In this document: one piece after another, positions 1 through 64,000 of the stretch | Layout: each line of letters starts with the position of its first letter | Position numbering within the stretch: position 1 is the stretch's first letter | DNA from: an uncultured Bacteroidota bacterium | Lineage (GTDB): Bacteria; Bacteroidota; Bacteroidia; Flavobacteriales; Flavobacteriaceae | DNA: 64,000 nt | NCBI GenBank assembly: GCA_902566635.1 | Contig: CACFJP010000003.1 | Location: 1 to 64,000 of the forward strand | Direction: 5' to 3' | Program-made: the position numbers and the translations under genes | The notes under the pieces: generated by a model | What the model was told of the DNA's origin: nothing | Seen by the model: only the letters and a program-made list of their open reading frames with translations | Database searches by the model: none

Positions 1-292
1 GGGATATGAGTAGTGCAGGCGTAAAAAACAATAACTAACAAAAATTGCTAATAAATTCAATTTATTACATTAATCGTGCCAAATTTTATAATATGAAGTT
101 GCGGTAATATTTAGTTATTTTTTAGCAGCTGCATTATGAATAGCTAAAGCAAAAATTTTTAGGTTTATTAAGTCCGTATTGAAATCTTAAATTGCTAGGA
201 CAAACACGAATTGAGTTTGAATCTAAAAGATTTATATGAATACAAAGGAAAGCCAAGAGTAACGTCAATGACTTTGACGATCCCTCTTGATT
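1..292. other. Intergenic region, no gene recognised
   Basis: AT-rich stretch at the window edge with stops in all frames. A short open stretch on the plus strand (about 195-303) ends inside the tail of the kinase gene and could be the last 35 codons of a lost gene, but it has no recognisable similarity and I do not call it. The only clear structure is the inverted repeat just behind the kinase stop, listed separately. Confidence 0.5.
254..289. repeat. Nested inverted repeat behind the GHMP kinase stop
   Basis: The outer arms CAAGAG (254-259) and CTCTTG (284-289) enclose inner arms CGTCAA (263-268) and TTGACG (274-279). The element lies three bases beyond the stop of the minus-strand kinase gene, where a terminator would be expected. 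There is no good T-run after it, so it may be an RNA 3'-end stabiliser or a weak terminator. Confidence 0.4.
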
Positions 293-1207
293 TTAATTCG
301 TAGAAGAAATAAGATCAGCATACGGAAAACAAACTGTAAACCCTTTTGCTGCAAAATATTCTTTACTTTTTGTTGGGCCACAAGCAAGAACAAAATCTCC
401 TCCCCAAGCACCCAGGCTCTTCACTACTCCTTCGTAGTCTGAAAATTCAGTCTTCTGCACTGGGTCAATGCCGATAAGTTTGGATACAATGCTTTCATGT
501 GAAAGCATGAGCATCTGGAAATCACTCACGGTTTTGGCGTTTATGAACCTTTTTGTGAGTGTGTTCAGTGCATCAATTAAATGACCTGTTACCCCCTTGA
601 AGTGATGACGTATAGAAGCTCGACTGTTTTGCTTTTTGTTCATATAAACGAAAAACAAATGCTGATGAAATGGAGGATAAAAGCTTACATCTGTTGTAAT
701 TGGATTTTGTTTGATCAGCTGATAAGTGATAGGATTAGATTTTTGGGCACATGCGATATCATATCCACTTCCTCCAAAAACTTTTTGTTGTAAATTAAAT
801 GGATTTACATTAGCCCATTGCGCTATATTGTTGATTAATGTCGATGAACTTCCAAGACCCCAGTTTCTTGAAAAATCGAGTTGGGTTTCAATAAGTGCTC
901 CTATCGATCCTGCTAAAAAATCTTGATTTTGCTCACGCACATTGATTAAGATTTGTTGGAGTCGTTTTGATACATTGTCCTTTTGATGAATGGGGCTAAA
1001 ATCAATCGTGTCAAAATCATTTTCAAACCAAATCTTTCCATCCATGTCCTTTGCTACCCAATGCAAGCGAGATTTTTCTGCATCAACAACAGTCATGCTT
1101 TGCCCCAATTTGGTTGGTAAAGCAAGGGCACAAGCCCCATCAATTACTGCATATTCACACGTAATCAGTAACTTCCCAGAGCTGTAATATATCATTTTTT
1201 CCGCCAT
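293..1207 (-). CDS. GYDIA-family GHMP kinase
   Basis: A 304-residue GHMP-superfamily small-molecule kinase. The ATP-binding glycine motif GLGSSS is at residues 117-122. The GYDIA signature (148-152), followed by a conserved CAQ, names the Bacteroidota family. A late GGDF segment near residue 270 fits GHMP motif 3. It overlaps the end of the HMG-CoA reductase gene by 16 bases, so the two are co-transcribed and probably translationally coupled. The substrate is not established. Because the window also encodes an ordinary mevalonate kinase and diphosphomevalonate decarboxylase, phosphomevalonate is the natural guess (inference). Family assignment is secure; the reaction is not. Confidence 0.85.
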   Translation of the reverse strand: MAEKMIYYSSGKLLITCEYAVIDGACALALPTKLGQSMTVVDAEKSRLHWVAKDMDGKIWFENDFDTIDFSPIHQKDNVSKRLQQILINVREQNQDFLAGSIGALIETQLDFSRNWGLGSSSTLINNIAQWANVNPFNLQQKVFGGSGYDIACAQKSNPITYQLIKQNPITTDVSFYPPFHQHLFFVYMNKKQNSRASIRHHFKGVTGHLIDALNTLTKRFINAKTVSDFQMLMLSHESIVSKLIGIDPVQKTEFSDYEGVVKSLGAWGGDFVLACGPTKSKEYFAAKGFTVCFPYADLISSTN

Positions 1208-2517
1208 GTTGCTAGTGCTTGTTCAACGGCATTAAAACTAACAACATTGGTTGTAAAGTGCTTAATCATTGCATCTTTTTCGGGTTGGGTAGCACCCATT
1301 TGGTTGAGTATGTTTAGTAAATGCATTTTCATATGTCCTTTCTGGATACCAGTTGTGACCAATGAACGTAATGCAGCAAAATTTTGCGCTAATCCACTGA
1401 CTGCCATGACTTGCATTAGCTCTTTTGCATTTGGATTTTGTAGCAATTGATGCGACCATTTCACCAAGGGGTGAAGCTTTGTTAAGCCACCAACTGTTCC
1501 CACTGCTAATGGTATTTCTAGCTCAAACCAAAACACATCTTTTTCTATTCGTGCTCTTGAAAGCCCTCTGTAGTTTCCATCTTTTCCAGCATAGGCATGT
1601 ATGCCAGCATCCACTGCCCTAAAATCATTGCCTGTAGCAATGGCTAACGCATCGACCCCATTCATAATCCCTTTGTTGTGCGTGACTGCTCTATAGTTGT
1701 TGTGATGTGCAATTTCAACTGCTTGTACAAACTTTTTTGCGAGTACATCACCATCACCTCCCAACTCTTCAATGGGACAGCTTACCCAGGATTTTACGCG
1801 ACTACCAGGCACATAGTTCGATAAGATACTCATGACCACTTCGATTTGTTTTTCGGTTTCAGAAAAATGTTCATAGATAGCAGCTTCATTTTGGAGTGTT
1901 TGGGCAAGTTGCTCGAGGCACGAATTAATAAAATTAGCACCCATCGCATCTGCAGTTTCAAAGCGAACGTGCAACTGATAATAGTTTGCCATATTTTTGG
2001 TGCTGTCGACCAGTTCAATATCCAAGATTCCCCCCCCTCGTTTACGCATGTTTTTGGTAATGGCATCTGTTTCCTTTAGTAGCGTTGGTTTAACATCGTG
2101 GATAAAGCTCGTAAGACTTTGATGAGGTCCTGTAAATAAAAAGTGAACTTGACCTGTTTTTTCTGTTCCCAATATTTCGGCATGAAATCCCCCACGAGTA
2201 GCCCAAAATTTAGCTGCATTGGCCGCGGCAGCAACCACCGAGCTTTCTTCTGTAACCATTGGAAGAACGTAACTCCTCCCATTTATGACGAAGTTAGGGG
2301 CAACTGCTAGGGGTAAATAAAAGTTACTGATTCCATTTTCAATAAACTCATCGTGTAAGTTCTGCAACTGTTCGTCTGAGTTCCAATAGGTTTGAAGCAC
2401 CTCTTTAGCTTGTGTGGGATTGGAAAAGCAATTATTGGCAATCCATTCGATTTTCTCTTGTTTTGATTTTTTGGAAAAGCCAGAAACTAATCCGTTTTGA
2501 AAACCCTTATTTGCCAT
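1192..2517 (-). CDS. Hydroxymethylglutaryl-CoA reductase, class II (degradative type)
   Basis: A 441-residue class II HMG-CoA reductase. Family landmarks are the N-terminal substrate segment with the catalytic Glu (TEESSVVAAA), the catalytic Lys (HNKGIMNG), the Asp in GNDFRAV and the C-terminal catalytic His (KGHMKMH). The start was set at MANKGF because the 14 codons upstream are not family-like. Class II enzymes are called degradative after Pseudomonas mevalonii, but with mevalonate-pathway kinases in the same window this one most likely makes mevalonate for isoprenoid synthesis. First gene of a two-gene operon with the GYDIA kinase. A near-consensus -7 box (TATCTTTA, 2522-2529) lies five bases before the start. 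Confidence 0.93.
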   Translation of the reverse strand: MANKGFQNGLVSGFSKKSKQEKIEWIANNCFSNPTQAKEVLQTYWNSDEQLQNLHDEFIENGISNFYLPLAVAPNFVINGRSYVLPMVTEESSVVAAAANAAKFWATRGGFHAEILGTEKTGQVHFLFTGPHQSLTSFIHDVKPTLLKETDAITKNMRKRGGGILDIELVDSTKNMANYYQLHVRFETADAMGANFINSCLEQLAQTLQNEAAIYEHFSETEKQIEVVMSILSNYVPGSRVKSWVSCPIEELGGDGDVLAKKFVQAVEIAHHNNYRAVTHNKGIMNGVDALAIATGNDFRAVDAGIHAYAGKDGNYRGLSRARIEKDVFWFELEIPLAVGTVGGLTKLHPLVKWSHQLLQNPNAKELMQVMAVSGLAQNFAALRSLVTTGIQKGHMKMHLLNILNQMGATQPEKDAMIKHFTTNVVSFNAVEQALATWRKK

Positions 2518-2528
2518 GGTGTAAAGAT

Positions 2529-2575
2529 AAGATATCTTGCATATTAAACGAATAAGCAAATGACTGAAAAGTCAT
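2529..2575. promoter_or_regulatory. Two palindromes in the divergent HMGR / peptide-transporter spacer
   Basis: The 92-base divergent spacer holds a perfect palindrome AAGATATCTT (2529-2538) and an inverted repeat ATGACT-GAAA-AGTCAT (2560-2575). Either could be an operator or a transcript hairpin. There is no further evidence for a regulator. Confidence 0.3.
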
Positions 2576-2609
2576 ATATTAGCAAATCTCAACTAAAAAC
2601 CTAGTTATC

Positions 2610-4163
2610 ATGTCAAACCAATTTGGAGGATCTGCCCTCAATCAAAGAACCATTGCAGGACACCCTGTCGGCCTATTTGTATTGTTTTTTACAGAAATGT
2701 GGGAGCGATTCAGCTACTATGGTATGCGTGCAATTTTAGTGTTATTTCTCACCTCATCCTTGCTCGATGAAGGTTGGGCTTGGGAGAGAGAAGATGCATT
2801 GACTTTGTATGGTTGGTACACAGGGTTGGTGTATTTAACCCCCATTCTGGGAGGCTTTTTTGCTGATAAGTTTTTGGGGTACAGAAATGCAACTGTTTTA
2901 GGTGCATTCATTATGACTCTTGGTCACGCCTCCATGGCACTGGAAACCTTTTCAACAGTATTCTTCTTCATTGGTCTGAGTTGTTTGGTCATTGGGAATG
3001 GATTTTTTAAACCCAATATTTCTTCAATTGTAGGACAATTGTACAAAGATGGTGATATTCGTAAAGATGGAGGGTATACCATTTTTTATATGGGTATCAA
3101 CGCTGGCGCTTTCCTAGGAATTTTACTTTGTGGATATATTGGCGAAAAGGAGGGATGGCATTTGGGCTTTGGACTGGCTGGGATTTTTATGTTTTTTGGA
3201 ATGCTTCAGTTTTGGTTTGCCCAGAAAATTTTTGGGAACATCGGTTTATCCCCAAAAGCTCTAGCGCAAAATCAAAATGAAATGGAAGAAAAAGCTGAAG
3301 AAGCACCTAAAAAAACTGAAAATGACCGACTATTTGTAGTGGTAATTTTCTCTCTATTCACCATTTTCTTTTGGTGGGCTTTTGAACAAGCAGGTGGCTC
3401 GATGACCATATTTGCAAATGACTACACAGATAGAAATTTGGTTGGGACTGCATCAAAAACATTCAATATTGTAAACTCCATTATAACTCTGGTTCCAATG
3501 GTAATTTTGACTTATGTCTTATACGAATTGTTTCGCAACATGTTGGGGAAATATATTCTTTCTAATTTCTTTTTAGGATTAAGTTTTGCCATCATTTGGG
3601 GCATAGTAATATGGATGCTCAACAGAGAGTTTGCTTCTGATGTTGCTGAAATTCCAGCATCTTGGTTTTCTGTTCTCAATTCACTTTTCATTGTAATTTT
3701 TGCACCAATTTTTTCCAAAATATGGGCTTCTTCATTTAACCCAAGTGGGCCTGTTAAGTTCGCCATAGGATTGATGTTACTCGGTTTTGGCTTTGCCTTT
3801 TTATCCTATGGAGCATCTGGCATTCCACTGGGTGCAAGCACAGCAAGTGTGAGTATTGCCTGGCTGATTTTGGCATACTTATTTCACACTTTAGGGGAGC
3901 TTTGTATCTCTCCTGTGGGCTTGTCTTATGTGAGCAAACTGGCTCCCAAAAGATTGGTTGGTCTTATGTTTGGATTTTGGTTTGTATGCAGCGCATTAGC
4001 CAATTTCTTAGGTGGTTGGACTGGTAGTTTTATTGACTCAATTTCAGAGTCATATGGCTTATCGAATTTCTTCCTTATTTTTACTGCGATACCTGTGCTT
4101 GCTGGGGTACTGATGCTTATTCTTAATAAAACCCTTATTCGAAAAATGCATGGGATTATCTAG
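2610..4163 (+). CDS. POT-family proton-dependent oligopeptide transporter
   Basis: A 517-residue inner-membrane peptide/proton symporter of the POT/PTR2 branch of MFS, with about 12-14 hydrophobic segments. Diagnostic motifs are ERFSYYGMRA in the first helix region (E-x-x-E-R-F-x-Y-Y type), the PTR2 signature around FYMGINAGAFLG, and SPVGLSYVSKLAP near the C-terminal bundle. A charged, lysine/glutamate-rich linker at about residues 215-240 separates the two halves. It should import di- and tripeptides. The last 14 bases overlap the start of the thioredoxin-like gene in another frame, implying one transcript. Confidence 0.93.
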   Translation: MSNQFGGSALNQRTIAGHPVGLFVLFFTEMWERFSYYGMRAILVLFLTSSLLDEGWAWEREDALTLYGWYTGLVYLTPILGGFFADKFLGYRNATVLGAFIMTLGHASMALETFSTVFFFIGLSCLVIGNGFFKPNISSIVGQLYKDGDIRKDGGYTIFYMGINAGAFLGILLCGYIGEKEGWHLGFGLAGIFMFFGMLQFWFAQKIFGNIGLSPKALAQNQNEMEEKAEEAPKKTENDRLFVVVIFSLFTIFFWWAFEQAGGSMTIFANDYTDRNLVGTASKTFNIVNSIITLVPMVILTYVLYELFRNMLGKYILSNFFLGLSFAIIWGIVIWMLNREFASDVAEIPASWFSVLNSLFIVIFAPIFSKIWASSFNPSGPVKFAIGLMLLGFGFAFLSYGASGIPLGASTASVSIAWLILAYLFHTLGELCISPVGLSYVSKLAPKRLVGLMFGFWFVCSALANFLGGWTGSFIDSISESYGLSNFFLIFTAIPVLAGVLMLILNKTLIRKMHGII

Positions 4164-4686
4164 TCTGATTCTATTTTTTATTGGTTGCACAATTTCATTT
4201 GCCCAAGTTAAATGGATGACGATGGATGAGGCTTTAGCTGCTCAAAAATCAAACCCCAAAAAAATCATAGTTGACGTATATACAAGCTGGTGTGGACCTT
4301 GTAAACTTCTCGATAAAAACACCTTTGGAAATGCTGATGTGAGTGCCTTTATCAATCAAAATTATTATCCTGTAAAATTTAATGCTGAGGGTAAAGAAGA
4401 AGTTAATTTCAATGGAAATCGTTTTAAAAACCCTAGATATGACCCAAATCTAAAGGGAAGAAATGCTCGGCATCAGTTCACTGCCTATCTTGGTATTACC
4501 GGCTATCCAACCGTGGCTTTCTTTGATGAGAATGCTAATTATATTTCTCCTATTGTTGGCTATCACAATGTGCAGCAAATGGAATTTTACTTGAAGCTTT
4601 TTTCATCCAATGATTATAAAAAATTAAAGTCACAGGAAGATTTTACCAATTACTACAAAAACTTTACTGCCCAATTCAAAGGTTGA
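4150..4686 (+). CDS. Secreted thioredoxin-fold protein
   Basis: 178 residues with an N-terminal signal peptide (about 1-19, ending SFAQ) and a thioredoxin-like fold. The redox motif SWCGPCK is at about residues 46-52 and a cis-Pro is in the GYPTVAFF segment. It is a DUF255/thioredoxin_7-like periplasmic protein, probably a thiol-disulfide reductant or a chaperone-like relative. The start overlaps the end of the peptide transporter by 14 bases. Its C-terminal end is overlapped on the other strand by the comEC-like remnant. Confidence 0.85.
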   Translation: MGLSSLILFFIGCTISFAQVKWMTMDEALAAQKSNPKKIIVDVYTSWCGPCKLLDKNTFGNADVSAFINQNYYPVKFNAEGKEEVNFNGNRFKNPRYDPNLKGRNARHQFTAYLGITGYPTVAFFDENANYISPIVGYHNVQQMEFYLKLFSSNDYKKLKSQEDFTNYYKNFTAQFKG

Positions 4687-4853
4687 GGATAAAACTTTAT
4701 TGCAATCGATTTTTGCGGCATAGAATGGATATACTGAACAATAGTATTAGGAATCGAAAAATAAAAAGATGTAAAGTAGGGATAAGCTAATATACCTGCA
4801 ACAAACCAAAGCATAAAGTAGGCAATTGTGGACATGCCGAAAGACAGGAAATG
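4653..4853 (-). pseudogene. Probable N-terminal remnant of comEC
   Basis: Immediately after the NlpC/P60 gene stop the minus strand reads LTFPVFRH, and after a frame change IAYFMLWFVAGILAYPYF. Together these resemble the beginning of flavobacterial ComEC/Rec2 proteins (an FP-x-x-R/K start followed by the first membrane helices with a GI). The rest of that roughly 670-residue DNA-uptake channel is missing and the open frame ends inside the neighbouring thioredoxin-like gene. The downstream half could instead be read as an intact 60-codon membrane ORF starting at 4835. Identification rests on pattern recognition of a short segment. Confidence 0.45.
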
Positions 4854-5315
4854 TTAGCGAATCAATCTGCGTGTTTGTGCGTAAGCATTGTTCCAATAGC
4901 TATCGTTCATTGAAGAAATGATAACTCCCCTTGAAGATGAGGCGTGAATGAAAAGGGGAATATCTCTTTTACGTCCAACAACAATACCTGCATGGGTGAG
5001 TTTTCGTTTTTTGGAGGTTCTAAAAAAGATAATATCTCCTGGTTTTGCGCGATCAATGGAAATACGTTTTCCCTCTTTTCGCAAAAGGTCAACAGTTCTT
5101 GACACACGAACTCCCTGCTTTTTAAATGCGTTGTGAATAAGTCCAGAACAATCAATTCCGCGAGTGTTGTTACCACCCAAACTATATGGTGTGCCTATAT
5201 ACTCCTTTGCATATAAAACAACACCGTCTCGTGGTTTTAATTTTTTTTCACTTTTAAATACCCCACAACTCGAAGTGAGAACAGCGATAATAACAAAAAA
5301 AATGAGCTTACGCAT
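4854..5315 (-). CDS. NlpC/P60 (C40) cell-wall peptidase, lipoprotein
   Basis: A 153-residue lipoprotein. The start was placed at MRKLIFF because a type II signal peptide with lipobox LTSSC follows, whereas the 52 codons upstream lie inside lpxB. The NlpC/P60 catalytic triad is visible: Cys in DCSGL, His in LTHAGIVVG and a second His in FIHASS. Such enzymes cut gamma-D-Glu-meso-diaminopimelate links in peptidoglycan. It is the last gene of the surE-(membrane protein)-lpxB chain and overlaps lpxB by eight bases. Confidence 0.9.
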   Translation of the reverse strand: MRKLIFFVIIAVLTSSCGVFKSEKKLKPRDGVVLYAKEYIGTPYSLGGNNTRGIDCSGLIHNAFKKQGVRVSRTVDLLRKEGKRISIDRAKPGDIIFFRTSKKRKLTHAGIVVGRKRDIPLFIHASSSRGVIISSMNDSYWNNAYAQTRRLIR

Positions 5316-6420
5316 GCGTTCGTTTGTAAATGAGTTTGGCAACTTTTTCACTTGCTCCTCTACCTCCGAGTTTTTGAATAAGGTCGTTATATCCAGACAA
5401 CACCTTTTTTCTGCCATTGGGAGATAAAATCTCTTGTAATGCATTTGTAAAGGCGAACGCATTGCAGTCATTTTGGATTAGCTCTTCCACGAGCAAGCGA
5501 CCTGCTATGAGATTGACAAGTGAAACAAAAGGAAGCTTGACAATTCGCTTTGCAATTGCAAAGCTAAAAGGACTCGCTTTATAACAAACGATCTGAGGGG
5601 TTTTGAGCAGTGCTGTTTCCAAAGTAGCTGTTCCGCTGGTAACAATGGCTGCTTGAGCTATGCGCAAAACGTCATAGGTCCGATCCATCACAACATCTAC
5701 ATTTGGTGCAAAACGTTTGTAGAGTGATTTATCAATGTTAGATGTACCAGCAATAACAAAGCGATGGTTTGGAAATGAGTCAATGATGCTTATCATCAAT
5801 GGTAGTATTTTATTGATTTCTTGCTTTCGACTCCCTGGCAATAACGCGATTACTTTTTGGTTGTTTGGAATGCCCAGCTCTGTTTTGAATGCATCTTCAT
5901 CCAAATCTGGAATTGCAAATAACTCATCGATGAGTGGGTGTCCAACATAGTCAATACTGAGCTTGTGTTTTTGTGCAAAAAAATCAACTTCAAAAGGCAA
6001 GATAACATATCGAAAGTTGGTGTGTTTCGCCAATTTTTTCACACGATTTTCTTTCCATGCCCAAGCCTGTGGTAAGATGTAATAATGCACTGGTATTTCC
6101 AATTTGGTTGCCCATTTTGCGATTATCATGTTAAAGCCAGGGTAGTCGATTAAGACCAAAGCATCTGGTTTGAAGTTGAGAATATCCTTCTTGCAAAAGT
6201 AAACGTTTGCTAAGATGATTCTTAGATTTTTGAGCACCTCCCAAAACCCCATAAAAGCAAGATGTTTGTAGTGTTTTACGATTTTTGCACCTTGTTCCTT
6301 CATCTTATTACCACCCCAAGCACGAAGTACTGCTGAATCGTCTTTTTGTTTTAATGCAGCAATTAAATTGGCACCATGCAAATCTCCAGAGGCCTCGCCG
6401 GCAATGAAGTAGTATCTCAT
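5308..6420 (-). CDS. lpxB: Lipid-A-disaccharide synthase
   Basis: A 370-residue GT19 glycosyltransferase joining UDP-2,3-diacylglucosamine and lipid X to form lipid A disaccharide at the inner membrane. The N-terminal IAGEASGDLHG motif, the LPGSRKQEI motif and the central PQAWAW segment are typical of LpxB, and the length matches the family. It overlaps the upstream membrane-protein gene by four bases (ATGA) and the downstream lipoprotein gene by eight, so this is a tight operon. Confidence 0.95.
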   Translation of the reverse strand: MRYYFIAGEASGDLHGANLIAALKQKDDSAVLRAWGGNKMKEQGAKIVKHYKHLAFMGFWEVLKNLRIILANVYFCKKDILNFKPDALVLIDYPGFNMIIAKWATKLEIPVHYYILPQAWAWKENRVKKLAKHTNFRYVILPFEVDFFAQKHKLSIDYVGHPLIDELFAIPDLDEDAFKTELGIPNNQKVIALLPGSRKQEINKILPLMISIIDSFPNHRFVIAGTSNIDKSLYKRFAPNVDVVMDRTYDVLRIAQAAIVTSGTATLETALLKTPQIVCYKASPFSFAIAKRIVKLPFVSLVNLIAGRLLVEELIQNDCNAFAFTNALQEILSPNGRKKVLSGYNDLIQKLGGRGASEKVAKLIYKRTHA

Positions 6421-6713
6421 GTAATAAATTTTAACAACAGACTAATAAAGGCCCAAAAAATTGTTGCCCCAAGTATGGATTGTGCAGCACTGGTATTCTT
6501 TTTTTGAATCCACCACCAAAAGAAAAATAGATTAGGAAGTACAGCCATCGTTATCCAAATGCCTAGTTCATCATATGCATAGAGTATTGGGATTGTATCA
6601 AAGACATTGCCATCAGCCGAAAATTCGACCAAAAGCAAAAGCATGACAAAAGGTATTGCTAAACCAATGAGCCATCCGAACAAGCCAGGACTGATTCTCT
6701 TTAAAAGGCCCAT
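6417..6713 (-). CDS. Small membrane protein between surE and lpxB
   Basis: 98 residues with three hydrophobic segments (about 11-30, 50-70 and 77-96) and almost no soluble domain. Function unknown. It overlaps surE by 13 bases upstream and lpxB by 4 bases downstream, which supports real translation. Similar small membrane proteins occupy this slot in other flavobacterial surE-lpxB operons, as far as I recall. Confidence 0.75.
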   Translation of the reverse strand: MGLLKRISPGLFGWLIGLAIPFVMLLLLVEFSADGNVFDTIPILYAYDELGIWITMAVLPNLFFFWWWIQKKNTSAAQSILGATIFWAFISLLLKFIT

Positions 6714-7471
6714 GAGTTGAGTTTTTGAATATGATGATGAGCAGTTAGGTCAAAATGAGTAGGAACCACTGAAATATACCCATTTTCAAGTGCCCAGATA
6801 TCAGTATCTTCTCCTTTGTCATCATTGATAAAGGCGCCAGTCATCCAATAATATTCTTTCCCCATTGGGTCTTGACGTTTGTCGAATTCTTCAATCCAAT
6901 AGGCATTTGCCTGTCGACAAATCTTGATTCCTTTAATCTCACCTTTTTTTCGTTTAGGGAAATTGACATTAAGTACTGTGCTTTCTGGGATTTTATTTTT
7001 TAGTGCCGATTGGGTTATTTTTTTTACAAAACTGGATAGAGAATCAAAATCGGCATCCCAAGCATAATCGAGTAAAGAAAAACCTATCGCTGGAATTCCT
7101 TCAATTCCAGCTTCAATAGCAGCACTCATCGTTCCAGAATAAATGACATTAATCGCTGCGTTTGATCCATGATTAATGCCAGAAACACATAAATCTGGCT
7201 TTCGTTTCAGAATTTCATGAACGCCTAGTTTTACACAATCAGCTGGTGTGCCCGAACAAGAGTACTCCTTTTGAGGTCCATCATCGAGTTTTGCTTTCGT
7301 GCATCGTAAGGTGCTATTGATAGTGATCGCATGTCCCGTCCCTGATTGTGGGCTATCAGGAGCAACCACAACCACATCACCAATAGTATTCATAATTTGA
7401 ATAAGGGTACGAAGCCCAGGGGCACTTATGCCATCGTCATTTGTGACAAGAATCAATGGTTTACGGCTCAT
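6701..7471 (-). CDS. surE: 5'/3'-nucleotidase SurE
   Basis: A 256-residue metal-dependent nucleoside monophosphate phosphatase of the SurE family. Motifs are TNDDGISAPG with the metal-binding Asp pair, PDSPQSGTGHA and SGINHGSN. Typical length. First gene of a four-gene chain surE-membrane protein-lpxB-NlpC on the minus strand. An exact -7 box is 19 bases upstream. Confidence 0.95.
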   Translation of the reverse strand: MSRKPLILVTNDDGISAPGLRTLIQIMNTIGDVVVVAPDSPQSGTGHAITINSTLRCTKAKLDDGPQKEYSCSGTPADCVKLGVHEILKRKPDLCVSGINHGSNAAINVIYSGTMSAAIEAGIEGIPAIGFSLLDYAWDADFDSLSSFVKKITQSALKNKIPESTVLNVNFPKRKKGEIKGIKICRQANAYWIEEFDKRQDPMGKEYYWMTGAFINDDKGEDTDIWALENGYISVVPTHFDLTAHHHIQKLNSWAF

Positions 7472-7489
7472 TTTGGATATCTGTTTTCA

Positions 7490-7497
7490 CAAAAATA
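7490..7497 (-). promoter_or_regulatory. Candidate -7 box for the surE operon
   Basis: TATTTTTG on the minus strand matches the Bacteroidota -7 consensus TAnnTTTG, 19 bases before the surE start. No well-spaced TTG -33 element was found. Confidence 0.4.
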
Positions 7498-7587
7498 CAG
7501 ATTTCAATTTGCCTTTAAGACCAATAAACAAGATATTTTCATACTTTGAATATTATATATATATTCGTAAGTCCTCAATAGATTGAA

Positions 7588-9723
7588 ATGAAAAAGAATG
7601 CCTCTTACTTGATTTTTGCTGTTGCTGTAGTTCTGTACCTTTTAACTGCAACGACTAACCCTTTACAAAAGGAATTTGTCAGCAATGATAAAGATCGACT
7701 TCTCATCGAGTTGATTTCACATGTAATTCAGCGTGGTCATTATGATGTCAAATCTTTGAATGATGATATGTCTGAACAAATTTTTCACACTTATCTAGAG
7801 AGGATTGATGGTCAAAAAAGATATTTTCTTCAAAGCGATTACAGAGAGTTTTCGAAATACATGTATCAAATTGATGATCAAATTAGAGAATTGGAATTAA
7901 CATTTTTTGATTTGACTTACCAAAGACTTATTCTTCGCATGAATGAAGTAGAAAGATTATATAGTTCTCTGTTGTCTAGTCCTTTTGATTTTGAGAAAGA
8001 AGAAGAACTCGATACAGATTATGACCAGCAACTTTATCCATTATCTCAAAAAGCAAGATCTGAAAAGTGGAGAAAACAACTAAAATTATCTACCTTAAGC
8101 TTGTTGTACGACAAAGTGCAAGAGGCAGAAAACAATAACGAAACAACGCCAGCGTACCTATCATCTTCGTGGATGGACTTGGAGGCTGAGGCACGAACAA
8201 CTACTAGTGAAAACATGGAGGATTTTTTTGACTTGATGAATGAATTGGAACGTAAAGACTGGTTTGACATCTACATTAACTCATTTGTCCTACAATTTGA
8301 TCCTCACACAAATTATTTCAACCCTGATGATAAAGATCGATTTGACATGAGCATGTCTGGGAAATTTGAAGGAATTGGTGCACGACTTTCAAAACGAGAC
8401 CAAGCAATCAAAGTAGTTGATATAATTGTAGGGGGGCCGCTTTGGCGCGATCAGTTGATGGAAGTAGGAGATGAAATCCAGTTGGTGCGACAGGAAGACG
8501 GAGATGCTGTTGATATTCGTGCAATGCGCCTAGATGATGCAATAAAGCTGATCAAAGGCCCTAAGGGATCGATGGTGTATTTGACTGTTAAAAAGGTTGA
8601 TGGTAATATAGAAACAATCCCTGTGAAAAGAGATTTGGTTGTTCTCGAGGAGTCTTATGCAAGGTCAACAGTTATCAACCGACAAGACCAAAAATATGGT
8701 CTTATTCACCTCCCAAAATTTTATGTAGACTTTAAGAATTACAGAGAAAGAAATGCTGCAAACGACGTTGAGCAAGAGGTGATGAACCTAAAAGAGGCAG
8801 GTGTTGGAGGCCTTATCATTGATTTAAGAAACAATGGAGGAGGTTCACTTCAAACTGTGGTTGATATCGCAGGTCTTTTTATTGATGAAGGTCCTATTGT
8901 ACAGGTCAAGTCAACTGTAAGCAAAACAGAAGTTTTACGTGATCGAGATGGAAAAACATTGTGGACCGGACCAATGGTCATTCTTGTGAATGAACTATCT
9001 GCTTCTGCCTCTGAAATCCTGGCTGCAGCACTGCAAGATTATGAACGCGCCATAGTGCTTGGCAGCGAACAAACTTTTGGCAAAGGTACAGTACAGAATG
9101 TAGTTGATCTCAATCGTTTCCTTTCCAATAGCACTTATGGTAATCTTGGGGCATTAAAAATTACAACAGATAAATTTTACAGAATCAATGGTGGTTCGAC
9201 CCAACTTGAGGGGGTGAAAAGCGATGTTATCACCCCAGACCGATATCGATATGTCGATGTTGGCGAAAGAGATGAAGACAACCCCATGAGATGGGATCGT
9301 ATAAGCCCTTTGGTATATTCAAGATGGAATGGTTATCTGAACTATAATGACGTCATAAAACAGAGTCAAGATAGAGTCAACAACCACCCTATTTTCAACC
9401 TCGTTGACCAAGATGCAAAGTGGATTGAGCAGCGTCAAAACGACAACACAATTGCTTTGAATTATGAAGAATACGTTTCAAAAATTGAGTCTGATCGAAC
9501 TCATGCAGATCAATTTGATGCAGTAGAAGAGTACGATAACAATCTAGATTTCACCTTCTCTCCTGCTGATCAAAAACGTATTTCAGAGGACGATATCTTT
9601 TTAGAAAAAAGAGAACGCTGGTTTTCAAACTTATCAAAAGATTTTTATGTAGAGGAAGCAGTGAATATCCTGCAAGGTCTCAAAGTTGGGATTTATCAGC
9701 AAGAGCCACTTGCCAAAAAATAA
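7588..9723 (+). CDS. Carboxy-terminal (tail-specific) processing protease
   Basis: A 711-residue Prc/Tsp-type S41 serine protease. An N-terminal membrane anchor or signal (about 7-23) is followed by a helical N-terminal domain, a PDZ domain (about 250-340), the S41 catalytic core and a C-terminal DUF3340-like helical region. The catalytic Ser-Lys dyad can be placed at about Ser473 (SASASEI) and Lys499 (TFGKGTVQ). It should degrade envelope proteins with non-polar C-termini in the periplasm. The downstream permease gene starts 12 bases after its stop, so the two may be co-transcribed. Confidence 0.93.
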   Translation: MKKNASYLIFAVAVVLYLLTATTNPLQKEFVSNDKDRLLIELISHVIQRGHYDVKSLNDDMSEQIFHTYLERIDGQKRYFLQSDYREFSKYMYQIDDQIRELELTFFDLTYQRLILRMNEVERLYSSLLSSPFDFEKEEELDTDYDQQLYPLSQKARSEKWRKQLKLSTLSLLYDKVQEAENNNETTPAYLSSSWMDLEAEARTTTSENMEDFFDLMNELERKDWFDIYINSFVLQFDPHTNYFNPDDKDRFDMSMSGKFEGIGARLSKRDQAIKVVDIIVGGPLWRDQLMEVGDEIQLVRQEDGDAVDIRAMRLDDAIKLIKGPKGSMVYLTVKKVDGNIETIPVKRDLVVLEESYARSTVINRQDQKYGLIHLPKFYVDFKNYRERNAANDVEQEVMNLKEAGVGGLIIDLRNNGGGSLQTVVDIAGLFIDEGPIVQVKSTVSKTEVLRDRDGKTLWTGPMVILVNELSASASEILAAALQDYERAIVLGSEQTFGKGTVQNVVDLNRFLSNSTYGNLGALKITTDKFYRINGGSTQLEGVKSDVITPDRYRYVDVGERDEDNPMRWDRISPLVYSRWNGYLNYNDVIKQSQDRVNNHPIFNLVDQDAKWIEQRQNDNTIALNYEEYVSKIESDRTHADQFDAVEEYDNNLDFTFSPADQKRISEDDIFLEKRERWFSNLSKDFYVEEAVNILQGLKVGIYQQEPLAKK

Positions 9724-9735
9724 AACGAGAAACGA

Positions 9736-10824
9736 TTGCAAAACACAACCAACAGAGCTTTTTTATATGATCTGGGAGGCTATCTTGCTATTGGGGTTAT
9801 AATCATTTGCGCCATCATTTCTGTTTTTGCCTATGTCATTGTGCCTGACAATTCGGTCAATGCAAATCAAATGCACCTCTCTATTCACTCGCAATCCCCT
9901 GGGTTTGAGGTCAAAATGATGAGTATTCCTTCTTCGAAAGACAAAGAGATAAGCAGCTTTTATTCCTTCTTACTTGGAAATCCTGATCCTGCTATTCAGT
10001 ATCCAATATCTTCTTATGAAATAGGGGATCATGGTATATTGATAGAACACTACAATTTTGATTACCCTGGGCAAAGAGAGTGGTTTTCCACATCTTCTTT
10101 TGGCGCATATACCTCAGCTTCGGAAATCGTTAATAAGCATATTTCAAACCATAAATTCTTATTGGGAACCGATTTGTTTGGGCGAGATGTATTGAGTCGA
10201 TTGTTGCTTGGCACACGTATTTCCCTATCTATTGGTTTGATTTCAGTTTTTATTTCTTTGATAATTGGCATTATCATCGGTGGTTTGGGGGGGTTTTTTG
10301 GCGGTAATATAGACAAAGCAGTCATGTGGGTTATTAATGTCACATGGTCAATTCCTACCTTATTACTTGTCATTGCAATATCTGTTGCACTTGGGAAAGG
10401 ATTCTGGCAAGTCTTTATCGCTGTTGGGTTGACAATGTGGGTTGAAGTGGCTCGTATTGTCAGGGGTCAAGTGATGAGCATCAAGAACCGTCAATATGTC
10501 ATTGCTACGCAAGTGCTTGGGTTTTCTTCATTTCGTACTCTTTTTGGTCACATCCTCCCCAATGCTTTTGGACCATTGGCAGTAATTACTGCTTCCAATT
10601 TTGCAGCTGCAATTCTCATCGAAAGTGGGTTGAGTTTTTTAGGGATAGGTGTTCAACCGCCCATACCGAGCTGGGGCACGATGATTAAGGATCATTATCA
10701 ATTTCTGGTCATGGGAAAACCTTATTTGGCACTGATTCCAGGCCTAGCAATCATGATTTTAGTGAGTTCTTTTATGATTATTGGCAACAATTTGAGGGAT
10801 CGTTACGATCCTCAAAAAAGCTGA
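9736..10824 (+). CDS. Peptide/nickel-type ABC transporter permease (DppC/OppC family)
   Basis: 362 residues starting at TTG; no in-frame ATG lies before the first membrane helix (about 10-33), so TTG is required. A long extracytoplasmic segment (about 35-135) is followed by the binding-protein-dependent permease core with five helices and an EAA loop (around YVIATQVLGFSSFRTLFGH). Known relatives import di- or oligopeptides with a DppB-type partner, an ATPase and a binding protein. None of these is adjacent, so it works with partners encoded elsewhere. The stop abuts the convergent rodA stop with no spacer. Confidence 0.88.
   Translation: MQNTTNRAFLYDLGGYLAIGVIIICAIISVFAYVIVPDNSVNANQMHLSIHSQSPGFEVKMMSIPSSKDKEISSFYSFLLGNPDPAIQYPISSYEIGDHGILIEHYNFDYPGQREWFSTSSFGAYTSASEIVNKHISNHKFLLGTDLFGRDVLSRLLLGTRISLSIGLISVFISLIIGIIIGGLGGFFGGNIDKAVMWVINVTWSIPTLLLVIAISVALGKGFWQVFIAVGLTMWVEVARIVRGQVMSIKNRQYVIATQVLGFSSFRTLFGHILPNAFGPLAVITASNFAAAILIESGLSFLGIGVQPPIPSWGTMIKDHYQFLVMGKPYLALIPGLAIMILVSSFMIIGNNLRDRYDPQKS
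10791..10816. repeat. Hairpin at the dppC-like / rodA convergent junction
   Basis: TTTGAGGGATCG (10791-10802), loop TTA, CGATCCTCAAA (10806-10816) forms an 11-bp stem with one bulged G, entirely within the last codons of the permease gene and just beyond the rodA stop on the other strand. It is followed by A rather than T on the plus strand. With zero intergenic DNA it may be the shared 3'-end structure of both transcripts. Confidence 0.4.
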
Positions 10825-12081
10825 TCACCACTCATTCACCCGATTGGCATCGAACTTCAAATAGATTCCTAGTAACAGACTAAATGCTAGAAGATTTGAT
10901 CCTCCATAACTCAAGAATGGCAGTGGGATTCCAATGGTAGGCAAGAGACCTAAAACCATACCGAGGTTAATGCTAAAGTGGGCAAACAAAAGACAAACGA
11001 CAGAGTAGCAGTAGATTCTACTAAAATTATTTTTTTGCCGCCCAGATGTTATGAGAACGCGAAGCATTAAAGTTATATAGAGGACCACAACTAAAATTGA
11101 TCCGACAAAGCCCCATTCTTCACCAACAGTGGTAAAAATATAATCGGTTTGTTGTTCTGGGATAAAATTCCCTTTGGTTTGCGTACCCTCGAGAAACCCT
11201 TTTCCAAGAATCCCTCCAGACCCAATAGCAATCTGAGATTGGTTGATATTATACCCAATTCCTTGTGTATCCACTTCGCGTCCCAAAACAATGTTGAAGC
11301 GATCACGGTGGCGTTGCTCGAACACATTTTCAAATACAAATTCAACAGATTGAATAAATGCGGAGGCCATGGCGATGGTTAAAATGATAGAAAGCAGTCG
11401 TTTTCTACGCTTCTTTCGTTCCAAACCAAAAATATAGACAAGCCCCATTACCAAAACAATAGCTATCGCAAGTGTTTTATCCAGCAGCAAAGTAATGATG
11501 AACAAAACAACAAGTCCAATAAAAGAAAGCAAAAATTGAGAGGGCAATTTTTCAGTGTGCAAAACCAAAAGAAAGCTCAGAAACACAACTGTACTACCTG
11601 GGTCTGGTTGGGGAAGGATGATTAGTGCAGGAAGAAAGATGAGAAGAAAGGAGGTGAGTTGATCTGAAATTTTTGTTAAATCTGTATTGATTTCACTAAG
11701 ATGCTTTGTCAGTGCCAAAGCAGTGACCACTTTTGCAAACTCTGCTGGTTGAAAACTAAAGCTCCCAAATGAATACCAGGATTGAGCGCCAGAAACTTCT
11801 TTTCCAAAAACAAAAAGACCAAGAAGAAGCGCAATAATAATTAGATAAAAAATACTTGAGTATCGTTCATAAATTTTCACTTTTGGAAACTGTATGAAGA
11901 AAATCAAACCGATGCTCAAAAGAGCAAAAAACAACTGCTTTCCAAAAGTGTGATTTAAAGAAAGCATATTTTCTTCCAGTGTATGTCCAGTCGAGTAAAC
12001 ATTGATAAGACCAACGGAAACAAGGGCGAAATATACCAAAAAGGTGTACCAATCAAACTTTAAAAGGTATTTATTATTCAT
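10825..12081 (-). CDS. rodA: Rod-shape-determining SEDS glycosyltransferase RodA
   Basis: A 418-residue SEDS-family membrane protein with about ten helices. The family signature near the C-terminus (GLLPTIGIPLPFLSYGGSN) and the segment PAEFAKV are typical. RodA polymerises peptidoglycan glycan strands with PBP2. The start was set at MNNKYLL; a start three codons earlier (12090) is also possible, and both overlap the end of mrdA. Last gene of the mre/mrd chain. Confidence 0.94.
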   Translation of the reverse strand: MNNKYLLKFDWYTFLVYFALVSVGLINVYSTGHTLEENMLSLNHTFGKQLFFALLSIGLIFFIQFPKVKIYERYSSIFYLIIIALLLGLFVFGKEVSGAQSWYSFGSFSFQPAEFAKVVTALALTKHLSEINTDLTKISDQLTSFLLIFLPALIILPQPDPGSTVVFLSFLLVLHTEKLPSQFLLSFIGLVVLFIITLLLDKTLAIAIVLVMGLVYIFGLERKKRRKRLLSIILTIAMASAFIQSVEFVFENVFEQRHRDRFNIVLGREVDTQGIGYNINQSQIAIGSGGILGKGFLEGTQTKGNFIPEQQTDYIFTTVGEEWGFVGSILVVVLYITLMLRVLITSGRQKNNFSRIYCYSVVCLLFAHFSINLGMVLGLLPTIGIPLPFLSYGGSNLLAFSLLLGIYLKFDANRVNEW

Positions 12082-13936
12082 TGATTTCAAAAGGTTTTCC
12101 GCTCAGCGGTTTTTGATACTCATCTAATAAACTTCCTTTTAGCATACGATTTTCCAACCAGGTTCTTATCACATTTCCATTGAGATATTTTTCTATCACT
12201 AGGCTTGCAATTGGCGCAGCCCATCGGCCACCCCAATACCCATTTTCAACAAAAACAGCAACTGCAATTTTTGGATTCTCTCGGGGTGCAAAAGCCACAA
12301 ACATCGAGTGGTCTGTTAACTGTACTTTCTCTCCATCTATTTTAGTGAAATTCTCAACTGTTCCTGTTTTTCCACACACTTCAACCCCAGGAACACGAGC
12401 TATGCGAGCAGTACCCCACTTCACGACGTTGGACATCCCTTCGATGACTGGTTCAAAATGAATAGAGTCTATGGTGGAGTAATTTGGTGTTCTATATTTT
12501 TTGTTTAAAGAGTCTTTTTGAATTTTTTTTACAAAATGAGGTTTGTAAAAATATCCTCTGTTGGCAATGGTTGCAACCATATTTGCCAATTGAATGGGAG
12601 TGGTTAACACCTCTCCTTGTCCAATCGAATTGGAAAGAGAGGTTGTTGCACCCCAGCGTTGTTTTGGATACCAGTAATCATAATAATCAGAATTTGGAAT
12701 AAACCCTTTTTGACCAGTTGGATGATCGTATCCTAAATAATTGCCCATGCCGAAACTTTTGATATGATTACTCCAGATATTCATACCTTTTTTTGGTTCG
12801 TCAAAACGATCTATGGTTCGGCGATAGATTGTAGCAAAGTAAGTGTTGCATGAGTTGTAAATACCACTGTTCAATCGATTTTTTGTCCCATAATTACAAT
12901 GACATTTCATAAAATCAGTTCTTCCATAATAGTGCCCCTCATTGCAGAGCACACTAAAACGAGGAGTAATTGCTCCTTCTTGGAGTGCAACCAGTGCATT
13001 GACGAGCTTGAAAGGTGATCCAGGGGGATACTGTCCTTGTAAGCCTCGATCAAAAAGGGGACGGTTGATTGTGTCGTTCTTCAACACGTTGAAATTCTCA
13101 GATCGACTTCTACCAACCAGTAGGTCTGGCGCATATGTCGGGGTACTAACATTGATTAGAATTTGACCTGTTTCAGGTTCTATAGCAACGATACCACCTC
13201 TTTTATTCTGCAGAAGTTTTTGACCATATTCCTGAAGCGCAATATCGATTGTCAAGTGTAGATCTTGAGCCTTTGTTGGAAGGGTATCGAGCTCGCCTTT
13301 TTGATAAGGTCCTATCACTCGATTGAATTTGTCTCTTTGAAGATAGCGAACCCCTTTTACACCTCGTAATGTTTTTTCATAAGTTTTCTCGATTCCTTGC
13401 CGCCCGATCAATTCACCAGATTGATAGTATGGATCTTTTCTGATATCAAATCGATTGACTTCGCTAATGTAGCCCAAGATGTTAGAGGCTGATGCTGTGT
13501 TGTATTTTCGAATAGCTCTTTTTTGAGCATAAAATCCGCGATACTTCCAGAGCTTTTCTTGCAGTACGGCATAGTCACTTTTGGATAATTGGGCCAAAAA
13601 AACAGATGGTTTTCTGGTGGAATAAGAGCGAGCTTTTTTAACTTTTTCGATGAGGTTCTTTTTGTCAATCTTCAACAGTTTACAGAACTCAAGTGTGTCG
13701 AATTGTTGCAATTGCCTTGGAATAATCATCAGATCATAGGTCGCTTGATTTTCGACAATCAATGATCCATTTCGATCATAAATAAATCCTCGTTCAGGGT
13801 ATATATATTCTCGTAAAACAGAGTTTTGTAAGGACTGATCATCATAACCAGAGCTCAAGACTTGGAGGCTTAGAAGACGAACCAAAAAAATAATTCCGCT
13901 TCCTGTGATAAGAATATATAACAGGTTTTTTCTCAT
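12074..13936 (-). CDS. mrdA: Penicillin-binding protein 2 (transpeptidase)
   Basis: 620 residues: N-terminal membrane anchor (about 5-25), PBP dimerisation domain, then a transpeptidase domain. Active-site motifs are SPFK (SxxK, in the PPGSPFK segment), SCN (SxN, in YNSCNTYF) and KTG (CGKTGTVEN). It crosslinks peptidoglycan during cell elongation with RodA and MreBCD. It overlaps mreD by four bases and rodA by eight. The length and the C-terminal tail after the domain are normal for the group. Confidence 0.94.
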   Translation of the reverse strand: MRKNLLYILITGSGIIFLVRLLSLQVLSSGYDDQSLQNSVLREYIYPERGFIYDRNGSLIVENQATYDLMIIPRQLQQFDTLEFCKLLKIDKKNLIEKVKKARSYSTRKPSVFLAQLSKSDYAVLQEKLWKYRGFYAQKRAIRKYNTASASNILGYISEVNRFDIRKDPYYQSGELIGRQGIEKTYEKTLRGVKGVRYLQRDKFNRVIGPYQKGELDTLPTKAQDLHLTIDIALQEYGQKLLQNKRGGIVAIEPETGQILINVSTPTYAPDLLVGRSRSENFNVLKNDTINRPLFDRGLQGQYPPGSPFKLVNALVALQEGAITPRFSVLCNEGHYYGRTDFMKCHCNYGTKNRLNSGIYNSCNTYFATIYRRTIDRFDEPKKGMNIWSNHIKSFGMGNYLGYDHPTGQKGFIPNSDYYDYWYPKQRWGATTSLSNSIGQGEVLTTPIQLANMVATIANRGYFYKPHFVKKIQKDSLNKKYRTPNYSTIDSIHFEPVIEGMSNVVKWGTARIARVPGVEVCGKTGTVENFTKIDGEKVQLTDHSMFVAFAPRENPKIAVAVFVENGYWGGRWAAPIASLVIEKYLNGNVIRTWLENRMLKGSLLDEYQKPLSGKPFEINE

Positions 13937-14439
13937 TGCTTATTCTTTCGAAACACAAACATAATTGCAATTAAAAATAACAATGTATATAGACTTCCAA
14001 AAATGAATTGTTGAATTCCCCATAGTGTTTTGGGCCAACTGGCTAAGCCTAAGACATAGTACACCAAGTGGTGAAGAAGAACCATATTTAAGCTGTAGGC
14101 AGACAAGGCAATGAATGGTGTTTGTTGTAAGCGGATGTTGACATAACCATGATTTTTACCAAAAACAGAAGTGATAATTGTTGGTCGAAGAAAAGCTGCG
14201 GTTACACATGCTGCAGCTTGAATACCCATAGTCGAGTTTAGGAGATCTGAATAAAGACCATATAAAAATGCAATGACAAGAAAGATAGTTTGTTCAGCAT
14301 CAGTTGGATAAAAAATTAAGAAAAGGAGTGTGATTTGAGGAATCAGTTGAACCCCTAAATTGAACTGATCAAACACCATCACCTGTAAGATAGGTAACAA
14401 AAGAAAATAGATGACAAAAGGGTATGACCTACTATTCAT
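13933..14439 (-). CDS. mreD: Rod-shape-determining protein MreD
   Basis: 168 residues and highly hydrophobic, with about five to six membrane segments. The sequence is poorly conserved, as usual for MreD, and the identification relies on its place between mreC and mrdA and on the shape of the protein. It overlaps mreC by eight bases and mrdA by four. Confidence 0.85.
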   Translation of the reverse strand: MNSRSYPFVIYFLLLPILQVMVFDQFNLGVQLIPQITLLFLIFYPTDAEQTIFLVIAFLYGLYSDLLNSTMGIQAAACVTAAFLRPTIITSVFGKNHGYVNIRLQQTPFIALSAYSLNMVLLHHLVYYVLGLASWPKTLWGIQQFIFGSLYTLLFLIAIMFVFRKNKQ

Positions 14440-15229
14440 TTATTGATTGTTGAATGCTTTTTACTTCTTCTTTGATGGGGTGGTCGATGGCAAAAACAAA
14501 TCCTAAATTAGTCATGTCTTGAAAAAGAGAGACTTCGATCTCGTAAAAACTCAAAGAAGGATTGTCGATAAAATTTGAAATCGTACCTATTGGAATGCCA
14601 GAGGGAAAAATGGTTGACATACCACCTGTATGAATGGTATCGCCGGGGTTGACGACGGCAGTTTTTGGCACATCAATTAAGTTCATTTTGGAAGGGTCAT
14701 CTCCTGACCAGATTAAGCTTCCAAAGTGGTTACTGTTTTTGAGCTTTGCGTTGATTTGAAGGTCTTTGTTTAAGACGGAGATCGCTTGTGAATATCGATT
14801 TTCGACAAACTGTACAACACCAACAATCCCTTTTGAAGTTACCAGCCCCATTTCTTTCTCAACGCCAATATTTTTACCCCCTCTCAAGGTGATATAGTTA
14901 TAGCTATTGATAAAAGAATTTCTAATCACTTGTAGCCTCACCGTGCTGTAGCTTAAGGTATCGGAGGGTAGTTTTTTTTCAGAAAGGAGTTGGTCTAAAA
15001 GAATTTGGTTTTCTTCAATTAGAAGCTCATTGGTCTTTCTCAAACTAATATATGATGAAAGGGAGTAAACAATATAATTTAGCTGCGTACCAAAATAAAG
15101 GCTAGCATTTGCAATCAAACTTCGGTGGTAAGAACTTGATTGTTGTAATAGGAAAACACTCAATGAAATAAGTAGAACATAAACCAAGCCGTTACGGAAT
15201 CTAATAATGGCATTCACAAGCTGCTGCAT
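14432..15229 (-). CDS. mreC: Rod-shape-determining protein MreC
   Basis: 265 residues: one N-terminal membrane helix (about 13-29), a short coiled-coil region (about 60-85), then the periplasmic beta-rich MreC domain with the conserved GIVGVV and the NPGDTIHTGG segment. It links MreB filaments to PBP2/RodA. It begins seven bases after mreB. Confidence 0.93.
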   Translation of the reverse strand: MQQLVNAIIRFRNGLVYVLLISLSVFLLQQSSSYHRSLIANASLYFGTQLNYIVYSLSSYISLRKTNELLIEENQILLDQLLSEKKLPSDTLSYSTVRLQVIRNSFINSYNYITLRGGKNIGVEKEMGLVTSKGIVGVVQFVENRYSQAISVLNKDLQINAKLKNSNHFGSLIWSGDDPSKMNLIDVPKTAVVNPGDTIHTGGMSTIFPSGIPIGTISNFIDNPSLSFYEIEVSLFQDMTNLGFVFAIDHPIKEEVKSIQQSINE

Positions 15230-15236
15230 TGTTCAG

Positions 15237-16265
15237 CTATTTAACTAGGATTGTTTTGTATTGAGCAATATTTTTTAGAGCTATTCCAGTTCCTCTTACA
15301 ACTGCTCGCAATGGGTCTTCGGCAATAAAAATAGGAAGATCTGTTTTTTGCGACAATCGCTTGTCTAACCCACGTAACATCGACCCCCCACCAGCAAGAT
15401 AAACGCCAGTATTGTAGATGTCTGCCGCAAGTTCTGGGGGTGTTTGAGATAGGGTTTCCATAACAGAGTCTTCAATTCGTATGATTGATTTATCGAGGGC
15501 TTTTGAAATTTCTCGATAAGAAATCACTGTTTCTTTTGGTTTTCCTGTCAGTAAGTCCCTTCCTTGAACAGTCATATCTTCTGGTGGGTTTTCCAACTCT
15601 TCAAGGGCAGATCCGATCAAAATTTTCACGCGCTCTGCTGTTCGTTCTCCAACATAGAGGTTGTGTTGTGTTCGCATATAATAAATGATATCGTTTGTAA
15701 ACACATCACCAGCCACTTTTACAGACTTGTCGCATACAATACCAGAGAGTGCAATCACAGCAATTTCTGTTGTTCCTCCACCAATATCGATAATCATATT
15801 TCCTTTGGGCTGCATGATATTCACACCAATACCTATAGCTGCCGCCATGGGTTCATGAATAAGATACACCTCTTTTCCATTGACACGCTCTGCTGACTCA
15901 CGCACAGCACGCATTTCAACTTCAGTTATTCCAGATGGAATACAGATGACCATGCGAAGGGCAGGAGTAAAAAATCGTTTCTTAAGTGCAGGAATATTTT
16001 TGATGAACATGCTAATCATCTGCTCTGAGGCGTCAAAATCAGCAATAACACCATCTTTTAATGGGCGTATTGTTTTGATGTTTTCGTGGGTTTTTCCCTG
16101 CATTAAGGCTGCTTCATGTCCAACAGCGATAATTTTGTTTGTCACACGATCACGTGCAACAATAGATGGGCTATCGACTACTACATTTTCATTATGAATA
16201 ATGAGTGTGTTTGCAGTACCCAAGTCAATGGCAATGTTTTCTGTTAAAAAATCGAAAAAACCCAT
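15237..16265 (-). CDS. mreB: Rod-shape-determining actin-like protein MreB
   Basis: A 342-residue bacterial actin. ATP-binding motifs: IAIDLGTANT near the N-terminus, the phosphate-2 region DIGGGTTEIAV and the adenosine region LAGGGSMLRG. It forms membrane-bound filaments that organise lateral wall synthesis. Located 27 bases behind purH on the same strand with no obvious promoter in the gap, so it may be read from the purH promoter. Confidence 0.97.
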   Translation of the reverse strand: MGFFDFLTENIAIDLGTANTLIIHNENVVVDSPSIVARDRVTNKIIAVGHEAALMQGKTHENIKTIRPLKDGVIADFDASEQMISMFIKNIPALKKRFFTPALRMVICIPSGITEVEMRAVRESAERVNGKEVYLIHEPMAAAIGIGVNIMQPKGNMIIDIGGGTTEIAVIALSGIVCDKSVKVAGDVFTNDIIYYMRTQHNLYVGERTAERVKILIGSALEELENPPEDMTVQGRDLLTGKPKETVISYREISKALDKSIIRIEDSVMETLSQTPPELAADIYNTGVYLAGGGSMLRGLDKRLSQKTDLPIFIAEDPLRAVVRGTGIALKNIAQYKTILVK

Positions 16266-16292
16266 AATTAAATTATATTGTAATTATACGAA

Positions 16293-17819
16293 TTAATGTT
16301 TAAAGTGGCGTACACCCGTAATCACCATCGCCATCTTATGAGCATTACAAAAATCGATACTCTGCTGATCTTTGATCGATCCTCCTGGTTGAATCACTGC
16401 TGTAATTCCTGCCTTATGAGCGATTTCTACACAATCAGGAAAAGGAAAAAATGCATCACTTGCCATGACAGCTCCTGTCAAATCAAACCCAAATTTCTCT
16501 GCTTTTTTAATCGCTTGTGATAGCGCATCAACTCTCGATGTTTGGCCTGTTCCGGAGGCAAGCAATTGCAAACCTTTAGCGAGCACAATGGTATTTGATT
16601 TAGTGTTTTTACAAATGTTTGAGGCAAACAGCATGTCCTCAATCTGCGCTGTAGTCGGCTTTGAAGAGGTAGCTGTCTGTAACATTTTCTCATGATCAAT
16701 AATTTGATCCTTATCTTGGATGATATATCCGTTCAGACAACTCCGAACCAACTTTAGTGTGTGAGTGTTTGTTTTTTGGGCAAGCAAAATTCTATTTTTC
16801 TTGTTCTTGAGAAGTGTAAGTGATTTCTCGTCAAAAGATGGCGCGATTACGACCTCACAAAACAATTCGTGAATTTGACGTGCTGTTTCAATATCAATTG
16901 GGCGGTTTGCAATTAAAATACCACCAAATGCAGAAATTGGATCGCCAGCAAGTGCTGCATTATAGGCTTCACTGAGTGTTTTTCTAGTGGCAACACCACA
17001 AGCGTTGTTGTGTTTGAGAATTGCAAAGGTAGGATCAGTTGACTCGTGGGCTTCCATCAAGCTCAAAGCAGCATCAATATCGAGAAGATTATTATATGAT
17101 AATTCTTTGCCATTTAGCTTATCGAATAATTTCTCTATATCGCCAAAAAAATAGCCTTCCTGATGGGGGTTTTCACCATAGCGAAGTTGATGACCTTTAA
17201 GAACACTCAACTTTAGTGCAGAAGACCCATCATCAAAATAATTAAAAATGGCACTGTCATAATGAGATGACACATTGAAGGAATGCTTGGCAAAATACTT
17301 CCTTTGTTCTAAGGTAAAAGTCCCATTTTCATCCATCAGAATGGAGAGCAGGTGTTTGTACTCAGATTTTGAAGCAATACAGACAACATGAGCTTGGTTT
17401 TTTGCAGCTGCACGAATTAAAGCAATACCACCGATATCAATTTTTTCAATGATCTCTTGCTCGGTTCCCCCAAGCGCTACAGTTTCTTCAAATGGATATA
17501 AGTCAACAATGACTAGATCAATAGGAGGGATGTCATAGGTCGATAGTTCTTCAGTGTCATTGACATTGTCTCTGCGATTAAGAATTCCGCCAAATACCTT
17601 TGGGTGCAACGTTTTAACGCGCCCACCTAGGATGGAGGGATAATCGGTAATGGACTCTACTCGAATAACTTCGATTCCCAATGAATCAATATAATCAGCT
17701 GTACCTCCCGTCGAATAGATTGTCACCCCAAGCTGTTTAAGCTTTTTGACAATGGGCTTTAAACCATCTTTATCAAAAACCGAAATCAGAGCGGATGAAA
17801 CTCGAATAGTATCTTGCAT
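16293..17819 (-). CDS. purH: Bifunctional AICAR transformylase / IMP cyclohydrolase
   Basis: 508 residues catalysing the last two steps of de novo purine synthesis. The N-terminal MGS-like cyclohydrolase domain (about 1-150, with STGGTADYID and GGRVKTLHPKVFGG) is followed by the AICAR formyltransferase domain (LRYGENPHQ, HNNACGVA). Full length. Upstream is an exact -7 promoter box. The cell-shape genes follow directly, an arrangement common in flavobacteria. Confidence 0.97.
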   Translation of the reverse strand: MQDTIRVSSALISVFDKDGLKPIVKKLKQLGVTIYSTGGTADYIDSLGIEVIRVESITDYPSILGGRVKTLHPKVFGGILNRRDNVNDTEELSTYDIPPIDLVIVDLYPFEETVALGGTEQEIIEKIDIGGIALIRAAAKNQAHVVCIASKSEYKHLLSILMDENGTFTLEQRKYFAKHSFNVSSHYDSAIFNYFDDGSSALKLSVLKGHQLRYGENPHQEGYFFGDIEKLFDKLNGKELSYNNLLDIDAALSLMEAHESTDPTFAILKHNNACGVATRKTLSEAYNAALAGDPISAFGGILIANRPIDIETARQIHELFCEVVIAPSFDEKSLTLLKNKKNRILLAQKTNTHTLKLVRSCLNGYIIQDKDQIIDHEKMLQTATSSKPTTAQIEDMLFASNICKNTKSNTIVLAKGLQLLASGTGQTSRVDALSQAIKKAEKFGFDLTGAVMASDAFFPFPDCVEIAHKAGITAVIQPGGSIKDQQSIDFCNAHKMAMVITGVRHFKH

Positions 17820-17835
17820 AAGCCCAAATAGGTTG

Positions 17836-17843
17836 CAAAAGTA
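17836..17843 (-). promoter_or_regulatory. Candidate -7 box for purH-mreB
   Basis: TACTTTTG on the minus strand, an exact TAnnTTTG match 16 bases before the purH start. No clear TTG at the expected -33 distance. It predicts a 5' leader of about ten bases. Confidence 0.5.
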
Positions 17844-17879
17844 GCAATTTTAAAGCGTAATTTAATCTCTGTAGCTTGA

Positions 17880-18335
17880 TTAAAACAAATGCTTGGCAAC
17901 AAGGCGATTGACTTGGGTTAAAAAAGCTGCATCTTTTTCTGTAAAAGCCTTTAATTGGTGGGAGTCGATATCGATCTGACCGATGTTTTTATTATTTACA
18001 AATAATGGAACGACAATCTCAGATTTTACATCCAAACTGCAGGCAATATAATTGTCTTGTGCGTTTACATCATCGACAATAAAGTTTTTGTTGCTCAATG
18101 CAACTTGCCCACAAATCCCTTTGCCAAATGAAATATTTATGTGCTCTGTCAATTCGCCAATATAAGCGTTTAAAACCAGCTCTTTTTTTTCAGGGTGATG
18201 CAAATAATAACCCACCCAGTCGTAGGTTTCTACACAATCATAAAGAAGTTGACAGATAAATAGCAGTCCTTCTTTTTGATCGATACCTAAACTGATTATT
18301 GCTTCGATTTCAGCTAATAACGAATTTGTTTTCAT
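17880..18335 (-). CDS. GAF-domain protein, probable free-methionine-R-sulfoxide reductase
   Basis: A 151-residue single GAF domain with the fRMsr pattern: YDWVGYYL near residue 38, GKGICGQVA with one conserved Cys, then NYIACS and SEIVVPLF with a second. One of the three cysteines known from E. coli fRMsr is not obvious. The enzyme reduces free methionine-(R)-sulfoxide using thioredoxin. The start codon follows directly on the T-run of the groEL terminator, leaving no room for its own leader, so expression must come by read-through or from inside groEL. Confidence 0.8.
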   Translation of the reverse strand: MKTNSLLAEIEAIISLGIDQKEGLLFICQLLYDCVETYDWVGYYLHHPEKKELVLNAYIGELTEHINISFGKGICGQVALSNKNFIVDDVNAQDNYIACSLDVKSEIVVPLFVNNKNIGQIDIDSHQLKAFTEKDAAFLTQVNRLVAKHLF

Positions 18336-18362
18336 AAAAAAAACTGCCCCAAGAGGGGCAGT
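18336..18362 (-). terminator. Intrinsic terminator behind groEL
   Basis: On the minus strand ACTGCCCC, loop TCTT, GGGGCAGT then eight T in total (plus-strand arms 18343-18350 and 18355-18362). It starts 11 bases after the groEL stop. The T-run ends right at the start codon of the next gene. Confidence 0.85.
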
Positions 18363-18372
18363 AGTGAACGAT

Positions 18373-20013
<1,641 letters not shown>

Positions 20014-20018
20014 TTATT

Positions 20019-20297
20019 TTATACAATTGCTATAACATCGCTTTCGCGCATAATTAAATAATCTGTTCCATCTAGTTTAAAATCTGTACCAGCATATTTT
20101 CCATAAAGAACTGTATCACCAACTTTTAGGGTCATCGACTCGTCTTTAGTACCTGGCCCCACAGCTGCTACTGTTCCTTTTTGAGGTTTTTCTTTCGCTG
20201 TGTCAGGAATAATGATTCCTGAAGCAGTTTTAGTCTCAGCTTCAAGTGGGATTATCACCACTCGATCAGCTAGAGGTTTTATATTTAATTTACTCAT
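20019..20297 (-). CDS. groS: Co-chaperonin GroES
   Basis: 92 residues from [13 protein letters not shown]. The start was chosen here because the family begins at this point; an extended reading from 20333 would run through the promoter region. Mobile-loop region [11 protein letters not shown] is present. It caps the GroEL chamber. Upstream lies a sigma-54-like element. Confidence 0.96.
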
Positions 20298-20321
20298 AAT
20301 CTTGTTTTTTTTTAAATAATT

Positions 20322-20337
20322 TGCATGAACCATGCCA
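20322..20337 (-). promoter_or_regulatory. Sigma-54-like promoter (or palindromic operator) before groES
   Basis: The minus strand reads TGGCATGGTTCATGCA, matching the -24/-12 pattern TGGCAC-N5-TTGCA at all but two positions with exact GG...GC spacing. It would start transcription about 14 bases before the groES ATG. The same bases form a small palindrome (GCATG-GTT-CATGC), so an operator is the alternative reading. Confidence 0.45.
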
Positions 20338-20403
20338 ACTTAATATTGATTAATTCCATCTGTCATCTTGTGACATTATGGCATCTTCGTGTTCTCATTT
20401 AGA

Positions 20404-20751
20404 TTATTGTTCAGGGATGTCTTCAGGCAATAGTTCTGGCAACTCTTCAGGTATCTCTTCAGGGATAAACTCTTCAATTGCCTCATCACTCAACAAACTA
20501 GAGTCTTCTACAATACCTGGTCGTGTTATCATTGAGTTTGACAATAAGATCAGAATCAAAAGTAAGGTAGCCAACACCCAAGTGCTTCGATCCAAAAAGT
20601 TTGTTGTGTTTTGTACACCACCAATTTGTTGTCCACCACCACCAAATGATGAAGAAAGCCCACCTCCTTTAGGATTTTGAACCATGATGATGAGCACCAA
20701 AAGAAATGATACAATAACAATAAGAGCGATAAAGATGGAAAATGTACTCAT
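20404..20751 (-). CDS. secG: Preprotein translocase subunit SecG
   Basis: 115 residues with two membrane helices (about 3-25 and 51-70) and the family segment QNPKGGGLSSSFGGGG between them. It assists SecYEG. The C-terminal tail (about 80-115) is an unusual acidic, proline-rich run of repeated E-E-I/L-P units. It is the last gene of the miaB-activator-lptE-repeat-protein-secG chain, eight bases after the gene before it. Confidence 0.92.
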   Translation of the reverse strand: MSTFSIFIALIVIVSFLLVLIIMVQNPKGGGLSSSFGGGGQQIGGVQNTTNFLDRSTWVLATLLLILILLSNSMITRPGIVEDSSLLSDEAIEEFIPEEIPEELPELLPEDIPEQ

Positions 20752-20758
20752 TAGTCAG

Positions 20759-21376
20759 TTATTTTGACTCCTCTAATTTTATTTTTTTTATATGGGTTAC
20801 AAATAAACTACTTTTTTCTGGATATTTCAAAGAGAGGATTTTGAAAGCTTTTTTTGCTTCATCATACTTTTTTTGTTTCCAGTACAAGTGAGCAAGTGTT
20901 TCTGTCATAAATTTATTTTTTGACAGTAGATTCTCATTCGACAAGTCTTTCTTCGTGCCAGTTTTTTTTACAGCACCAATCTTTGGATTGCTGGTAACAA
21001 ACTTGTCAATCCAGTCAAATTTTGAGGGTGTTTTGTTTTCGTTTTTCTTATCGACGACTTCAAGCCATTCTAAAAAGGAGTGCATATTACTTTCACTAGG
21101 CATCGTCAATTGTTCTCTATCACCCTCAATTTCTTGAGCCAAATGTTCTAAGTGTTGATACAAAACATTTCTTTGGGTTGTTTGAAGCGCACAAGAACGA
21201 AGAGCACTTTTATAGCCTTTTGCATTTAATAATTTAAGAACTTCCAACTCCAGCACTCTTAAAGCGGTAAAATAGGGATATTTCTTTATCATTTTTTTTA
21301 TAGAAATGAGTGCTTTTTCAGCATTGGTTTTTGCCAAACTGCTTAGCTCTTCAAGTGCTTGTGGTTGGTTTACCAT
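20759..21376 (-). CDS. TPR-like protein of unknown function
   Basis: 205 residues, basic and helical, with no signal peptide. The C-terminal part (about 155-195, around TETLAHLYWKQKKYDEAKKA) looks like one tetratricopeptide repeat; the middle is charged and probably flexible. Similar proteins sit between lptE and secG in other Bacteroidota. Seven bases overlap the end of lptE. The role is unknown; the context suggests envelope assembly (inference). Confidence 0.7.
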   Translation of the reverse strand: MVNQPQALEELSSLAKTNAEKALISIKKMIKKYPYFTALRVLELEVLKLLNAKGYKSALRSCALQTTQRNVLYQHLEHLAQEIEGDREQLTMPSESNMHSFLEWLEVVDKKNENKTPSKFDWIDKFVTSNPKIGAVKKTGTKKDLSNENLLSKNKFMTETLAHLYWKQKKYDEAKKAFKILSLKYPEKSSLFVTHIKKIKLEESK

Positions 21377-21879
21377 TTTGCAAGAGATTGGTTAAACACA
21401 TCTTGCGTTATTCGCTCAAATATCTCATCATGAGCATTTGATTTCACACTTTGAAGTTGCGCAGTGTCAGGAAAATCATAGAAGTGAGAAAATCTTTTTT
21501 CAAAATTATCCTCTTCGTTGTTGGTGTTGATATAGCGAACATTAATTGTTACTGTGAGCCTGTTTTGTGCTGCTGTTTGCTGAGCAGTAGCAGTTGTCGG
21601 CGTCACACGATATTCAATAATTTCTCCCCCATATATCAAATCTCCATTTGCCCTTGTCAATTCTAAATTCGTTTGATTGATCAACACTTCTTGCATGGCA
21701 TTTGTAAAATCTCTATCAATCCCTGGATCAAAGGTTGAACCAATGGAGTTTGCTGCATCATTTACAAAAAGGTTGACTTGAACAGTCTCAGCATTTTCAG
21801 GAATAGAGGCTCCAGTGAAGGAATAAAATTTGCATCCTAAGACAACAAAAACCAAACTTAATGAAAAGATTTTTTTCAT
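21370..21879 (-). CDS. lptE: LptE-family LPS-assembly lipoprotein
   Basis: 169 residues with a lipoprotein signal (lipobox VLGC, about residue 16 from the ATG) and the Bacteroidota LptE pattern: FYSFTGASIP at the mature N-terminus, then a two-layer alpha/beta domain. LptE plugs LptD in the outer membrane during LPS insertion. I chose the ATG at 21879; a TTG two codons earlier would overlap the upstream gene. lptC at 42.7 kb belongs to the same pathway. Confidence 0.85.
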   Translation of the reverse strand: MKKIFSLSLVFVVLGCKFYSFTGASIPENAETVQVNLFVNDAANSIGSTFDPGIDRDFTNAMQEVLINQTNLELTRANGDLIYGGEIIEYRVTPTTATAQQTAAQNRLTVTINVRYINTNNEEDNFEKRFSHFYDFPDTAQLQSVKSNAHDEIFERITQDVFNQSLAKW

Positions 21880-21881
21880 TA

Positions 21882-23123
21882 TCAATCGAGATCAAACTGT
21901 TTTATTTTTCTATACAGCGTACGTTCTGAAATTCCAAGCTCATTGGCTGCAGCCTTTCGCTTTCCATGATTTCGCTCAAGTGCTTTTTTGATTAGCTCGA
22001 GCTCTTTTTCAATCAAACTCAAAGTTTCTTCCTCCTCAATTTCCTCAGCATATTCAAACTTGCCCTCTGTCTTTGGGGTGTAGGGTTTTGGTTCGTTGGC
22101 AGAAGGCAATAAGCGTTCTGTTTGGTCTTGTTCGCTCCCATAAATTTTTTGAATCAACCCCTCATTCTCAGTGCGTACTTGGTCAGTGTTGGAGGAGTTC
22201 ATCAACTCTAAGGTCAGTTGTTTTAAATCATTTAAATCAGATTTCATGTCAAACAACACCTTGTATAAAATTTCACGTTCTGAACTAAAATTACTTCCTT
22301 GATCTGACGAGGATGACACAATTGCTGGCAAACGCATATCATGATTGGGCAAGTATAAACTCAATGTATCTACCCCAATCGCACGTTCTTGTTCCAATAC
22401 AGACAATTGCTCAGCCACATTACGAAGCTGACGAATGTTTCCATGCCATTGTTGTCTTTCTAGAAGTTGTTGTGCTTTTTTGTCGAGTCGTACAGTAGGC
22501 ATTTTGTATTTCTGCGCAAAATCTGATGCAAACTTGCGAAAGAGTAAGTGAATATCACCATCTCTCTTTCGCAGTGGGGGAAGAATAATTTCAACTGTAC
22601 TCAAGCGATAAAACAAATCTTCTCTAAATTTACCTTGCTGAATAGCTTTTGGCATATCGAGATTTGTGGCCGCTACAATTCTGACATTGGTTTTTTGTAC
22701 TGCTGAGGAGCCAACCTTTAAAAACTCACCATTTTCCAATACCCTCAACAATCTGACTTGTGTGGTCAGCGGTAGTTCCCCAACTTCATCAAGAAAAATA
22801 GTTCCACCATCTGCTTCTTCAAAATACCCACTTCTTGTCGAAGTGGCTCCTGTAAAGGCTCCCTTTTCGTGTCCAAAAAGCTCTGAGTCGATGGTACCTT
22901 CAGGGATAGCACCACAGTTGACTGCTATAAACTTTCCATGTTTTCGTAGGGAAAGCTGATGAATAATTCGTGGAATACTTTCTTTTCCAACCCCACTTTC
23001 ACCAGTAACCAACACAGATATATCGGTAGGCGAAACACGAATTGCCTTACCAATTGCCCTGTTGAGTTGGGAATCATTTCCAATGATTTCAAAACGTTGT
23101 TTTATGGATTGAATTTTATCCAT
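21882..23123 (-). CDS. Sigma-54-dependent transcriptional activator without receiver domain
   Basis: 413 residues: AAA+ sigma-54 interaction domain from about residue 15 (Walker A GESGVGKES, sigma-54 contact loop GAFTGA, Walker B in IFLDEVGEL), a linker of about 120 residues rich in Glu, and a C-terminal Fis-type helix-turn-helix (about 385-410, ending LYRKIKQFD). No N-terminal sensory or phospho-receiver domain is present, so control is probably by abundance or partner proteins. It activates sigma-54 promoters; targets are unknown. Two bases separate it from miaB. Confidence 0.92.
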   Translation of the reverse strand: MDKIQSIKQRFEIIGNDSQLNRAIGKAIRVSPTDISVLVTGESGVGKESIPRIIHQLSLRKHGKFIAVNCGAIPEGTIDSELFGHEKGAFTGATSTRSGYFEEADGGTIFLDEVGELPLTTQVRLLRVLENGEFLKVGSSAVQKTNVRIVAATNLDMPKAIQQGKFREDLFYRLSTVEIILPPLRKRDGDIHLLFRKFASDFAQKYKMPTVRLDKKAQQLLERQQWHGNIRQLRNVAEQLSVLEQERAIGVDTLSLYLPNHDMRLPAIVSSSSDQGSNFSSEREILYKVLFDMKSDLNDLKQLTLELMNSSNTDQVRTENEGLIQKIYGSEQDQTERLLPSANEPKPYTPKTEGKFEYAEEIEEEETLSLIEKELELIKKALERNHGKRKAAANELGISERTLYRKIKQFDLD

Positions 23124-23125
23124 AC

Positions 23126-24568
23126 TTAAACAGCTTTACCAATTAGAGTTGCAGAGGTACAACTATCGATTTTCACATTGATAAAATCTCCAACAGCAAA
23201 GTTTTCTTTTGGGAAAACAACCACAGTGTTTTGTTGATTACGACCGCTCCAATGCTCACTTGATTTTTTGGATTGTTTTTCGATGAGAACCTCAACTGTT
23301 TTACCAACAAACTGCTGTGTTCGATACAAACCGTGTTGCTGTTGTTTTGCGACAACCTCTTGTAAACGACGTTTTTTTACAATCTCGGGTATGTTGTCTT
23401 CAAGTTTTTTGAAAGCAGGGGTCCCTGGGCGTTCAGAATACATAAACATAAACCCAAAATCATATTTCACATAATCCATCAAACTGAGTGTGTCTTGATG
23501 ATCTTCCTCAGTTTCGTTTGGAAATCCACAAATCATATCTTGTGATATACCACAGTCTGGTAAAATCGTTCGAATGTGATCAATAAGTTCAATGTACTCA
23601 GCTCTTGTATGCTTTCGATTCATTGCTTCCAAGACACGATCGCTTCCTGATTGAACAGGCAAATGGATGTAGTTGCAAATGTTTTTGTGTTTTTGCATAA
23701 CATACAACACATCTAAAGTCATGTCTTGGGGGTTGGATGTTGAGAATCGAAATCGCATTTTTGGTTGCTCATTTGCAACCATATCGAGTAGTTTGTGAAA
23801 GGTGATTGCTGTTTTCTTTTGCAAATCAGATGCCTTGCGAAAATCTCTTTTGGGCCCACCACCATACCACAGGTAACTGTCAACGTTTTGCCCTAGTAAA
23901 GTGACTTCTTTGTATCCCTTTTCTGCAAGTTCATTGATCTCTTTTAGGATGCTTCTAGGGTCACGACTGCGCTCTCTACCTCGAGTGAAAGGAACAACAC
24001 AGAAGGTACACATATTGTCACAACCACGTGTGATAGACACAAAGGCAGTTACGCCATTGGATTGTAAACGAACTGGACGTATATCACCATACGTTTCTTC
24101 TTTGGATAAAATCACATTGATAGCATCTCGACCATCTTCAACTTCTTTGACTAAGCTCGGAAGATCTTTATATGCATCAGGGCCAGCAAGAAGGTCAACA
24201 ATTTTTTCTTCTTCTAAAAATTTTGATTTTAAACGCTCAGCCATACAGCCCAACACCCCAACTTTTAGGTTTGGATTGCTTTTTTTGACACTGTTCAATC
24301 GTTCCAATCGATTTCTAACAGTTTGCTCTGCTTTTTCTCGAATCGAACAAGTATTGATTAGGACCAAATCGGCATGTTTGAGATCATTAGTTGTTGAGTA
24401 TCCAGCATCTGCTAAAACAGAAGCAACGATTTCACTGTCTGAAAAATTCATTTGACACCCATAACTTTCAATATACATTTTTTTTCCATTTGTTCTAGCG
24501 TCATGGATATTAAGCACATCTCCATTATATAAATTCGGATTTTTCGTATGTGAAGTTTTAGCGTTCAA
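23126..24568 (-). CDS. miaB: tRNA-2-methylthio-N6-dimethylallyladenosine synthase MiaB
   Basis: A 480-residue radical-SAM methylthiotransferase modifying A37 of tRNAs. The N-terminal UPF0004 domain carries three cluster cysteines (YGCQMNFSDS, INTCSIRE, LGCMAER), the radical-SAM site is CDNMCTFC and a C-terminal TRAM domain follows. The likely start is TTG; the first ATG in frame is 30 residues later, right before the conserved YIESYGC, so the N-terminus is uncertain. Leads a five-gene operon. Confidence 0.95.
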   Translation of the reverse strand: MNAKTSHTKNPNLYNGDVLNIHDARTNGKKMYIESYGCQMNFSDSEIVASVLADAGYSTTNDLKHADLVLINTCSIREKAEQTVRNRLERLNSVKKSNPNLKVGVLGCMAERLKSKFLEEEKIVDLLAGPDAYKDLPSLVKEVEDGRDAINVILSKEETYGDIRPVRLQSNGVTAFVSITRGCDNMCTFCVVPFTRGRERSRDPRSILKEINELAEKGYKEVTLLGQNVDSYLWYGGGPKRDFRKASDLQKKTAITFHKLLDMVANEQPKMRFRFSTSNPQDMTLDVLYVMQKHKNICNYIHLPVQSGSDRVLEAMNRKHTRAEYIELIDHIRTILPDCGISQDMICGFPNETEEDHQDTLSLMDYVKYDFGFMFMYSERPGTPAFKKLEDNIPEIVKKRRLQEVVAKQQQHGLYRTQQFVGKTVEVLIEKQSKKSSEHWSGRNQQNTVVVFPKENFAVGDFINVKIDSCTSATLIGKAV

Positions 24569-24593
24569 TTGTGTGATTAAAATATTTTGCGTT

Positions 24594-24609
24594 CAAAAAT
24601 ACAAAAATA
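24594..24609 (-). promoter_or_regulatory. Two tandem -7 boxes before miaB
   Basis: The minus strand reads TATTTTTG twice back to back (24609-24602 and 24601-24594), both exact TAnnTTTG matches, about 30 bases before the miaB start. Beyond them lies a 6-bp inverted repeat (CCGACA 24610-24615, TGTCGG 24642-24647). No consensus TTG was found. Confidence 0.45.
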
Positions 24610-24697
24610 CCGACATTTTGTCAGTAATTGTTTAAAAAGAGTGTCGGCACTTCTCAGTGTGGTAGTCGTTTTTTGAGTTTGTCATAGATAAAAGTGC

Positions 24698-24880
24698 CTA
24701 GAGCTGTTTAAAGTACGTGTGAAGTGAAATTACAACAATCATTGCAAATGCAAGGCCTTGTGGAATAACGATCATCGTAATGGAGAGCCCTGAAATTAAA
24801 TCTCCAAACAATGCTATTTTTTATAGTTTATTAGGTTGTTGTGAATTGGGAAAAGTTTAGCAATCAATGAGTGAAATCAT
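24698..24880 (-). pseudogene. N-terminal remnant of a SulP-family anion permease
   Basis: Read on the minus strand from an ATG at 24880 the DNA gives MISLIDC, a stop, then FPIHNNLINYKK, a stop and a frame change, then LFGDLISGLSITM followed by IVIPQGLAFAMI. This is the well-known SulP start (FP...L..Y, GDL-x-AG-L-T, LIPQGMAYAM). A stop at 24698 ends the reading soon after and the remaining roughly 500 residues are absent. The fragment therefore marks a deleted sulfate/bicarbonate-type transporter gene. Confidence 0.75.
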
Positions 24881-24944
24881 ACTATTTTAATGAGTAAATC
24901 ATGATATAATACTACCAAAAATTGATTTTTTTAAGAGAAAAGTT

Positions 24945-24976
24945 TTGCATGTTCAAAAATAATTCTACTACTTTTG
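24945..24976 (+). promoter_or_regulatory. Promoter of the topA operon
   Basis: TTG (24945-24947), 21-base spacer, TACTTTTG (24969-24976): both Bacteroidota promoter elements at consensus spacing. The predicted start of transcription, about 24980, supports translation from the ATG at 24998 rather than from the upstream in-frame ATG at 24974. Confidence 0.7.
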
Positions 24977-24997
24977 TTCCCATTTTCACTCCGACAT

Positions 24998-27463
24998 ATG
25001 GCAAAAAATCTAGTTATCGTAGAGTCTCCAGCCAAAGCAAAAACAATAGAAAAATACCTTGGTTCTGATTTCAAAGTTGTGTCCAGCTATGGTCATATTT
25101 CAGACCTTCCTGACAAAGAACTAGGGGTTGATGTTGAGCGAAATTTTTTGCCAAAATACACAGTATCAAGTGATAAGAAAAAACTTGTATCAGAGTTAAA
25201 AACCCTTGCAAAAAAATCTAACACTGTATGGCTTGCAAGTGACGAGGACCGAGAAGGAGAAGCGATTGCCTGGCATTTGTCGAATGTTCTTGAGTTGCAA
25301 AAAGAAAATACAAAACGAATTGTTTTTAATGAAATCACAAAAACTGCTATCCAACACGCCATAGAACACCCCCGACAAATCGACCAAAACTTAGTCGATG
25401 CACAACAAGCACGAAGGGTATTGGATCGACTTGTGGGGTATGAGCTATCTCCAATCCTGTGGCGTAAAGTACAGGGTGGATTATCTGCTGGGCGTGTGCA
25501 ATCGGTAACGCTTCGTTTGGTTGTTGAGCGAGAGCGAGAAATCGAAAATTTTATTGCTAAAGAAACATTCAAAGTTCAAGCAAATTTCACCACAGTAATG
25601 GGTAGTGCCTTTACAGCCGAGCTGTCTAAAACTTTTTCAAGTAAGCAAGAGGCTTTGGATTTTTTAAATCAAAACATTGAGGCTCAGTTTCATATCGATT
25701 CTATTGAAAAAAGACCAGCTACAAAGGCTCCAGCAGCGCCTTTTACGACTTCAACTTTGCAACAAGAAGCATCGAGAAAGCTAGGGTTTTCTGTCAGTAG
25801 AACCATGCAAAATGCACAACGATTGTATGAAGATGGTTTAATTACCTATATGCGAACAGACAGTGTAAACCTTTCAAAACAAGCCTTGGCACAGGCTGCT
25901 TCGGTGATTGAAAGCAACTATGGGAAACAATATTTACGAACACATCAGTATGTTACCAAAAAGAAAGGAGCACAAGAAGCGCATGAAGCCGTTCGTCCAA
26001 CTGACTTGACTCTAATGGAAGCAAATGTTGAATATGATCAACAGCGACTGTATAATTTGATTTGGAAACGCACCTTGGCCTCGCAGATGAGTTTGGCAAA
26101 ACTCGAAAGAACAGTTGCCAAAATCGTTACAGACAAGCATCCTCATGCATTTGTTGCACGAGGGGAAGTGGTTGTTTTTGATGGATTTTTAAAATTATAT
26201 TTTGAAGGTATTGATGATCCATCCGATGAAGTTCAATCGCTGCTGCCAGCAATGAAAAAAGGTGAGGTTGCCCATGTAAAACAAATCATTGGTACACAAC
26301 GCTTCAGTCGACCTCCTTATCGTTATTCAGAGGCATCACTTGTCAAAAAATTGGAAGAGCTTGGCATTGGAAGACCATCAACCTATGCACCTACCATATC
26401 AACTGTTCTCAATCGTAAATATGTTGCTAAAGGCACATACGAAGGAGATCGGCGAATATATCTACAATTGCAACTCAATGATAACAAACTGACAACTGAA
26501 AATAAATTTGAAAAAACAGGCTCTCAAAAAGGCAAACTTGTTCCTACAGATATTGGTTTTTTGGTCAATGACTTCTTGATCAACAACTTCAAGGACATAG
26601 TTGATTATGGGTTTACGGCAAGCATCGAACAGGATTTTGATCGAGTAGCAACTGGAAATTCTGAATGGGAGACGATCATGAAGCAATTTTACTCTAATTT
26701 TCATCCAGTTGTAGAAGATGTTAAGAAAAATGCTTCTCGAGAGACAGGGCAGCGAATTTTGGGAACACATCCTAAAACTGGTCGTCAATTGAGCGTTCGC
26801 CTTGGAAAATTTGGCCCAATGGCTCAGTTGGGGACAGTTGACGATGAAGAAAAGCCATTATTTGCTTCAATTCCAGATTCAATTAGTTTAGCTAAAATAA
26901 CTTTTGAAGAGGCTCTGGACTTGTTTAAACTGCCAGCAACAATTGGCGAATATGAGGGATTGCCTGTGCAAGCTAACAATGGTCGTTATGGACCATATGT
27001 GCTTCATAATAAGGTATTTGTTTCTTTGCCAAAGGGCACAGACCCACTCACAGTGACGTTGAAACAAGCCATCACTTTCATTGAGCAAAAACGAAAAGAC
27101 GATGCACCAATTGCAACCTATGAAGGTCAGGGTGTTACCAAAGGCAAGGGTAGATTTGGACCTTTTATCAAGTGGAATGGGTGGTTTATTAACGTGTCAA
27201 AGCAATTTGACTTTGATGATCTTTCAGATAAAGATATCGAAGAACTCATAGAATCAAAGAAGAAAAAAGAAGCGGAGCGAATTGTTCGTGTTTGGGAAGA
27301 AGAGGGCATTCGAATCGAAAAAGCAAGGTGGGGAAGGCATAACCTCATCAAAGGAAAAACTAAGGTTGAGCTCAACAAAACAATCGATGCAGCTAATATG
27401 ACCCTTGAATTAGCCAAAGCGATGTTGAGCAAAAAGAAGTCTGCAAAAAAGAAAAAAAAATAA
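24998..27463 (+). CDS. topA: DNA topoisomerase I
   Basis: An 821-residue type IA topoisomerase that relaxes negative supercoils. The Toprim domain begins directly (MAKNLVIVESPAKAKTIEKYL) and holds the SDEDREGEAIAWH metal site. The active-site Tyr lies in the LITYMRTDS segment (about residue 290). The C-terminal part carries repeated topoisomerase_C-type modules (FGPMAQLG, GRYGPYVLHN, GRFGPFIKWNG) instead of zinc fingers, and a Lys-rich tail. Three bases separate it from the next gene, so an operon running into gldKLMN is likely. Confidence 0.97.
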   Translation: MAKNLVIVESPAKAKTIEKYLGSDFKVVSSYGHISDLPDKELGVDVERNFLPKYTVSSDKKKLVSELKTLAKKSNTVWLASDEDREGEAIAWHLSNVLELQKENTKRIVFNEITKTAIQHAIEHPRQIDQNLVDAQQARRVLDRLVGYELSPILWRKVQGGLSAGRVQSVTLRLVVEREREIENFIAKETFKVQANFTTVMGSAFTAELSKTFSSKQEALDFLNQNIEAQFHIDSIEKRPATKAPAAPFTTSTLQQEASRKLGFSVSRTMQNAQRLYEDGLITYMRTDSVNLSKQALAQAASVIESNYGKQYLRTHQYVTKKKGAQEAHEAVRPTDLTLMEANVEYDQQRLYNLIWKRTLASQMSLAKLERTVAKIVTDKHPHAFVARGEVVVFDGFLKLYFEGIDDPSDEVQSLLPAMKKGEVAHVKQIIGTQRFSRPPYRYSEASLVKKLEELGIGRPSTYAPTISTVLNRKYVAKGTYEGDRRIYLQLQLNDNKLTTENKFEKTGSQKGKLVPTDIGFLVNDFLINNFKDIVDYGFTASIEQDFDRVATGNSEWETIMKQFYSNFHPVVEDVKKNASRETGQRILGTHPKTGRQLSVRLGKFGPMAQLGTVDDEEKPLFASIPDSISLAKITFEEALDLFKLPATIGEYEGLPVQANNGRYGPYVLHNKVFVSLPKGTDPLTVTLKQAITFIEQKRKDDAPIATYEGQGVTKGKGRFGPFIKWNGWFINVSKQFDFDDLSDKDIEELIESKKKKEAERIVRVWEEEGIRIEKARWGRHNLIKGKTKVELNKTIDAANMTLELAKAMLSKKKSAKKKKK

Positions 27464-27466
27464 CAA

Positions 27467-28612
27467 ATGGCGATTGAGTTTCTTGTCCCTGTAGCTGATG
27501 AAGTTTTATTACTTCGAACGACTTCAGAACCACAGACATTGGGTAACAAAATTAAAATTCACACTGAAACAGGAGGGATTCCGAGCTTCAAAAACAATAG
27601 AATCGCGATTGTGGGGGTTCTAGAAACAAGATCAATAGGTCAGCCCCATCAGCGCAAACAAAACCTGACAGGAATTCGCAAAGCATTTTACAGCTTATAC
27701 ATTGGAAATTGGAGTAATAACATAATTGATCTAGGAGATGTCCCCATTGGAGATAAGGAAAGTGACTCAATGAAGGTACTACACGATATCGCCAAAGAAA
27801 TGTATCAGCGCAACATACTGCTGATCGCTTTTGGGGGGAGCCAGGAGAATACCCTTGGCCTTTGTCGTGTTTATAACGAACTGGAGCTTTACTATAACTT
27901 GACGTCGATAGATTATAAATTTGATTTTGGTGGCGATGGCAATCTCATTTCACCAGATTCTTATATGTCAAAGCTCATTGCAAACCGACCCAATTATATG
28001 TCGAATTTCTGTAATCTGGGCTATCAAAGTTATATGGTAGCTCAAGATGAAATTGACCTCATGGATCGTTTGTATTTTGAGTCCTATCGTCTTGGTGCAT
28101 TGACGCCCGACCTCAGGGTTGTCGAACCCCTGATACGTGACTCTGATATTGTTTCAATGGATATGATATCAGTGAAATCCAATGAGCTTCAAAGTGGATT
28201 GACACAAGTTAATGGATTTACAGCACAACAATTTTGTGCATTGGGGCGTTATGTTGGTATCAGTGACAGGGTTCGATTTGTAGGTATACAGAATATTCCA
28301 GACACCAGTGCCGCTGCGAACTTGACAGCTCAAACAATGTGGTATATTATAGAGGGTATGCATTTTAGAGTGAATGAATTTCCGTTTTCAACAAAAGAAA
28401 ATTGTGTAAAGTATGTAGTCTCGTGTGATAACCAAGAGTTGATTTTTTATCAAAGTTCAGTGAGTAAACGCTGGTGGTTAGAAGTACAAGCAGAACAAGA
28501 CTCCAATCAGGAAATCATGCTGATTTCATGTGCTGAAAATGATTTTTATACAGCAGAAAAAGGGGTGGTTCCTGAGCGTTGGTGGAAGGCCATTCGTCGT
28601 AGTATAATTTAA
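27467..28612 (+). CDS. Arginase-fold (ureohydrolase-like) protein with degenerate metal site
   Basis: 381 residues with the arginase/agmatinase/formimidoylglutamase fold; Bacteroidota members are usually labelled formimidoylglutamase. The Mn-binding motifs of active enzymes are altered: GGDHS is replaced by GGSQEN, DAHxD by DYKFD, and SxDxD by SMDMI. At least three of the metal ligands are therefore gone and hydrolase activity is doubtful. It sits between topA and gldK. A binding or structural role linked to the T9SS genes is possible but unproven. Confidence 0.8.
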   Translation: MAIEFLVPVADEVLLLRTTSEPQTLGNKIKIHTETGGIPSFKNNRIAIVGVLETRSIGQPHQRKQNLTGIRKAFYSLYIGNWSNNIIDLGDVPIGDKESDSMKVLHDIAKEMYQRNILLIAFGGSQENTLGLCRVYNELELYYNLTSIDYKFDFGGDGNLISPDSYMSKLIANRPNYMSNFCNLGYQSYMVAQDEIDLMDRLYFESYRLGALTPDLRVVEPLIRDSDIVSMDMISVKSNELQSGLTQVNGFTAQQFCALGRYVGISDRVRFVGIQNIPDTSAAANLTAQTMWYIIEGMHFRVNEFPFSTKENCVKYVVSCDNQELIFYQSSVSKRWWLEVQAEQDSNQEIMLISCAENDFYTAEKGVVPERWWKAIRRSII

Positions 28613-28667
28613 AATGCATATTTTTGTCAACAGTATTGTTAATAAATATCTTAATTTCGCACATGTA

Positions 28668-30296
28668 ATGAGAAGCATAACCGCATTACTTGCTTTATTA
28701 ATTTTAGTCTTGAGTTGTGGAAAACGCGATCAAGGCGAGTTAATTGGAGTTAAGACAAAAAAGTTTATAAAAGTTAACCCACATGGGATGGTTGAAATTC
28801 CGGGTGGGTCTTTTATTATGGGTTCTTCCGACGAGGATATCATTGATGCGCAAAACGATATCACTCGAACCATGACTGTCCGTACCTTCTACATGGACGA
28901 AACCGAAATATCCAATCGCGAGTATATGCAGTTTATCGAATGGGTGAAAGACTCAATCGTGAGAACTAAACTTGCAGAAAAAGCAGTTTATGTAGCCTTG
29001 GGAGTTACGCAAGACAACACTAAAGATTTTAAAAATATAGAGCAGACCTGGTCAGAGTTTAATGATCTAGCAGAATCTTTAGTCAATGAAAACTCGGAAG
29101 GTGTTGGTGAAATTAAAATGCCCAACCTGGATGACCTTTCAGATGAAAATGAAAATTTTAGCAGTCCAGAAGATTTCTACACTGCCGAAAAAGGAGAAAT
29201 ACTTACATATTTCCCTGCGATAGCCGATTACGTTGGTGTTGAAGAATCTGATGGCGACACTGGTGAAGAATTTAGTGGACTCAATGGATATCAGTTACTT
29301 CTTCGATATAGAGCTGAAAACCCTATAGTTCTATGGTTAAGAGATAGAAATAAGCCTGACAGCGAATATCACAACTATCTCCCTTTAGATAGAGATACTG
29401 ATATTTTTTGGGATAGAGAAGATTATCCAGACATCCACTATTCAGAAGTTATGGAAGATGAGGTATATTTACCCGAAGAAGAATGGTATAATGGCGTTCG
29501 ATCTATTGATACTAAAATATTGGTTTATCGCTATTCTGAGCTGAAGACTGATAGTTTGGTCAACGATATGAAGAATCCAAACCTAGTAGATAACATCAAA
29601 CGTTCTGATTACCTCGTACACGACGCTGTTCGCATTTATCCTGATACGACAGTTTGGATAAAAGACTTTAAGTATAGTTACAACGAACCGATGTTTAACG
29701 AATATTTTTGGCATCCCGCTTATGCTGATTATCCAGTAGTGGGCATCAGTTGGAAGCAGGCAAAAGCATTTGCGAATTGGAGAACAAAATACAGGAATGA
29801 TTATTTGAGGGGAGAAAAAAATAAAACAACAGTTGGTCAGTTTCGGCTGCCAACTGAAGGAGAATGGGAATATGCTGCTCGTGGTGGTAAGCAATCTGCA
29901 ATTTACCCTTGGGGAGGGCCTTATTTGGTCGACAACCGTGGGGATTTTCTTGCAAACTTTAAACCCAAACGAGGCGATTACTCAGCTGATAATATCGTTT
30001 ATACTGCTGAGGTAGATTCCTATGAACCAAATGATTTTGGACTGTACAATATGTCTGGAAATGTAGCTGAATGGACCTCATCGCCTTATTACAACGAGAG
30101 TTATGAGTTCAACACAACTTTTAACCCCGACGTTTATATGCCAGGGAATGAAAGAAAAGTAGTACGAGGAGGCTCATGGAAAGATATTGCCTACTTCTTA
30201 AAAGTTGGAAGTAGAGATTACGAATACGCTGACAGTGCAAAGAGTTATATTGGGTTGCGTTTAGTTCGTGACTATTTAGGATCAAACAGTAGATAA
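28668..30296 (+). CDS. gldK: T9SS ring lipoprotein GldK
   Basis: 542 residues from MRSITALL, chosen because a lipoprotein signal follows (lipobox VLSC); the 18 codons upstream are not signal-like. The body is a formylglycine-generating-enzyme/SUMF1-type domain (MVEIPGGSFIMGSS at the start; LPTEGEWEYAARGG and RKVVRGGSWKD late), interrupted by a long acidic insertion (about 110-330). In the type IX secretion system GldK and GldN form the periplasmic ring at the outer membrane. The downstream order gldL-gldM-gldN makes GldK, not GldJ, the right assignment. Confidence 0.94.
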   Translation: MRSITALLALLILVLSCGKRDQGELIGVKTKKFIKVNPHGMVEIPGGSFIMGSSDEDIIDAQNDITRTMTVRTFYMDETEISNREYMQFIEWVKDSIVRTKLAEKAVYVALGVTQDNTKDFKNIEQTWSEFNDLAESLVNENSEGVGEIKMPNLDDLSDENENFSSPEDFYTAEKGEILTYFPAIADYVGVEESDGDTGEEFSGLNGYQLLLRYRAENPIVLWLRDRNKPDSEYHNYLPLDRDTDIFWDREDYPDIHYSEVMEDEVYLPEEEWYNGVRSIDTKILVYRYSELKTDSLVNDMKNPNLVDNIKRSDYLVHDAVRIYPDTTVWIKDFKYSYNEPMFNEYFWHPAYADYPVVGISWKQAKAFANWRTKYRNDYLRGEKNKTTVGQFRLPTEGEWEYAARGGKQSAIYPWGGPYLVDNRGDFLANFKPKRGDYSADNIVYTAEVDSYEPNDFGLYNMSGNVAEWTSSPYYNESYEFNTTFNPDVYMPGNERKVVRGGSWKDIAYFLKVGSRDYEYADSAKSYIGLRLVRDYLGSNSR

Positions 30297-30306
30297 TTTA
30301 AGAGGA

Positions 30307-30909
30307 ATGAAGAAAAAGTTTTTTATACCGGAAAAATACTTAGAATTAGTTTTTGGACTAGGAGCATCAGTCGTTATTATTGGTGCACTTTTGAAAATTA
30401 CACACAAGGATTTTATATTTAGTGGAAACACATGGCTAACAGCTGGGCTCATAACTGAGGCTGTGATTTTTATGATTGCAGGTCTTAGAGGATATGCTGT
30501 AACAAACGAGGATGACGATCTTGGAGACAGTCCAGAGGCTGCAATCTCTGACATTTCAAAAGAAGTAGATGCGCTTAAAGAAGCCTTTGCATCTGCCACC
30601 AACCAAATACAAAATTTGACAGGAAGTTTGCAAGCTGCCACAATTGCGGCAGCAACAATTAAGATTCCTGAAAATTTTCAAGTAAACGTTGATGAGCTAA
30701 ACAACCGCCTTGCTTCGGCTAGTGTTTCTGTTTCGCAAGTTCAGGACGTTTATAATAATATCGAAAAGAGCTTGGATGGTCAGCCTGAAGCGCATAGAGA
30801 TGTCGTATCTGCTAGTGATAAGCTTGTTGTGCAACTAGAAGAAATGAACTCTCTTGTGAAGCAGCTGAACGAAAAGTACTCTGCGATTTCTAAAGCAATG
30901 GGTAATTAA
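30307..30909 (+). CDS. gldL: T9SS inner-membrane motor protein GldL
   Basis: 200 residues with two membrane helices near the N-terminus (about 14-33 and 40-60), one carrying the conserved Glu (LITEAVIF), and a cytoplasmic coiled-coil tail. With GldM it forms the proton-driven motor of type IX secretion and gliding. Located 10 bases after gldK. Confidence 0.94.
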   Translation: MKKKFFIPEKYLELVFGLGASVVIIGALLKITHKDFIFSGNTWLTAGLITEAVIFMIAGLRGYAVTNEDDDLGDSPEAAISDISKEVDALKEAFASATNQIQNLTGSLQAATIAAATIKIPENFQVNVDELNNRLASASVSVSQVQDVYNNIEKSLDGQPEAHRDVVSASDKLVVQLEEMNSLVKQLNEKYSAISKAMGN

Positions 30910-30928
30910 ATAATATCAACCACATCTA

Positions 30929-32623
30929 ATGGCAGCAGGAAAACAAGATTCTAGGCAAAAAATGATAAACATGATGTATCTAGTGTTTATCGCCATGTTG
31001 GCTTTAAATATTAGTAAGGAGGTACTCGCCACTTTAGGAATTTTGAACGATGATATAGAAAATTCGATACGTTCCAAAATAGAAAAAAGTGAAGAGCTAT
31101 ATGGCTTGTTTAAGCAAAATGCAGAGAACCCAAGCTATTCATTTGCTAAAGAGTGGGCTTCTGTCATAGAAGATGCCACCGACGAATACTACACATTTAT
31201 ACAGGGAATAAAAGATACGCTATTACTGGACAAAGACGGTAAAAATAAATATAAGAAGGCTGTAGTAATAAAAGACGGCCCGAACAAATCAGATACCCTA
31301 ATTATTACAAACTATCAGACTATGGACAAGGCACTTGATCTAGATGATATGTTTTTTGAAGGAAACAACTACGATAGTTTGGGTGTTGTGTTTGTTGACA
31401 AATTTAAATCATATTCTTCCCTAATGCGTTCGATTATCGACTCTATTGCCTTGCAAGAAAGTCGATTGACTGTCAAAAGAACACCACACGATTTTTCTAT
31501 TAGTAAAGACCTTTTAAGCAGAAGTTTTACTTTTCAGGACTCTGTTGTGAACTCAGAAGGAACAATCCAACCTTATCTCGATTACAACTACAAGGGTTTT
31601 CCAAAAATCGCTTCTCTCTCTAAACTCACGAAGTTACAATCTGATGTTCGTGAATTAGAACTTCAAATGGTGGATGCGTTTAACACAAAAATTTTAAGTG
31701 ATGGGAGTGCTGTAAACATCAACACCTCGAAGTCGCTATTGAATGCAAAATCAACCTATTTCGTTGGTGAGCGTATCAATGATGCCAAGATACTTATTGG
31801 CCGAATTGCAAGTGACTTTCAGCCAGATTCTGTTTCGATTAAAATCGATAATCGCCAATTGCGACAGGGAAGAGACTTTACTATAGAAGATGGCGCCATC
31901 AACCTCAATTTAATCTTCAGTTCTGGTGGGGAAAAGAAAATTAAAGGAGATTTATTTTTCTCTGATGCAGACGGAAATCTTGAACCAATCCCTGTTGAAC
32001 AAACCTTAGTGGTGAACAATCGTACTGACTTTTTCATCGAGATTCCACGAATGAATGTGTTGTATCGTGGATTGCCAAACGAAATACGTGTTATTGATCC
32101 TGAAATTCAACAAACTAACATGACACTTCGTTCTGGCTCTGCTGATATTATTCGTGGGACAAGCAGCACTTTTGAAATCATACCCAATAGCAATGTCAAA
32201 AGTGTTAAAGTTACTGTAGGAGATCGTTCGAATTCAAGAGTAAAAAAAGAAAAAACGTTTAGAGTAAAAGACCTACCTGAAATGGAAAGTTCTTTACTGT
32301 ACAGTAATAATTTCTTTACAAGTTCTACAGGAATCAGTAAAAGAGGACTCCAAAGAGGTAGATTGACTGCCAAAATCCCTGATGATTTTGATTACGAGCT
32401 AACAATTGAAGTGGTGAGCTTTACATTCCAAATTGGAAATTCAGCCCCCAGGGAAATCAAAGGTGATAAACTCAATGAATTGTTTGCAGTTATCGAAGCA
32501 CAGCCAAAGGGAGCAAGAGCTTTCTTTGACAATGTGATTTCTCGAGCCTACTTTAATTCTGGTGGTAAGAGACGCTATGTAGAAAATGTAAAGGTTAAAG
32601 ATTTCAACATTAAACTCAGATAA
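30929..32623 (+). CDS. gldM: T9SS motor/periplasmic shaft protein GldM
   Basis: 564 residues. The N-terminus MAAGKQDSRQKMINMMYLV and one membrane helix (about 15-35) are highly typical. The periplasmic part is a chain of beta-rich domains that reaches to the GldKN ring. Starts 19 bases after gldL. A slightly longer helical part than the textbook length is possible, but nothing is missing. Confidence 0.96.
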   Translation: MAAGKQDSRQKMINMMYLVFIAMLALNISKEVLATLGILNDDIENSIRSKIEKSEELYGLFKQNAENPSYSFAKEWASVIEDATDEYYTFIQGIKDTLLLDKDGKNKYKKAVVIKDGPNKSDTLIITNYQTMDKALDLDDMFFEGNNYDSLGVVFVDKFKSYSSLMRSIIDSIALQESRLTVKRTPHDFSISKDLLSRSFTFQDSVVNSEGTIQPYLDYNYKGFPKIASLSKLTKLQSDVRELELQMVDAFNTKILSDGSAVNINTSKSLLNAKSTYFVGERINDAKILIGRIASDFQPDSVSIKIDNRQLRQGRDFTIEDGAINLNLIFSSGGEKKIKGDLFFSDADGNLEPIPVEQTLVVNNRTDFFIEIPRMNVLYRGLPNEIRVIDPEIQQTNMTLRSGSADIIRGTSSTFEIIPNSNVKSVKVTVGDRSNSRVKKEKTFRVKDLPEMESSLLYSNNFFTSSTGISKRGLQRGRLTAKIPDDFDYELTIEVVSFTFQIGNSAPREIKGDKLNELFAVIEAQPKGARAFFDNVISRAYFNSGGKRRYVENVKVKDFNIKLR

Positions 32624-32627
32624 CGTT

Positions 32628-33572
32628 ATGCATAAGATCATTTACATTCTTACTTGCTTGCTGGTTACTGCTTCCTATGGGCAGTTCAACTTGTTGAATG
32701 CTTCATCCCCAGATGAAGTTGGTAAAAAGACTGAAAAGCAACAAGAACTGGACTATAATGAACCCTTAGTTTACCCATATGTAGATGATAAAGACATACT
32801 TTGGAGCAAAGTTGTGTATGAGTACATTGATGGCTATGAGCAGTTTAATTACCCACTGTTTTTTCCAACTCAGGATTCTCAGTTCTCAGAAGACCGTAAA
32901 TCTCTTTGGCGGATTCTAAGAGAGTATTTGTATGAAAGTGAAGACTCAATTACGGTTTACGATGCTAACTTTAGAAATTTCAATGTTAAATTTACTTACA
33001 ACCTAAGAGAGCCAAAACCTTCCGACGTAATCGGAGATCAATTTTACTTGGTAAACACAAAACTCCCAGGTGACGAAACAGACTATAACCTCGACGGTGT
33101 CGTGGATGAAAACGACGTAGAATACTTACCATCCGAAAATATTGTTGGGTATAACCTGAAAGGGGTATGGTATTTCGACAAGAAGTATGGAGAGCTTCGC
33201 TATCGCTTGATTGGTATCCAACCTGTTGGGTATACTGCATTTGATCTTGGCGCTGCTCAAATCGCTGCCGAGTCTGATGGGAATGCTCTAAAGCCTGTTG
33301 CCTTTTTCTGGCTTTGGTATAAAGATATACGAGAGGTGCTACACAAGCACTATGTCTTTAGTGACAGAAACAATTCCAAGCGAATTACTTTTGATCAACT
33401 ACTTCTCTCTCGAAAGTTTCACACTTATTTGTACCGAATTGATAATGTGATGAACGATCGTGATTTATTGAACACGCCATATATCAATGATGACCCTTAT
33501 TTGCGAATCACAGAATCACAAAGACTCAAGGAAATCATTCGAAACTTTGAGCATGATACGTGGAGCAACTAA
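32628..33572 (+). CDS. gldN: T9SS ring protein GldN
   Basis: 314 residues with a signal peptide (about 1-18, cut near SYG-Q) and the GldN/PorN core: an N-terminal PYVDDKDILWSK segment and later GVWYFDKKYGELRYR and FFWLWYKDIREVLHKH. It forms the periplasmic ring with GldK. Located four bases after gldM. In related genomes an FAD-dependent oxidoreductase follows; here only its pseudogene remains. Confidence 0.95.
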   Translation: MHKIIYILTCLLVTASYGQFNLLNASSPDEVGKKTEKQQELDYNEPLVYPYVDDKDILWSKVVYEYIDGYEQFNYPLFFPTQDSQFSEDRKSLWRILREYLYESEDSITVYDANFRNFNVKFTYNLREPKPSDVIGDQFYLVNTKLPGDETDYNLDGVVDENDVEYLPSENIVGYNLKGVWYFDKKYGELRYRLIGIQPVGYTAFDLGAAQIAAESDGNALKPVAFFWLWYKDIREVLHKHYVFSDRNNSKRITFDQLLLSRKFHTYLYRIDNVMNDRDLLNTPYINDDPYLRITESQRLKEIIRNFEHDTWSN

Positions 33573-33621
33573 TTGCCTACAATCATCTCCATTTTCTTTT
33601 TTATGAATCTAATTATCTAGA

Positions 33622-34361
33622 TTGATCGACTACATTGTTGTTGGTCTTGGATTTTTAGGAATTTCCTTTACCATCAACTCGAAAAAAATCAGCATTCATT
33701 TGTCGTCATTAACGGCGGAAAACAATCTGCTAGCCGAGTTGGATCGGGTTTATTCAATCGCATTGCCCTCAAGCGCACCAAACCTTAATGGATTGGCCAC
33801 CAACAGATGTCAACCTCGATGACTTACTGTAAGGCATTAGAAATAGAGCTTGGAGTTCGCTACAGATATATCAAAGTCAACCACATCGTTTTTACCCAGG
33901 GCATTGGAGGGCTCATATACAACACATAGTTCTTAGAAGTTCTACTGCAACAAACAAAGGGAGAGTTGATAATCATTGAGATCAAAGATTTGCAAGAAAA
34001 AAGCATCATTAAAGGGGGGTGTATTTATGAATCCCCTTGGAAATCATAGATATCGAGTAGGGTTGACCTACAACTGAAAAGATCAAAACAAAGGGACAAC
34101 GCAGAAAGCGCAAATTGCGCTACAAAAACAGTTGGAAAAAATGATTCAAGTTTCTTATCAAATTGTGAGTCAACCTGCAGGCTTTCGCCCCACAACAGTA
34201 GAAAGATGGCTGTCATAGTGGTTCATTCATAATTTTATAACTCGCCATCTGTAATTGTATGGGTTCTCGTGGGGTATTACAAGCCCCTTTTTGCGATAAA
34301 TCTACTCTATGATTATGTCGAAAAAGGGATTCCTATTCCTTCTGAAATCAGTTTAAATTGA
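33622..34361 (+). pseudogene. Broken FAD-dependent oxidoreductase (DAO-type)
   Basis: Frame-by-frame reading gives IDYIVVGLGFLGISF (dinucleotide-binding start), then SFVVINGG and SRVGSGLFNRIALKR in another frame, later TKGELIIIEIKDL and VFMNPLGNHRYRVGLTYN, then AGFRPTTVERW, GSRGVLQAPF and finally LYDYVEKGIPIPSEISLN with a stop at 34361. These pieces lie in the order of the roughly 350-residue flavobacterial FAD oxidoreductase that commonly follows gldN. Several stops and frame changes and about 100 missing residues in the middle show it is dead. Starts 50 bases after gldN. Confidence 0.88.
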
Positions 34362-34676
34362 TTTAAAAATTAAAACTTTAGTTCAAAATTGAGAAATTAA
34401 CAGCGTTGATATACATTTTTTTCGATTTTTTCTGAACAAAAAAGAAATACTCTTTTTTGATACAATTGAAGATTAAACTTAGAACTAAATTAATTATAAG
34501 GTACTCATAATCAATTAGATATATAATTTTTTTTATCATTTTAATGATTTTGGTTGATCTGTTGACAATCATTAAAAAAAATCAACCTCATAAAAAAAGT
34601 GGGTTTCTTTCGATAATTTGTCAACAAAAGGGATAATATGAGAAAATTTACGTATTTTAGATACAAATTATTAATC
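34362..34676. other. AT-rich spacer and leader before the 64-residue protein gene
   Basis: Very AT-rich DNA without a convincing reading frame. It contains several inverted repeats: an 11-bp hairpin (separate entry), GGTTGAT (34552-34558) with ATCAACC (34581-34587), and GTTGACAA (34561-34568) with TTGTCAAC (34618-34625). The pairings are mutually exclusive in part, which is how an RNA switch would look, but no known riboswitch class is recognisable. No exact TAnnTTTG box was found here. Confidence 0.4.
34539..34577. repeat. 11-bp perfect inverted repeat upstream of the small gene
   Basis: TTTTAATGATT (34539-34549) and AATCATTAAAA (34567-34577) with a 17-base loop, about 100 bases before the start codon of the 64-residue protein. 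On the minus strand the right arm would be preceded by a T-run. It could be part of a structured leader or a leftover terminator of the dead upstream gene. Confidence 0.45.
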
Positions 34677-34871
34677 ATGGCTTATTCATTTGAAAATAGT
34701 AAAGGAAAAACGTATTACTTACACACCAAAGATGTAACTCTTAAAGGTGGTAGAAACCAAACAATTTATTACTTCGCAAAAGATCAACGCAGCAATGCAT
34801 GTGATTTGCCAGCAGGTAAGAAAGTTGTTGAAAATGAAAGAACAGGCCTTCCTTTTGTAAAGTCTGTTTAA
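34677..34871 (+). CDS. Small conserved-looking protein of unknown function
   Basis: 64 residues from MAYSFENSKGK; a start 13 codons earlier (34638) is possible but the extension looks random. The protein is polar and basic with no signal or membrane segment, and contains the patterns YYLHTKDVTLKGG and QTIYYFAKD and ends NERTGLPFVKSV. I have the impression of a widely distributed small protein of this shape but cannot name it. It is a single-gene unit in an otherwise decayed zone, preceded by a structured leader and followed by a very strong terminator, which suggests high expression. Confidence 0.8.
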   Translation: MAYSFENSKGKTYYLHTKDVTLKGGRNQTIYYFAKDQRSNACDLPAGKKVVENERTGLPFVKSV

Positions 34872-34892
34872 AGAATACGTTTTGATAAAAAC

Positions 34893-34919
34893 AAAACCCC
34901 GAGAAATCGGGGTTTTTTT
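34893..34919. terminator. Strong bidirectional intrinsic terminator
   Basis: AAAACCCCGA (34893-34902), GAAA tetraloop, TCGGGGTTTT (34907-34916), T-run to 34919. The A-run on the left makes it work on both strands: for the 64-residue protein gene on the plus strand and for the facing dead membrane-protein gene. Confidence 0.93.
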
Positions 34920-34938
34920 ATACATGAATTTTTGATTA

Positions 34939-35235
34939 CTATCGTTTGTACACGACGCTTGCCACGATTCCAGTAATAGCGTAAGTAACCACCCAAAAAA
35001 TACCACCGATAAATTGTCCTTTTGCAGTGGTTCGCAATTCTTCTCCATACATAACAAGTCAAATTCCAGCACCAAAAAAACCAATCAATACAACGAATCG
35101 AATGCCACAAGGAATGATGCAGATATCCTAATCTCATCTTTCACAAATAGATAAAAATATATAGGCCAAAATGAGACAGCCTTGGGTAAGAGGTAGAAGT
35201 AACGTATCTTTTCTATTCGAAACCTCGGCTAACAT
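34939..35235 (-). pseudogene. Small membrane-protein gene with three in-frame stops
   Basis: One minus-strand frame runs from ATG (35235) to TAG (34939), exactly 99 codons, interrupted by TGA, TAG and TGA at codons 34, 36 and 59. Between the stops it reads protein-like: LTQGCLILAYIFLS, then GIRFVVLIGFFGAGI, then LVMYGEELRTTAKG and GGIFWVVTYAITGIVASVVYKR-type membrane segments. The frame is otherwise undisturbed, so decay is recent. TGA is a normal stop elsewhere in this window, so recoding is unlikely. Family not recognised. Confidence 0.7.
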
Positions 35236-35423
35236 TTGACTTTCGAAAAAGTCTGCAGCGAAAAAATAATAAAAAATCTAAAATAAAAAGTAAATCGGTA
35301 TAAAAGATTCGAAAGTAGAGATGACTCTATTTTTACTTAACATTATATCAAGAATTTGGTTACACAGTACTAGTATAATTAATCTATTGACTTATGAAAT
35401 AGGTCATAATGAAATATGGGTGC

Positions 35424-35431
35424 TATCTTTG
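35424..35431 (+). promoter_or_regulatory. -7 box before mvaD
   Basis: TATCTTTG, exact TAnnTTTG, nine bases before the ATG at 35440. No TTG at the right distance. If used, the transcript would have almost no leader for the start at 35440, or about 45 bases for the alternative start at 35479. Confidence 0.45.
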
Positions 35432-35439
35432 TATCAACT

Positions 35440-36522
35440 ATGACGATTTGTGTAGAATTTGTTCCTAAAGGTGGGGAGATGGAAATTTCTTTATTCAAAA
35501 CCACTTGGACAGCACCGAGCAACATCGCTTTGGTGAAATACTGGGGAAAAAAAGAGTTACAAATCCCTTGCAATCCCTCTGTAAGTTTTACCCTCGATAA
35601 ATGTCGAACAACCACCACTGTTCGATTTGAAAAACAAATTGATGCTAAAGATGACGTTTCATTTAAAATTCAATATGATGGAAAACCTGCACCTTCATTT
35701 GTACCCAAAATCAAAACCTTTATCGATAGGATACTGCCATATGCTCCTTATTTAAAGCACTATAGTCTTGGAATCGATACATCAAATTCTTTTCCCCACA
35801 GTAGTGGAATTGCTTCGTCTGCATCTGCTATGGCTGCGCTTGCTGCTGCAATCATGGATTTTGAGAAACAACTCTACCCTTCAATGACAAATGATTATCA
35901 AACGAAAAAATGCTCCTTTCTTGCTCGATTAGGGTCGGGGAGTGCTGCGCGAAGCGTCCAAGGTCCAGTTGTGCTTTGGGGAGAACACGCAGACACTCCT
36001 GAAAGTAGCAATTTATTTGGCGTTAAATGGATTCATGGGGCAGAGGTGTATAATACCTTCAGAGACTCTATTCTTTTAGTTGACAAAGGCGAGAAAGAAG
36101 TGAGCAGCACAGTGGGGCATAATCTTATGCACAATCATCCCTATGCTGAAAGTCGTTTTTTGCAAGCAGAAAAAAACTACAAAGCATTGCTTGGTGTTTT
36201 ACAAAATGGAGATATGAGTGGCTTTACCAATATTGTTGAGCAAGAAGCATTGAGCTTACATGCCATGATGTTGACCTCTTCTCCATCGTACATTTTGATA
36301 CATCCCAACACATTAGAAATTATTCAAAGGATGCGAACTTTTAGAAATAAAACCGATTTTAACATCACTTTTACTCTTGATGCTGGGGCCAATGTTCATT
36401 TGCTCTATCCTGAAGATGAATCAAAATATATCGTTGAATTTATTGAATCTGAGTTAGGTCAGTTTTGTCAAAACAAGGAATTGATTCACGATCGGGTTGG
36501 AATGGGATTAAAAAAAGCGTAG
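35440..36522 (+). CDS. mvaD: Diphosphomevalonate decarboxylase
   Basis: 360-residue GHMP-superfamily enzyme converting mevalonate diphosphate to isopentenyl diphosphate with ATP. The family core begins WTAPSNIALVKYWGKK; the phosphate loop is PHSSGIASSAS and SGSAARSVQG follows. I chose the ATG at 35440 because an EFVPK-like N-terminal extension is typical of flavobacterial members; MEISLF at 35479 is the alternative. Nine bases before mevalonate kinase, first gene of the second mevalonate cluster. Confidence 0.93.
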   Translation: MTICVEFVPKGGEMEISLFKTTWTAPSNIALVKYWGKKELQIPCNPSVSFTLDKCRTTTTVRFEKQIDAKDDVSFKIQYDGKPAPSFVPKIKTFIDRILPYAPYLKHYSLGIDTSNSFPHSSGIASSASAMAALAAAIMDFEKQLYPSMTNDYQTKKCSFLARLGSGSAARSVQGPVVLWGEHADTPESSNLFGVKWIHGAEVYNTFRDSILLVDKGEKEVSSTVGHNLMHNHPYAESRFLQAEKNYKALLGVLQNGDMSGFTNIVEQEALSLHAMMLTSSPSYILIHPNTLEIIQRMRTFRNKTDFNITFTLDAGANVHLLYPEDESKYIVEFIESELGQFCQNKELIHDRVGMGLKKA

Positions 36523-36531
36523 TTTTATAAC

Positions 36532-37461
36532 ATGAAAGGCCCATTGTTTTACGCTAAAATTTTACTTTTTGGAGAATACGGAATCATCAAAGATGCCAAA
36601 GGTCTATCCATACCTTACAACTTTTACAAAGGAGCCCTTAAAATTTCCAATACGAAAACTGATTCGGCAAAAGCTTCTAACCAGAGGCTAACTGAATTGG
36701 CTGATTACCTTGAAAGCTTAGACAGCAATTTGGTGTCTTTCAACTCCGAGCAATTTCGTCTGGATTTGAGCAAAGGACTATACTTTGATAGTAGTATTCC
36801 ACAAGGCTATGGTATTGGTAGCAGTGGTGCATTGGTTGCAGCTATTTATGATCGTTATGCCAACAACAAAATCACAATTTTGGAAAATCTTACACGTGAT
36901 AAGCTGTTGAGACTCAAACAGATTTTTGGACTGATGGAGTCTTTTTTCCATGGGCAGTCATCAGGTTTAGACCCACTTAACAGTTTTTTGAGTTTGCCAA
37001 TTCTCATTCATTCCAAAGATGTTTTAGAAGCTACAGGAATTCCATCGCAATCGCAAGCTGGAAAAGGCGCTGTTTTTTTACTCGACAGCGGAACGATGGG
37101 AGAAACTGCCCCCATGGTCAATATCTTTATGCAAAATATGGAGTCAGCTTCATTTCGTAAAATGATCAAAGAAAAGTTTATCTCCTATTCTGATAACTGC
37201 GTTGAACACTTTTTAAATGGAGATATCAAATCTCTATTTGGTGATTTGAAGAGGCTTTCCAATACTGTTCTAACCCATTTTAAACCCATGATTCCAAAGC
37301 AGTTTCACGATTTATGGAAAACAGGCATTGATACCAATGCTTATTATCTCAAACTATGTGGATCGGGTGGTGGTGGATACATTCTTGGCTTCACTGAAGA
37401 TATTTCCAAGGCTAGGGATGTATTGAAAAATCATCCTTTGGAAGTGGTATATACCTTCTAA
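36532..37461 (+). CDS. Mevalonate kinase
   Basis: 309-residue GHMP kinase that phosphorylates mevalonate. Motifs: KILLFGEYGI near the N-terminus, PQGYGIGSSGALVAA (ATP loop, about residue 90), HGQSSGLDPLNS with the catalytic Asp, and CGSGGGGYILGF near the end. It lies between mvaD and the UbiA prenyltransferase in one transcription unit. Confidence 0.92.
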   Translation: MKGPLFYAKILLFGEYGIIKDAKGLSIPYNFYKGALKISNTKTDSAKASNQRLTELADYLESLDSNLVSFNSEQFRLDLSKGLYFDSSIPQGYGIGSSGALVAAIYDRYANNKITILENLTRDKLLRLKQIFGLMESFFHGQSSGLDPLNSFLSLPILIHSKDVLEATGIPSQSQAGKGAVFLLDSGTMGETAPMVNIFMQNMESASFRKMIKEKFISYSDNCVEHFLNGDIKSLFGDLKRLSNTVLTHFKPMIPKQFHDLWKTGIDTNAYYLKLCGSGGGGYILGFTEDISKARDVLKNHPLEVVYTF

Positions 37462-37472
37462 TTTTTTTTGCT

Positions 37473-38354
37473 ATGCCCAATAGAGAAGGCATAATTCTAA
37501 AATCAATAAGCTTGCTATCACTGGTTAGAGGTCAAAATCTTATGGTTTTGGTCATTGCTCAACTCCTCTCCGCCGCTTTTATTTTTTCATCTGCAATAAG
37601 TCCTAGAGAAACACTTTTGGACATCAATCTTTGGTTGATTGTCTGTGCAACCCTGCTCTCTGTTGCTGCTGGGTATATCATTAATGCGTTTTTTGATCAG
37701 GAAAAAGATTTGATTAATCGACCACAAAAAACCCTGTTAGAAACAAACATATCTTTAAGATCAAAAATGATTGGGTATATTTTCTTGAATGGAACTGCTG
37801 TGTTGGTGGCGAGCAGTGTTTCGCAAAGGTCTGCTGTGTTCTTTTGTGCTTATATCGCTTGTATGGCTTTTTACTCTGCTTTTTTGAAGAGATATTTGTT
37901 CATTGGAAATATTGGTTCAGCACTGCTAACAGTACTTCCATTTTTTGCTATAACTGTCTATTTCAAGAACTTTTCAGTAGAAATGTTTACTCTCGCCTCC
38001 TATCTATTGTTACTCATCTCTGTCAAAGAGTTGGTTAAAGACCTATGTAATATCAAGGGTGATTTATCAAACAATTATAAAACCATACCCACTGTTTATG
38101 GAGAAAATAGTGCCAAACGACTCATTTCCCTTCTAGTCGTTTTTTGTTTTGGTGTTTTTTTCTTGCTGTATTTCTTTTTTTCCTTACAAAGTATGGTCTA
38201 TTATTTTCTGGCTAGCTTGGGTTTTCTTTTGTTTTTCACAATATTGGTGTGGGTATCCTCAAAACCCAAACAATTGATATTGCTGTTGTTTGGAATAAAA
38301 GCACTTATCGTACTTGGGATTATCTGCTTACCATTATTGAAAATCCCAATATAG
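37473..38354 (+). CDS. UbiA-family prenyltransferase
   Basis: A 293-residue integral membrane protein with about eight helices. The two Asp-rich motifs of the superfamily are visible: NAFFDQEKD (N-x3-D-x3-D) and the second around KDLCNIKGDLSNNYKT. Flavobacterial proteins in this slot are annotated as geranylgeranylglycerol-phosphate geranylgeranyltransferase. Its acceptor is not known to me. Placement behind two mevalonate-pathway genes supports use of an isoprenoid donor. Confidence 0.82.
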   Translation: MPNREGIILKSISLLSLVRGQNLMVLVIAQLLSAAFIFSSAISPRETLLDINLWLIVCATLLSVAAGYIINAFFDQEKDLINRPQKTLLETNISLRSKMIGYIFLNGTAVLVASSVSQRSAVFFCAYIACMAFYSAFLKRYLFIGNIGSALLTVLPFFAITVYFKNFSVEMFTLASYLLLLISVKELVKDLCNIKGDLSNNYKTIPTVYGENSAKRLISLLVVFCFGVFFLLYFFFSLQSMVYYFLASLGFLLFFTILVWVSSKPKQLILLLFGIKALIVLGIICLPLLKIPI

Positions 38355-38368
38355 TTATTATACCTTTG
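38337..38368 (+). promoter_or_regulatory. Promoter for the pseudouridine synthase gene
   Basis: TTG (38337-38339), 21-base spacer, TACCTTTG (38361-38368): both elements at consensus spacing, overlapping the end of the UbiA gene. The ATG follows only four bases after the -7 box, so the transcript is probably leaderless or nearly so. Confidence 0.65.
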
Positions 38369-38372
38369 CAAA

Positions 38373-39125
38373 ATGACGAGAAAAAAAAAACCAACTGCAA
38401 AGAAATCAACTTCCTCGAACACAATTCGACTCAATAAATATATCGCTCACGCTGGTATTTGCTCTCGTAGAGAGGCTGACATGCACATCAGTTTGGGTGT
38501 GGTGAAGGTCAATAACAAAGTCATTACAGCGCTAGGTTATCAGGTCAAGGAAGGTGATGTTGTTCATTTTGATGGGAAACAAATAAACCGAGAGAAGAAG
38601 GCCTATGTACTTTTGAATAAACCAAAAGGATTTATCACAACAACAAAGGATGAAAAAGGTCGAAAAACTGTAATGGATTTAATTGTAAAATCAACCCCGT
38701 CGAGAGTTGTGCCAGTTGGGCGTTTAGATCGCCCTACAACAGGCTTACTCCTATTTACCAATGATGGAGATTTGGCAAAAAAACTCACACACCCTTCTTC
38801 AATGGTGAAAAAGCTTTATCACGTGGTGCTTTCCAAAAGTTTAAAACCACATGATTTGGCACAGATTCGACGGGGATTCACTCTCAATGATGGCCCTATT
38901 CAAGTGGATGAGATCAGTTATGTTAAAGGCGCTAGCAAAAGAGAAATTGGATTGGAAATTCACTCAGGGCGTAACAGGATCGTGAGGCGTATATTTGAGC
39001 ATATGGGTTACGAAGTCATAGCGCTTGATCGTGTTGTTTTTGCAGGTTTAACCAAAAAAGATCTTCCAAGAGGCACTTGGCGTCACCTGTCGCGAAAAGA
39101 AATAGATTATTTGAATATATTGTAA
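38373..39125 (+). CDS. RsuA/RluB-family rRNA pseudouridine synthase
   Basis: 250 residues: basic N-terminal tail rich in Lys, S4 RNA-binding domain (about 18-75, RLNKYIAHAGICSRREAD), then the pseudouridine synthase domain with the catalytic Asp in VGRLDRPTTGLLLFT. It modifies a uridine in 23S rRNA (RluB-type) or 16S rRNA (RsuA-type); I favour RluB. The promoter lies inside the preceding gene and a strong hairpin follows one base after the stop. Confidence 0.9.
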   Translation: MTRKKKPTAKKSTSSNTIRLNKYIAHAGICSRREADMHISLGVVKVNNKVITALGYQVKEGDVVHFDGKQINREKKAYVLLNKPKGFITTTKDEKGRKTVMDLIVKSTPSRVVPVGRLDRPTTGLLLFTNDGDLAKKLTHPSSMVKKLYHVVLSKSLKPHDLAQIRRGFTLNDGPIQVDEISYVKGASKREIGLEIHSGRNRIVRRIFEHMGYEVIALDRVVFAGLTKKDLPRGTWRHLSRKEIDYLNIL

Positions 39126-39126
39126 A

Positions 39127-39156
39127 AAACTCCGAGTTTTATTAAACTCGGAGTTT
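39127..39156. terminator. Bidirectional terminator between the pseudouridine synthase gene and tRNA-Phe
   Basis: Perfect 13-bp arms AAACTCCGAGTTT (39127-39139) and AAACTCGGAGTTT (39144-39156), loop TATT. A-run at 39124-39129 gives the T-run for minus-strand tRNA transcription; the plus-strand T-tail is shorter. Confidence 0.9.
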
Positions 39157-39157
39157 G

Positions 39158-39230
39158 TGGTACCTCCAGGAATCGAACCAGGGACACAAGGATTTTCAGT
39201 CCTTTGCTCTACCAACTGAGCTAAGGTACC
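39158..39230 (-). tRNA. tRNA-Phe (GAA)
   Basis: A 73-base cloverleaf on the minus strand: acceptor GGTACCT with AGGTACC, D-loop AGCTCAGTTGGTAGAGC, anticodon loop CTGAAAA giving GAA, and T-arm loop TTCGATT. CCA is not encoded. The terminator arm starts one base beyond its 3' end. Confidence 0.97.
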
Positions 39231-39247
39231 ATGCACTTTGACAGATA

Positions 39248-39277
39248 CAAATATAAAACCCTTTATAGAATTGACAA
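39248..39277 (-). promoter_or_regulatory. Promoter of tRNA-Phe
   Basis: On the minus strand TTG (39277-39275), 19-base spacer, TATATTTG (39255-39248). This is the best full match to the Bacteroidota promoter consensus in the window, 18 bases before the mature tRNA. Confidence 0.75.
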
Positions 39278-39323
39278 GGGACTATTTAAAATTGAAGTAC
39301 ATTAGCACTAACAAAGTATCGTT

Positions 39324-40043
39324 TTGAACCTCACAATAGATATTGGAAACACAAACACCAAGCTCGGGTTTTTCGAAGGTCTGGAGTTAAAATCTACTGA
39401 GAAGTATACAACCAATCAACCCATCGAATGGAAATCGATTATCTTAACAAATAAAGTCTCCCATGCCATTGTTTCACAGGTTAGAAATCAACAGTTAGCA
39501 CTAGATGACCTTTACACCAAAACCCAATGTTTGGAGGTTCATCATCAGCTTCAATTCCCATTTACATCTGCATATGAGCCTTTTACGAATTTGGGGATTG
39601 ATCGAGTTGTGGGATTAGCAGCTGCAACATACTTGTTTCCCAAAACAAATGCCCTGATTATCGATGCAGGTACTTGTATCACATATGATTTCATCACTGC
39701 AAATGCAAATCATCTTGGGGGTATCATCAGTCCTGGTCTATCAATGAGATATCAAGCCATGCACAAAAACACGCATCAATTGCCAAACTTAGAGATAAAA
39801 AAGCCCACTGCATTTCCACCTGTAGACACCAATGAAGCCATGCATTATGGGGTTATCTGCGGAGTTAAAGCTGAAATAAAGACATTTATCAAGAGATTTG
39901 AGGCTCATACACCAAATTTTATGACAATTTTAACAGGTGGCGACGCTGGTTTCTTGTCTAAACGACTAAAAAATAGCATCTTAGCGGACGCAAATTTTTT
40001 AGCATTTGGTTTAAATCTTTTGCTCGAAACGAATAAGTCATAA
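39324..40043 (+). CDS. coaX: Type III pantothenate kinase
   Basis: 239 residues of the ASKHA fold: phosphate motif DIGNTNTKLGFF at the N-terminus, then GIDRVVGLAAA, DAGTCITYD and HLGGIISPG. It phosphorylates pantothenate, the first step of CoA synthesis, without feedback inhibition by CoA. Starts at TTG; no in-frame ATG upstream and the family begins exactly here. The next gene starts on the base after its stop. Confidence 0.94.
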   Translation: MNLTIDIGNTNTKLGFFEGLELKSTEKYTTNQPIEWKSIILTNKVSHAIVSQVRNQQLALDDLYTKTQCLEVHHQLQFPFTSAYEPFTNLGIDRVVGLAAATYLFPKTNALIIDAGTCITYDFITANANHLGGIISPGLSMRYQAMHKNTHQLPNLEIKKPTAFPPVDTNEAMHYGVICGVKAEIKTFIKRFEAHTPNFMTILTGGDAGFLSKRLKNSILADANFLAFGLNLLLETNKS

Positions 40044-41291
40044 ATGACTCGCTATTTTATCATCACATTTCTTTTCATTACACCTCTTGTATCTGCCCAA
40101 AAGGGCACATTATCGCCTTACTCTTTTTATGGCTTGGGGGAACCCTTGTTTGAAGGAACTATAGACCAAAGATCTATGGGTTGTTTGGTCGCACACGTCG
40201 ATAGTATTCACTTCAACATCTCGTCGCCTGCATCGTTGGCCAATTTAAAACTTGTCAATTACGCAGTAGGGGCAAATCATTCAAGTCGAAAATTTAGTTC
40301 TGAAGACAATTCTACTAACAATGTCACTGCTGGCATTGATTATATGTCATTAGCCATTCCGACCAAATACTTTGGATTTGGATTTGGTTTAATTCCCAAA
40401 ACAGCAGTTGGTTATCGATTAAGTGTTGACAATCAAGTTGATGGCGTAAACACCAATTCTAATTATGAAGGAAGTGGAGGAATCAACCAAGTTTTCTTTT
40501 CATTTGGCTTTTCTCCAATAAAAAATGCAGGAATCGGACTCGCGATACATTATAATTTTGGATCAATCTTTCGATCTCATACTCGTCAAGACGAAGGCAT
40601 TGATTTGCTATCACAATTGGCCAGTGAATCAGAAATAAGAGGAGTTGAGTTGAATCTTTCATCATATTATAAGATTGATCTTTCAGACCGTCTCCAAATG
40701 CAAGTGCATTATGCATACCAACCTACTGCAGACCTAGAATCTTTCAATTCCCGAACGATATCAACATTTACATCACTTGGCGGATCACGTGACTCACAAG
40801 AAATAAACCTATCCAGCGATGGTCTCGATCAAACGATTAGTAGATTACCATCCAAACAAACATTTGGGGGAGGGATTGGTGAGCCTAAAAAATGGTTTGT
40901 TGGTGGGCAATGGTCCTCATCAGAAGAGTCTATCGATAATGTATTCTACTCGACAGGAACTTTTCGATATGAACCTGCCACAAAATTATCACTCGGAGGT
41001 TATTTTGTTCCAGAATATGACTCTTTTTCATCTTATTGGAAACGTATTGTTTATCGCGCTGGTTTTGTATCATCCAAAACAGGAATGATTTTAAATGACA
41101 AAGCAATCATTAATACTGGCATAACTTTTGGAGTTGGACTCCCAGTTGCTGGTTTTTCAAATTTAAACATCGGTATCGAATTTGGAAAATTAGGGGCTGA
41201 TGGTGAAACCCTTATTCAGGAAAATTATTTCAACACACGCATTGGGTTTTCGCTCAATGACCGTTGGTTTATCAAACGTAAATACAATTGA
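40044..41291 (+). CDS. Outer-membrane beta-barrel protein
   Basis: 415 residues with a signal peptide (about 1-18, LVSAQ) and alternating amphipathic strands rich in Gly, Ser and aromatic residues throughout, typical of a barrel. The N-terminal LSPYSFYGLGEPLFEGT and the SSPASLANL region resemble FadL-like Bacteroidota outer-membrane proteins. The substrate is unknown. It abuts coaX and is one base away from the next gene, within an operon toward lptC. Confidence 0.75.
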   Translation: MTRYFIITFLFITPLVSAQKGTLSPYSFYGLGEPLFEGTIDQRSMGCLVAHVDSIHFNISSPASLANLKLVNYAVGANHSSRKFSSEDNSTNNVTAGIDYMSLAIPTKYFGFGFGLIPKTAVGYRLSVDNQVDGVNTNSNYEGSGGINQVFFSFGFSPIKNAGIGLAIHYNFGSIFRSHTRQDEGIDLLSQLASESEIRGVELNLSSYYKIDLSDRLQMQVHYAYQPTADLESFNSRTISTFTSLGGSRDSQEINLSSDGLDQTISRLPSKQTFGGGIGEPKKWFVGGQWSSSEESIDNVFYSTGTFRYEPATKLSLGGYFVPEYDSFSSYWKRIVYRAGFVSSKTGMILNDKAIINTGITFGVGLPVAGFSNLNIGIEFGKLGADGETLIQENYFNTRIGFSLNDRWFIKRKYN

Positions 41292-41292
41292 A

Positions 41293-42672
41293 ATGAAAAA
41301 ATTTACTTTAATAATACTACTCTCGTATTCATTTGGAATGCTATCTGCACAATCCCCAGCAGACTGTCCAGCCAACCTCAGTATTTTTGCCGAGTTTGCA
41401 AAAGTCAAAAATTACGATTCAGCCTTTGCACCTTGGCTGGAAGTAACAACCCATTGCCCAGAGTTGAACGAAGCAACATATATTTATGGAGAACGCATCC
41501 TCAACCATAAAATCAAAAACAATGAGGATAACGCAGAGTTTAAAACAATGTTAATGCCTCTATATGATGATTGGCTAACATATTTCCCCACAGACAGAAG
41601 AGGGATATCGCAACAAGGGAAAATTTTGTCTGCGAAAGCGCAGTCTATGTTTGAACATGAAACAGCTCCACTAGCAGAGATATATGCAATTTTTGACAAG
41701 GCGTACGTCTCTGATGTTGAGAGTTTTAATAACCCAAAAGCACTTTACAATTATTTTAAGACTTTATACACCATGTATAAAAACGGTGAAGACAATGTGA
41801 CTATGGATGTTTTGTTTTCAAAGTATGAGGATGTATCTGAAAAATTTAACATTGAAAATCAAAAACTCTCCAAAACACTTGATCGAATCATAAAAAAGGA
41901 GGATACCGGCGAAAGTTTGACTTCGAGGGATAAACGAAGCAAACGAGTTGCTGAAATCAATTCACGTGCCAATTCAACTTATTCGAACAATCTCGATGCC
42001 ATAATTTCGCAAGAAGCGTCATGTGAAAACTTGGTTCCACTGTATCGATCAAACTTTGATAAAAACAAATTGGATGAGAAATGGCTCAAACGTGCAGCAA
42101 GTCGTATGGACGCCAAAGAGTGTTCAGATGATCCATTGTTTGTTGAGCTTGTCGAAGCTCTACACAGTATTAGCCCTTCTGCAGATTCTGCTTATTATTT
42201 GGGTATCTTAAAGGATAAGGCTGGAAACACAACCGAAGCAATTACTTTCTATGAGGAGTCCCTCAAACTAGAAACAGATACTTACAGAAAAGCAGAAATA
42301 ATGTACAAAATCGCTTCAAGACTAAAGAAAAGAGGTTTGAAAAGCCAAGCTAGAAACTATGCGAACCAAGCCTTGTCGAACAAACCATCAATGGGTAAAG
42401 CATATATTTTGATAGCAGGCTTGTATGCCGGTAGCGCCAATGACTGTGGGAACAATCAGTTTGAAAAACAATCAGTTTATTGGTTGGCAGCCCAAATGGC
42501 ACGTCGAGCAGCATCTGTTGATCCATCCTTAAAGAAAACATCCCAAAAACTCGAAGCGAGTTATAGTGGACGAGCACCTTCCAAAACCGATATCTTTACG
42601 CAAGGAAAGGCAGGTGAGATAATTACCTTTGACTGTTGGATTCGTTCATCTGTTACTGTTCCCAACTTGTAA
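41293..42672 (+). CDS. Exported TPR-repeat protein of unknown function
   Basis: 459 residues from MKKFTL, chosen because a signal peptide (ending MLSAQ) follows and the previous gene stops two bases earlier. The C-terminal third (about 315-410) carries TPR-like pairs (YYLGILKDKAGNTTEAITFYEE; RGLKSQARNYANQAL). Cysteines are spaced through the mature part. Bacteroidota families of this shape are known as hypothetical proteins; envelope function is inferred from export and the neighbouring lptC. Confidence 0.75.
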   Translation: MKKFTLIILLSYSFGMLSAQSPADCPANLSIFAEFAKVKNYDSAFAPWLEVTTHCPELNEATYIYGERILNHKIKNNEDNAEFKTMLMPLYDDWLTYFPTDRRGISQQGKILSAKAQSMFEHETAPLAEIYAIFDKAYVSDVESFNNPKALYNYFKTLYTMYKNGEDNVTMDVLFSKYEDVSEKFNIENQKLSKTLDRIIKKEDTGESLTSRDKRSKRVAEINSRANSTYSNNLDAIISQEASCENLVPLYRSNFDKNKLDEKWLKRAASRMDAKECSDDPLFVELVEALHSISPSADSAYYLGILKDKAGNTTEAITFYEESLKLETDTYRKAEIMYKIASRLKKRGLKSQARNYANQALSNKPSMGKAYILIAGLYAGSANDCGNNQFEKQSVYWLAAQMARRAASVDPSLKKTSQKLEASYSGRAPSKTDIFTQGKAGEIITFDCWIRSSVTVPNL

Positions 42673-42676
42673 GCAC

Positions 42677-43225
42677 ATGACTACCGGTAGGTATCTTGTT
42701 CTTTTGTTTGCAGTGGTGTTTGCAAGTTGCACAGATCAGTTTTCAGCTGTGCAACAGATGAATAAATTTGATGAGATACCAGTTGGTATTACAGAAGATC
42801 TCCACCTGATTTACTCTGACTCTGCTCGTAAGGAGGCAGAGCTCATTGCGCCTGTAAATATTGATTTTACAAATCAAAAATTTCCTTATTCGGAGTTTCC
42901 TAAGGGGTTAGATGCAACTTTGTATGGAGATCGAGGTGAAATCACTTTTATTAGTTCGGATTATGGTATCTATTATCCCAAAACAGAAATCATTGAACTA
43001 AGAGGTAATGTGGTCATTTCTGATACTTCAGGAACAAAGTTGAACACGAGTCAATTGTACTGGGATGCGGGTAAAGAGTGGTTGTTCACAGAAAAAAATT
43101 TTACTTTTACCAACAGTTCATATGACATCAAAGCAGTTCGATTGGATGCCAATCGTTCATTTCAAAAACTGATGACAGGAATGATAAGGGGTAATATTCT
43201 AGTGAAAGACGAAAATATAAATTAA
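42677..43225 (+). CDS. lptC: LPS-export protein LptC
   Basis: 182 residues from MTTGRYL with a lipoprotein-like signal (VVFASC). The beta-jellyroll pattern of LptC is seen around LYGDRGEITFISSDYG, IELRGNVVIS and LNTSQLYWD. It hands LPS from LptBFG to LptA in the periplasm; a lipid anchor instead of a helix is usual in Bacteroidota. Works in the same pathway as LptE at 21.4 kb. Confidence 0.85.
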   Translation: MTTGRYLVLLFAVVFASCTDQFSAVQQMNKFDEIPVGITEDLHLIYSDSARKEAELIAPVNIDFTNQKFPYSEFPKGLDATLYGDRGEITFISSDYGIYYPKTEIIELRGNVVISDTSGTKLNTSQLYWDAGKEWLFTEKNFTFTNSSYDIKAVRLDANRSFQKLMTGMIRGNILVKDENIN

Positions 43226-43426
43226 ATGAACAAATTTCACAGATTTTCAGAAAATATGTATTTGTTTTTTGGTTTCATATTCATGATCGAGATAATTGTA
43301 AATGTACAAAATATGAATCAGCGTTTTTATATCTCATGTATATTGGGAGCTGCTGCTTTTGGAATGTTTTTCTTCCGACGTAAGTATCGTAAAAAATTTG
43401 AAAGTAGAAACCAAAATCAGAAATGA
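43226..43426 (+). CDS. Small two-helix membrane protein
   Basis: 66 residues with two hydrophobic segments (about 11-28 and 34-50) and a basic C-terminal tail. Its ATG follows the lptC stop without a gap and its end overlaps the next gene by four bases (ATGA), which is strong evidence of translation. Function unknown. Confidence 0.8.
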   Translation: MNKFHRFSENMYLFFGFIFMIEIIVNVQNMNQRFYISCILGAAAFGMFFFRRKYRKKFESRNQNQK

Positions 43427-44685
43427 CCTCTGAGCTGTTTATCATTTTTGGTTGCTTGATGCTATCTGCTTTTTTTTCAGGTATGGAAATTGCCTTTGTC
43501 TCCTCAAATAGAGTGCGCTTGGCATTGCAAATCAAACAACCTGGGCTGGTTTCATCTGCCTTGGCAAACATCACCAAAAACCCTTCAAAATTCATTGCAA
43601 CTACTTTGGTTGGAAACAATATCGCGCTAGTCATTTATGGATTGTTTATGGGAGACTTCATCACCTCTAAAATCTACCCTGATATGGTCGATGTTGATGA
43701 TTTAACGCTTTCGATCGTTTTTATACAAACTGTTATTTCTGCATTGGTAATTTTGATTACTGCAGAATTTTTACCCAAAGTTGTGTTTCAAATTTATGCC
43801 AACGCTTTACTGCAATTTTTTTCAATCCCAACGGTCTTCTTTTACCATATATTGAGCCCTTTGACAGATGCTTTTTTGTGGTTTTCCAATGTCATTCTAA
43901 AACGTTTTTTTAAAACAAGTGAGGATCATATCCCAACAGCTTTTTCCAGAGTTGATCTCGAAGAATATGTGAGTGAACAGGTCGAATCAACTGGTGATGA
44001 GGAGCTCGACAGTGAGGTACAAATTTTCCATAATGCATTGACATTCAATAACCGAAAAGCAAGAGAAATTATGGTTCCACGAGCTGAAGTAACTGCTGTC
44101 GATCGCTATGTGTCTAATAAGGAACTTACTAGCCTTTTTTCAAGCACTGGTTTTTCAAAAATTTTGGTCTATAAGGGAAACCTAGACAATGTGGTTGGAT
44201 ATGTTCATGCATTTGATTTGTTTAAAAAACCAAAAAATATTCGTTCGATTACACATCCTGTTGAATTTGTACCAGAATCGATGTTGATTAAGGATATTTT
44301 AAATTCTCTTACTAAAAAGCGAAAAAGTATTGCCATAGTGCTTGACGAATATGGTGGTACAGCTGGAATGATCACATTAGAGGACATCGTTGAGGAGTTG
44401 TTTGGAGAAATAGAAGATGAATACGATCAGGTCGATTTAATCGAGTTAAAGCTGGAATCTGGCGATTATCTACTTTCAGCGAGACTAGAGGTCGATTACC
44501 TCAACGACAAATATAAGCTCGACTTGATCGAAGATGATCAATATGAAACTTTAGGGGGGTACATAGTTCATCACACGCAAAGTATCCCTATAAAAGGCGA
44601 AATCGTAGAAATTGGAGAATACGAATTTGAAATCCAAAAGGTAACAGCAAGCAAAATTGAATTAATTAAAATCCTTGCTAAATAA
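43423..44685 (+). CDS. CNNM/CorC-type transporter (hemolysin family)
   Basis: 420 residues: N-terminal DUF21/CNNM membrane domain with about four helices (1-155), tandem CBS domains (about 205-325, with REIMVPR and DEYGGTAGMITLEDIVEELFGEI) and a C-terminal CorC_HlyC domain (about 340-420). Relatives act in Mg2+/Co2+ efflux; the gliding protein GldE belongs to the same superfamily. I see no feature that decides whether this is GldE itself. Confidence 0.88.
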   Translation: MTSELFIIFGCLMLSAFFSGMEIAFVSSNRVRLALQIKQPGLVSSALANITKNPSKFIATTLVGNNIALVIYGLFMGDFITSKIYPDMVDVDDLTLSIVFIQTVISALVILITAEFLPKVVFQIYANALLQFFSIPTVFFYHILSPLTDAFLWFSNVILKRFFKTSEDHIPTAFSRVDLEEYVSEQVESTGDEELDSEVQIFHNALTFNNRKAREIMVPRAEVTAVDRYVSNKELTSLFSSTGFSKILVYKGNLDNVVGYVHAFDLFKKPKNIRSITHPVEFVPESMLIKDILNSLTKKRKSIAIVLDEYGGTAGMITLEDIVEELFGEIEDEYDQVDLIELKLESGDYLLSARLEVDYLNDKYKLDLIEDDQYETLGGYIVHHTQSIPIKGEIVEIGEYEFEIQKVTASKIELIKILAK

Positions 44686-44753
44686 GACCTTGTAAACATC
44701 TTTTTTTTCAACCAAAGAAGTTGTATTTTCGCCATCTATCAAAAAAATAATTC

Positions 44754-46856
44754 ATGGCGATTTTAGGTAAAATTCGAGAAAAATCTATCATACTAATTCT
44801 AGTTATTGGAATGGCACTATTTGCGTTTGTTATTTCAGGTGTTTTTGACGGCGCTGGAACCATCAGCCAAGAACCAGTCGCTATTGTTGGGGATGAGGAA
44901 ATAACCATCGAACAGTTTAGCAGGCGCGTGGATGCTGTTGAACGAAATACAGGGATGAGTAATGTGCAAGCAGCCAATACTGTTTGGAACCAAATTGTAA
45001 CCGAATATTCGTTCAACCAATTGCGAGAGGAGCTTGGTCTTGAAGTGGGTCGAAGTCATGTCGAAAATTTTATTGGCAATTCCCCTGGTTTTAGACAAGA
45101 CAGCCGTTTTCAAAACGCTTTAGGGGAATTTGATGTCGTTGCTTTTACTGACTTTATCAATGACAGTAAAAGAAACAATCCTGCGGTATACAGTCAATGG
45201 CAGCTACAGGAAGAATCAATACGAAGCACCATCAGCCGACAGTTATACAACACCATGATTCAAGCGGGCATTTATCACACTGCATTTGAGGGGAAAACAG
45301 AATATAAACTCGAAAATGATAAGATTAGTATTTCTTTTGTAAAAGTGCCATACAGCTCTATACCAGATAGTTTGGTAATGATTTCAAATCGAGAAATTAA
45401 AAAATACATCAATGCTAACCCAGAAGAATTTGAAGTGAAGGAAAGCCGATCGATTCAGTATGTTGTTTTTGATGAAACAGCCTCTGTCGAAGATAATTTG
45501 GAAATCGAAAACGAGCTTAAAAAATTACTCGAACCTCAGGTCATATTTAATGAAGTTAGTGAGTCTCAAGAAACTTTGCCATCATTTTCCCAGACAGATA
45601 ATTTAAAGGAGTTTATCGCCGAATATTCAGAAACTCCATATGATGAGACTTATAAAACCAGAGCCCAACTCGGGACCTACGCAAATACACTTTTCGACCT
45701 TAAAGAAGGTGAGGTTTTCGGACCATATAAAGATGAAAATCACTTTAAACTCTCTCGCATGATGGATTTCGATCGAGGAGGTTCTGTTAAGGCACGTCAT
45801 ATATTGATTGCTTATGAAGGATCACAAAGTGCATCTAGCGATGTGACTAGAACAAAAAACGAAGCAAGAAAAGAGGCTTATAATGTTCTTCGTTTGGTAC
45901 GTGCCAATGGTTCTGACTTTGCCGATCTGGCAAGAACTTACTCTGATGGTCCATCTAAAAACAGAGGTGGTGATCTTGGATTTTTTAGACGTGGCGATAT
46001 GGTTAAAGCGTTTAATGATTATGTATTTTCAAAGCCAACTGGTTCAATTGGCGTTGTTGAAACAGATTTTGGTTATCATGTGATTGAGGTACAAGAAAAA
46101 GAAGATGTAGTCTTGATTGCATCTGTTGTCAAAAAAATTATACCATCAGAATCTACAAGCAATGAAGTTTTTCGATTGGCTACAGAATTTGAAATAAAAA
46201 GTAAGAAAAACGGATTTTCAACTGCATCAGAGTCATTTGGGTACGATCTTCGCAACGCAACAAATCTAAAGCTTATGGATGAAAGCATTCCAGGTCTTGG
46301 TGTTCAGCGTACCATTGTGAAATGGTCTTTTGAAGAAAAAACAAGCGTTAGTGATATAAAACGATTTGACCTTCTTGGTGGTGGATATGTTGTTGCTGAG
46401 TTGATAGAAAAATTATCAGCTGGAACGTCAAGTGTAGAAGATGCAAGAAATGCGGTACAAGCTAAACTAATGCAAGACAAAAAGTATGATCTTCTCAGTT
46501 TGAAATATGGCAGTGATGTATCTCTTGCAACAATCGCAGAGCAGTATGGACAAAACATTTTAACCTCATCAGCGATCAATGCAGCAGCAGGCTCAATTGC
46601 TGGCGCAGGTACAGAGCCATTTGTGGTGGGGTCAGGTTTTTCACTTGAAATGAATAAGACCTCAGCATTGATTCAGGGAAAACAAGGAATATTTGTGTTA
46701 GAAGTTGATTTATTTGAAGAATCAATTCCATTGCCCTCTTACGATGGTTACTCGAGTTCGTTAAATGAAAACGTTTTGAGTCGTCTTCAACCATTGACAG
46801 ACGAGGTTATTCGCAATCATTATGAAGTGGTTGACAATAGGTTCGACTATTTTTAA
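44754..46856 (+). CDS. Periplasmic peptidyl-prolyl isomerase, PpiD/SurA type
   Basis: 700 residues: one N-terminal membrane helix (about 12-31), SurA_N-like chaperone region (about 35-330), one parvulin domain (about 345-445, with ARHILIAY, ADLARTYSDGPS and GGDLGFF), then a second chaperone-like half ending YEVVDNRFDYF. Membrane-anchored folding factor for exported and outer-membrane proteins. A near-consensus box TATTTTCG (44724-44731) precedes it. Confidence 0.93.
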   Translation: MAILGKIREKSIILILVIGMALFAFVISGVFDGAGTISQEPVAIVGDEEITIEQFSRRVDAVERNTGMSNVQAANTVWNQIVTEYSFNQLREELGLEVGRSHVENFIGNSPGFRQDSRFQNALGEFDVVAFTDFINDSKRNNPAVYSQWQLQEESIRSTISRQLYNTMIQAGIYHTAFEGKTEYKLENDKISISFVKVPYSSIPDSLVMISNREIKKYINANPEEFEVKESRSIQYVVFDETASVEDNLEIENELKKLLEPQVIFNEVSESQETLPSFSQTDNLKEFIAEYSETPYDETYKTRAQLGTYANTLFDLKEGEVFGPYKDENHFKLSRMMDFDRGGSVKARHILIAYEGSQSASSDVTRTKNEARKEAYNVLRLVRANGSDFADLARTYSDGPSKNRGGDLGFFRRGDMVKAFNDYVFSKPTGSIGVVETDFGYHVIEVQEKEDVVLIASVVKKIIPSESTSNEVFRLATEFEIKSKKNGFSTASESFGYDLRNATNLKLMDESIPGLGVQRTIVKWSFEEKTSVSDIKRFDLLGGGYVVAELIEKLSAGTSSVEDARNAVQAKLMQDKKYDLLSLKYGSDVSLATIAEQYGQNILTSSAINAAAGSIAGAGTEPFVVGSGFSLEMNKTSALIQGKQGIFVLEVDLFEESIPLPSYDGYSSSLNENVLSRLQPLTDEVIRNHYEVVDNRFDYF

Positions 46857-46884
46857 TTTAGCAATAAACATTTCCATGCATTGA

Positions 46885-46926
46885 AAAGTTCTTTTAAATA
46901 TAGTATTTTGATTTGAAAAGAACTTT
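46885..46926. repeat. 11-bp inverted repeat between convergent genes
   Basis: AAAGTTCTTTT (46885-46895) and AAAAGAACTTT (46916-46926) with a 20-base loop, in the spacer between the isomerase gene and the convergent DUF456 gene. Probably a shared terminator, though the T-run is part of the stem. Confidence 0.45.
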
Positions 46927-46941
46927 AGGTTGCTGGGGCTT

Positions 46942-47439
46942 TTATAAATAAAACAATTCTTTGTGTTTCAAAAAAATATTGACAAACAAAACTAAATAAA
47001 CGACTGCGAGGGTGAACTTCATCATTGTTCCAGCTAAAAATCCTACCAAGGAACCAAAGGCAGCACCAACAGCTTTTTTGAAGTCTGAATTTTGCGTTAT
47101 CTCACCAGCTAATGCTCCTAAAAAAGGACCAAAAACCAGTCCTATTGGCCCAAAGAAAAATCCGATGAGAAGACCAATGCCCGAACCAATAGTACCCATT
47201 CGTGTACCACCTAGTTTTTTTGTGCCCCATACAGGAAGTAAAGCATCGAGTAAAAAAATGACAAGAGCGATAATAAATGTAAGTGTCAAAAAGGTTGTGT
47301 TTGATGGAACACTGTCTGTTAGATGGAGTACAAGCAAGCCCAGCCAACTGCAGACTGGCCCTGGGATGATGGGTAAAAAACTGGCTGCTACGCCCAACAG
47401 TATTAGCAGACCACTAAAAATGAGTAATATGATGTCCAT
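46942..47439 (-). CDS. DUF456-domain membrane protein
   Basis: 165 residues with four to five hydrophobic segments and a Gly-rich repeated stretch in the centre (GIGLLIGFFFGPIGLVFGPFLGALAGE), the hallmark of DUF456. No established function. Single gene on the minus strand between two plus-strand blocks. Confidence 0.88.
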   Translation of the reverse strand: MDIILLIFSGLLILLGVAASFLPIIPGPVCSWLGLLVLHLTDSVPSNTTFLTLTFIIALVIFLLDALLPVWGTKKLGGTRMGTIGSGIGLLIGFFFGPIGLVFGPFLGALAGEITQNSDFKKAVGAAFGSLVGFLAGTMMKFTLAVVYLVLFVNIFLKHKELFYL

Positions 47440-47523
47440 GGAAAAAAATTGGCAATGCTAAATTAGCGAAGTGGGAGTATTATGCAAATGATTCCATAAT
47501 TTTTTTTGTACTTTTCATAACCA

Positions 47524-47964
47524 ATGTTGAGGGCATTATTTATTGGGATATTAATATTGACGAATTCTTGCAACCAAACTGATTCAGAGCAAATTCGCAA
47601 GCCCAATACTGCTTGGCAATCAACAGATCAACCCCCTGTATATCCTGGATGCGAGAGCAGAGAAACAACGACTGAACAATGGGATTGTTTCCAAGCATCG
47701 ATTTCTCGATCGATAAGCATGGCTTTTACAGAAAATCCTTTACCACTTCAAGCCAATGCGCCAAAATCTGTGACTCTTTATGTAGAAGTTGATCAAAGTG
47801 GTAAAGTGATGTTCAAAGGAGTTGAACCTGACTCACACAAGGCAATTCTTCATGCCATGCAAATAGCCATTGATAAATTACCAACTGTAAGCCCAGCAAC
47901 AAAAACAAATGTAGGGGTTACTGCTCAAGTGCAATTTCGCATACCTATTCTACTTCAAAACTAA
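47524..47964 (+). CDS. Lipoprotein with TonB-C-like domain
   Basis: 146 residues with a lipoprotein signal (lipobox TNSC at about residue 16). The mature part shows the Bacteroidota TonB-C pattern: PPVYPGCE, a second Cys in WDCFQ, then VTLYVEVDQSGKV. No proline-rich energy-transduction stem or N-terminal membrane anchor is present, so it is not a working TonB; probably an outer-membrane or periplasmic relative. A near-consensus box TACTTTTC lies at 47509-47516. Confidence 0.75.
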   Translation: MLRALFIGILILTNSCNQTDSEQIRKPNTAWQSTDQPPVYPGCESRETTTEQWDCFQASISRSISMAFTENPLPLQANAPKSVTLYVEVDQSGKVMFKGVEPDSHKAILHAMQIAIDKLPTVSPATKTNVGVTAQVQFRIPILLQN

Positions 47965-47976
47965 TATGATAAAACA

Positions 47977-48543
47977 ATGAAAGAGACAATTTCTAGCTCG
48001 AGACGTATCATTCTTGGCATTGACCCAGGAACAACGATAATGGGTTATGGTCTTATCACAGTCGATGGAAAAAAAATGAAGATTCTTCACATGGATGAAT
48101 TGGTGATGAAATCTAAAGAAAATCACTATTTGCGTTTGCAAAAGATTTTTGAAAAGACCATCGAGATAATTGATAAATTTCACCCAGATGAAATGGCTTT
48201 GGAAGCACCTTTTTTTGGAAAAAACGTTCAGTCAATGTTGAAGTTAGGTCGTGCACAAGGGGTAGCCATGGCTGCTGGATTATCACGAGAGTTAGCAATA
48301 ACGGAGTATTCCCCCAGAAAAATAAAAATGGCTATCACAGGCAATGGAAACGCCTCCAAGGAGCAGGTTGCCCGAATGCTTCAACAATTGGTGGATCTCA
48401 AAACCCTACCCAAAAACCTTGATGCTACTGATGGGTTGGCAGCTGCTGTCTGTCACTTTTTCAACCCTCCTCAGGAATCTGGAAAAACCTATTCGAGTTG
48501 GGACTCGTTTGTCAAACAAGAGACACATCGCGTTAAGAGATAG
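47977..48543 (+). CDS. ruvC: Holliday junction resolvase RuvC
   Basis: A 188-residue RuvC endonuclease. Catalytic acidic residues are in LGIDPGTTIMGYG, in MALEAPFFG and in the late LDATDGLAAAVCH segment. Resolves Holliday junctions in recombination with RuvAB, which are not in the window. One base separates it from hemW. Confidence 0.96.
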   Translation: MKETISSSRRIILGIDPGTTIMGYGLITVDGKKMKILHMDELVMKSKENHYLRLQKIFEKTIEIIDKFHPDEMALEAPFFGKNVQSMLKLGRAQGVAMAAGLSRELAITEYSPRKIKMAITGNGNASKEQVARMLQQLVDLKTLPKNLDATDGLAAAVCHFFNPPQESGKTYSSWDSFVKQETHRVKR

Positions 48544-48544
48544 C

Positions 48545-49687
48545 ATGGCGGGAATATATCTACATATTCCTTTTTGTAAAAATGCATGTCATTATTGTAA
48601 CTTCCATTTTTCGACCTCGATGCGCTATGTTGATGATATGGTGGCTGCAATTCAACAAGAAATTCGACTGCGAAAAGAAGATGCTAAAAAACCTTTAAAG
48701 ACAATCTATTTTGGTGGTGGAACACCATCAGTGCTTACCCCTGCTCAACTCCAATTATTGATCGATGAAGTTAACCAGTGTTATGACCTGGTGAAAAACC
48801 CCGAAATCACCCTTGAAGCCAACCCCGATGATTTGTCCAAAGCGTATATGCGTGACATTGAAAAGCTAGGCATTAATCGCCTTTCGATAGGCGTACAATC
48901 GTTTTTGGATGATGATTTAACCCTGATGAATCGCGTCCACAATGGCAGTAAAGCCATTAATTCAGTGCAGAACGCAAAAGCAATTTTTAACAACCTATCG
49001 ATTGACTTGCTTTATGGCAATCCAAATACGACGCTAGATGATTGGAAACAAAATCTTGATTATGCCCTTCAACTAGATGTACCACACATTTCATCATACG
49101 CACTCACCCTTGAGCCTAAAACAGCTCTTGAACGTTTTGTAAACAAGGGGGTTATTTCTCTTTTGGACGAACACCAAGTGGAGGCACAGTTCAATTATTT
49201 AGTTGATACCCTTACTTCCAGGGGTTATGATCACTATGAATTGTCAAGTTTTGGAAAACCGGGATACCATTCGCGCAACAACACTGGTTATTGGAAAGGC
49301 AAAACTTACTTGGGTATTGGTCCTTCAGCTCATGGTTTTGATGGTGTTCAGCGATATTGGAATGTGAGCAATAATGCAAATTATATGCAAAAGATAACAC
49401 AGGGCGAACTGCCACAAACGATAGAAAAGTTGAGTGTAATTGATAGATACAACGAATCAATTATGATTGGGTTGCGCGCATCTTGGGGTGTATCTCTAAA
49501 GGCAATGGAAAGAAATTTGGGACTGCGTTATCGTCAGCATCTTGAGGAGCAAGCCAAACGATTTATAGAAGAAGGATTGTTGCATATTGAAAACAATGCG
49601 ATAAAAACCACTCGAAATGGTGCATTTTTAGCTGACGGAATTTCTGCAGACTTATTTCTTATTGACTTGCTTGGTGCATCGTCGTGA
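48545..49687 (+). CDS. hemW: HemW-type radical SAM protein (heme chaperone)
   Basis: 380 residues from MAGIYLHIPFCK; the 67 in-frame codons upstream lie within ruvC. Radical-SAM cluster cysteines C-x3-C-x2-C in PFCKNACHYCNF and the HemW marker region RNNTGYW followed by GIGPSAHGF. Formerly annotated as oxygen-independent coproporphyrinogen oxidase; HemW proteins bind and deliver heme. The last 29 bases overlap the convergent peptidase gene. Confidence 0.92.
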   Translation: MAGIYLHIPFCKNACHYCNFHFSTSMRYVDDMVAAIQQEIRLRKEDAKKPLKTIYFGGGTPSVLTPAQLQLLIDEVNQCYDLVKNPEITLEANPDDLSKAYMRDIEKLGINRLSIGVQSFLDDDLTLMNRVHNGSKAINSVQNAKAIFNNLSIDLLYGNPNTTLDDWKQNLDYALQLDVPHISSYALTLEPKTALERFVNKGVISLLDEHQVEAQFNYLVDTLTSRGYDHYELSSFGKPGYHSRNNTGYWKGKTYLGIGPSAHGFDGVQRYWNVSNNANYMQKITQGELPQTIEKLSVIDRYNESIMIGLRASWGVSLKAMERNLGLRYRQHLEEQAKRFIEEGLLHIENNAIKTTRNGAFLADGISADLFLIDLLGASS

Positions 49688-51056
49688 AGTGTTTATAAAA
49701 ATGCGGAATTGTCTCGATCCCTTTTAAAAAGTTATATAAACCAAAATGCTCATTAGGGGAGTGAATTGCATCACTGTCGAGACCAAAGCCCATCAATACG
49801 ATCTTGCTTTTCAGGGTTTCTTCAAATAATGCCACGATTGGAATACTCCCTCCATCGCGCACTGGTATGGGGGCTTTACCAAAGGTTTCAACGTATGCTT
49901 TTGATGCTGCTTGAAATTCCAAACCATCGGGATGCATTACATATGCCTCTCCTCCGTGATGAGGCGTGACTTTTACTGTCACACCTTTGGGAGCGATTGA
50001 AACAAAATGATCCATAAATAGTTTTGTAATTTCTTTTGAATTTTGATTTGGCACCAATCGCATTGATATTTTTGCATAGGCCTTTGATGCAATAACAGTT
50101 TTTGCGCCTTCACCAATATATCCTCCCCAGATGCCATTGACATCAAGGGTTGGGCGAATGGATTTGCGCTCTAGTGTAGAATAGCCTTTTTCTCCATAAA
50201 CCGATTCAATTTCAAGTGCGCTTTGATAGTTTTCTAATGAAAATGGGATTTGTTTGAATTGCTCTCGTTCTGCAGCATTGAGTTCTTCCACTTTATCGTA
50301 AAAGCCTGGAATGGTCACTCGATTGTTTTTGTCGTGGAGGGACGCCACCATTTTGGTCAGTATGTTTATCGGATTGGCAACTGCCCCACCATAAAGACCT
50401 GAATGCAAGTCACGATTCGGTCCAGTGATTTCCACTTCTACATAGCTCATTCCACGTAGACCAGTAGTGATGGAAGGAATGTCGTTGGCAAGCATACTAG
50501 TATCGGAAATCAGTATTACATCATTGGCGAGTTTGTCGGTATTTTTTCGAACAAAAGTTTCCAGGTTGTCACTGCCCACTTCTTCCTCACCTTCAATCAT
50601 AAATTTAACATTACAAGGAATGCCACCATTTTGCTCCATCACTTCAAGTGCTTTGATATGCATAAACATTTGCCCTTTGTCATCACAAGCACCACGCGCA
50701 AAAATGGCTCCTTCCGGATGAATATCTGTTTTTCTTATTTTTGGTTCAAAAGGTGGCGTGTCCCATAAATCAAGCGGATCGGGTGGTTGTACGTCATAAT
50801 GTCCGTAAACGAGTACAGTTGGTAGCGAAGGTTCAATCATTTTCTCGCCATAGACTATAGGATAACCTGCAGTTGGACAGAGTTCTGTGTGTGTGCATCC
50901 TGCAGCAGTGAGGGCATCTTCCACTGCTTGTGCAGCAGTTTGCATGTGCGATGCGTAGTTCGAATCTGCACTAATAGAGGGTATACGTATGAGAGAAAAC
51001 AGTTCTTCAAGAAAGCGTTTTTTGTTTTTTTCGATGTAGGTAGCTTGTGCTGACAT
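49659..51056 (-). CDS. M20-family dipeptidase
   Basis: A 465-residue zinc aminopeptidase/carnosinase-like dipeptidase. Metal ligands are His in YGHYDVQPPD, Asp in CDDKGQ, the Glu pair in EGEEEVGS, Asp in ILISDTSM and the C-terminal His in DAIHSPNEHFG; a dimerisation lid domain lies between about 200 and 360. It converges with hemW and overlaps it by 29 bases. A near-consensus TATATTCG box lies just upstream. Confidence 0.93.
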   Translation of the reverse strand: MSAQATYIEKNKKRFLEELFSLIRIPSISADSNYASHMQTAAQAVEDALTAAGCTHTELCPTAGYPIVYGEKMIEPSLPTVLVYGHYDVQPPDPLDLWDTPPFEPKIRKTDIHPEGAIFARGACDDKGQMFMHIKALEVMEQNGGIPCNVKFMIEGEEEVGSDNLETFVRKNTDKLANDVILISDTSMLANDIPSITTGLRGMSYVEVEITGPNRDLHSGLYGGAVANPINILTKMVASLHDKNNRVTIPGFYDKVEELNAAEREQFKQIPFSLENYQSALEIESVYGEKGYSTLERKSIRPTLDVNGIWGGYIGEGAKTVIASKAYAKISMRLVPNQNSKEITKLFMDHFVSIAPKGVTVKVTPHHGGEAYVMHPDGLEFQAASKAYVETFGKAPIPVRDGGSIPIVALFEETLKSKIVLMGFGLDSDAIHSPNEHFGLYNFLKGIETIPHFYKHFTTMHQASQ

Positions 51057-51117
51057 AATGTTGAATTGAATACGAATATATCGTATAATTTAGAGATAAA
51101 AAATCGCTAAATGTGAT

Positions 51118-51125
51118 TATATTTG
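51118..51125 (+). promoter_or_regulatory. -7 box of tRNA-Leu
   Basis: TATATTTG, exact TAnnTTTG, 13 bases before the tRNA 5' end. No well-placed TTG. Confidence 0.5.
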
Positions 51126-51138
51126 CAACCCATTATTA

Positions 51139-51220
51139 GCGGGTGTGGTGAAATTGGTAGACACGCTAGATTTAGGATCTAGTGCTTCACGGCGTGGGGG
51201 TTCGAGTCCCTTCACCCGCA
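51139..51220 (+). tRNA. tRNA-Leu (UAG)
   Basis: An 82-base class II tRNA: acceptor GCGGGTG with CACCCGC, anticodon stem CTAGA/TCTAG with loop TTTAGGA giving anticodon UAG, a long variable arm (TGCTTCACGGCGT) and T-loop TTCGAGT. CCA is not encoded. Confidence 0.97.
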
Positions 51221-51227
51221 CAAAAAT

Positions 51228-51257
51228 ACCCTTAACTCCAATCAGTTAAGGGTTTTT
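51228..51257. terminator. Terminator between tRNA-Leu and hemD
   Basis: ACCCTTAACT (51228-51237), loop of six, AGTTAAGGGT (51244-51253), then T to 51257. A-rich flank on the left lets it serve the convergent hemD transcript too. Confidence 0.9.
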
Positions 51258-51287
51258 ATATTTTATGCGATCAATAAACGAAGTAGA

Positions 51288-52034
51288 CTATCGCTTGTTT
51301 GCCTTGGCAATATACTCGTCGAGTGCTTTAGTCATTGAAGGATTGGTAGGGGTAGGCGCGAGGATATCGATTCGCAAATTAGCGGCCTCAGCGGCTTTGA
51401 CTGTACTATTTCCAAACACAGCAATACGTGTATTGTTTTGCTGAAAGTCTGGGAAATTGTGAAACAATGACTCAATCCCTGAAGGACTAAAAAACACCAA
51501 AATATCATAATATACATCACGTAAATCTGATAAATCGCTGATGACAGTGTTGTAAAACACACCTTTTTTCCAGTTAATTTCGAGCTTATCAAGCGCCTCA
51601 GGAACACTTGGTTTGAGCACATCTGAACAGGGTAGTAAAAAGTTTTCGCTTTTGTGCTTGCCAATCAGCTCGATCAAATCTGAAAACGTTCGTGTTCCAA
51701 CATAGACTTTTCTCTTACGATAAACCACATATTTCTGAAGATAATAAGCAACAGCTTCAGATTGACAGAAATACTTTATGGTAGAGGGAACAGGGTATCG
51801 CATCTCTTCTGCAAGTCTGAAAAAATGATCTACAGAATTTCGACTTGTCAAAATAATTGCTGAAAATTTAATCAGATCAATTTTTTGCTTGCGAACCTCT
51901 CTTGCAGCAACTCCTTCAACGTGAATAAAAGGTCTAAAGTCAATGGCAACTTTTCTCTTCTCAACAAGTTGGTTGTAGGGTGAGTTTTCAATAGCTGGTT
52001 CGGGTTGTGAAACAAGAATCGTTTTTACTTTCAT
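51288..52034 (-). CDS. hemD: Uroporphyrinogen-III synthase (HemD family)
   Basis: 248 residues with the two-lobed HemD fold: N-terminal KTILVSQPEP, the central TSRNSVDHFF segment and FFSPSGIESLF near the domain hinge. Sequence conservation in this family is low, but these segments are typical of Bacteroidota HemD. It closes hydroxymethylbilane to uroporphyrinogen III in tetrapyrrole synthesis. Seven bases behind the DUF4271 gene. Confidence 0.88.
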   Translation of the reverse strand: MKVKTILVSQPEPAIENSPYNQLVEKRKVAIDFRPFIHVEGVAAREVRKQKIDLIKFSAIILTSRNSVDHFFRLAEEMRYPVPSTIKYFCQSEAVAYYLQKYVVYRKRKVYVGTRTFSDLIELIGKHKSENFLLPCSDVLKPSVPEALDKLEINWKKGVFYNTVISDLSDLRDVYYDILVFFSPSGIESLFHNFPDFQQNNTRIAVFGNSTVKAAEAANLRIDILAPTPTNPSMTKALDEYIAKANKR

Positions 52035-52041
52035 AAAGGTA

Positions 52042-52707
52042 TTATGTGTTGGTTTGATTCAGTGAGACGAACAAGACCCAAATGGGTCCAATTTCGAGGG
52101 TGCAAATATAAGAAATAAATAGTATTTTCTTTTTTTGTATCAATTGTTGATAAGGTTTGGCAAAGGACTGATATCCAATGATGTAATACAGAATGTAAAT
52201 CAGACCCACACCCCCCCAGTATATTTGGTGATCAATTGGAGGGTAGTTTGAGAATAAGATAGATATAAACAGTATAAATGCTGCTTTGGTTTTTAACAGC
52301 CCTCTGCGCAAAATCACTTCAAGCAACATGCGCCATGACTTCCAAAACAATCCGATGATAAATTCTAAGACAAACTTGGCAGTAGTATACCCAAGCCACA
52401 CGCCGATAACCAAGTAAATTGGTGTTAGCTCATTAATCAAATGGAAATTAACCAAAAGTTTATAAACGAAATACCCAAATACAAGTCCACGAAAAGCAAA
52501 GGAGATGATGTCTTGAATTTTTATGTTTTCTGAGGGAGCGTTAATTTTTTTGGTCGAAGGAATGTTAGATTGGCTGATACGAGTGATCGAAAAAAACAAT
52601 ACTTGGTCTCTTATTTTAATCATGATTAAAATACACAAGATTAGTAATGAATACCACATGGCAGTGGAATCATCAGAAGTGTATGGCAATAAAGTATATT
52701 CTCTCAC
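52042..52707 (-). CDS. DUF4271 membrane protein
   Basis: 221 residues with about six to seven hydrophobic segments and little soluble sequence, ending in two helices. The family DUF4271 sits beside hemD in many Bacteroidota. Starts with GTG (MREYTLL); the -7 promoter box ends four bases before this codon, so the mRNA is probably leaderless. Role unknown. Confidence 0.82.
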   Translation of the reverse strand: MREYTLLPYTSDDSTAMWYSLLILCILIMIKIRDQVLFFSITRISQSNIPSTKKINAPSENIKIQDIISFAFRGLVFGYFVYKLLVNFHLINELTPIYLVIGVWLGYTTAKFVLEFIIGLFWKSWRMLLEVILRRGLLKTKAAFILFISILFSNYPPIDHQIYWGGVGLIYILYYIIGYQSFAKPYQQLIQKKKILFISYICTLEIGPIWVLFVSLNQTNT

Positions 52708-52711
52708 AGTG

Positions 52712-52719
52712 CAAAAGTA
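52712..52719 (-). promoter_or_regulatory. -7 box of the DUF4271-hemD operon
   Basis: TACTTTTG on the minus strand with a TTG 16 bases upstream (52738-52736), a slightly short spacer. It lies four bases before the GTG start, predicting a leaderless transcript. Confidence 0.5.
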
Positions 52720-52753
52720 AACAATGGTGTGGGAACAAGACCACCGAATTCCC

Positions 52754-52761
52754 TACTTTTG
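52754..52761 (+). promoter_or_regulatory. -7 box of the glycosyltransferase-pyrC operon
   Basis: TACTTTTG, exact TAnnTTTG, 13 bases before the ATG at 52775. It supports this start over the longer frame from 52724. Divergent from the DUF4271 promoter 35 bases away. Confidence 0.5.
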
Positions 52762-52774
52762 TTTTGCGTATATC

Positions 52775-53497
52775 ATGAAAGAAAAGCTAGTTATTGTTCC
52801 CACCTACAACGAAGCCGAAAACATTGAGGAATTGGTTGCTGATGTGATGGCTTTAGTTTGTCCTTTTGACATGCTGGTTGTGGATGATGATTCTCCTGAC
52901 GGAACTGCTCAATTGGTAGAAGCACTGCAGACAAAATACAAAGACCGTTTACACCTTCTGAAACGACAAAAAAAAGAAGGCTTGGGTCCTGCTTATGTCG
53001 AGGCATTTCGATGGGCATTGGATCGAAATTATCAGTATTTATTTGAAATGGATGCTGATTTTTCTCATGACCCTTATGACCTGAATAAATTATACGATAT
53101 ACTGCAGCATGATAAGGCAGATGTTGTTGTGGGTTCGAGATATGTTCGTGGAATTCAAGTCATCAATTGGCCTTTGTCTCGAATTTTATTGTCCTATTTT
53201 GCCTCACTATACGTTCGTTTAATTACTCAAATTCCAATTAAAGATACCACTGCTGGCTTTGTTGGATATAAAAAAGAAGTGATTCAAACTATAATACAAG
53301 AAAACATTCGTTTTTCTGGCTATGCTTTTCAGATTGAAATGAAATTCAAAGCATGGGTCAAGAATTTTCGTTTGAAGGAGATTCCTGTTGTATTCACAGA
53401 TCGAACGCGTGGGGTTTCAAAAATGAATCGATCAATTATTAGCGAAGCTATTTTTGGTATAATTTTGATGAAAATAAAAAGCTGGTATGCCAAATAA
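52775..53497 (+). CDS. Polyprenol monophosphomannose synthase-like GT2 glycosyltransferase
   Basis: 240 residues from MKEKLVIVPTYNEAENI. GT-A fold with DDDSPDGT and the metal motif in EMDADFSHDP, both typical of dolichol/polyprenol-phosphate mannose synthase; the transmembrane C-terminal domain of some relatives is absent. It would transfer a sugar to a polyprenyl phosphate for envelope glycans. Its end overlaps pyrC by 11 bases. Confidence 0.9.
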   Translation: MKEKLVIVPTYNEAENIEELVADVMALVCPFDMLVVDDDSPDGTAQLVEALQTKYKDRLHLLKRQKKEGLGPAYVEAFRWALDRNYQYLFEMDADFSHDPYDLNKLYDILQHDKADVVVGSRYVRGIQVINWPLSRILLSYFASLYVRLITQIPIKDTTAGFVGYKKEVIQTIIQENIRFSGYAFQIEMKFKAWVKNFRLKEIPVVFTDRTRGVSKMNRSIISEAIFGIILMKIKSWYAK

Positions 53498-54830
53498 TCA
53501 AACACTCTTGATTCGCAATGCAAAAGTCGTAAACGAGGGGCAAATCAAAACCCTTGATCTTTTCGTCGACGGTGTTTTCATTTCTAAAATTGCCCCTCAA
53601 ATTGATGATGTGGCAGATGTTGAAATCAACGCAATGGGTAAGTTGTTGCTGCCTGGACTCATCGACGATCAAGTTCATTTTCGTGAGCCTGGACTCACGC
53701 ACAAAGGAACAATACAAACAGAAAGCCGTGCTGCAGTTGCTGGAGGCATTACCACCTTTTTTGAAATGCCAAATACAAACCCCCAAACGACCAGCTGGAG
53801 CGAATTTCAAAATAAAATTGAAATTGCCAAAACATCTTCTTGGGCTAATTTTGGATTTATGTTTGGAGGCACCAATGACAACCTCAACGAAGTACTCGCT
53901 GTAGACCCTCAACTTGTGCCTGGAATTAAGTTATTTCTTGGCTCATCGACTGGCAGTATGCTAGTTGATAACCATGAGGTTTTACGAGATATTTTTTCAA
54001 ACACAAAACTCCCAATCTCTGTTCATTGCGAAGATGAACAAACCATTCAATACAATCTGTCGGTTTTTATTGAAAAATATGGTGATGATATTCCTATGTC
54101 TTTACACTCACAGATCCGATCTGAGGAAGCTTGTTATATTTCCTCATCTAAGGCTGTTTCACTTGCCAAAGAAACAGGTGCAAGACTTCATGTATTTCAC
54201 CTTTCAACAGCAAAAGAAACCGAATTATTTGACAGTAATTTTGATGTAAAAACAAAGAATATAACGTCAGAGGTTTGTATTCATCATCTTTGGTTTTCAG
54301 ATGCTGATTATGACGATAAAGGGAGTTTGATCAAATGGAATCCAGCTGTAAAAACAGCAGAAGATCGACATGCTCTTTGGACAGCACTTAATGACAATCG
54401 AATTGATATTATTGCCACTGACCATGCACCTCACACCATTGAAGAAAAAATGAATCCATACACTAAAGCTCCCTCGGGTGGCCCAATGGTCCAACACGCT
54501 TTGTCTGTGTTGTTGGAATGTCATTTGCAAGGAAAAATTTCAATAGAAAAAATCGTTGAAAAAATGGCACATAACCCAGCAAAACTATTTGATATCGACC
54601 GAAGAGGATTTGTTCGCGAGGGATATTTTGCTGATTTGGTACTTGTAGATATGGATGCGCCCTACACTGTTTCTAAAGAAAATATACTTTACAAATGTGG
54701 CTGGTCGCCCCTTGAAGGGCAGCGCTTTCGATCCCGCGTAACGCAATCAATTGTGAGTGGGGTTTTGACGTATGACAATGGTATGTTTTCAAGTGAAAGT
54801 GCTGCGATGGCTGTAAAATTTAAAAGATGA
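53487..54830 (+). CDS. pyrC: Dihydroorotase
   Basis: A 447-residue amidohydrolase of the class I dihydroorotase type. Zinc ligands: DQVHFREPG near residue 58, a His in VHCEDEQ, another in RLHVFHLST, and the Asp/His in ATDHAPHT. Catalyses ring closure of carbamoyl aspartate in pyrimidine synthesis. Overlaps the glycosyltransferase gene by 11 bases and the following lipoprotein gene by four (ATGA). Confidence 0.95.
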   Translation: MPNNQTLLIRNAKVVNEGQIKTLDLFVDGVFISKIAPQIDDVADVEINAMGKLLLPGLIDDQVHFREPGLTHKGTIQTESRAAVAGGITTFFEMPNTNPQTTSWSEFQNKIEIAKTSSWANFGFMFGGTNDNLNEVLAVDPQLVPGIKLFLGSSTGSMLVDNHEVLRDIFSNTKLPISVHCEDEQTIQYNLSVFIEKYGDDIPMSLHSQIRSEEACYISSSKAVSLAKETGARLHVFHLSTAKETELFDSNFDVKTKNITSEVCIHHLWFSDADYDDKGSLIKWNPAVKTAEDRHALWTALNDNRIDIIATDHAPHTIEEKMNPYTKAPSGGPMVQHALSVLLECHLQGKISIEKIVEKMAHNPAKLFDIDRRGFVREGYFADLVLVDMDAPYTVSKENILYKCGWSPLEGQRFRSRVTQSIVSGVLTYDNGMFSSESAAMAVKFKR

Positions 54831-55225
54831 AAAAACATTTGTTTTTGATGGTTTTGATGTTTTTGTCCTGTGGACAAGTTGATCAAGAAAAACCAGAAAA
54901 TCTAATTGGAGAGGAGAAAATGTCGGATTTGATTTTTGAGCTTGCGCTATTTGATGCTAGCAAAGGCTTTGTAATGAAGGGAGAAACAGCTAGAATTGGC
55001 TTAAATAGTGAGTCATTTTATAAATACCATAATATCGATAGCTTACGTTTTGCTGTGAGTAACTCCTACTACGCAAAGCAACCAAAAGCATACTTGCGCA
55101 TTACAAACGCGGCTAAAATAAAATTGGAGGATTTTGAAAAAAAAATGCAGGAAAACCAGAACGAAAAAATAGCGATTGACTCTATTGCTAAGAAGTTGTC
55201 TCCTAAAATAATAATGGATGAATAG
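54827..55225 (+). CDS. DUF4296 lipoprotein
   Basis: 132 residues with lipobox LSC at about residue 15 and the family pattern of a small helical domain ([19 protein letters not shown], then FYKYHNID). Bacteroidota-specific, function unknown; regularly found next to pyrC. The start codon overlaps the pyrC stop. Confidence 0.85.
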
Positions 55226-55255
55226 TCCATTCTTTTTTGATCAGCGTGAAGCACT

Positions 55256-55263
55256 TATATTTG
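55256..55263 (+). promoter_or_regulatory. Promoter of tyrS
   Basis: TATATTTG (exact TAnnTTTG) with a TTG at 55237-55239, 16 bases upstream. It lies 15 bases before the ATG at 55279 and supports that start over the longer frame from 55237. Confidence 0.5.
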
Positions 55264-55278
55264 TGTAATTCTAAACTA

Positions 55279-56574
55279 ATGGCAAAAAACTTTGTAGAAG
55301 AACTAGAGTGGAGAGGGATGATTCATGACATCACGCCCGACACTGAGAAGGTATTGAAGGAGACGTCAACAGCTGGCTACGTCGGTTTTGACCCCACAGC
55401 CGACTCTTTGCACATTGGGAGTTTGGTACAGATTATGATTTTAATGCATTTTCAGAGAGCAGGGCACAGTCCAATTGCATTGATAGGAGGTGCAACTGGA
55501 ATGATTGGTGATCCATCTGGTAAATCACAGGAACGAAATTTACTTGATAAAGAAACGCTCAAAAAAAATGTGAAAGGGATTGAAACTCAGCTAAGCCATT
55601 TTTTGGATTTCGACAAAAATTCTCCCAATGCCGCTAAGCTCGTCAACAACTACGACTGGATGTCTGACTTTTCACTTATTGATTTTGCAAGGGATATTGG
55701 TAAGCATTTGACAGTCAATTATATGATGGCAAAAGACTCTGTAAAAAAGCGTCTTGGGAGCAATACCAAAGAAGGGATATCTTTCACTGAGTTCAGCTAT
55801 CAATTGATTCAAGGGTATGACTTTCTTCATTTGTATGAACAGCACAACTGCTTGTTGCAAATGGGAGGAAGTGATCAGTGGGGTAACATTACCACTGGCA
55901 CAGAGCTTGTGCGACGTAAAGCAGGTGGTAAGGCTTATGCGCTTACTTGTCCTTTGATTACCAAAGCCGATGGCACCAAGTTTGGAAAAACTGTAGATGG
56001 CAATGTTTGGTTGGATAAAACTAAAACATCTCCCTATAAATTTTATCAATATTGGCTAAATACCTCTGATGATGATGCAGAGCGCTATATCAAAATATTC
56101 ACCTTTTTGGATGAAAAGACGATAGTTAGTCTCGTCGAAGAACACCAAGAGGCACCACATTTTCGTAAGCTTCAAAAAACCCTAGCAGATGAAGTGACAA
56201 GGATGGTACACTCTGAAGAGGAAATGTTGTTAGCTGTTAAAGCATCAGAAATCCTCTTTGGAAAAGCAACTTCGGCAACGCTTAAGGAACTGGATGAAGC
56301 AACTTTTTTGGATGTGTTTGAGGGAGTTCCTCAAGTCACCTTATCCATGTCGGCCCTTTCAGAAGGATGTACGGCTATAGATTTACTAGCTTCCTTAACA
56401 GGATTCTTATCCTCAAACAGCGAAGCCAGACGAGCACTAAAAGAGAATTCGATTTCAATAAATAAAGAAAAGATAGACGAGTCGTTTACTGCACAATTAT
56501 ACGATCTAATCTGTGAACGCTATTTGTTGCTTCAGCGAGGAAAAAAGAATTACTTTTTGGTGGTGTTCAACTAA
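55279..56574 (+). CDS. tyrS: Tyrosyl-tRNA synthetase
   Basis: A 431-residue class I synthetase from [20 protein letters not shown]-binding HIGH motif appears as HIGS ([10 protein letters not shown]), the KMSKS loop as KFGKT, and a C-terminal S4-like domain begins around residue 355. Charges tRNA-Tyr. The last eight bases overlap the convergent acyl-protein synthetase-like gene. Confidence 0.97.
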
Positions 56575-57532
56575 CCATTAGATTACACCCTCTGACGTCA
56601 CTCGAATCAACTCTACCTATTACTTCAAAGGTTCCATCTGAATAAACCCTGCCTAAGTCATCGGATCCAATAAATGCACAAGAATTTTTATTTGCCAGAT
56701 CAATAATGTTCAGACACCCTGTTCCATGCGCTTGAATATCTAAAGGGTTGTTTGGATTTCGAGCAAGGACTTTCATCCATGGTGGACAGCTAAATCGCCC
56801 ATTGTCTTTTGCATAGGCTTGTGAGAGTAGTTCTGTCATTCCATACTCTGACTGAATACCTCCAACCTCAAGATTTTGCTTGAGTTGTGCATGAAGTTCT
56901 TCGCGCACTAGTTCTTTACGACGCCCCTTCATACCTCCAGTTTCGACTATGATAGTATGCTGCAATGGGCTTGGAAATTGTTCTGCAAAATCTAAAAGAG
57001 CAAAACTTACTCCAAGCAAAAAAGTTTTTTGATTGGTCTGCTCACGACGTTTCAAAACTTCATGCAGTTTTTGGTAATTGTTGAGATAAAAACCACTGTC
57101 TGAACAATTCGACATTTCGATCAACTTTTGCATCATGTAGATCAGCGATGAATTGGGTTTTTCCAAATATCCAGGCAACAAACCAATCACAGCAAATTGG
57201 TTGGGATGTCCATAAAACAATTTAAAACAATTGAGAAAACTCTGCTCATAAATCTCAATGTTTGCTACATGATGTATGCTTGTTTTACCTGCTGTTCCAC
57301 TGCTTTCAAAAATATGTGAACACTTTGGGTTTCCTGTGAGGACTTTATGTGTTTTGAAGAAAGAAATTGGTAGAAAAGGAATCTCTATAACAGATTTACA
57401 ATCGCTGGGATGTTTGTGAACCAAATCGCAAAACGAACGATAAATTGGATTGTTTGAGAACTGCTTTTCATATAATTGAATTGCTTGCAGGTCAAATGCT
57501 TTTGATGATTGGTAAAATGAAAATTGGTTCAT
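56567..57532 (-). CDS. LuxE/acyl-protein synthetase-like enzyme
   Basis: 321 residues of the adenylate-forming LuxE-type family: [12 protein letters not shown], the nucleotide-binding [10 protein letters not shown], the [13 protein letters not shown] motif and a final [17 protein letters not shown] that matches the ATP-binding Asp region of ANL enzymes. Flavobacteria carry such genes without lux partners, often annotated acyl transferase; the substrate is unknown. Exact -7 box TAAATTTG at 57543-57550 before the start. Confidence 0.82.
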
Positions 57533-57581
57533 AAATCGACATCAAATTTACATTTTTAACATTAAGCTAATGTTTGAGTAG

Positions 57582-57610
57582 TTGACTGAGCTATAAATTT
57601 TATAAATTTG
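57582..57610 (+). promoter_or_regulatory. Promoter of the two-component operon
   Basis: TTG (57582-57584), 18-base spacer, TAAATTTG (57603-57610), 11 bases before the response regulator ATG. Both Bacteroidota promoter elements are present. Confidence 0.65.
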
Positions 57611-57621
57611 GGTTTTGGCTT

Positions 57622-58311
57622 ATGATAGATAAAAAAAAGATTAAGATTCTACTAGTTGATGACGAACCTGACATCTTAGAGTTTATAAGTTATAATTTAT
57701 CTAATGAGGGGTATAAAGTTTACACTGCTGTAAATGGAGAAGACGCTATTGAAAAAGCTAAAAGCAAGTCTCCACACTTAATTTTACTTGACGTCATGAT
57801 GCCCGTCATGGATGGGATCGAGGCATGTGAGAACTTGAGAAAAATACCCAAATTGGGAGAAAAGTTAATCATTGTTTTTCTCACTGCTCGAAGTGAGGAC
57901 TATACACAGGTTGCAGGCTTGGAAGCTGGTGCTGATGACTACATCACAAAACCAGTGAAAATTAAAGTTCTCATCAGTAAGGTTAAATCACTTTTGCGTC
58001 GAGTTAGTGATGGGAAAGAAAGCAGTAAAATAATTGAAGCCGGTAGCCTTGTTGTCAATCGTGAAGAATATAAAATCATATATGAGGGTGATGAAAAAAT
58101 TCTTCCTAGAAAAGAATTTGAGCTCCTTTCACTTTTGGCGAGTAAGCCCAACAAAGTTTTTGAGCGTGAAGTAATTCTCGATCGTATTTGGGGAAACGAG
58201 GTCATCGTTGGTGGACGTACAATTGACGTACACATTCGTAAACTCAGAGAAAAAATTGGCGATCGACACTTCAAAACAGTGAAAGGTGTTGGATACAAAT
58301 ACGTCATCTAA
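57622..58311 (+). CDS. OmpR/PhoB-family response regulator
   Basis: 229 residues: receiver domain with acidic pocket LVDDEPD, phosphorylated Asp57 (LILLDVMMP), switch Thr and Lys in TKPVK, then a winged-helix DNA-binding domain (about 130-229, with PRKEFELLSLLA and GRTIDVHIRKLR). Pairs with the histidine kinase 10 bases downstream; the set resembles PhoB/PhoR but the signal is not shown by the sequence. Confidence 0.93.
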   Translation: MIDKKKIKILLVDDEPDILEFISYNLSNEGYKVYTAVNGEDAIEKAKSKSPHLILLDVMMPVMDGIEACENLRKIPKLGEKLIIVFLTARSEDYTQVAGLEAGADDYITKPVKIKVLISKVKSLLRRVSDGKESSKIIEAGSLVVNREEYKIIYEGDEKILPRKEFELLSLLASKPNKVFEREVILDRIWGNEVIVGGRTIDVHIRKLREKIGDRHFKTVKGVGYKYVI

Positions 58312-58321
58312 ATGAACTCCT

Positions 58322-59392
58322 GTGCTATCAAAGAAACGAAAATCACTTTCCATTGCATTCTCAACTGCCTGCCTATTGATTGTTGTAATCGCAGTTTCTC
58401 TATCGAGTTATTTACTTTTTAATCAAGACCCATTTTCACCCAATATCTTAACCCTTTCAATCGGATTAGGAGTCATTTTTTCGTTCGCTCTTTATTTCTG
58501 GCTCAACAGACAAATCAATAAACTTTTGGACGCCCACCTCAAAGAACTCTTCAAAGATTTTTCTGCGGAAAATGAAGTCCTCTATCAAGCCAATGAAGTG
58601 ATTGATTTGAAGGAGTTGGAGAAGAGGGTTAAAGAAATTGTTTCCAAGCGAAAATTAGAAATCACCACTTTAAAAAGTCAAGATGCCTTTAGAAAAGAGT
58701 TTTTAGGCAATGTGGCGCATGAACTTAAAACCCCCTTGTTTACAGTTCAAGGTTATTTATCGACCTTATCAGATGGTGCTTTGTATGATGAAAAAGTCAA
58801 TAAAAAATATATTACTAGAGCAAGCAAAGGGGTCAATAGACTGCTTTATATTGTAAAAGATCTTGATTTGCTGACACAACTTGAGACACAAAATCAAGCA
58901 CTAATGATATCAAATTTTGATATTGTGGAGCACGTTAGAAATATATTTGAATTGCTAGAAATTCGAGCGGCCAAAGCCAATATATCTTTAGAATTTGACA
59001 AAGATTATTTGTTCCCGATTGAAGTTCATGCAGATGAGGAAAGAATTCAACAAGTTATGACAAATCTGATTGTAAATTCGATTAAATACGGAAAGAAAAA
59101 AGGGACAACAGAAGTTCGTTTTGAAGACGTTGATGAACACACAATCACAGTTCATATTGCAGACAATGGCGAAGGAATTTCAGAAGAGCATCTGCCACGT
59201 TTGTTTGAGCGTTTTTATCGCGTTGATAAAAGTGGAAGTCGCAAAGATGGGGGCTCTGGCTTAGGGCTTTCTATCGTGAAACACATCGTTGAAGCCCATC
59301 ATCAAGAAATATTTGTTGAAAGTAAAGTTGATATTGGTTCTCAATTTTCTTTTACCTTAGACAAGGCAACCTATTCGGGTGACAAAACATAG
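58322..59392 (+). CDS. Sensor histidine kinase
   Basis: 356 residues starting at GTG (an in-frame TGA lies three codons upstream). Two membrane helices (about 12-33 and 43-60) with a very short periplasmic loop, a coiled-coil linker, HisKA with His133 (NVAHELKTPL), and HATPase_c with N box TNLIVNSIKYG, G1 DNGEGIS and G2 GSGLGLSIVKH. The tiny loop between helices argues against a periplasmic ligand; the sensor is probably membrane-embedded or acts through a partner. Cognate regulator directly upstream. Confidence 0.93.
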   Translation: MLSKKRKSLSIAFSTACLLIVVIAVSLSSYLLFNQDPFSPNILTLSIGLGVIFSFALYFWLNRQINKLLDAHLKELFKDFSAENEVLYQANEVIDLKELEKRVKEIVSKRKLEITTLKSQDAFRKEFLGNVAHELKTPLFTVQGYLSTLSDGALYDEKVNKKYITRASKGVNRLLYIVKDLDLLTQLETQNQALMISNFDIVEHVRNIFELLEIRAAKANISLEFDKDYLFPIEVHADEERIQQVMTNLIVNSIKYGKKKGTTEVRFEDVDEHTITVHIADNGEGISEEHLPRLFERFYRVDKSGSRKDGGSGLGLSIVKHIVEAHHQEIFVESKVDIGSQFSFTLDKATYSGDKT

Positions 59393-59398
59393 AAATCA

Positions 59399-60070
59399 AT
59401 GGGCAGTAAGAATAAGTTAAAGCGGTTTCAAGAAAATGAAACTTTACCCAATGTGATTCAGCCATGTAGGGAGTCATTGATTAATGGGTCGTTTGGTTAC
59501 AAAGCGAATTGGCATACATATTTTGAAAACAATAACCCCATCATCCTTGAGTTGGGCTGTGGCAAGGGTGAATATACATTGGCATTGGCACAGCAAAATC
59601 CTGATTGCAACTACATTGGAATAGACATCAAGGGCGCACGTTTTTGGAGAGGAGCAAAAACAGCTTATGAAGAACAACTCTCTAATGTTGTATTTATTCG
59701 AACAGAAATTGAGCTTATTGAAAATTTATTTACTGCAGGTGAAGTTTCAGAAATTTGGCTGACTTTTCCAGATCCTCAACTAAAGTTTAAGCGCACAAAA
59801 CACAGGTTAACCAACCCCAAATTTTTACAAAAGTACCAACGAGTTCTCAAGCCCAAAGGGGTTATACACCTAAAAACTGACAGTTCTTTTCTTCATGGAT
59901 ACACGCTTGGTGTTTTAGACGGCATGGGAATTCAACCTCAAATGGCACATCATGATATATATAAATATGTTCATGCACCAACAGAACTGATTTCAATTCA
60001 AACCTTTTATGAGCAACAGTATTTGGCTAAAAAAATACCAATAACCTACCTAAGATTTAGTTATGAGTGA
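59399..60070 (+). CDS. trmB: tRNA (guanine-N7)-methyltransferase
   Basis: A 223-residue SAM-dependent methyltransferase modifying G46 of tRNA. SAM motif LELGCGKGEYT near residue 50, then the TrmB signature TFPDPQLKFKRTKHRL and a C-terminal THxSEL-like region (APTELISIQTFYE). Located six bases after the kinase gene and overlapping the next gene by eight. Confidence 0.95.
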   Translation: MGSKNKLKRFQENETLPNVIQPCRESLINGSFGYKANWHTYFENNNPIILELGCGKGEYTLALAQQNPDCNYIGIDIKGARFWRGAKTAYEEQLSNVVFIRTEIELIENLFTAGEVSEIWLTFPDPQLKFKRTKHRLTNPKFLQKYQRVLKPKGVIHLKTDSSFLHGYTLGVLDGMGIQPQMAHHDIYKYVHAPTELISIQTFYEQQYLAKKIPITYLRFSYE

Positions 60071-60401
60071 CAAGTCAAATGAGTACGATTTCTTTAAACG
60101 AGTTTATGCTATTGTCCGTCAAATTCCAGAAGGTCGTGTGACAAGCTATGGCGCAATTGCAGCCTGTTTAGGTATGCGCCGATCGGCACGAATGGTGGGT
60201 TGGGCCATGAACGCTGCCCATACAAAAACAGATGTACCTGCACATCGTGTAGTCAATCGAAATGGGTTGCTTACTGGGAAACACCATTTTGGGGGACCTA
60301 GGGTTATGCAGCAGTTGTTGGAAAATGAGGGACATCAAATCGAAAACGACCAAATCATCGACTTCAAACAAGTGTTTTGGGAACCAATTAACCCTGTGTA
60401 A
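60063..60401 (+). CDS. Alkyltransferase-like protein (ATL)
   Basis: 112 residues corresponding to the C-terminal DNA-binding half of O6-methylguanine-DNA methyltransferase. The acceptor motif PCHR of active enzymes is PAHR here (PAHRVVNRNG), so methyl transfer is impossible. RRSARMVGWAMNA, the helix that reads the DNA, is intact. Known ATL proteins bind alkylated guanines and flag them for nucleotide excision repair. Co-transcribed with trmB. Confidence 0.92.
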   Translation: MSDKSNEYDFFKRVYAIVRQIPEGRVTSYGAIAACLGMRRSARMVGWAMNAAHTKTDVPAHRVVNRNGLLTGKHHFGGPRVMQQLLENEGHQIENDQIIDFKQVFWEPINPV

Positions 60402-60417
60402 GTTGCTGGCTTTGTGT

Positions 60418-60425
60418 TATATTTG
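60418..60425 (+). promoter_or_regulatory. -7 box before mrp
   Basis: TATATTTG, exact TAnnTTTG, in the 53-base gap before mrp; nearest upstream TTG is only 12 bases away. It would give a leader of about 25 bases. Confidence 0.45.
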
Positions 60426-60454
60426 TGAGTTAAAATTAATTTAAAAAAGCAAAA

Positions 60455-61579
60455 TTGAAAAAATCTGACATTGAGTCAATTGTAAAAGACATTCCACTGC
60501 TGGGTTCTTCCCAAAGCATAGGAGACGTTGGTGCATTGGCAAATGTTCAGATCATGGGAAAGGAAGTTCTTATCGATTTATTGATGCAAAGTCCAAGTTT
60601 GCAATCTAGAAAAAAGACAGAAGCGCATGTCGAGGCTGCTTTGAAGGAAAAATTAAGTGACGACTATACGTTTAAAGTCAAAGTTACACATAAGAACACT
60701 ACTGATGAAAAGCCAAACTTCATCAAAGGAAAGCCAATGAAAGGGGTTCAAAATATCATTGCGATTGCCTCAGGAAAAGGAGGCGTTGGTAAATCTACAG
60801 TAACAGCCAATCTTGCAGTTACTCTTTCCAACATGGGTTTTAAGGTTGGTGTACTCGATGCTGATATTTATGGACCATCCATGCCATTGATGTTTGATGT
60901 TGCCTTCGAACGCCCAATATCTGTTCAGGTTGATGGAAAGTCAAAAATGAAACCAATTGAAAACTATGGTGTTCAACTGTTATCGATTGGCTTTTTCACA
61001 AAGCCTGATCAGGCTGTCATTTGGAGAGGACCAATGGCTTCCAAGGCACTGAATCAAATGATTTTCGATGCAGATTGGGGTGAGCTAGACTTTTTATTGA
61101 TCGATTTGCCTCCCGGGACAGGAGATATTCACCTCAGCATTTTACAAGCCCTTCCAGTCACAGGCGCTGTTGTGGTGAGTACACCCCAAGCCATTGCACT
61201 TGCTGACGCCAGAAAAGGAGTGTCGATGTTTCAACAAGATTCAATACAGGTACCTGTTTTAGGCATTGTGGAGAATATGTCCTATTTCACTCCAGAGGAA
61301 CTCCCTGAAAACAAATATTATATTTTTGGAAGAGATGGTGCTAAGTACTTGGCAGAGGATATAGATGTGCCATTTCTTGGTGACTTGCCCTTGGTGCAAG
61401 GTCTTCGGGAAGCAGGAGATGTTGGTAGGCCAGCTGTACTGCAAGGTGGAGCGATCGAAAATGCATTTACAAGTATCACAAAATCACTTATTACGCAAAT
61501 TGTGCAGCGAAATAAAGAATTACCCCCAACAGAAATTGTAAAGATCACCACCATGGCTGGTTGTTCGGCAGTTTCCTAA
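60455..61579 (+). CDS. Mrp/NBP35-type iron-sulfur carrier ATPase
   Basis: 374 residues: N-terminal MIP18/DUF59 domain (about 1-90), then a MinD/ParA-like P-loop NTPase with deviant Walker A GKGGVGKST and DLPPGTGD. The CxxC cluster motif after VENMS, present in E. coli-type Mrp, is absent (VENMSYFTPEELP), as in other Bacteroidota. Starts at TTG; an upstream in-frame TAA excludes an earlier start. It should transfer Fe-S clusters, supported by the NifU-like gene 10 bases downstream. Confidence 0.92.
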   Translation: MKKSDIESIVKDIPLLGSSQSIGDVGALANVQIMGKEVLIDLLMQSPSLQSRKKTEAHVEAALKEKLSDDYTFKVKVTHKNTTDEKPNFIKGKPMKGVQNIIAIASGKGGVGKSTVTANLAVTLSNMGFKVGVLDADIYGPSMPLMFDVAFERPISVQVDGKSKMKPIENYGVQLLSIGFFTKPDQAVIWRGPMASKALNQMIFDADWGELDFLLIDLPPGTGDIHLSILQALPVTGAVVVSTPQAIALADARKGVSMFQQDSIQVPVLGIVENMSYFTPEELPENKYYIFGRDGAKYLAEDIDVPFLGDLPLVQGLREAGDVGRPAVLQGGAIENAFTSITKSLITQIVQRNKELPPTEIVKITTMAGCSAVS

Positions 61580-61589
61580 TATTTTAAAT

Positions 61590-61820
61590 ATGGCAGAAGT
61601 AAAAGAACAAGTAGAACAAGCATTAGAAGAAATTCGCCCTTTTTTGGTCAACGATGGCGGAAATATATCGTTGGTTGCCATTGAAGGTGATACTGTTATT
61701 GTTGAACTTGAGGGAAATTGCATTTCCTGTAGTGTTAATCAAATGACCTTGCAGTTGGGTGTTGAGACAACCATAAAGAAATATGCTCCACAGATCAAAA
61801 AGGTAGTTAAAGTGAATTGA
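61590..61820 (+). CDS. NifU C-terminal-domain Fe-S scaffold protein
   Basis: 76 residues, a single NifU-like (Nfu) domain with the cluster-binding pair CISC in EGNCISCSVNQMTLQLG. Such proteins carry Fe-S clusters to target enzymes. Its place directly behind the Mrp-type carrier suggests the two act together. Confidence 0.92.
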   Translation: MAEVKEQVEQALEEIRPFLVNDGGNISLVAIEGDTVIVELEGNCISCSVNQMTLQLGVETTIKKYAPQIKKVVKVN

Positions 61821-61849
61821 TTTTACTGTTCTAGTAGATCAAATTTTTC
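61817..61849 (+). terminator. Weak terminator after the NifU-like gene
   Basis: TTGAT (61817-61821) pairs with ATCAA (61838-61842), with inner ACT/AGT pairing, followed by ATTTTT. The arms are short. It ends the mrp transcript before the convergent aquaporin gene. Confidence 0.35.
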
Positions 61850-61878
61850 ACTCCTAACATTCTCGATTTTCGGCTTTA

Positions 61879-62625
61879 TCAAAATAAAAATGAGTAGGCA
61901 AGTCCAGCTAAAAGACCACCTGCAAGTGGGCCTAAAACAGGTATCCATGAGTAGTACCAATCAGGATTTGCTTTTTTTCCTCGAAATAATGCATATACAA
62001 TACGTGGACCCAAATCACGAGCAGGGTTAATCGCATAACTAGTTGTGCCGCCAAGTGTCATTCCAATAAGCCAAACAAGAATACCTACAGGAAAGGCATC
62101 CATCGACCCTATTCCAAACTGAATATCGTCTAATTCATCGATAGTCAGGATAGGGCTTGCAATAAAAAAAATCAAGAATACAAGCATAAACGTACCAGCA
62201 CATTCACTAAAAAAATTGTTCGCATAGTTCCTTATGGCTGGTTCAGTAGAAAAGCACCCTCTGATGGTATTTTCATTAGTTGTTGATCGGATGTGATCGC
62301 TATAAAATAGATATGCAATCGCAGCACCCAACATGGCACCAAGAAGTTGTGCAAGTATGTACTCAGGTACATTTGACCATGCAAATTTATCAGCAATTGC
62401 GAATCCAACCGTAACAGCAGGGTTTAGGTGTGCACCACTGTAGGTTCCAGAGATAATTACGCCAAAAAACACAGCGAATCCCCAAGCAGTGGTAATCAAA
62501 ATCCATTTCCCAGTTGGGCTTGACCCAAAAGCTTTTGTTTTATTCAAAGAAACATTTGCAACAACACCAATACCCAAAAAAAGTAAAACAGCAGTGCCAA
62601 TAAACTCAGCTAAAAAGGGTGACAT
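61879..62625 (-). CDS. MIP-family channel, glycerol facilitator type
   Basis: 248 residues with six helices and both pore motifs: NPA in GAHLNPAVTVG (about residue 68) and NPA in INPARDLGPR (about 201). The Asp after the second NPAR is the marker of glycerol-conducting aquaglyceroporins; the 33-residue loop with CFSTEP is normal. No glycerol kinase gene is adjacent. Divergent from the sugar transporter gene. Confidence 0.88.
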   Translation of the reverse strand: MSPFLAEFIGTAVLLFLGIGVVANVSLNKTKAFGSSPTGKWILITTAWGFAVFFGVIISGTYSGAHLNPAVTVGFAIADKFAWSNVPEYILAQLLGAMLGAAIAYLFYSDHIRSTTNENTIRGCFSTEPAIRNYANNFFSECAGTFMLVFLIFFIASPILTIDELDDIQFGIGSMDAFPVGILVWLIGMTLGGTTSYAINPARDLGPRIVYALFRGKKANPDWYYSWIPVLGPLAGGLLAGLAYSFLF

Positions 62626-62676
62626 TTTTAATTATTATTTTTTTCTTGACTCATGAAAAACAATCTCATTTGGCAT

Positions 62677-62684
62677 CAAATATA
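62677..62684 (-). promoter_or_regulatory. -7 box of the aquaglyceroporin gene
   Basis: TATATTTG on the minus strand, exact TAnnTTTG, about 50 bases before the start codon. No well-spaced TTG. Confidence 0.4.
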
Positions 62685-62844
62685 TTCATTATGTCCAAAG
62701 AAATGGCTTTTTTATTCAATTACTAGATCAGCTTTTGCGTTGTATTTTTTAAGATTGATTGTTAGAAATAACCCATCATTTCTATGTTTAAATTATTAAT
62801 TTAATAGAATGAAGAAGATTTAAGTTGATATAAATAAAATTAGT

Positions 62845-62876
62845 TTGCTATTATTTTCAATATAATATTATGTTTC
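62845..62876 (+). promoter_or_regulatory. Promoter of the FucP-type transporter gene
   Basis: TTG (62845-62847), 21-base spacer, TATGTTTC (62869-62876; one mismatch to TAnnTTTG). Predicts a leader of about 28 bases before the ATG at 62911. Confidence 0.55.
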
Positions 62877-62910
62877 AAATTCAATTATTTATCTTGACAA
62901 AAAATAACCA

Positions 62911-64000
62911 ATGAATACCAACACAAACAACAAAATTGCGATTGCCATAATCGCAGGCCTTTTTTTTATTTTCGGTTTTGTAACCTGGGTCAATGGGGCT
63001 TTAATTCCCTTTATGAAGACCATTAATGAACTCACTGAAGCGCAGTCATATCTTGTTGCTTCTGCATCCTACATTTCTTTTGTCGTCATGGCACTACCTG
63101 CCTCATATCTATTGCAGAAAGTAGGATATAAAATAGGAATGTCTATCGGACTTTTTATCATGGCAGCAGGAGCTTTGCTTTTTATTCCAGCTGCCGAAGC
63201 AAGAACCTACTGGATGTTTTTGACTGGAATTTTTATTCAAGGTACTGGAATGACGATTCTACAAACTGCTGCAAACCCATACATCACGATTCTTGGTCCC
63301 ATCGAAAGTGGTGCTCAACGCATTGCCATCATGGGCATTGCTAACAAAGTCGCTGGTGCTTTGGGTTCACTCATTTTTGGTGCCATTCTTCTCAAAGGGA
63401 TCGATGAAGTCAACGCTCAACTTGACAGTGTTTCTGCGAGTGAAAAAGCCTTACTGCTCGATCAAATGGCTGATAGTGTATATACACCTTATGTCATCAT
63501 GGCGATTGTACTATTTGTCTTATGCTTACTGATGCGCAAGGCTCCTTTGCCAAACGTAGATGCAGCCTTGGATGACAATGAACAGTCAAGTGAGAAGTCG
63601 CAAAAAACAATTTTTCATTTCCCTCATTTATGGCTTGGAATGCTAACCTTATTCGTCTATGTCGGTGCTGAAGTGATTGCTGGAGATTCCATCATTGCCT
63701 ATGGAATTGCTTTGGGCATCTCAGCTTCAACAGCCAAGTTTTTTACCACCTTTACCCTCATGGCAATGGTGTTCACTTATGCCCTCGGAGTTATTTTAAT
63801 TCCAAAATATATCAGCCAACAAAAGGCACTACAGATCAGTGCTCTTTTGGGGATTGTTTTTAGTATTTTAATACTAATGACTGATGGCTTTACATCTGTT
63901 TTATTTGTTGCTGCCTTAGGTATCGCCAATGCTTTGGTTTGGCCTGCTGTATGGCCTCTCACACTTGAAGGCTTGGGTAGGCACACCAAAACGGCATCTG
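62911..64000 (+). CDS. FucP-type sugar:H+ symporter (MFS), partial
   Basis: The first 363 codons of a major facilitator of the L-fucose permease group; the gene continues past the window. Motifs include FGFVTWVNGALIPFMK in helix 1, QTAANPYI in helix 4-5, and a charged central loop (about 215-232). Relatives import fucose, glucose/galactose or GlcNAc with protons; the substrate cannot be told from here. About 11 membrane segments are visible. Confidence 0.92.
   Translation, partial: MNTNTNNKIAIAIIAGLFFIFGFVTWVNGALIPFMKTINELTEAQSYLVASASYISFVVMALPASYLLQKVGYKIGMSIGLFIMAAGALLFIPAAEARTYWMFLTGIFIQGTGMTILQTAANPYITILGPIESGAQRIAIMGIANKVAGALGSLIFGAILLKGIDEVNAQLDSVSASEKALLLDQMADSVYTPYVIMAIVLFVLCLLMRKAPLPNVDAALDDNEQSSEKSQKTIFHFPHLWLGMLTLFVYVGAEVIAGDSIIAYGIALGISASTAKFFTTFTLMAMVFTYALGVILIPKYISQQKALQISALLGIVFSILILMTDGFTSVLFVAALGIANALVWPAVWPLTLEGLGRHTKTAS

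Follow-up and report, generated by a model that had tools for sequence, protein, structure and literature searches.

The 64,000-nucleotide stretch of DNA analysed here (the window) carries an intact gldN gene followed by sequence that looks empty, the window's list of open reading frames holding none of the expected length behind gldN. The original prediction saw in this space the ordered pieces of one dead protein, an FAD-dependent oxidoreductase, and asked whether the gene contributes to gliding or secretion.

A dead oxidoreductase gene behind gldN

A set of 24 intact gldN-linked proteins, seven from the window's genus and 17 from its family, was searched against the whole window by tblastn, and all but one (23/24; the exception was L019) matched at E <= 1e-3. 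Matches were confined to about 33550-34370 and fell in pieces in frames +1, +2 and +3, the best of which scored 110 bits (E 6e-29), compared with a maximum of 26.9 bits from 1000 mononucleotide shuffles of 33570-34637. A translated search of the kind suggested with the original prediction thus found one oxidoreductase family spread over three frames. The intact reference gene, from the congener G006 (L032:5508-6548), likewise lies behind gldN, and the features in and around the window's copy are as follows.

32628..33572, + strand: gldN, intact, 314 aa (open reading frame, relatives, constrained in comparison with G007)
33622..34370, + strand: pseudogene of a ~346-aa DAO-family FAD oxidoreductase, here FADox (tblastn, DNA alignment with G006, G003 and G007, lesion counts)
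33622..33687, + strand: N-terminal FADox piece with the glycine-rich motif, frame +1, residues 1-22 of L032
33672..33860, + strand: second FADox piece, frame +3, residues 18-80, 79% identity to L032
33855..34022, + strand: FADox piece beyond the 291-bp deletion, frame +3, starting at residue 176 (tblastn, lesion alignment)
33976..34206, + strand: FADox piece, frame +1, residues 216-292 (tblastn E 6e-29)
34241..34309, + strand: C-terminal FADox piece, frame +2, 61% identity to L041 residues 305-327
34939..35343, - strand: 135-aa gene, broken by four internal in-frame stops and not part of FADox
39158-39230, - strand: tRNA gene, the only Rfam match in 26000-40000

The sequence at 33622-34370 is a disabled copy of an enzyme gene that is widespread and mostly present once per genome; the copy is collinear with an intact orthologue at the same locus and carries several disabling lesions. 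All six fragments named in the original prediction were matched, in the same order, in the G006 gene; the middle reported as missing is a 291-bp deletion relative to G006 with its junction near 33855, and the stops and frame changes from which the gene had been called dead resolved, on DNA alignment with G006, into five 1-bp indels and six stops in the reference register (two further 'insertions' in the lesion output are alignment ends and were excluded from the count). The proposed start at 33622 also held, whereas the proposed end at 34361 fell slightly short of the remains, which reach about 34370. Identity as an FAD-dependent oxidoreductase was borne out by intact orthologues, which score 95.2 and 96.4 bits for PF01266 (DAO), above the gathering cut-off of 27.9. 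The pseudogene itself is ordinary; the part worth testing is the function proposed for its living relatives.

Fold and gene partners of the living enzyme

An AlphaFold model of FADox (pLDDT 91.6) matches, over nearly its full length, both ThiO-type glycine oxidases, which are the closest solved structures (1ng3, 3if9 and 4ysh; Z up to 33.8), and MnmC(o)/MnmC1, the FAD domain of E. coli MnmC (3ps9 and 3awi; Z 31.3-31.7, 337 residues aligned), with which it has the DAO fold in common. Because many other amine oxidases rank close behind at similar Z, the fold does not name the substrate. Unlike E. coli MnmC1, FADox is a stand-alone protein, about 15% identical to it and far below the NCBIfam cut-off for that family (TIGR03197, 51.6-88.2 bits over seven FADox proteins; cut-off 174.2). 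The same seven proteins also score below the cut-off of the ThiO model (TIGR02352, 68.3-86.4 bits; cut-off 250.8), so FADox is filed as neither, with ThiO outscoring MnmC1 in six of the seven (75.9 bits for L032). The best PDB sequence match is again the ThiO structure 3if9 (E 1.7e-18). Position 286 of FADox is an invariant Arg in alignment A3, in which E. coli MnmC1 is included and has the same residue, and this Arg aligns, as does the motif around it, with an Arg of glycine oxidase; the corresponding Arg in ThiO is presumably the one that binds the substrate carboxylate.

When E. coli MnmC1 was used as the query against 30 genomes, it matched G214 (E 2.6e-7) and G071 (E 0.003), in both cases through the FADox gene, and gave no match at E <= 0.01 in the other 28, a search of such low sensitivity that the reciprocal-best-hit test of MnmC1 failed on this account. 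A plasmid search with L032 for DAO outgroups returned no match, and the MnmC1 and ThiO outgroup branches are so long (7-10 changes per column) that the tree cannot place FADox nearer to one or the other. Judged by the predicted structure, the living enzyme is an FAD amine oxidase of the glycine oxidase/MnmC1 fold, MnmC1 itself being structurally homologous to glycine oxidase according to the available text of PMC3648344.

Besides gldN, the sole recurrent gene partner seen was mnmD, for the tRNA methyltransferase MnmD/MnmC(m). Of eight loci fetched from family f25, seven (L066-L072) have mnmD directly upstream of FADox and in the same orientation, and L073 lacks it; six of the eight were preselected for an adjacent MnmD match and the other two (one paired, one not) were unselected. 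The two genes are separated by a 2-bp gap in three of these loci and by a gap of ~80 bp in two, and they overlap by 8 or 14 bp in the remaining two; two of the methyltransferases, at 194 and 196 bits, exceed the NCBIfam cut-off for MnmC2 (136). Several Bacteroidota, most of them uncultured, have tight and sometimes overlapping mnmD-FADox pairs. A scan of named genomes, covering the best 80 of 150 relatives (L079-L158), found mnmD directly upstream in 33, gldN directly upstream in 24 and neither within the 3-kb flank or contig in 23; at least five of the 33 mnmD-linked loci repeat genomes of the f25 set, and the sample is biased towards mnmD-linked forms, since proteins of that kind served to build the query. 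On the best tree, mnmD-linked forms need six changes, at least two of them forced by well-supported branches, and gldN-linked forms need two, with the ThiO outgroup falling among the latter on a very long branch. Fusion or pairing with MnmC(m), the mark of an MnmC(o), is therefore found in some relatives, with the methyltransferase (MnmC(m)/MnmC2) as a separate gene, and not in the window.

Across a class-wide sample of 295 genomes other than the window's own, FADox was found in 226, after eighteen rows with E 3e-7 or weaker had been dropped as other DAO proteins and thirteen rows with E of 1e-19 to 1e-42, including several split matches, had been kept as present. FADox and MnmD (PF05430) were both found in 196 of these genomes, FADox only in 30, MnmD only in 36 and neither in 33 (p = 1e-8; three MnmD rows below the cut-off were taken as absent), and the association persisted with the 71 families taken as units (39/9/9/14, p = 8e-4). 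No association was seen inside families (186 observed, 185.8 expected), since most of them are close to uniform. Among 47 relatives outside the genus, 34 had both genes, one FADox only, five MnmD only and seven neither (p = 9e-5, with the weak G047 row taken as absent), and only one of the 24 window-family genomes outside the genus, G016, was without MnmD; it is also without FADox and has kept gldN. FADox as a candidate does not cover every orphan mnmC(m), since family f50 has MnmD in 13/13 genomes and FADox in none. Beside FADox in 19 loci without mnmD or gldN neighbours (of 20 fetched, L159-L178, L176 having no FADox row), no translation partner recurred, no family being present in more than three of the 74 neighbours scanned out of 90. 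Three of those 74 neighbours have RimK-type ligase domains and three have the zinc protease domain PF05618, too few to weigh.

The available part of a 2023 paper (PMC9976899) describes MnmC(o) as missing in 'Bacteroides' (genus or phylum) and in other groups with an orphan mnmC(m), and holds an as yet unrecognised MnmC(o)-like enzyme to be probable in such organisms. In the available text of PMC3648344, MnmC1 oxidises cmnm5U34, which is then hydrolysed to nm5U34, and non-fused MnmC1 and MnmC2 orthologues exist in other bacteria; B. subtilis has no MnmC orthologue according to the part available of PMC7408541. No Bacteroidota MnmC(o) was identified in the literature titles and abstract openings listed, which covered few subscription papers. 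FADox, present across the class and paired with mnmC(m) in some of its genomes, is a direct candidate for the enzyme sought.

Gene context suggests what the function may be. We consider it reasonably likely that FADox works like MnmC(o), as a predicted tRNA wobble oxidase whose neighbourhood with gldN is historical and which was lost in the window's genus after MnmD had become absent there. With odds we would put a little better than even, the gldN-linked gene and its mnmD-linked relatives would together be the stand-alone MnmC(o)-type oxidase of much of Bacteroidota, and the genus would be dismantling the pathway backwards. The tRNA substrate, the reaction, the reason for the gldN position and the order of the losses are inferred. 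FADox would strip cmnm5(s2)U at the tRNA wobble position of its carboxymethyl group to give nm5(s2)U, which MnmD/MnmC(m) would then methylate, and the oxidase and methyltransferase genes that stand head to tail in some Bacteroidota would together encode the two steps. The position of the oxidase gene behind gldN in the window's order probably reflects neighbourhood history rather than function, with gldN-linked copies predicted by homology to do the same job as mnmD-linked ones. Weighing against this reading are scores far below the MnmC1 cut-off, the higher ThiO scores of six of the seven proteins, the weak sensitivity of E. coli MnmC1 as a query, an association with MnmD that exists between families but not inside them, and the intact FADox of seven genus genomes where no MnmD was found.

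It is possible, if somewhat doubtful, that FADox is instead an oxidase or dehydrogenase of a free amine or an N-substituted amino acid and that its mnmD and gldN neighbourhoods are both accidental. Many small-molecule amine oxidases have the same fold at similar Z, and the members without an adjoining mnmD or gldN show no translation partner, but overlaps of 8 and 14 bp and spacings of 2 bp with mnmD are hard to call accident, as is a pairing that recurs on several branches of the tree. A ThiO-type glycine oxidase feeding thiamine thiazole synthesis is quite unlikely. Glycine oxidases are the top fold matches and ThiO is the best NCBIfam model for six of the seven scored members, yet the scores stay below the ThiO cut-off, and a strong ThiG match is present in just 44 of the 226 FADox class genomes and absent from 182, a negative association (p = 4e-7, uncorrected). 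This distribution and the sub-cut-off scores led us to set ThiO aside.

Linkage to gldN and the question of a T9SS role

The original prediction that an FAD oxidoreductase commonly follows gldN in flavobacteria proved right within the order. Of the 35 order relatives outside the genus that have FADox, 28 carry it no more than 300 bp behind gldN (counted by eye), and named gldN-linked loci include Bizionia, Winogradskyella, Hanstruepera and others. Outside the order, however, it was near the best-scoring GldN in 0/68 genomes that had both among the matches listed (best GldN only), and the four of these genomes that have FADox and the best GldN on one contig keep them at least 150 kb apart. Linkage to gld/por genes wherever both occur, as would mark a T9SS accessory, was thus not what we found. 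A literature search that covered few subscription papers returned no paper joining gldN with an FAD-dependent oxidoreductase.

The presence of GldN itself is a weak test, since GldN is near-universal in the class sample: a match at E <= 1e-3 was found in 288 of 295 genomes, and 266 of 296 pass the family's own cut-off. Such a match is kept by 63 of the 69 class genomes without FADox, although some of these matches are weak, and the counts with and without GldN are 225/1 in FADox genomes vs 63/6 in those lacking it (p = 8e-4, not phylogeny-corrected). SprA was found in 11 of the 13 genomes of the window's genus, including G001, in which FADox is deleted, and G003, in which it is frameshifted. 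It was not found in the window's own genome, G000, or in G009, drafts that are 64% and 58% complete, respectively, and its absence from G000 means little because of that incompleteness.

A T9SS role for FADox is unlikely, and we give very little credence to FADox being a gliding or secretion accessory whose loss here marks a changed machine. The position behind gldN within the order, the slight co-occurrence with GldN across the class and the missing SprA of G000 are what this account can draw on. Against it stand the lack of proximity to GldN outside the order, the persistence of GldN in most genomes without the enzyme and of SprA in congeners with a lost or frameshifted FADox, and the occurrence of the enzyme across the class with another gene partner, a tRNA methyltransferase. 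Moreover, FADox decays in the window's lineage while the adjoining gldN stays under purifying selection (see below). The lead towards secretion and gliding therefore went unsupported and is redirected here to a testable function; adjacency to gldN alone is unsafe ground for inferring one.

The window's family also offers a different arrangement in G016 (1.9 Mb, 93% complete), where neither FADox nor MnmD was found and an open reading frame of at least 1710 codons lies behind gldN instead (L042).

Decay of the gene within the genus

Comparison of the gldN-downstream gene in close relatives, also proposed at the outset, found FADox intact in seven of the 13 genus genomes (G004, G005, G006, G008, G009, G011 and G012), broken in four and unresolvable in two. 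In the seven, a gene of 346-350 codons begins 45-59 bases past the last GldN codon. The four broken copies represent at least three separate lesion sets: in addition to those of the window and of G007, its nearest relative, G001 has lost the body of the gene and retains roughly the first ten codons and a short C-terminal stretch, and G003 carries a single 1-bp frameshift, which could be a sequencing fault. Of the unresolvable pair, G002 gave no match to GldN or FADox, and in G010 the contig stops within gldN and no FADox match was found.

The gldN genes of the window and G007 differ at 39 of 942 bases, and the broken FADox of G007 shares none of the window's indels or stops, the columns flagged as common to both falling within the large deletion of the window's copy or where the alignment ends. 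A sequencing fault in the window is not credible because so near a relative is also broken, by different lesions. For the window's copy, an error of assembly or sequencing in a 64%-complete draft can be regarded as excluded as the source of the broken frame, since the five 1-bp indels, the 291-bp deletion and the six stops all lie beside an intact gldN, and since other lesions break the gene at this locus in G007 and in G001.

Between the window's genome and G007, FADox differs at 39/32/51 sites at codon positions 1/2/3 (of 248-250 sites each), compared with 4/1/34 in gldN (of 314 each; Fisher p = 4e-7). Codon-position constraint has thus been lost in FADox, while gldN alongside stays constrained. 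A weak third-position excess persists in the dead gene (p = 0.04), and 17 sites are common to the window and G007 against G006 and G003; on these grounds, constraint on FADox was probably relaxed around or before the split of G000 and G007.

No MnmD was found in any of the 13 genus genomes, and the chance of 13 misses through genome incompleteness alone is 1e-8, if these are independent. MnmM as a replacement methyltransferase gave no match in 60/60 relatives, and MnmG is intact in the window's genome. The absence of MnmD may be why FADox decays in the genus, although seven genus genomes keep an intact FADox where no MnmD was found. On the MnmC(o)-like function preferred here, the oxidase may no longer feed a last step in this genus and would have been lost repeatedly; the methyltransferase would have gone first and the oxidase second, as a non-essential branch dismantled in small genomes (1.0-1.7 Mb assembled across the genus). 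The end product would then be cmnm5U or nm5U, as made by MnmEG, and neighbouring species may end with different wobble modifications.

The 135-aa gene that is broken further along the window gave no tblastn match in the G001 locus and is intact in G006 (L032:7120-7524), where it scores for no Pfam family over the cut-off. In G007, the end of contig C3 past the FADox remains (L031, first ~250 bases) holds an apparent part of a downstream mevalonate-pathway gene in opposite orientation, which, from an alignment judged by eye, appears to be an inversion or a chimeric contig end.
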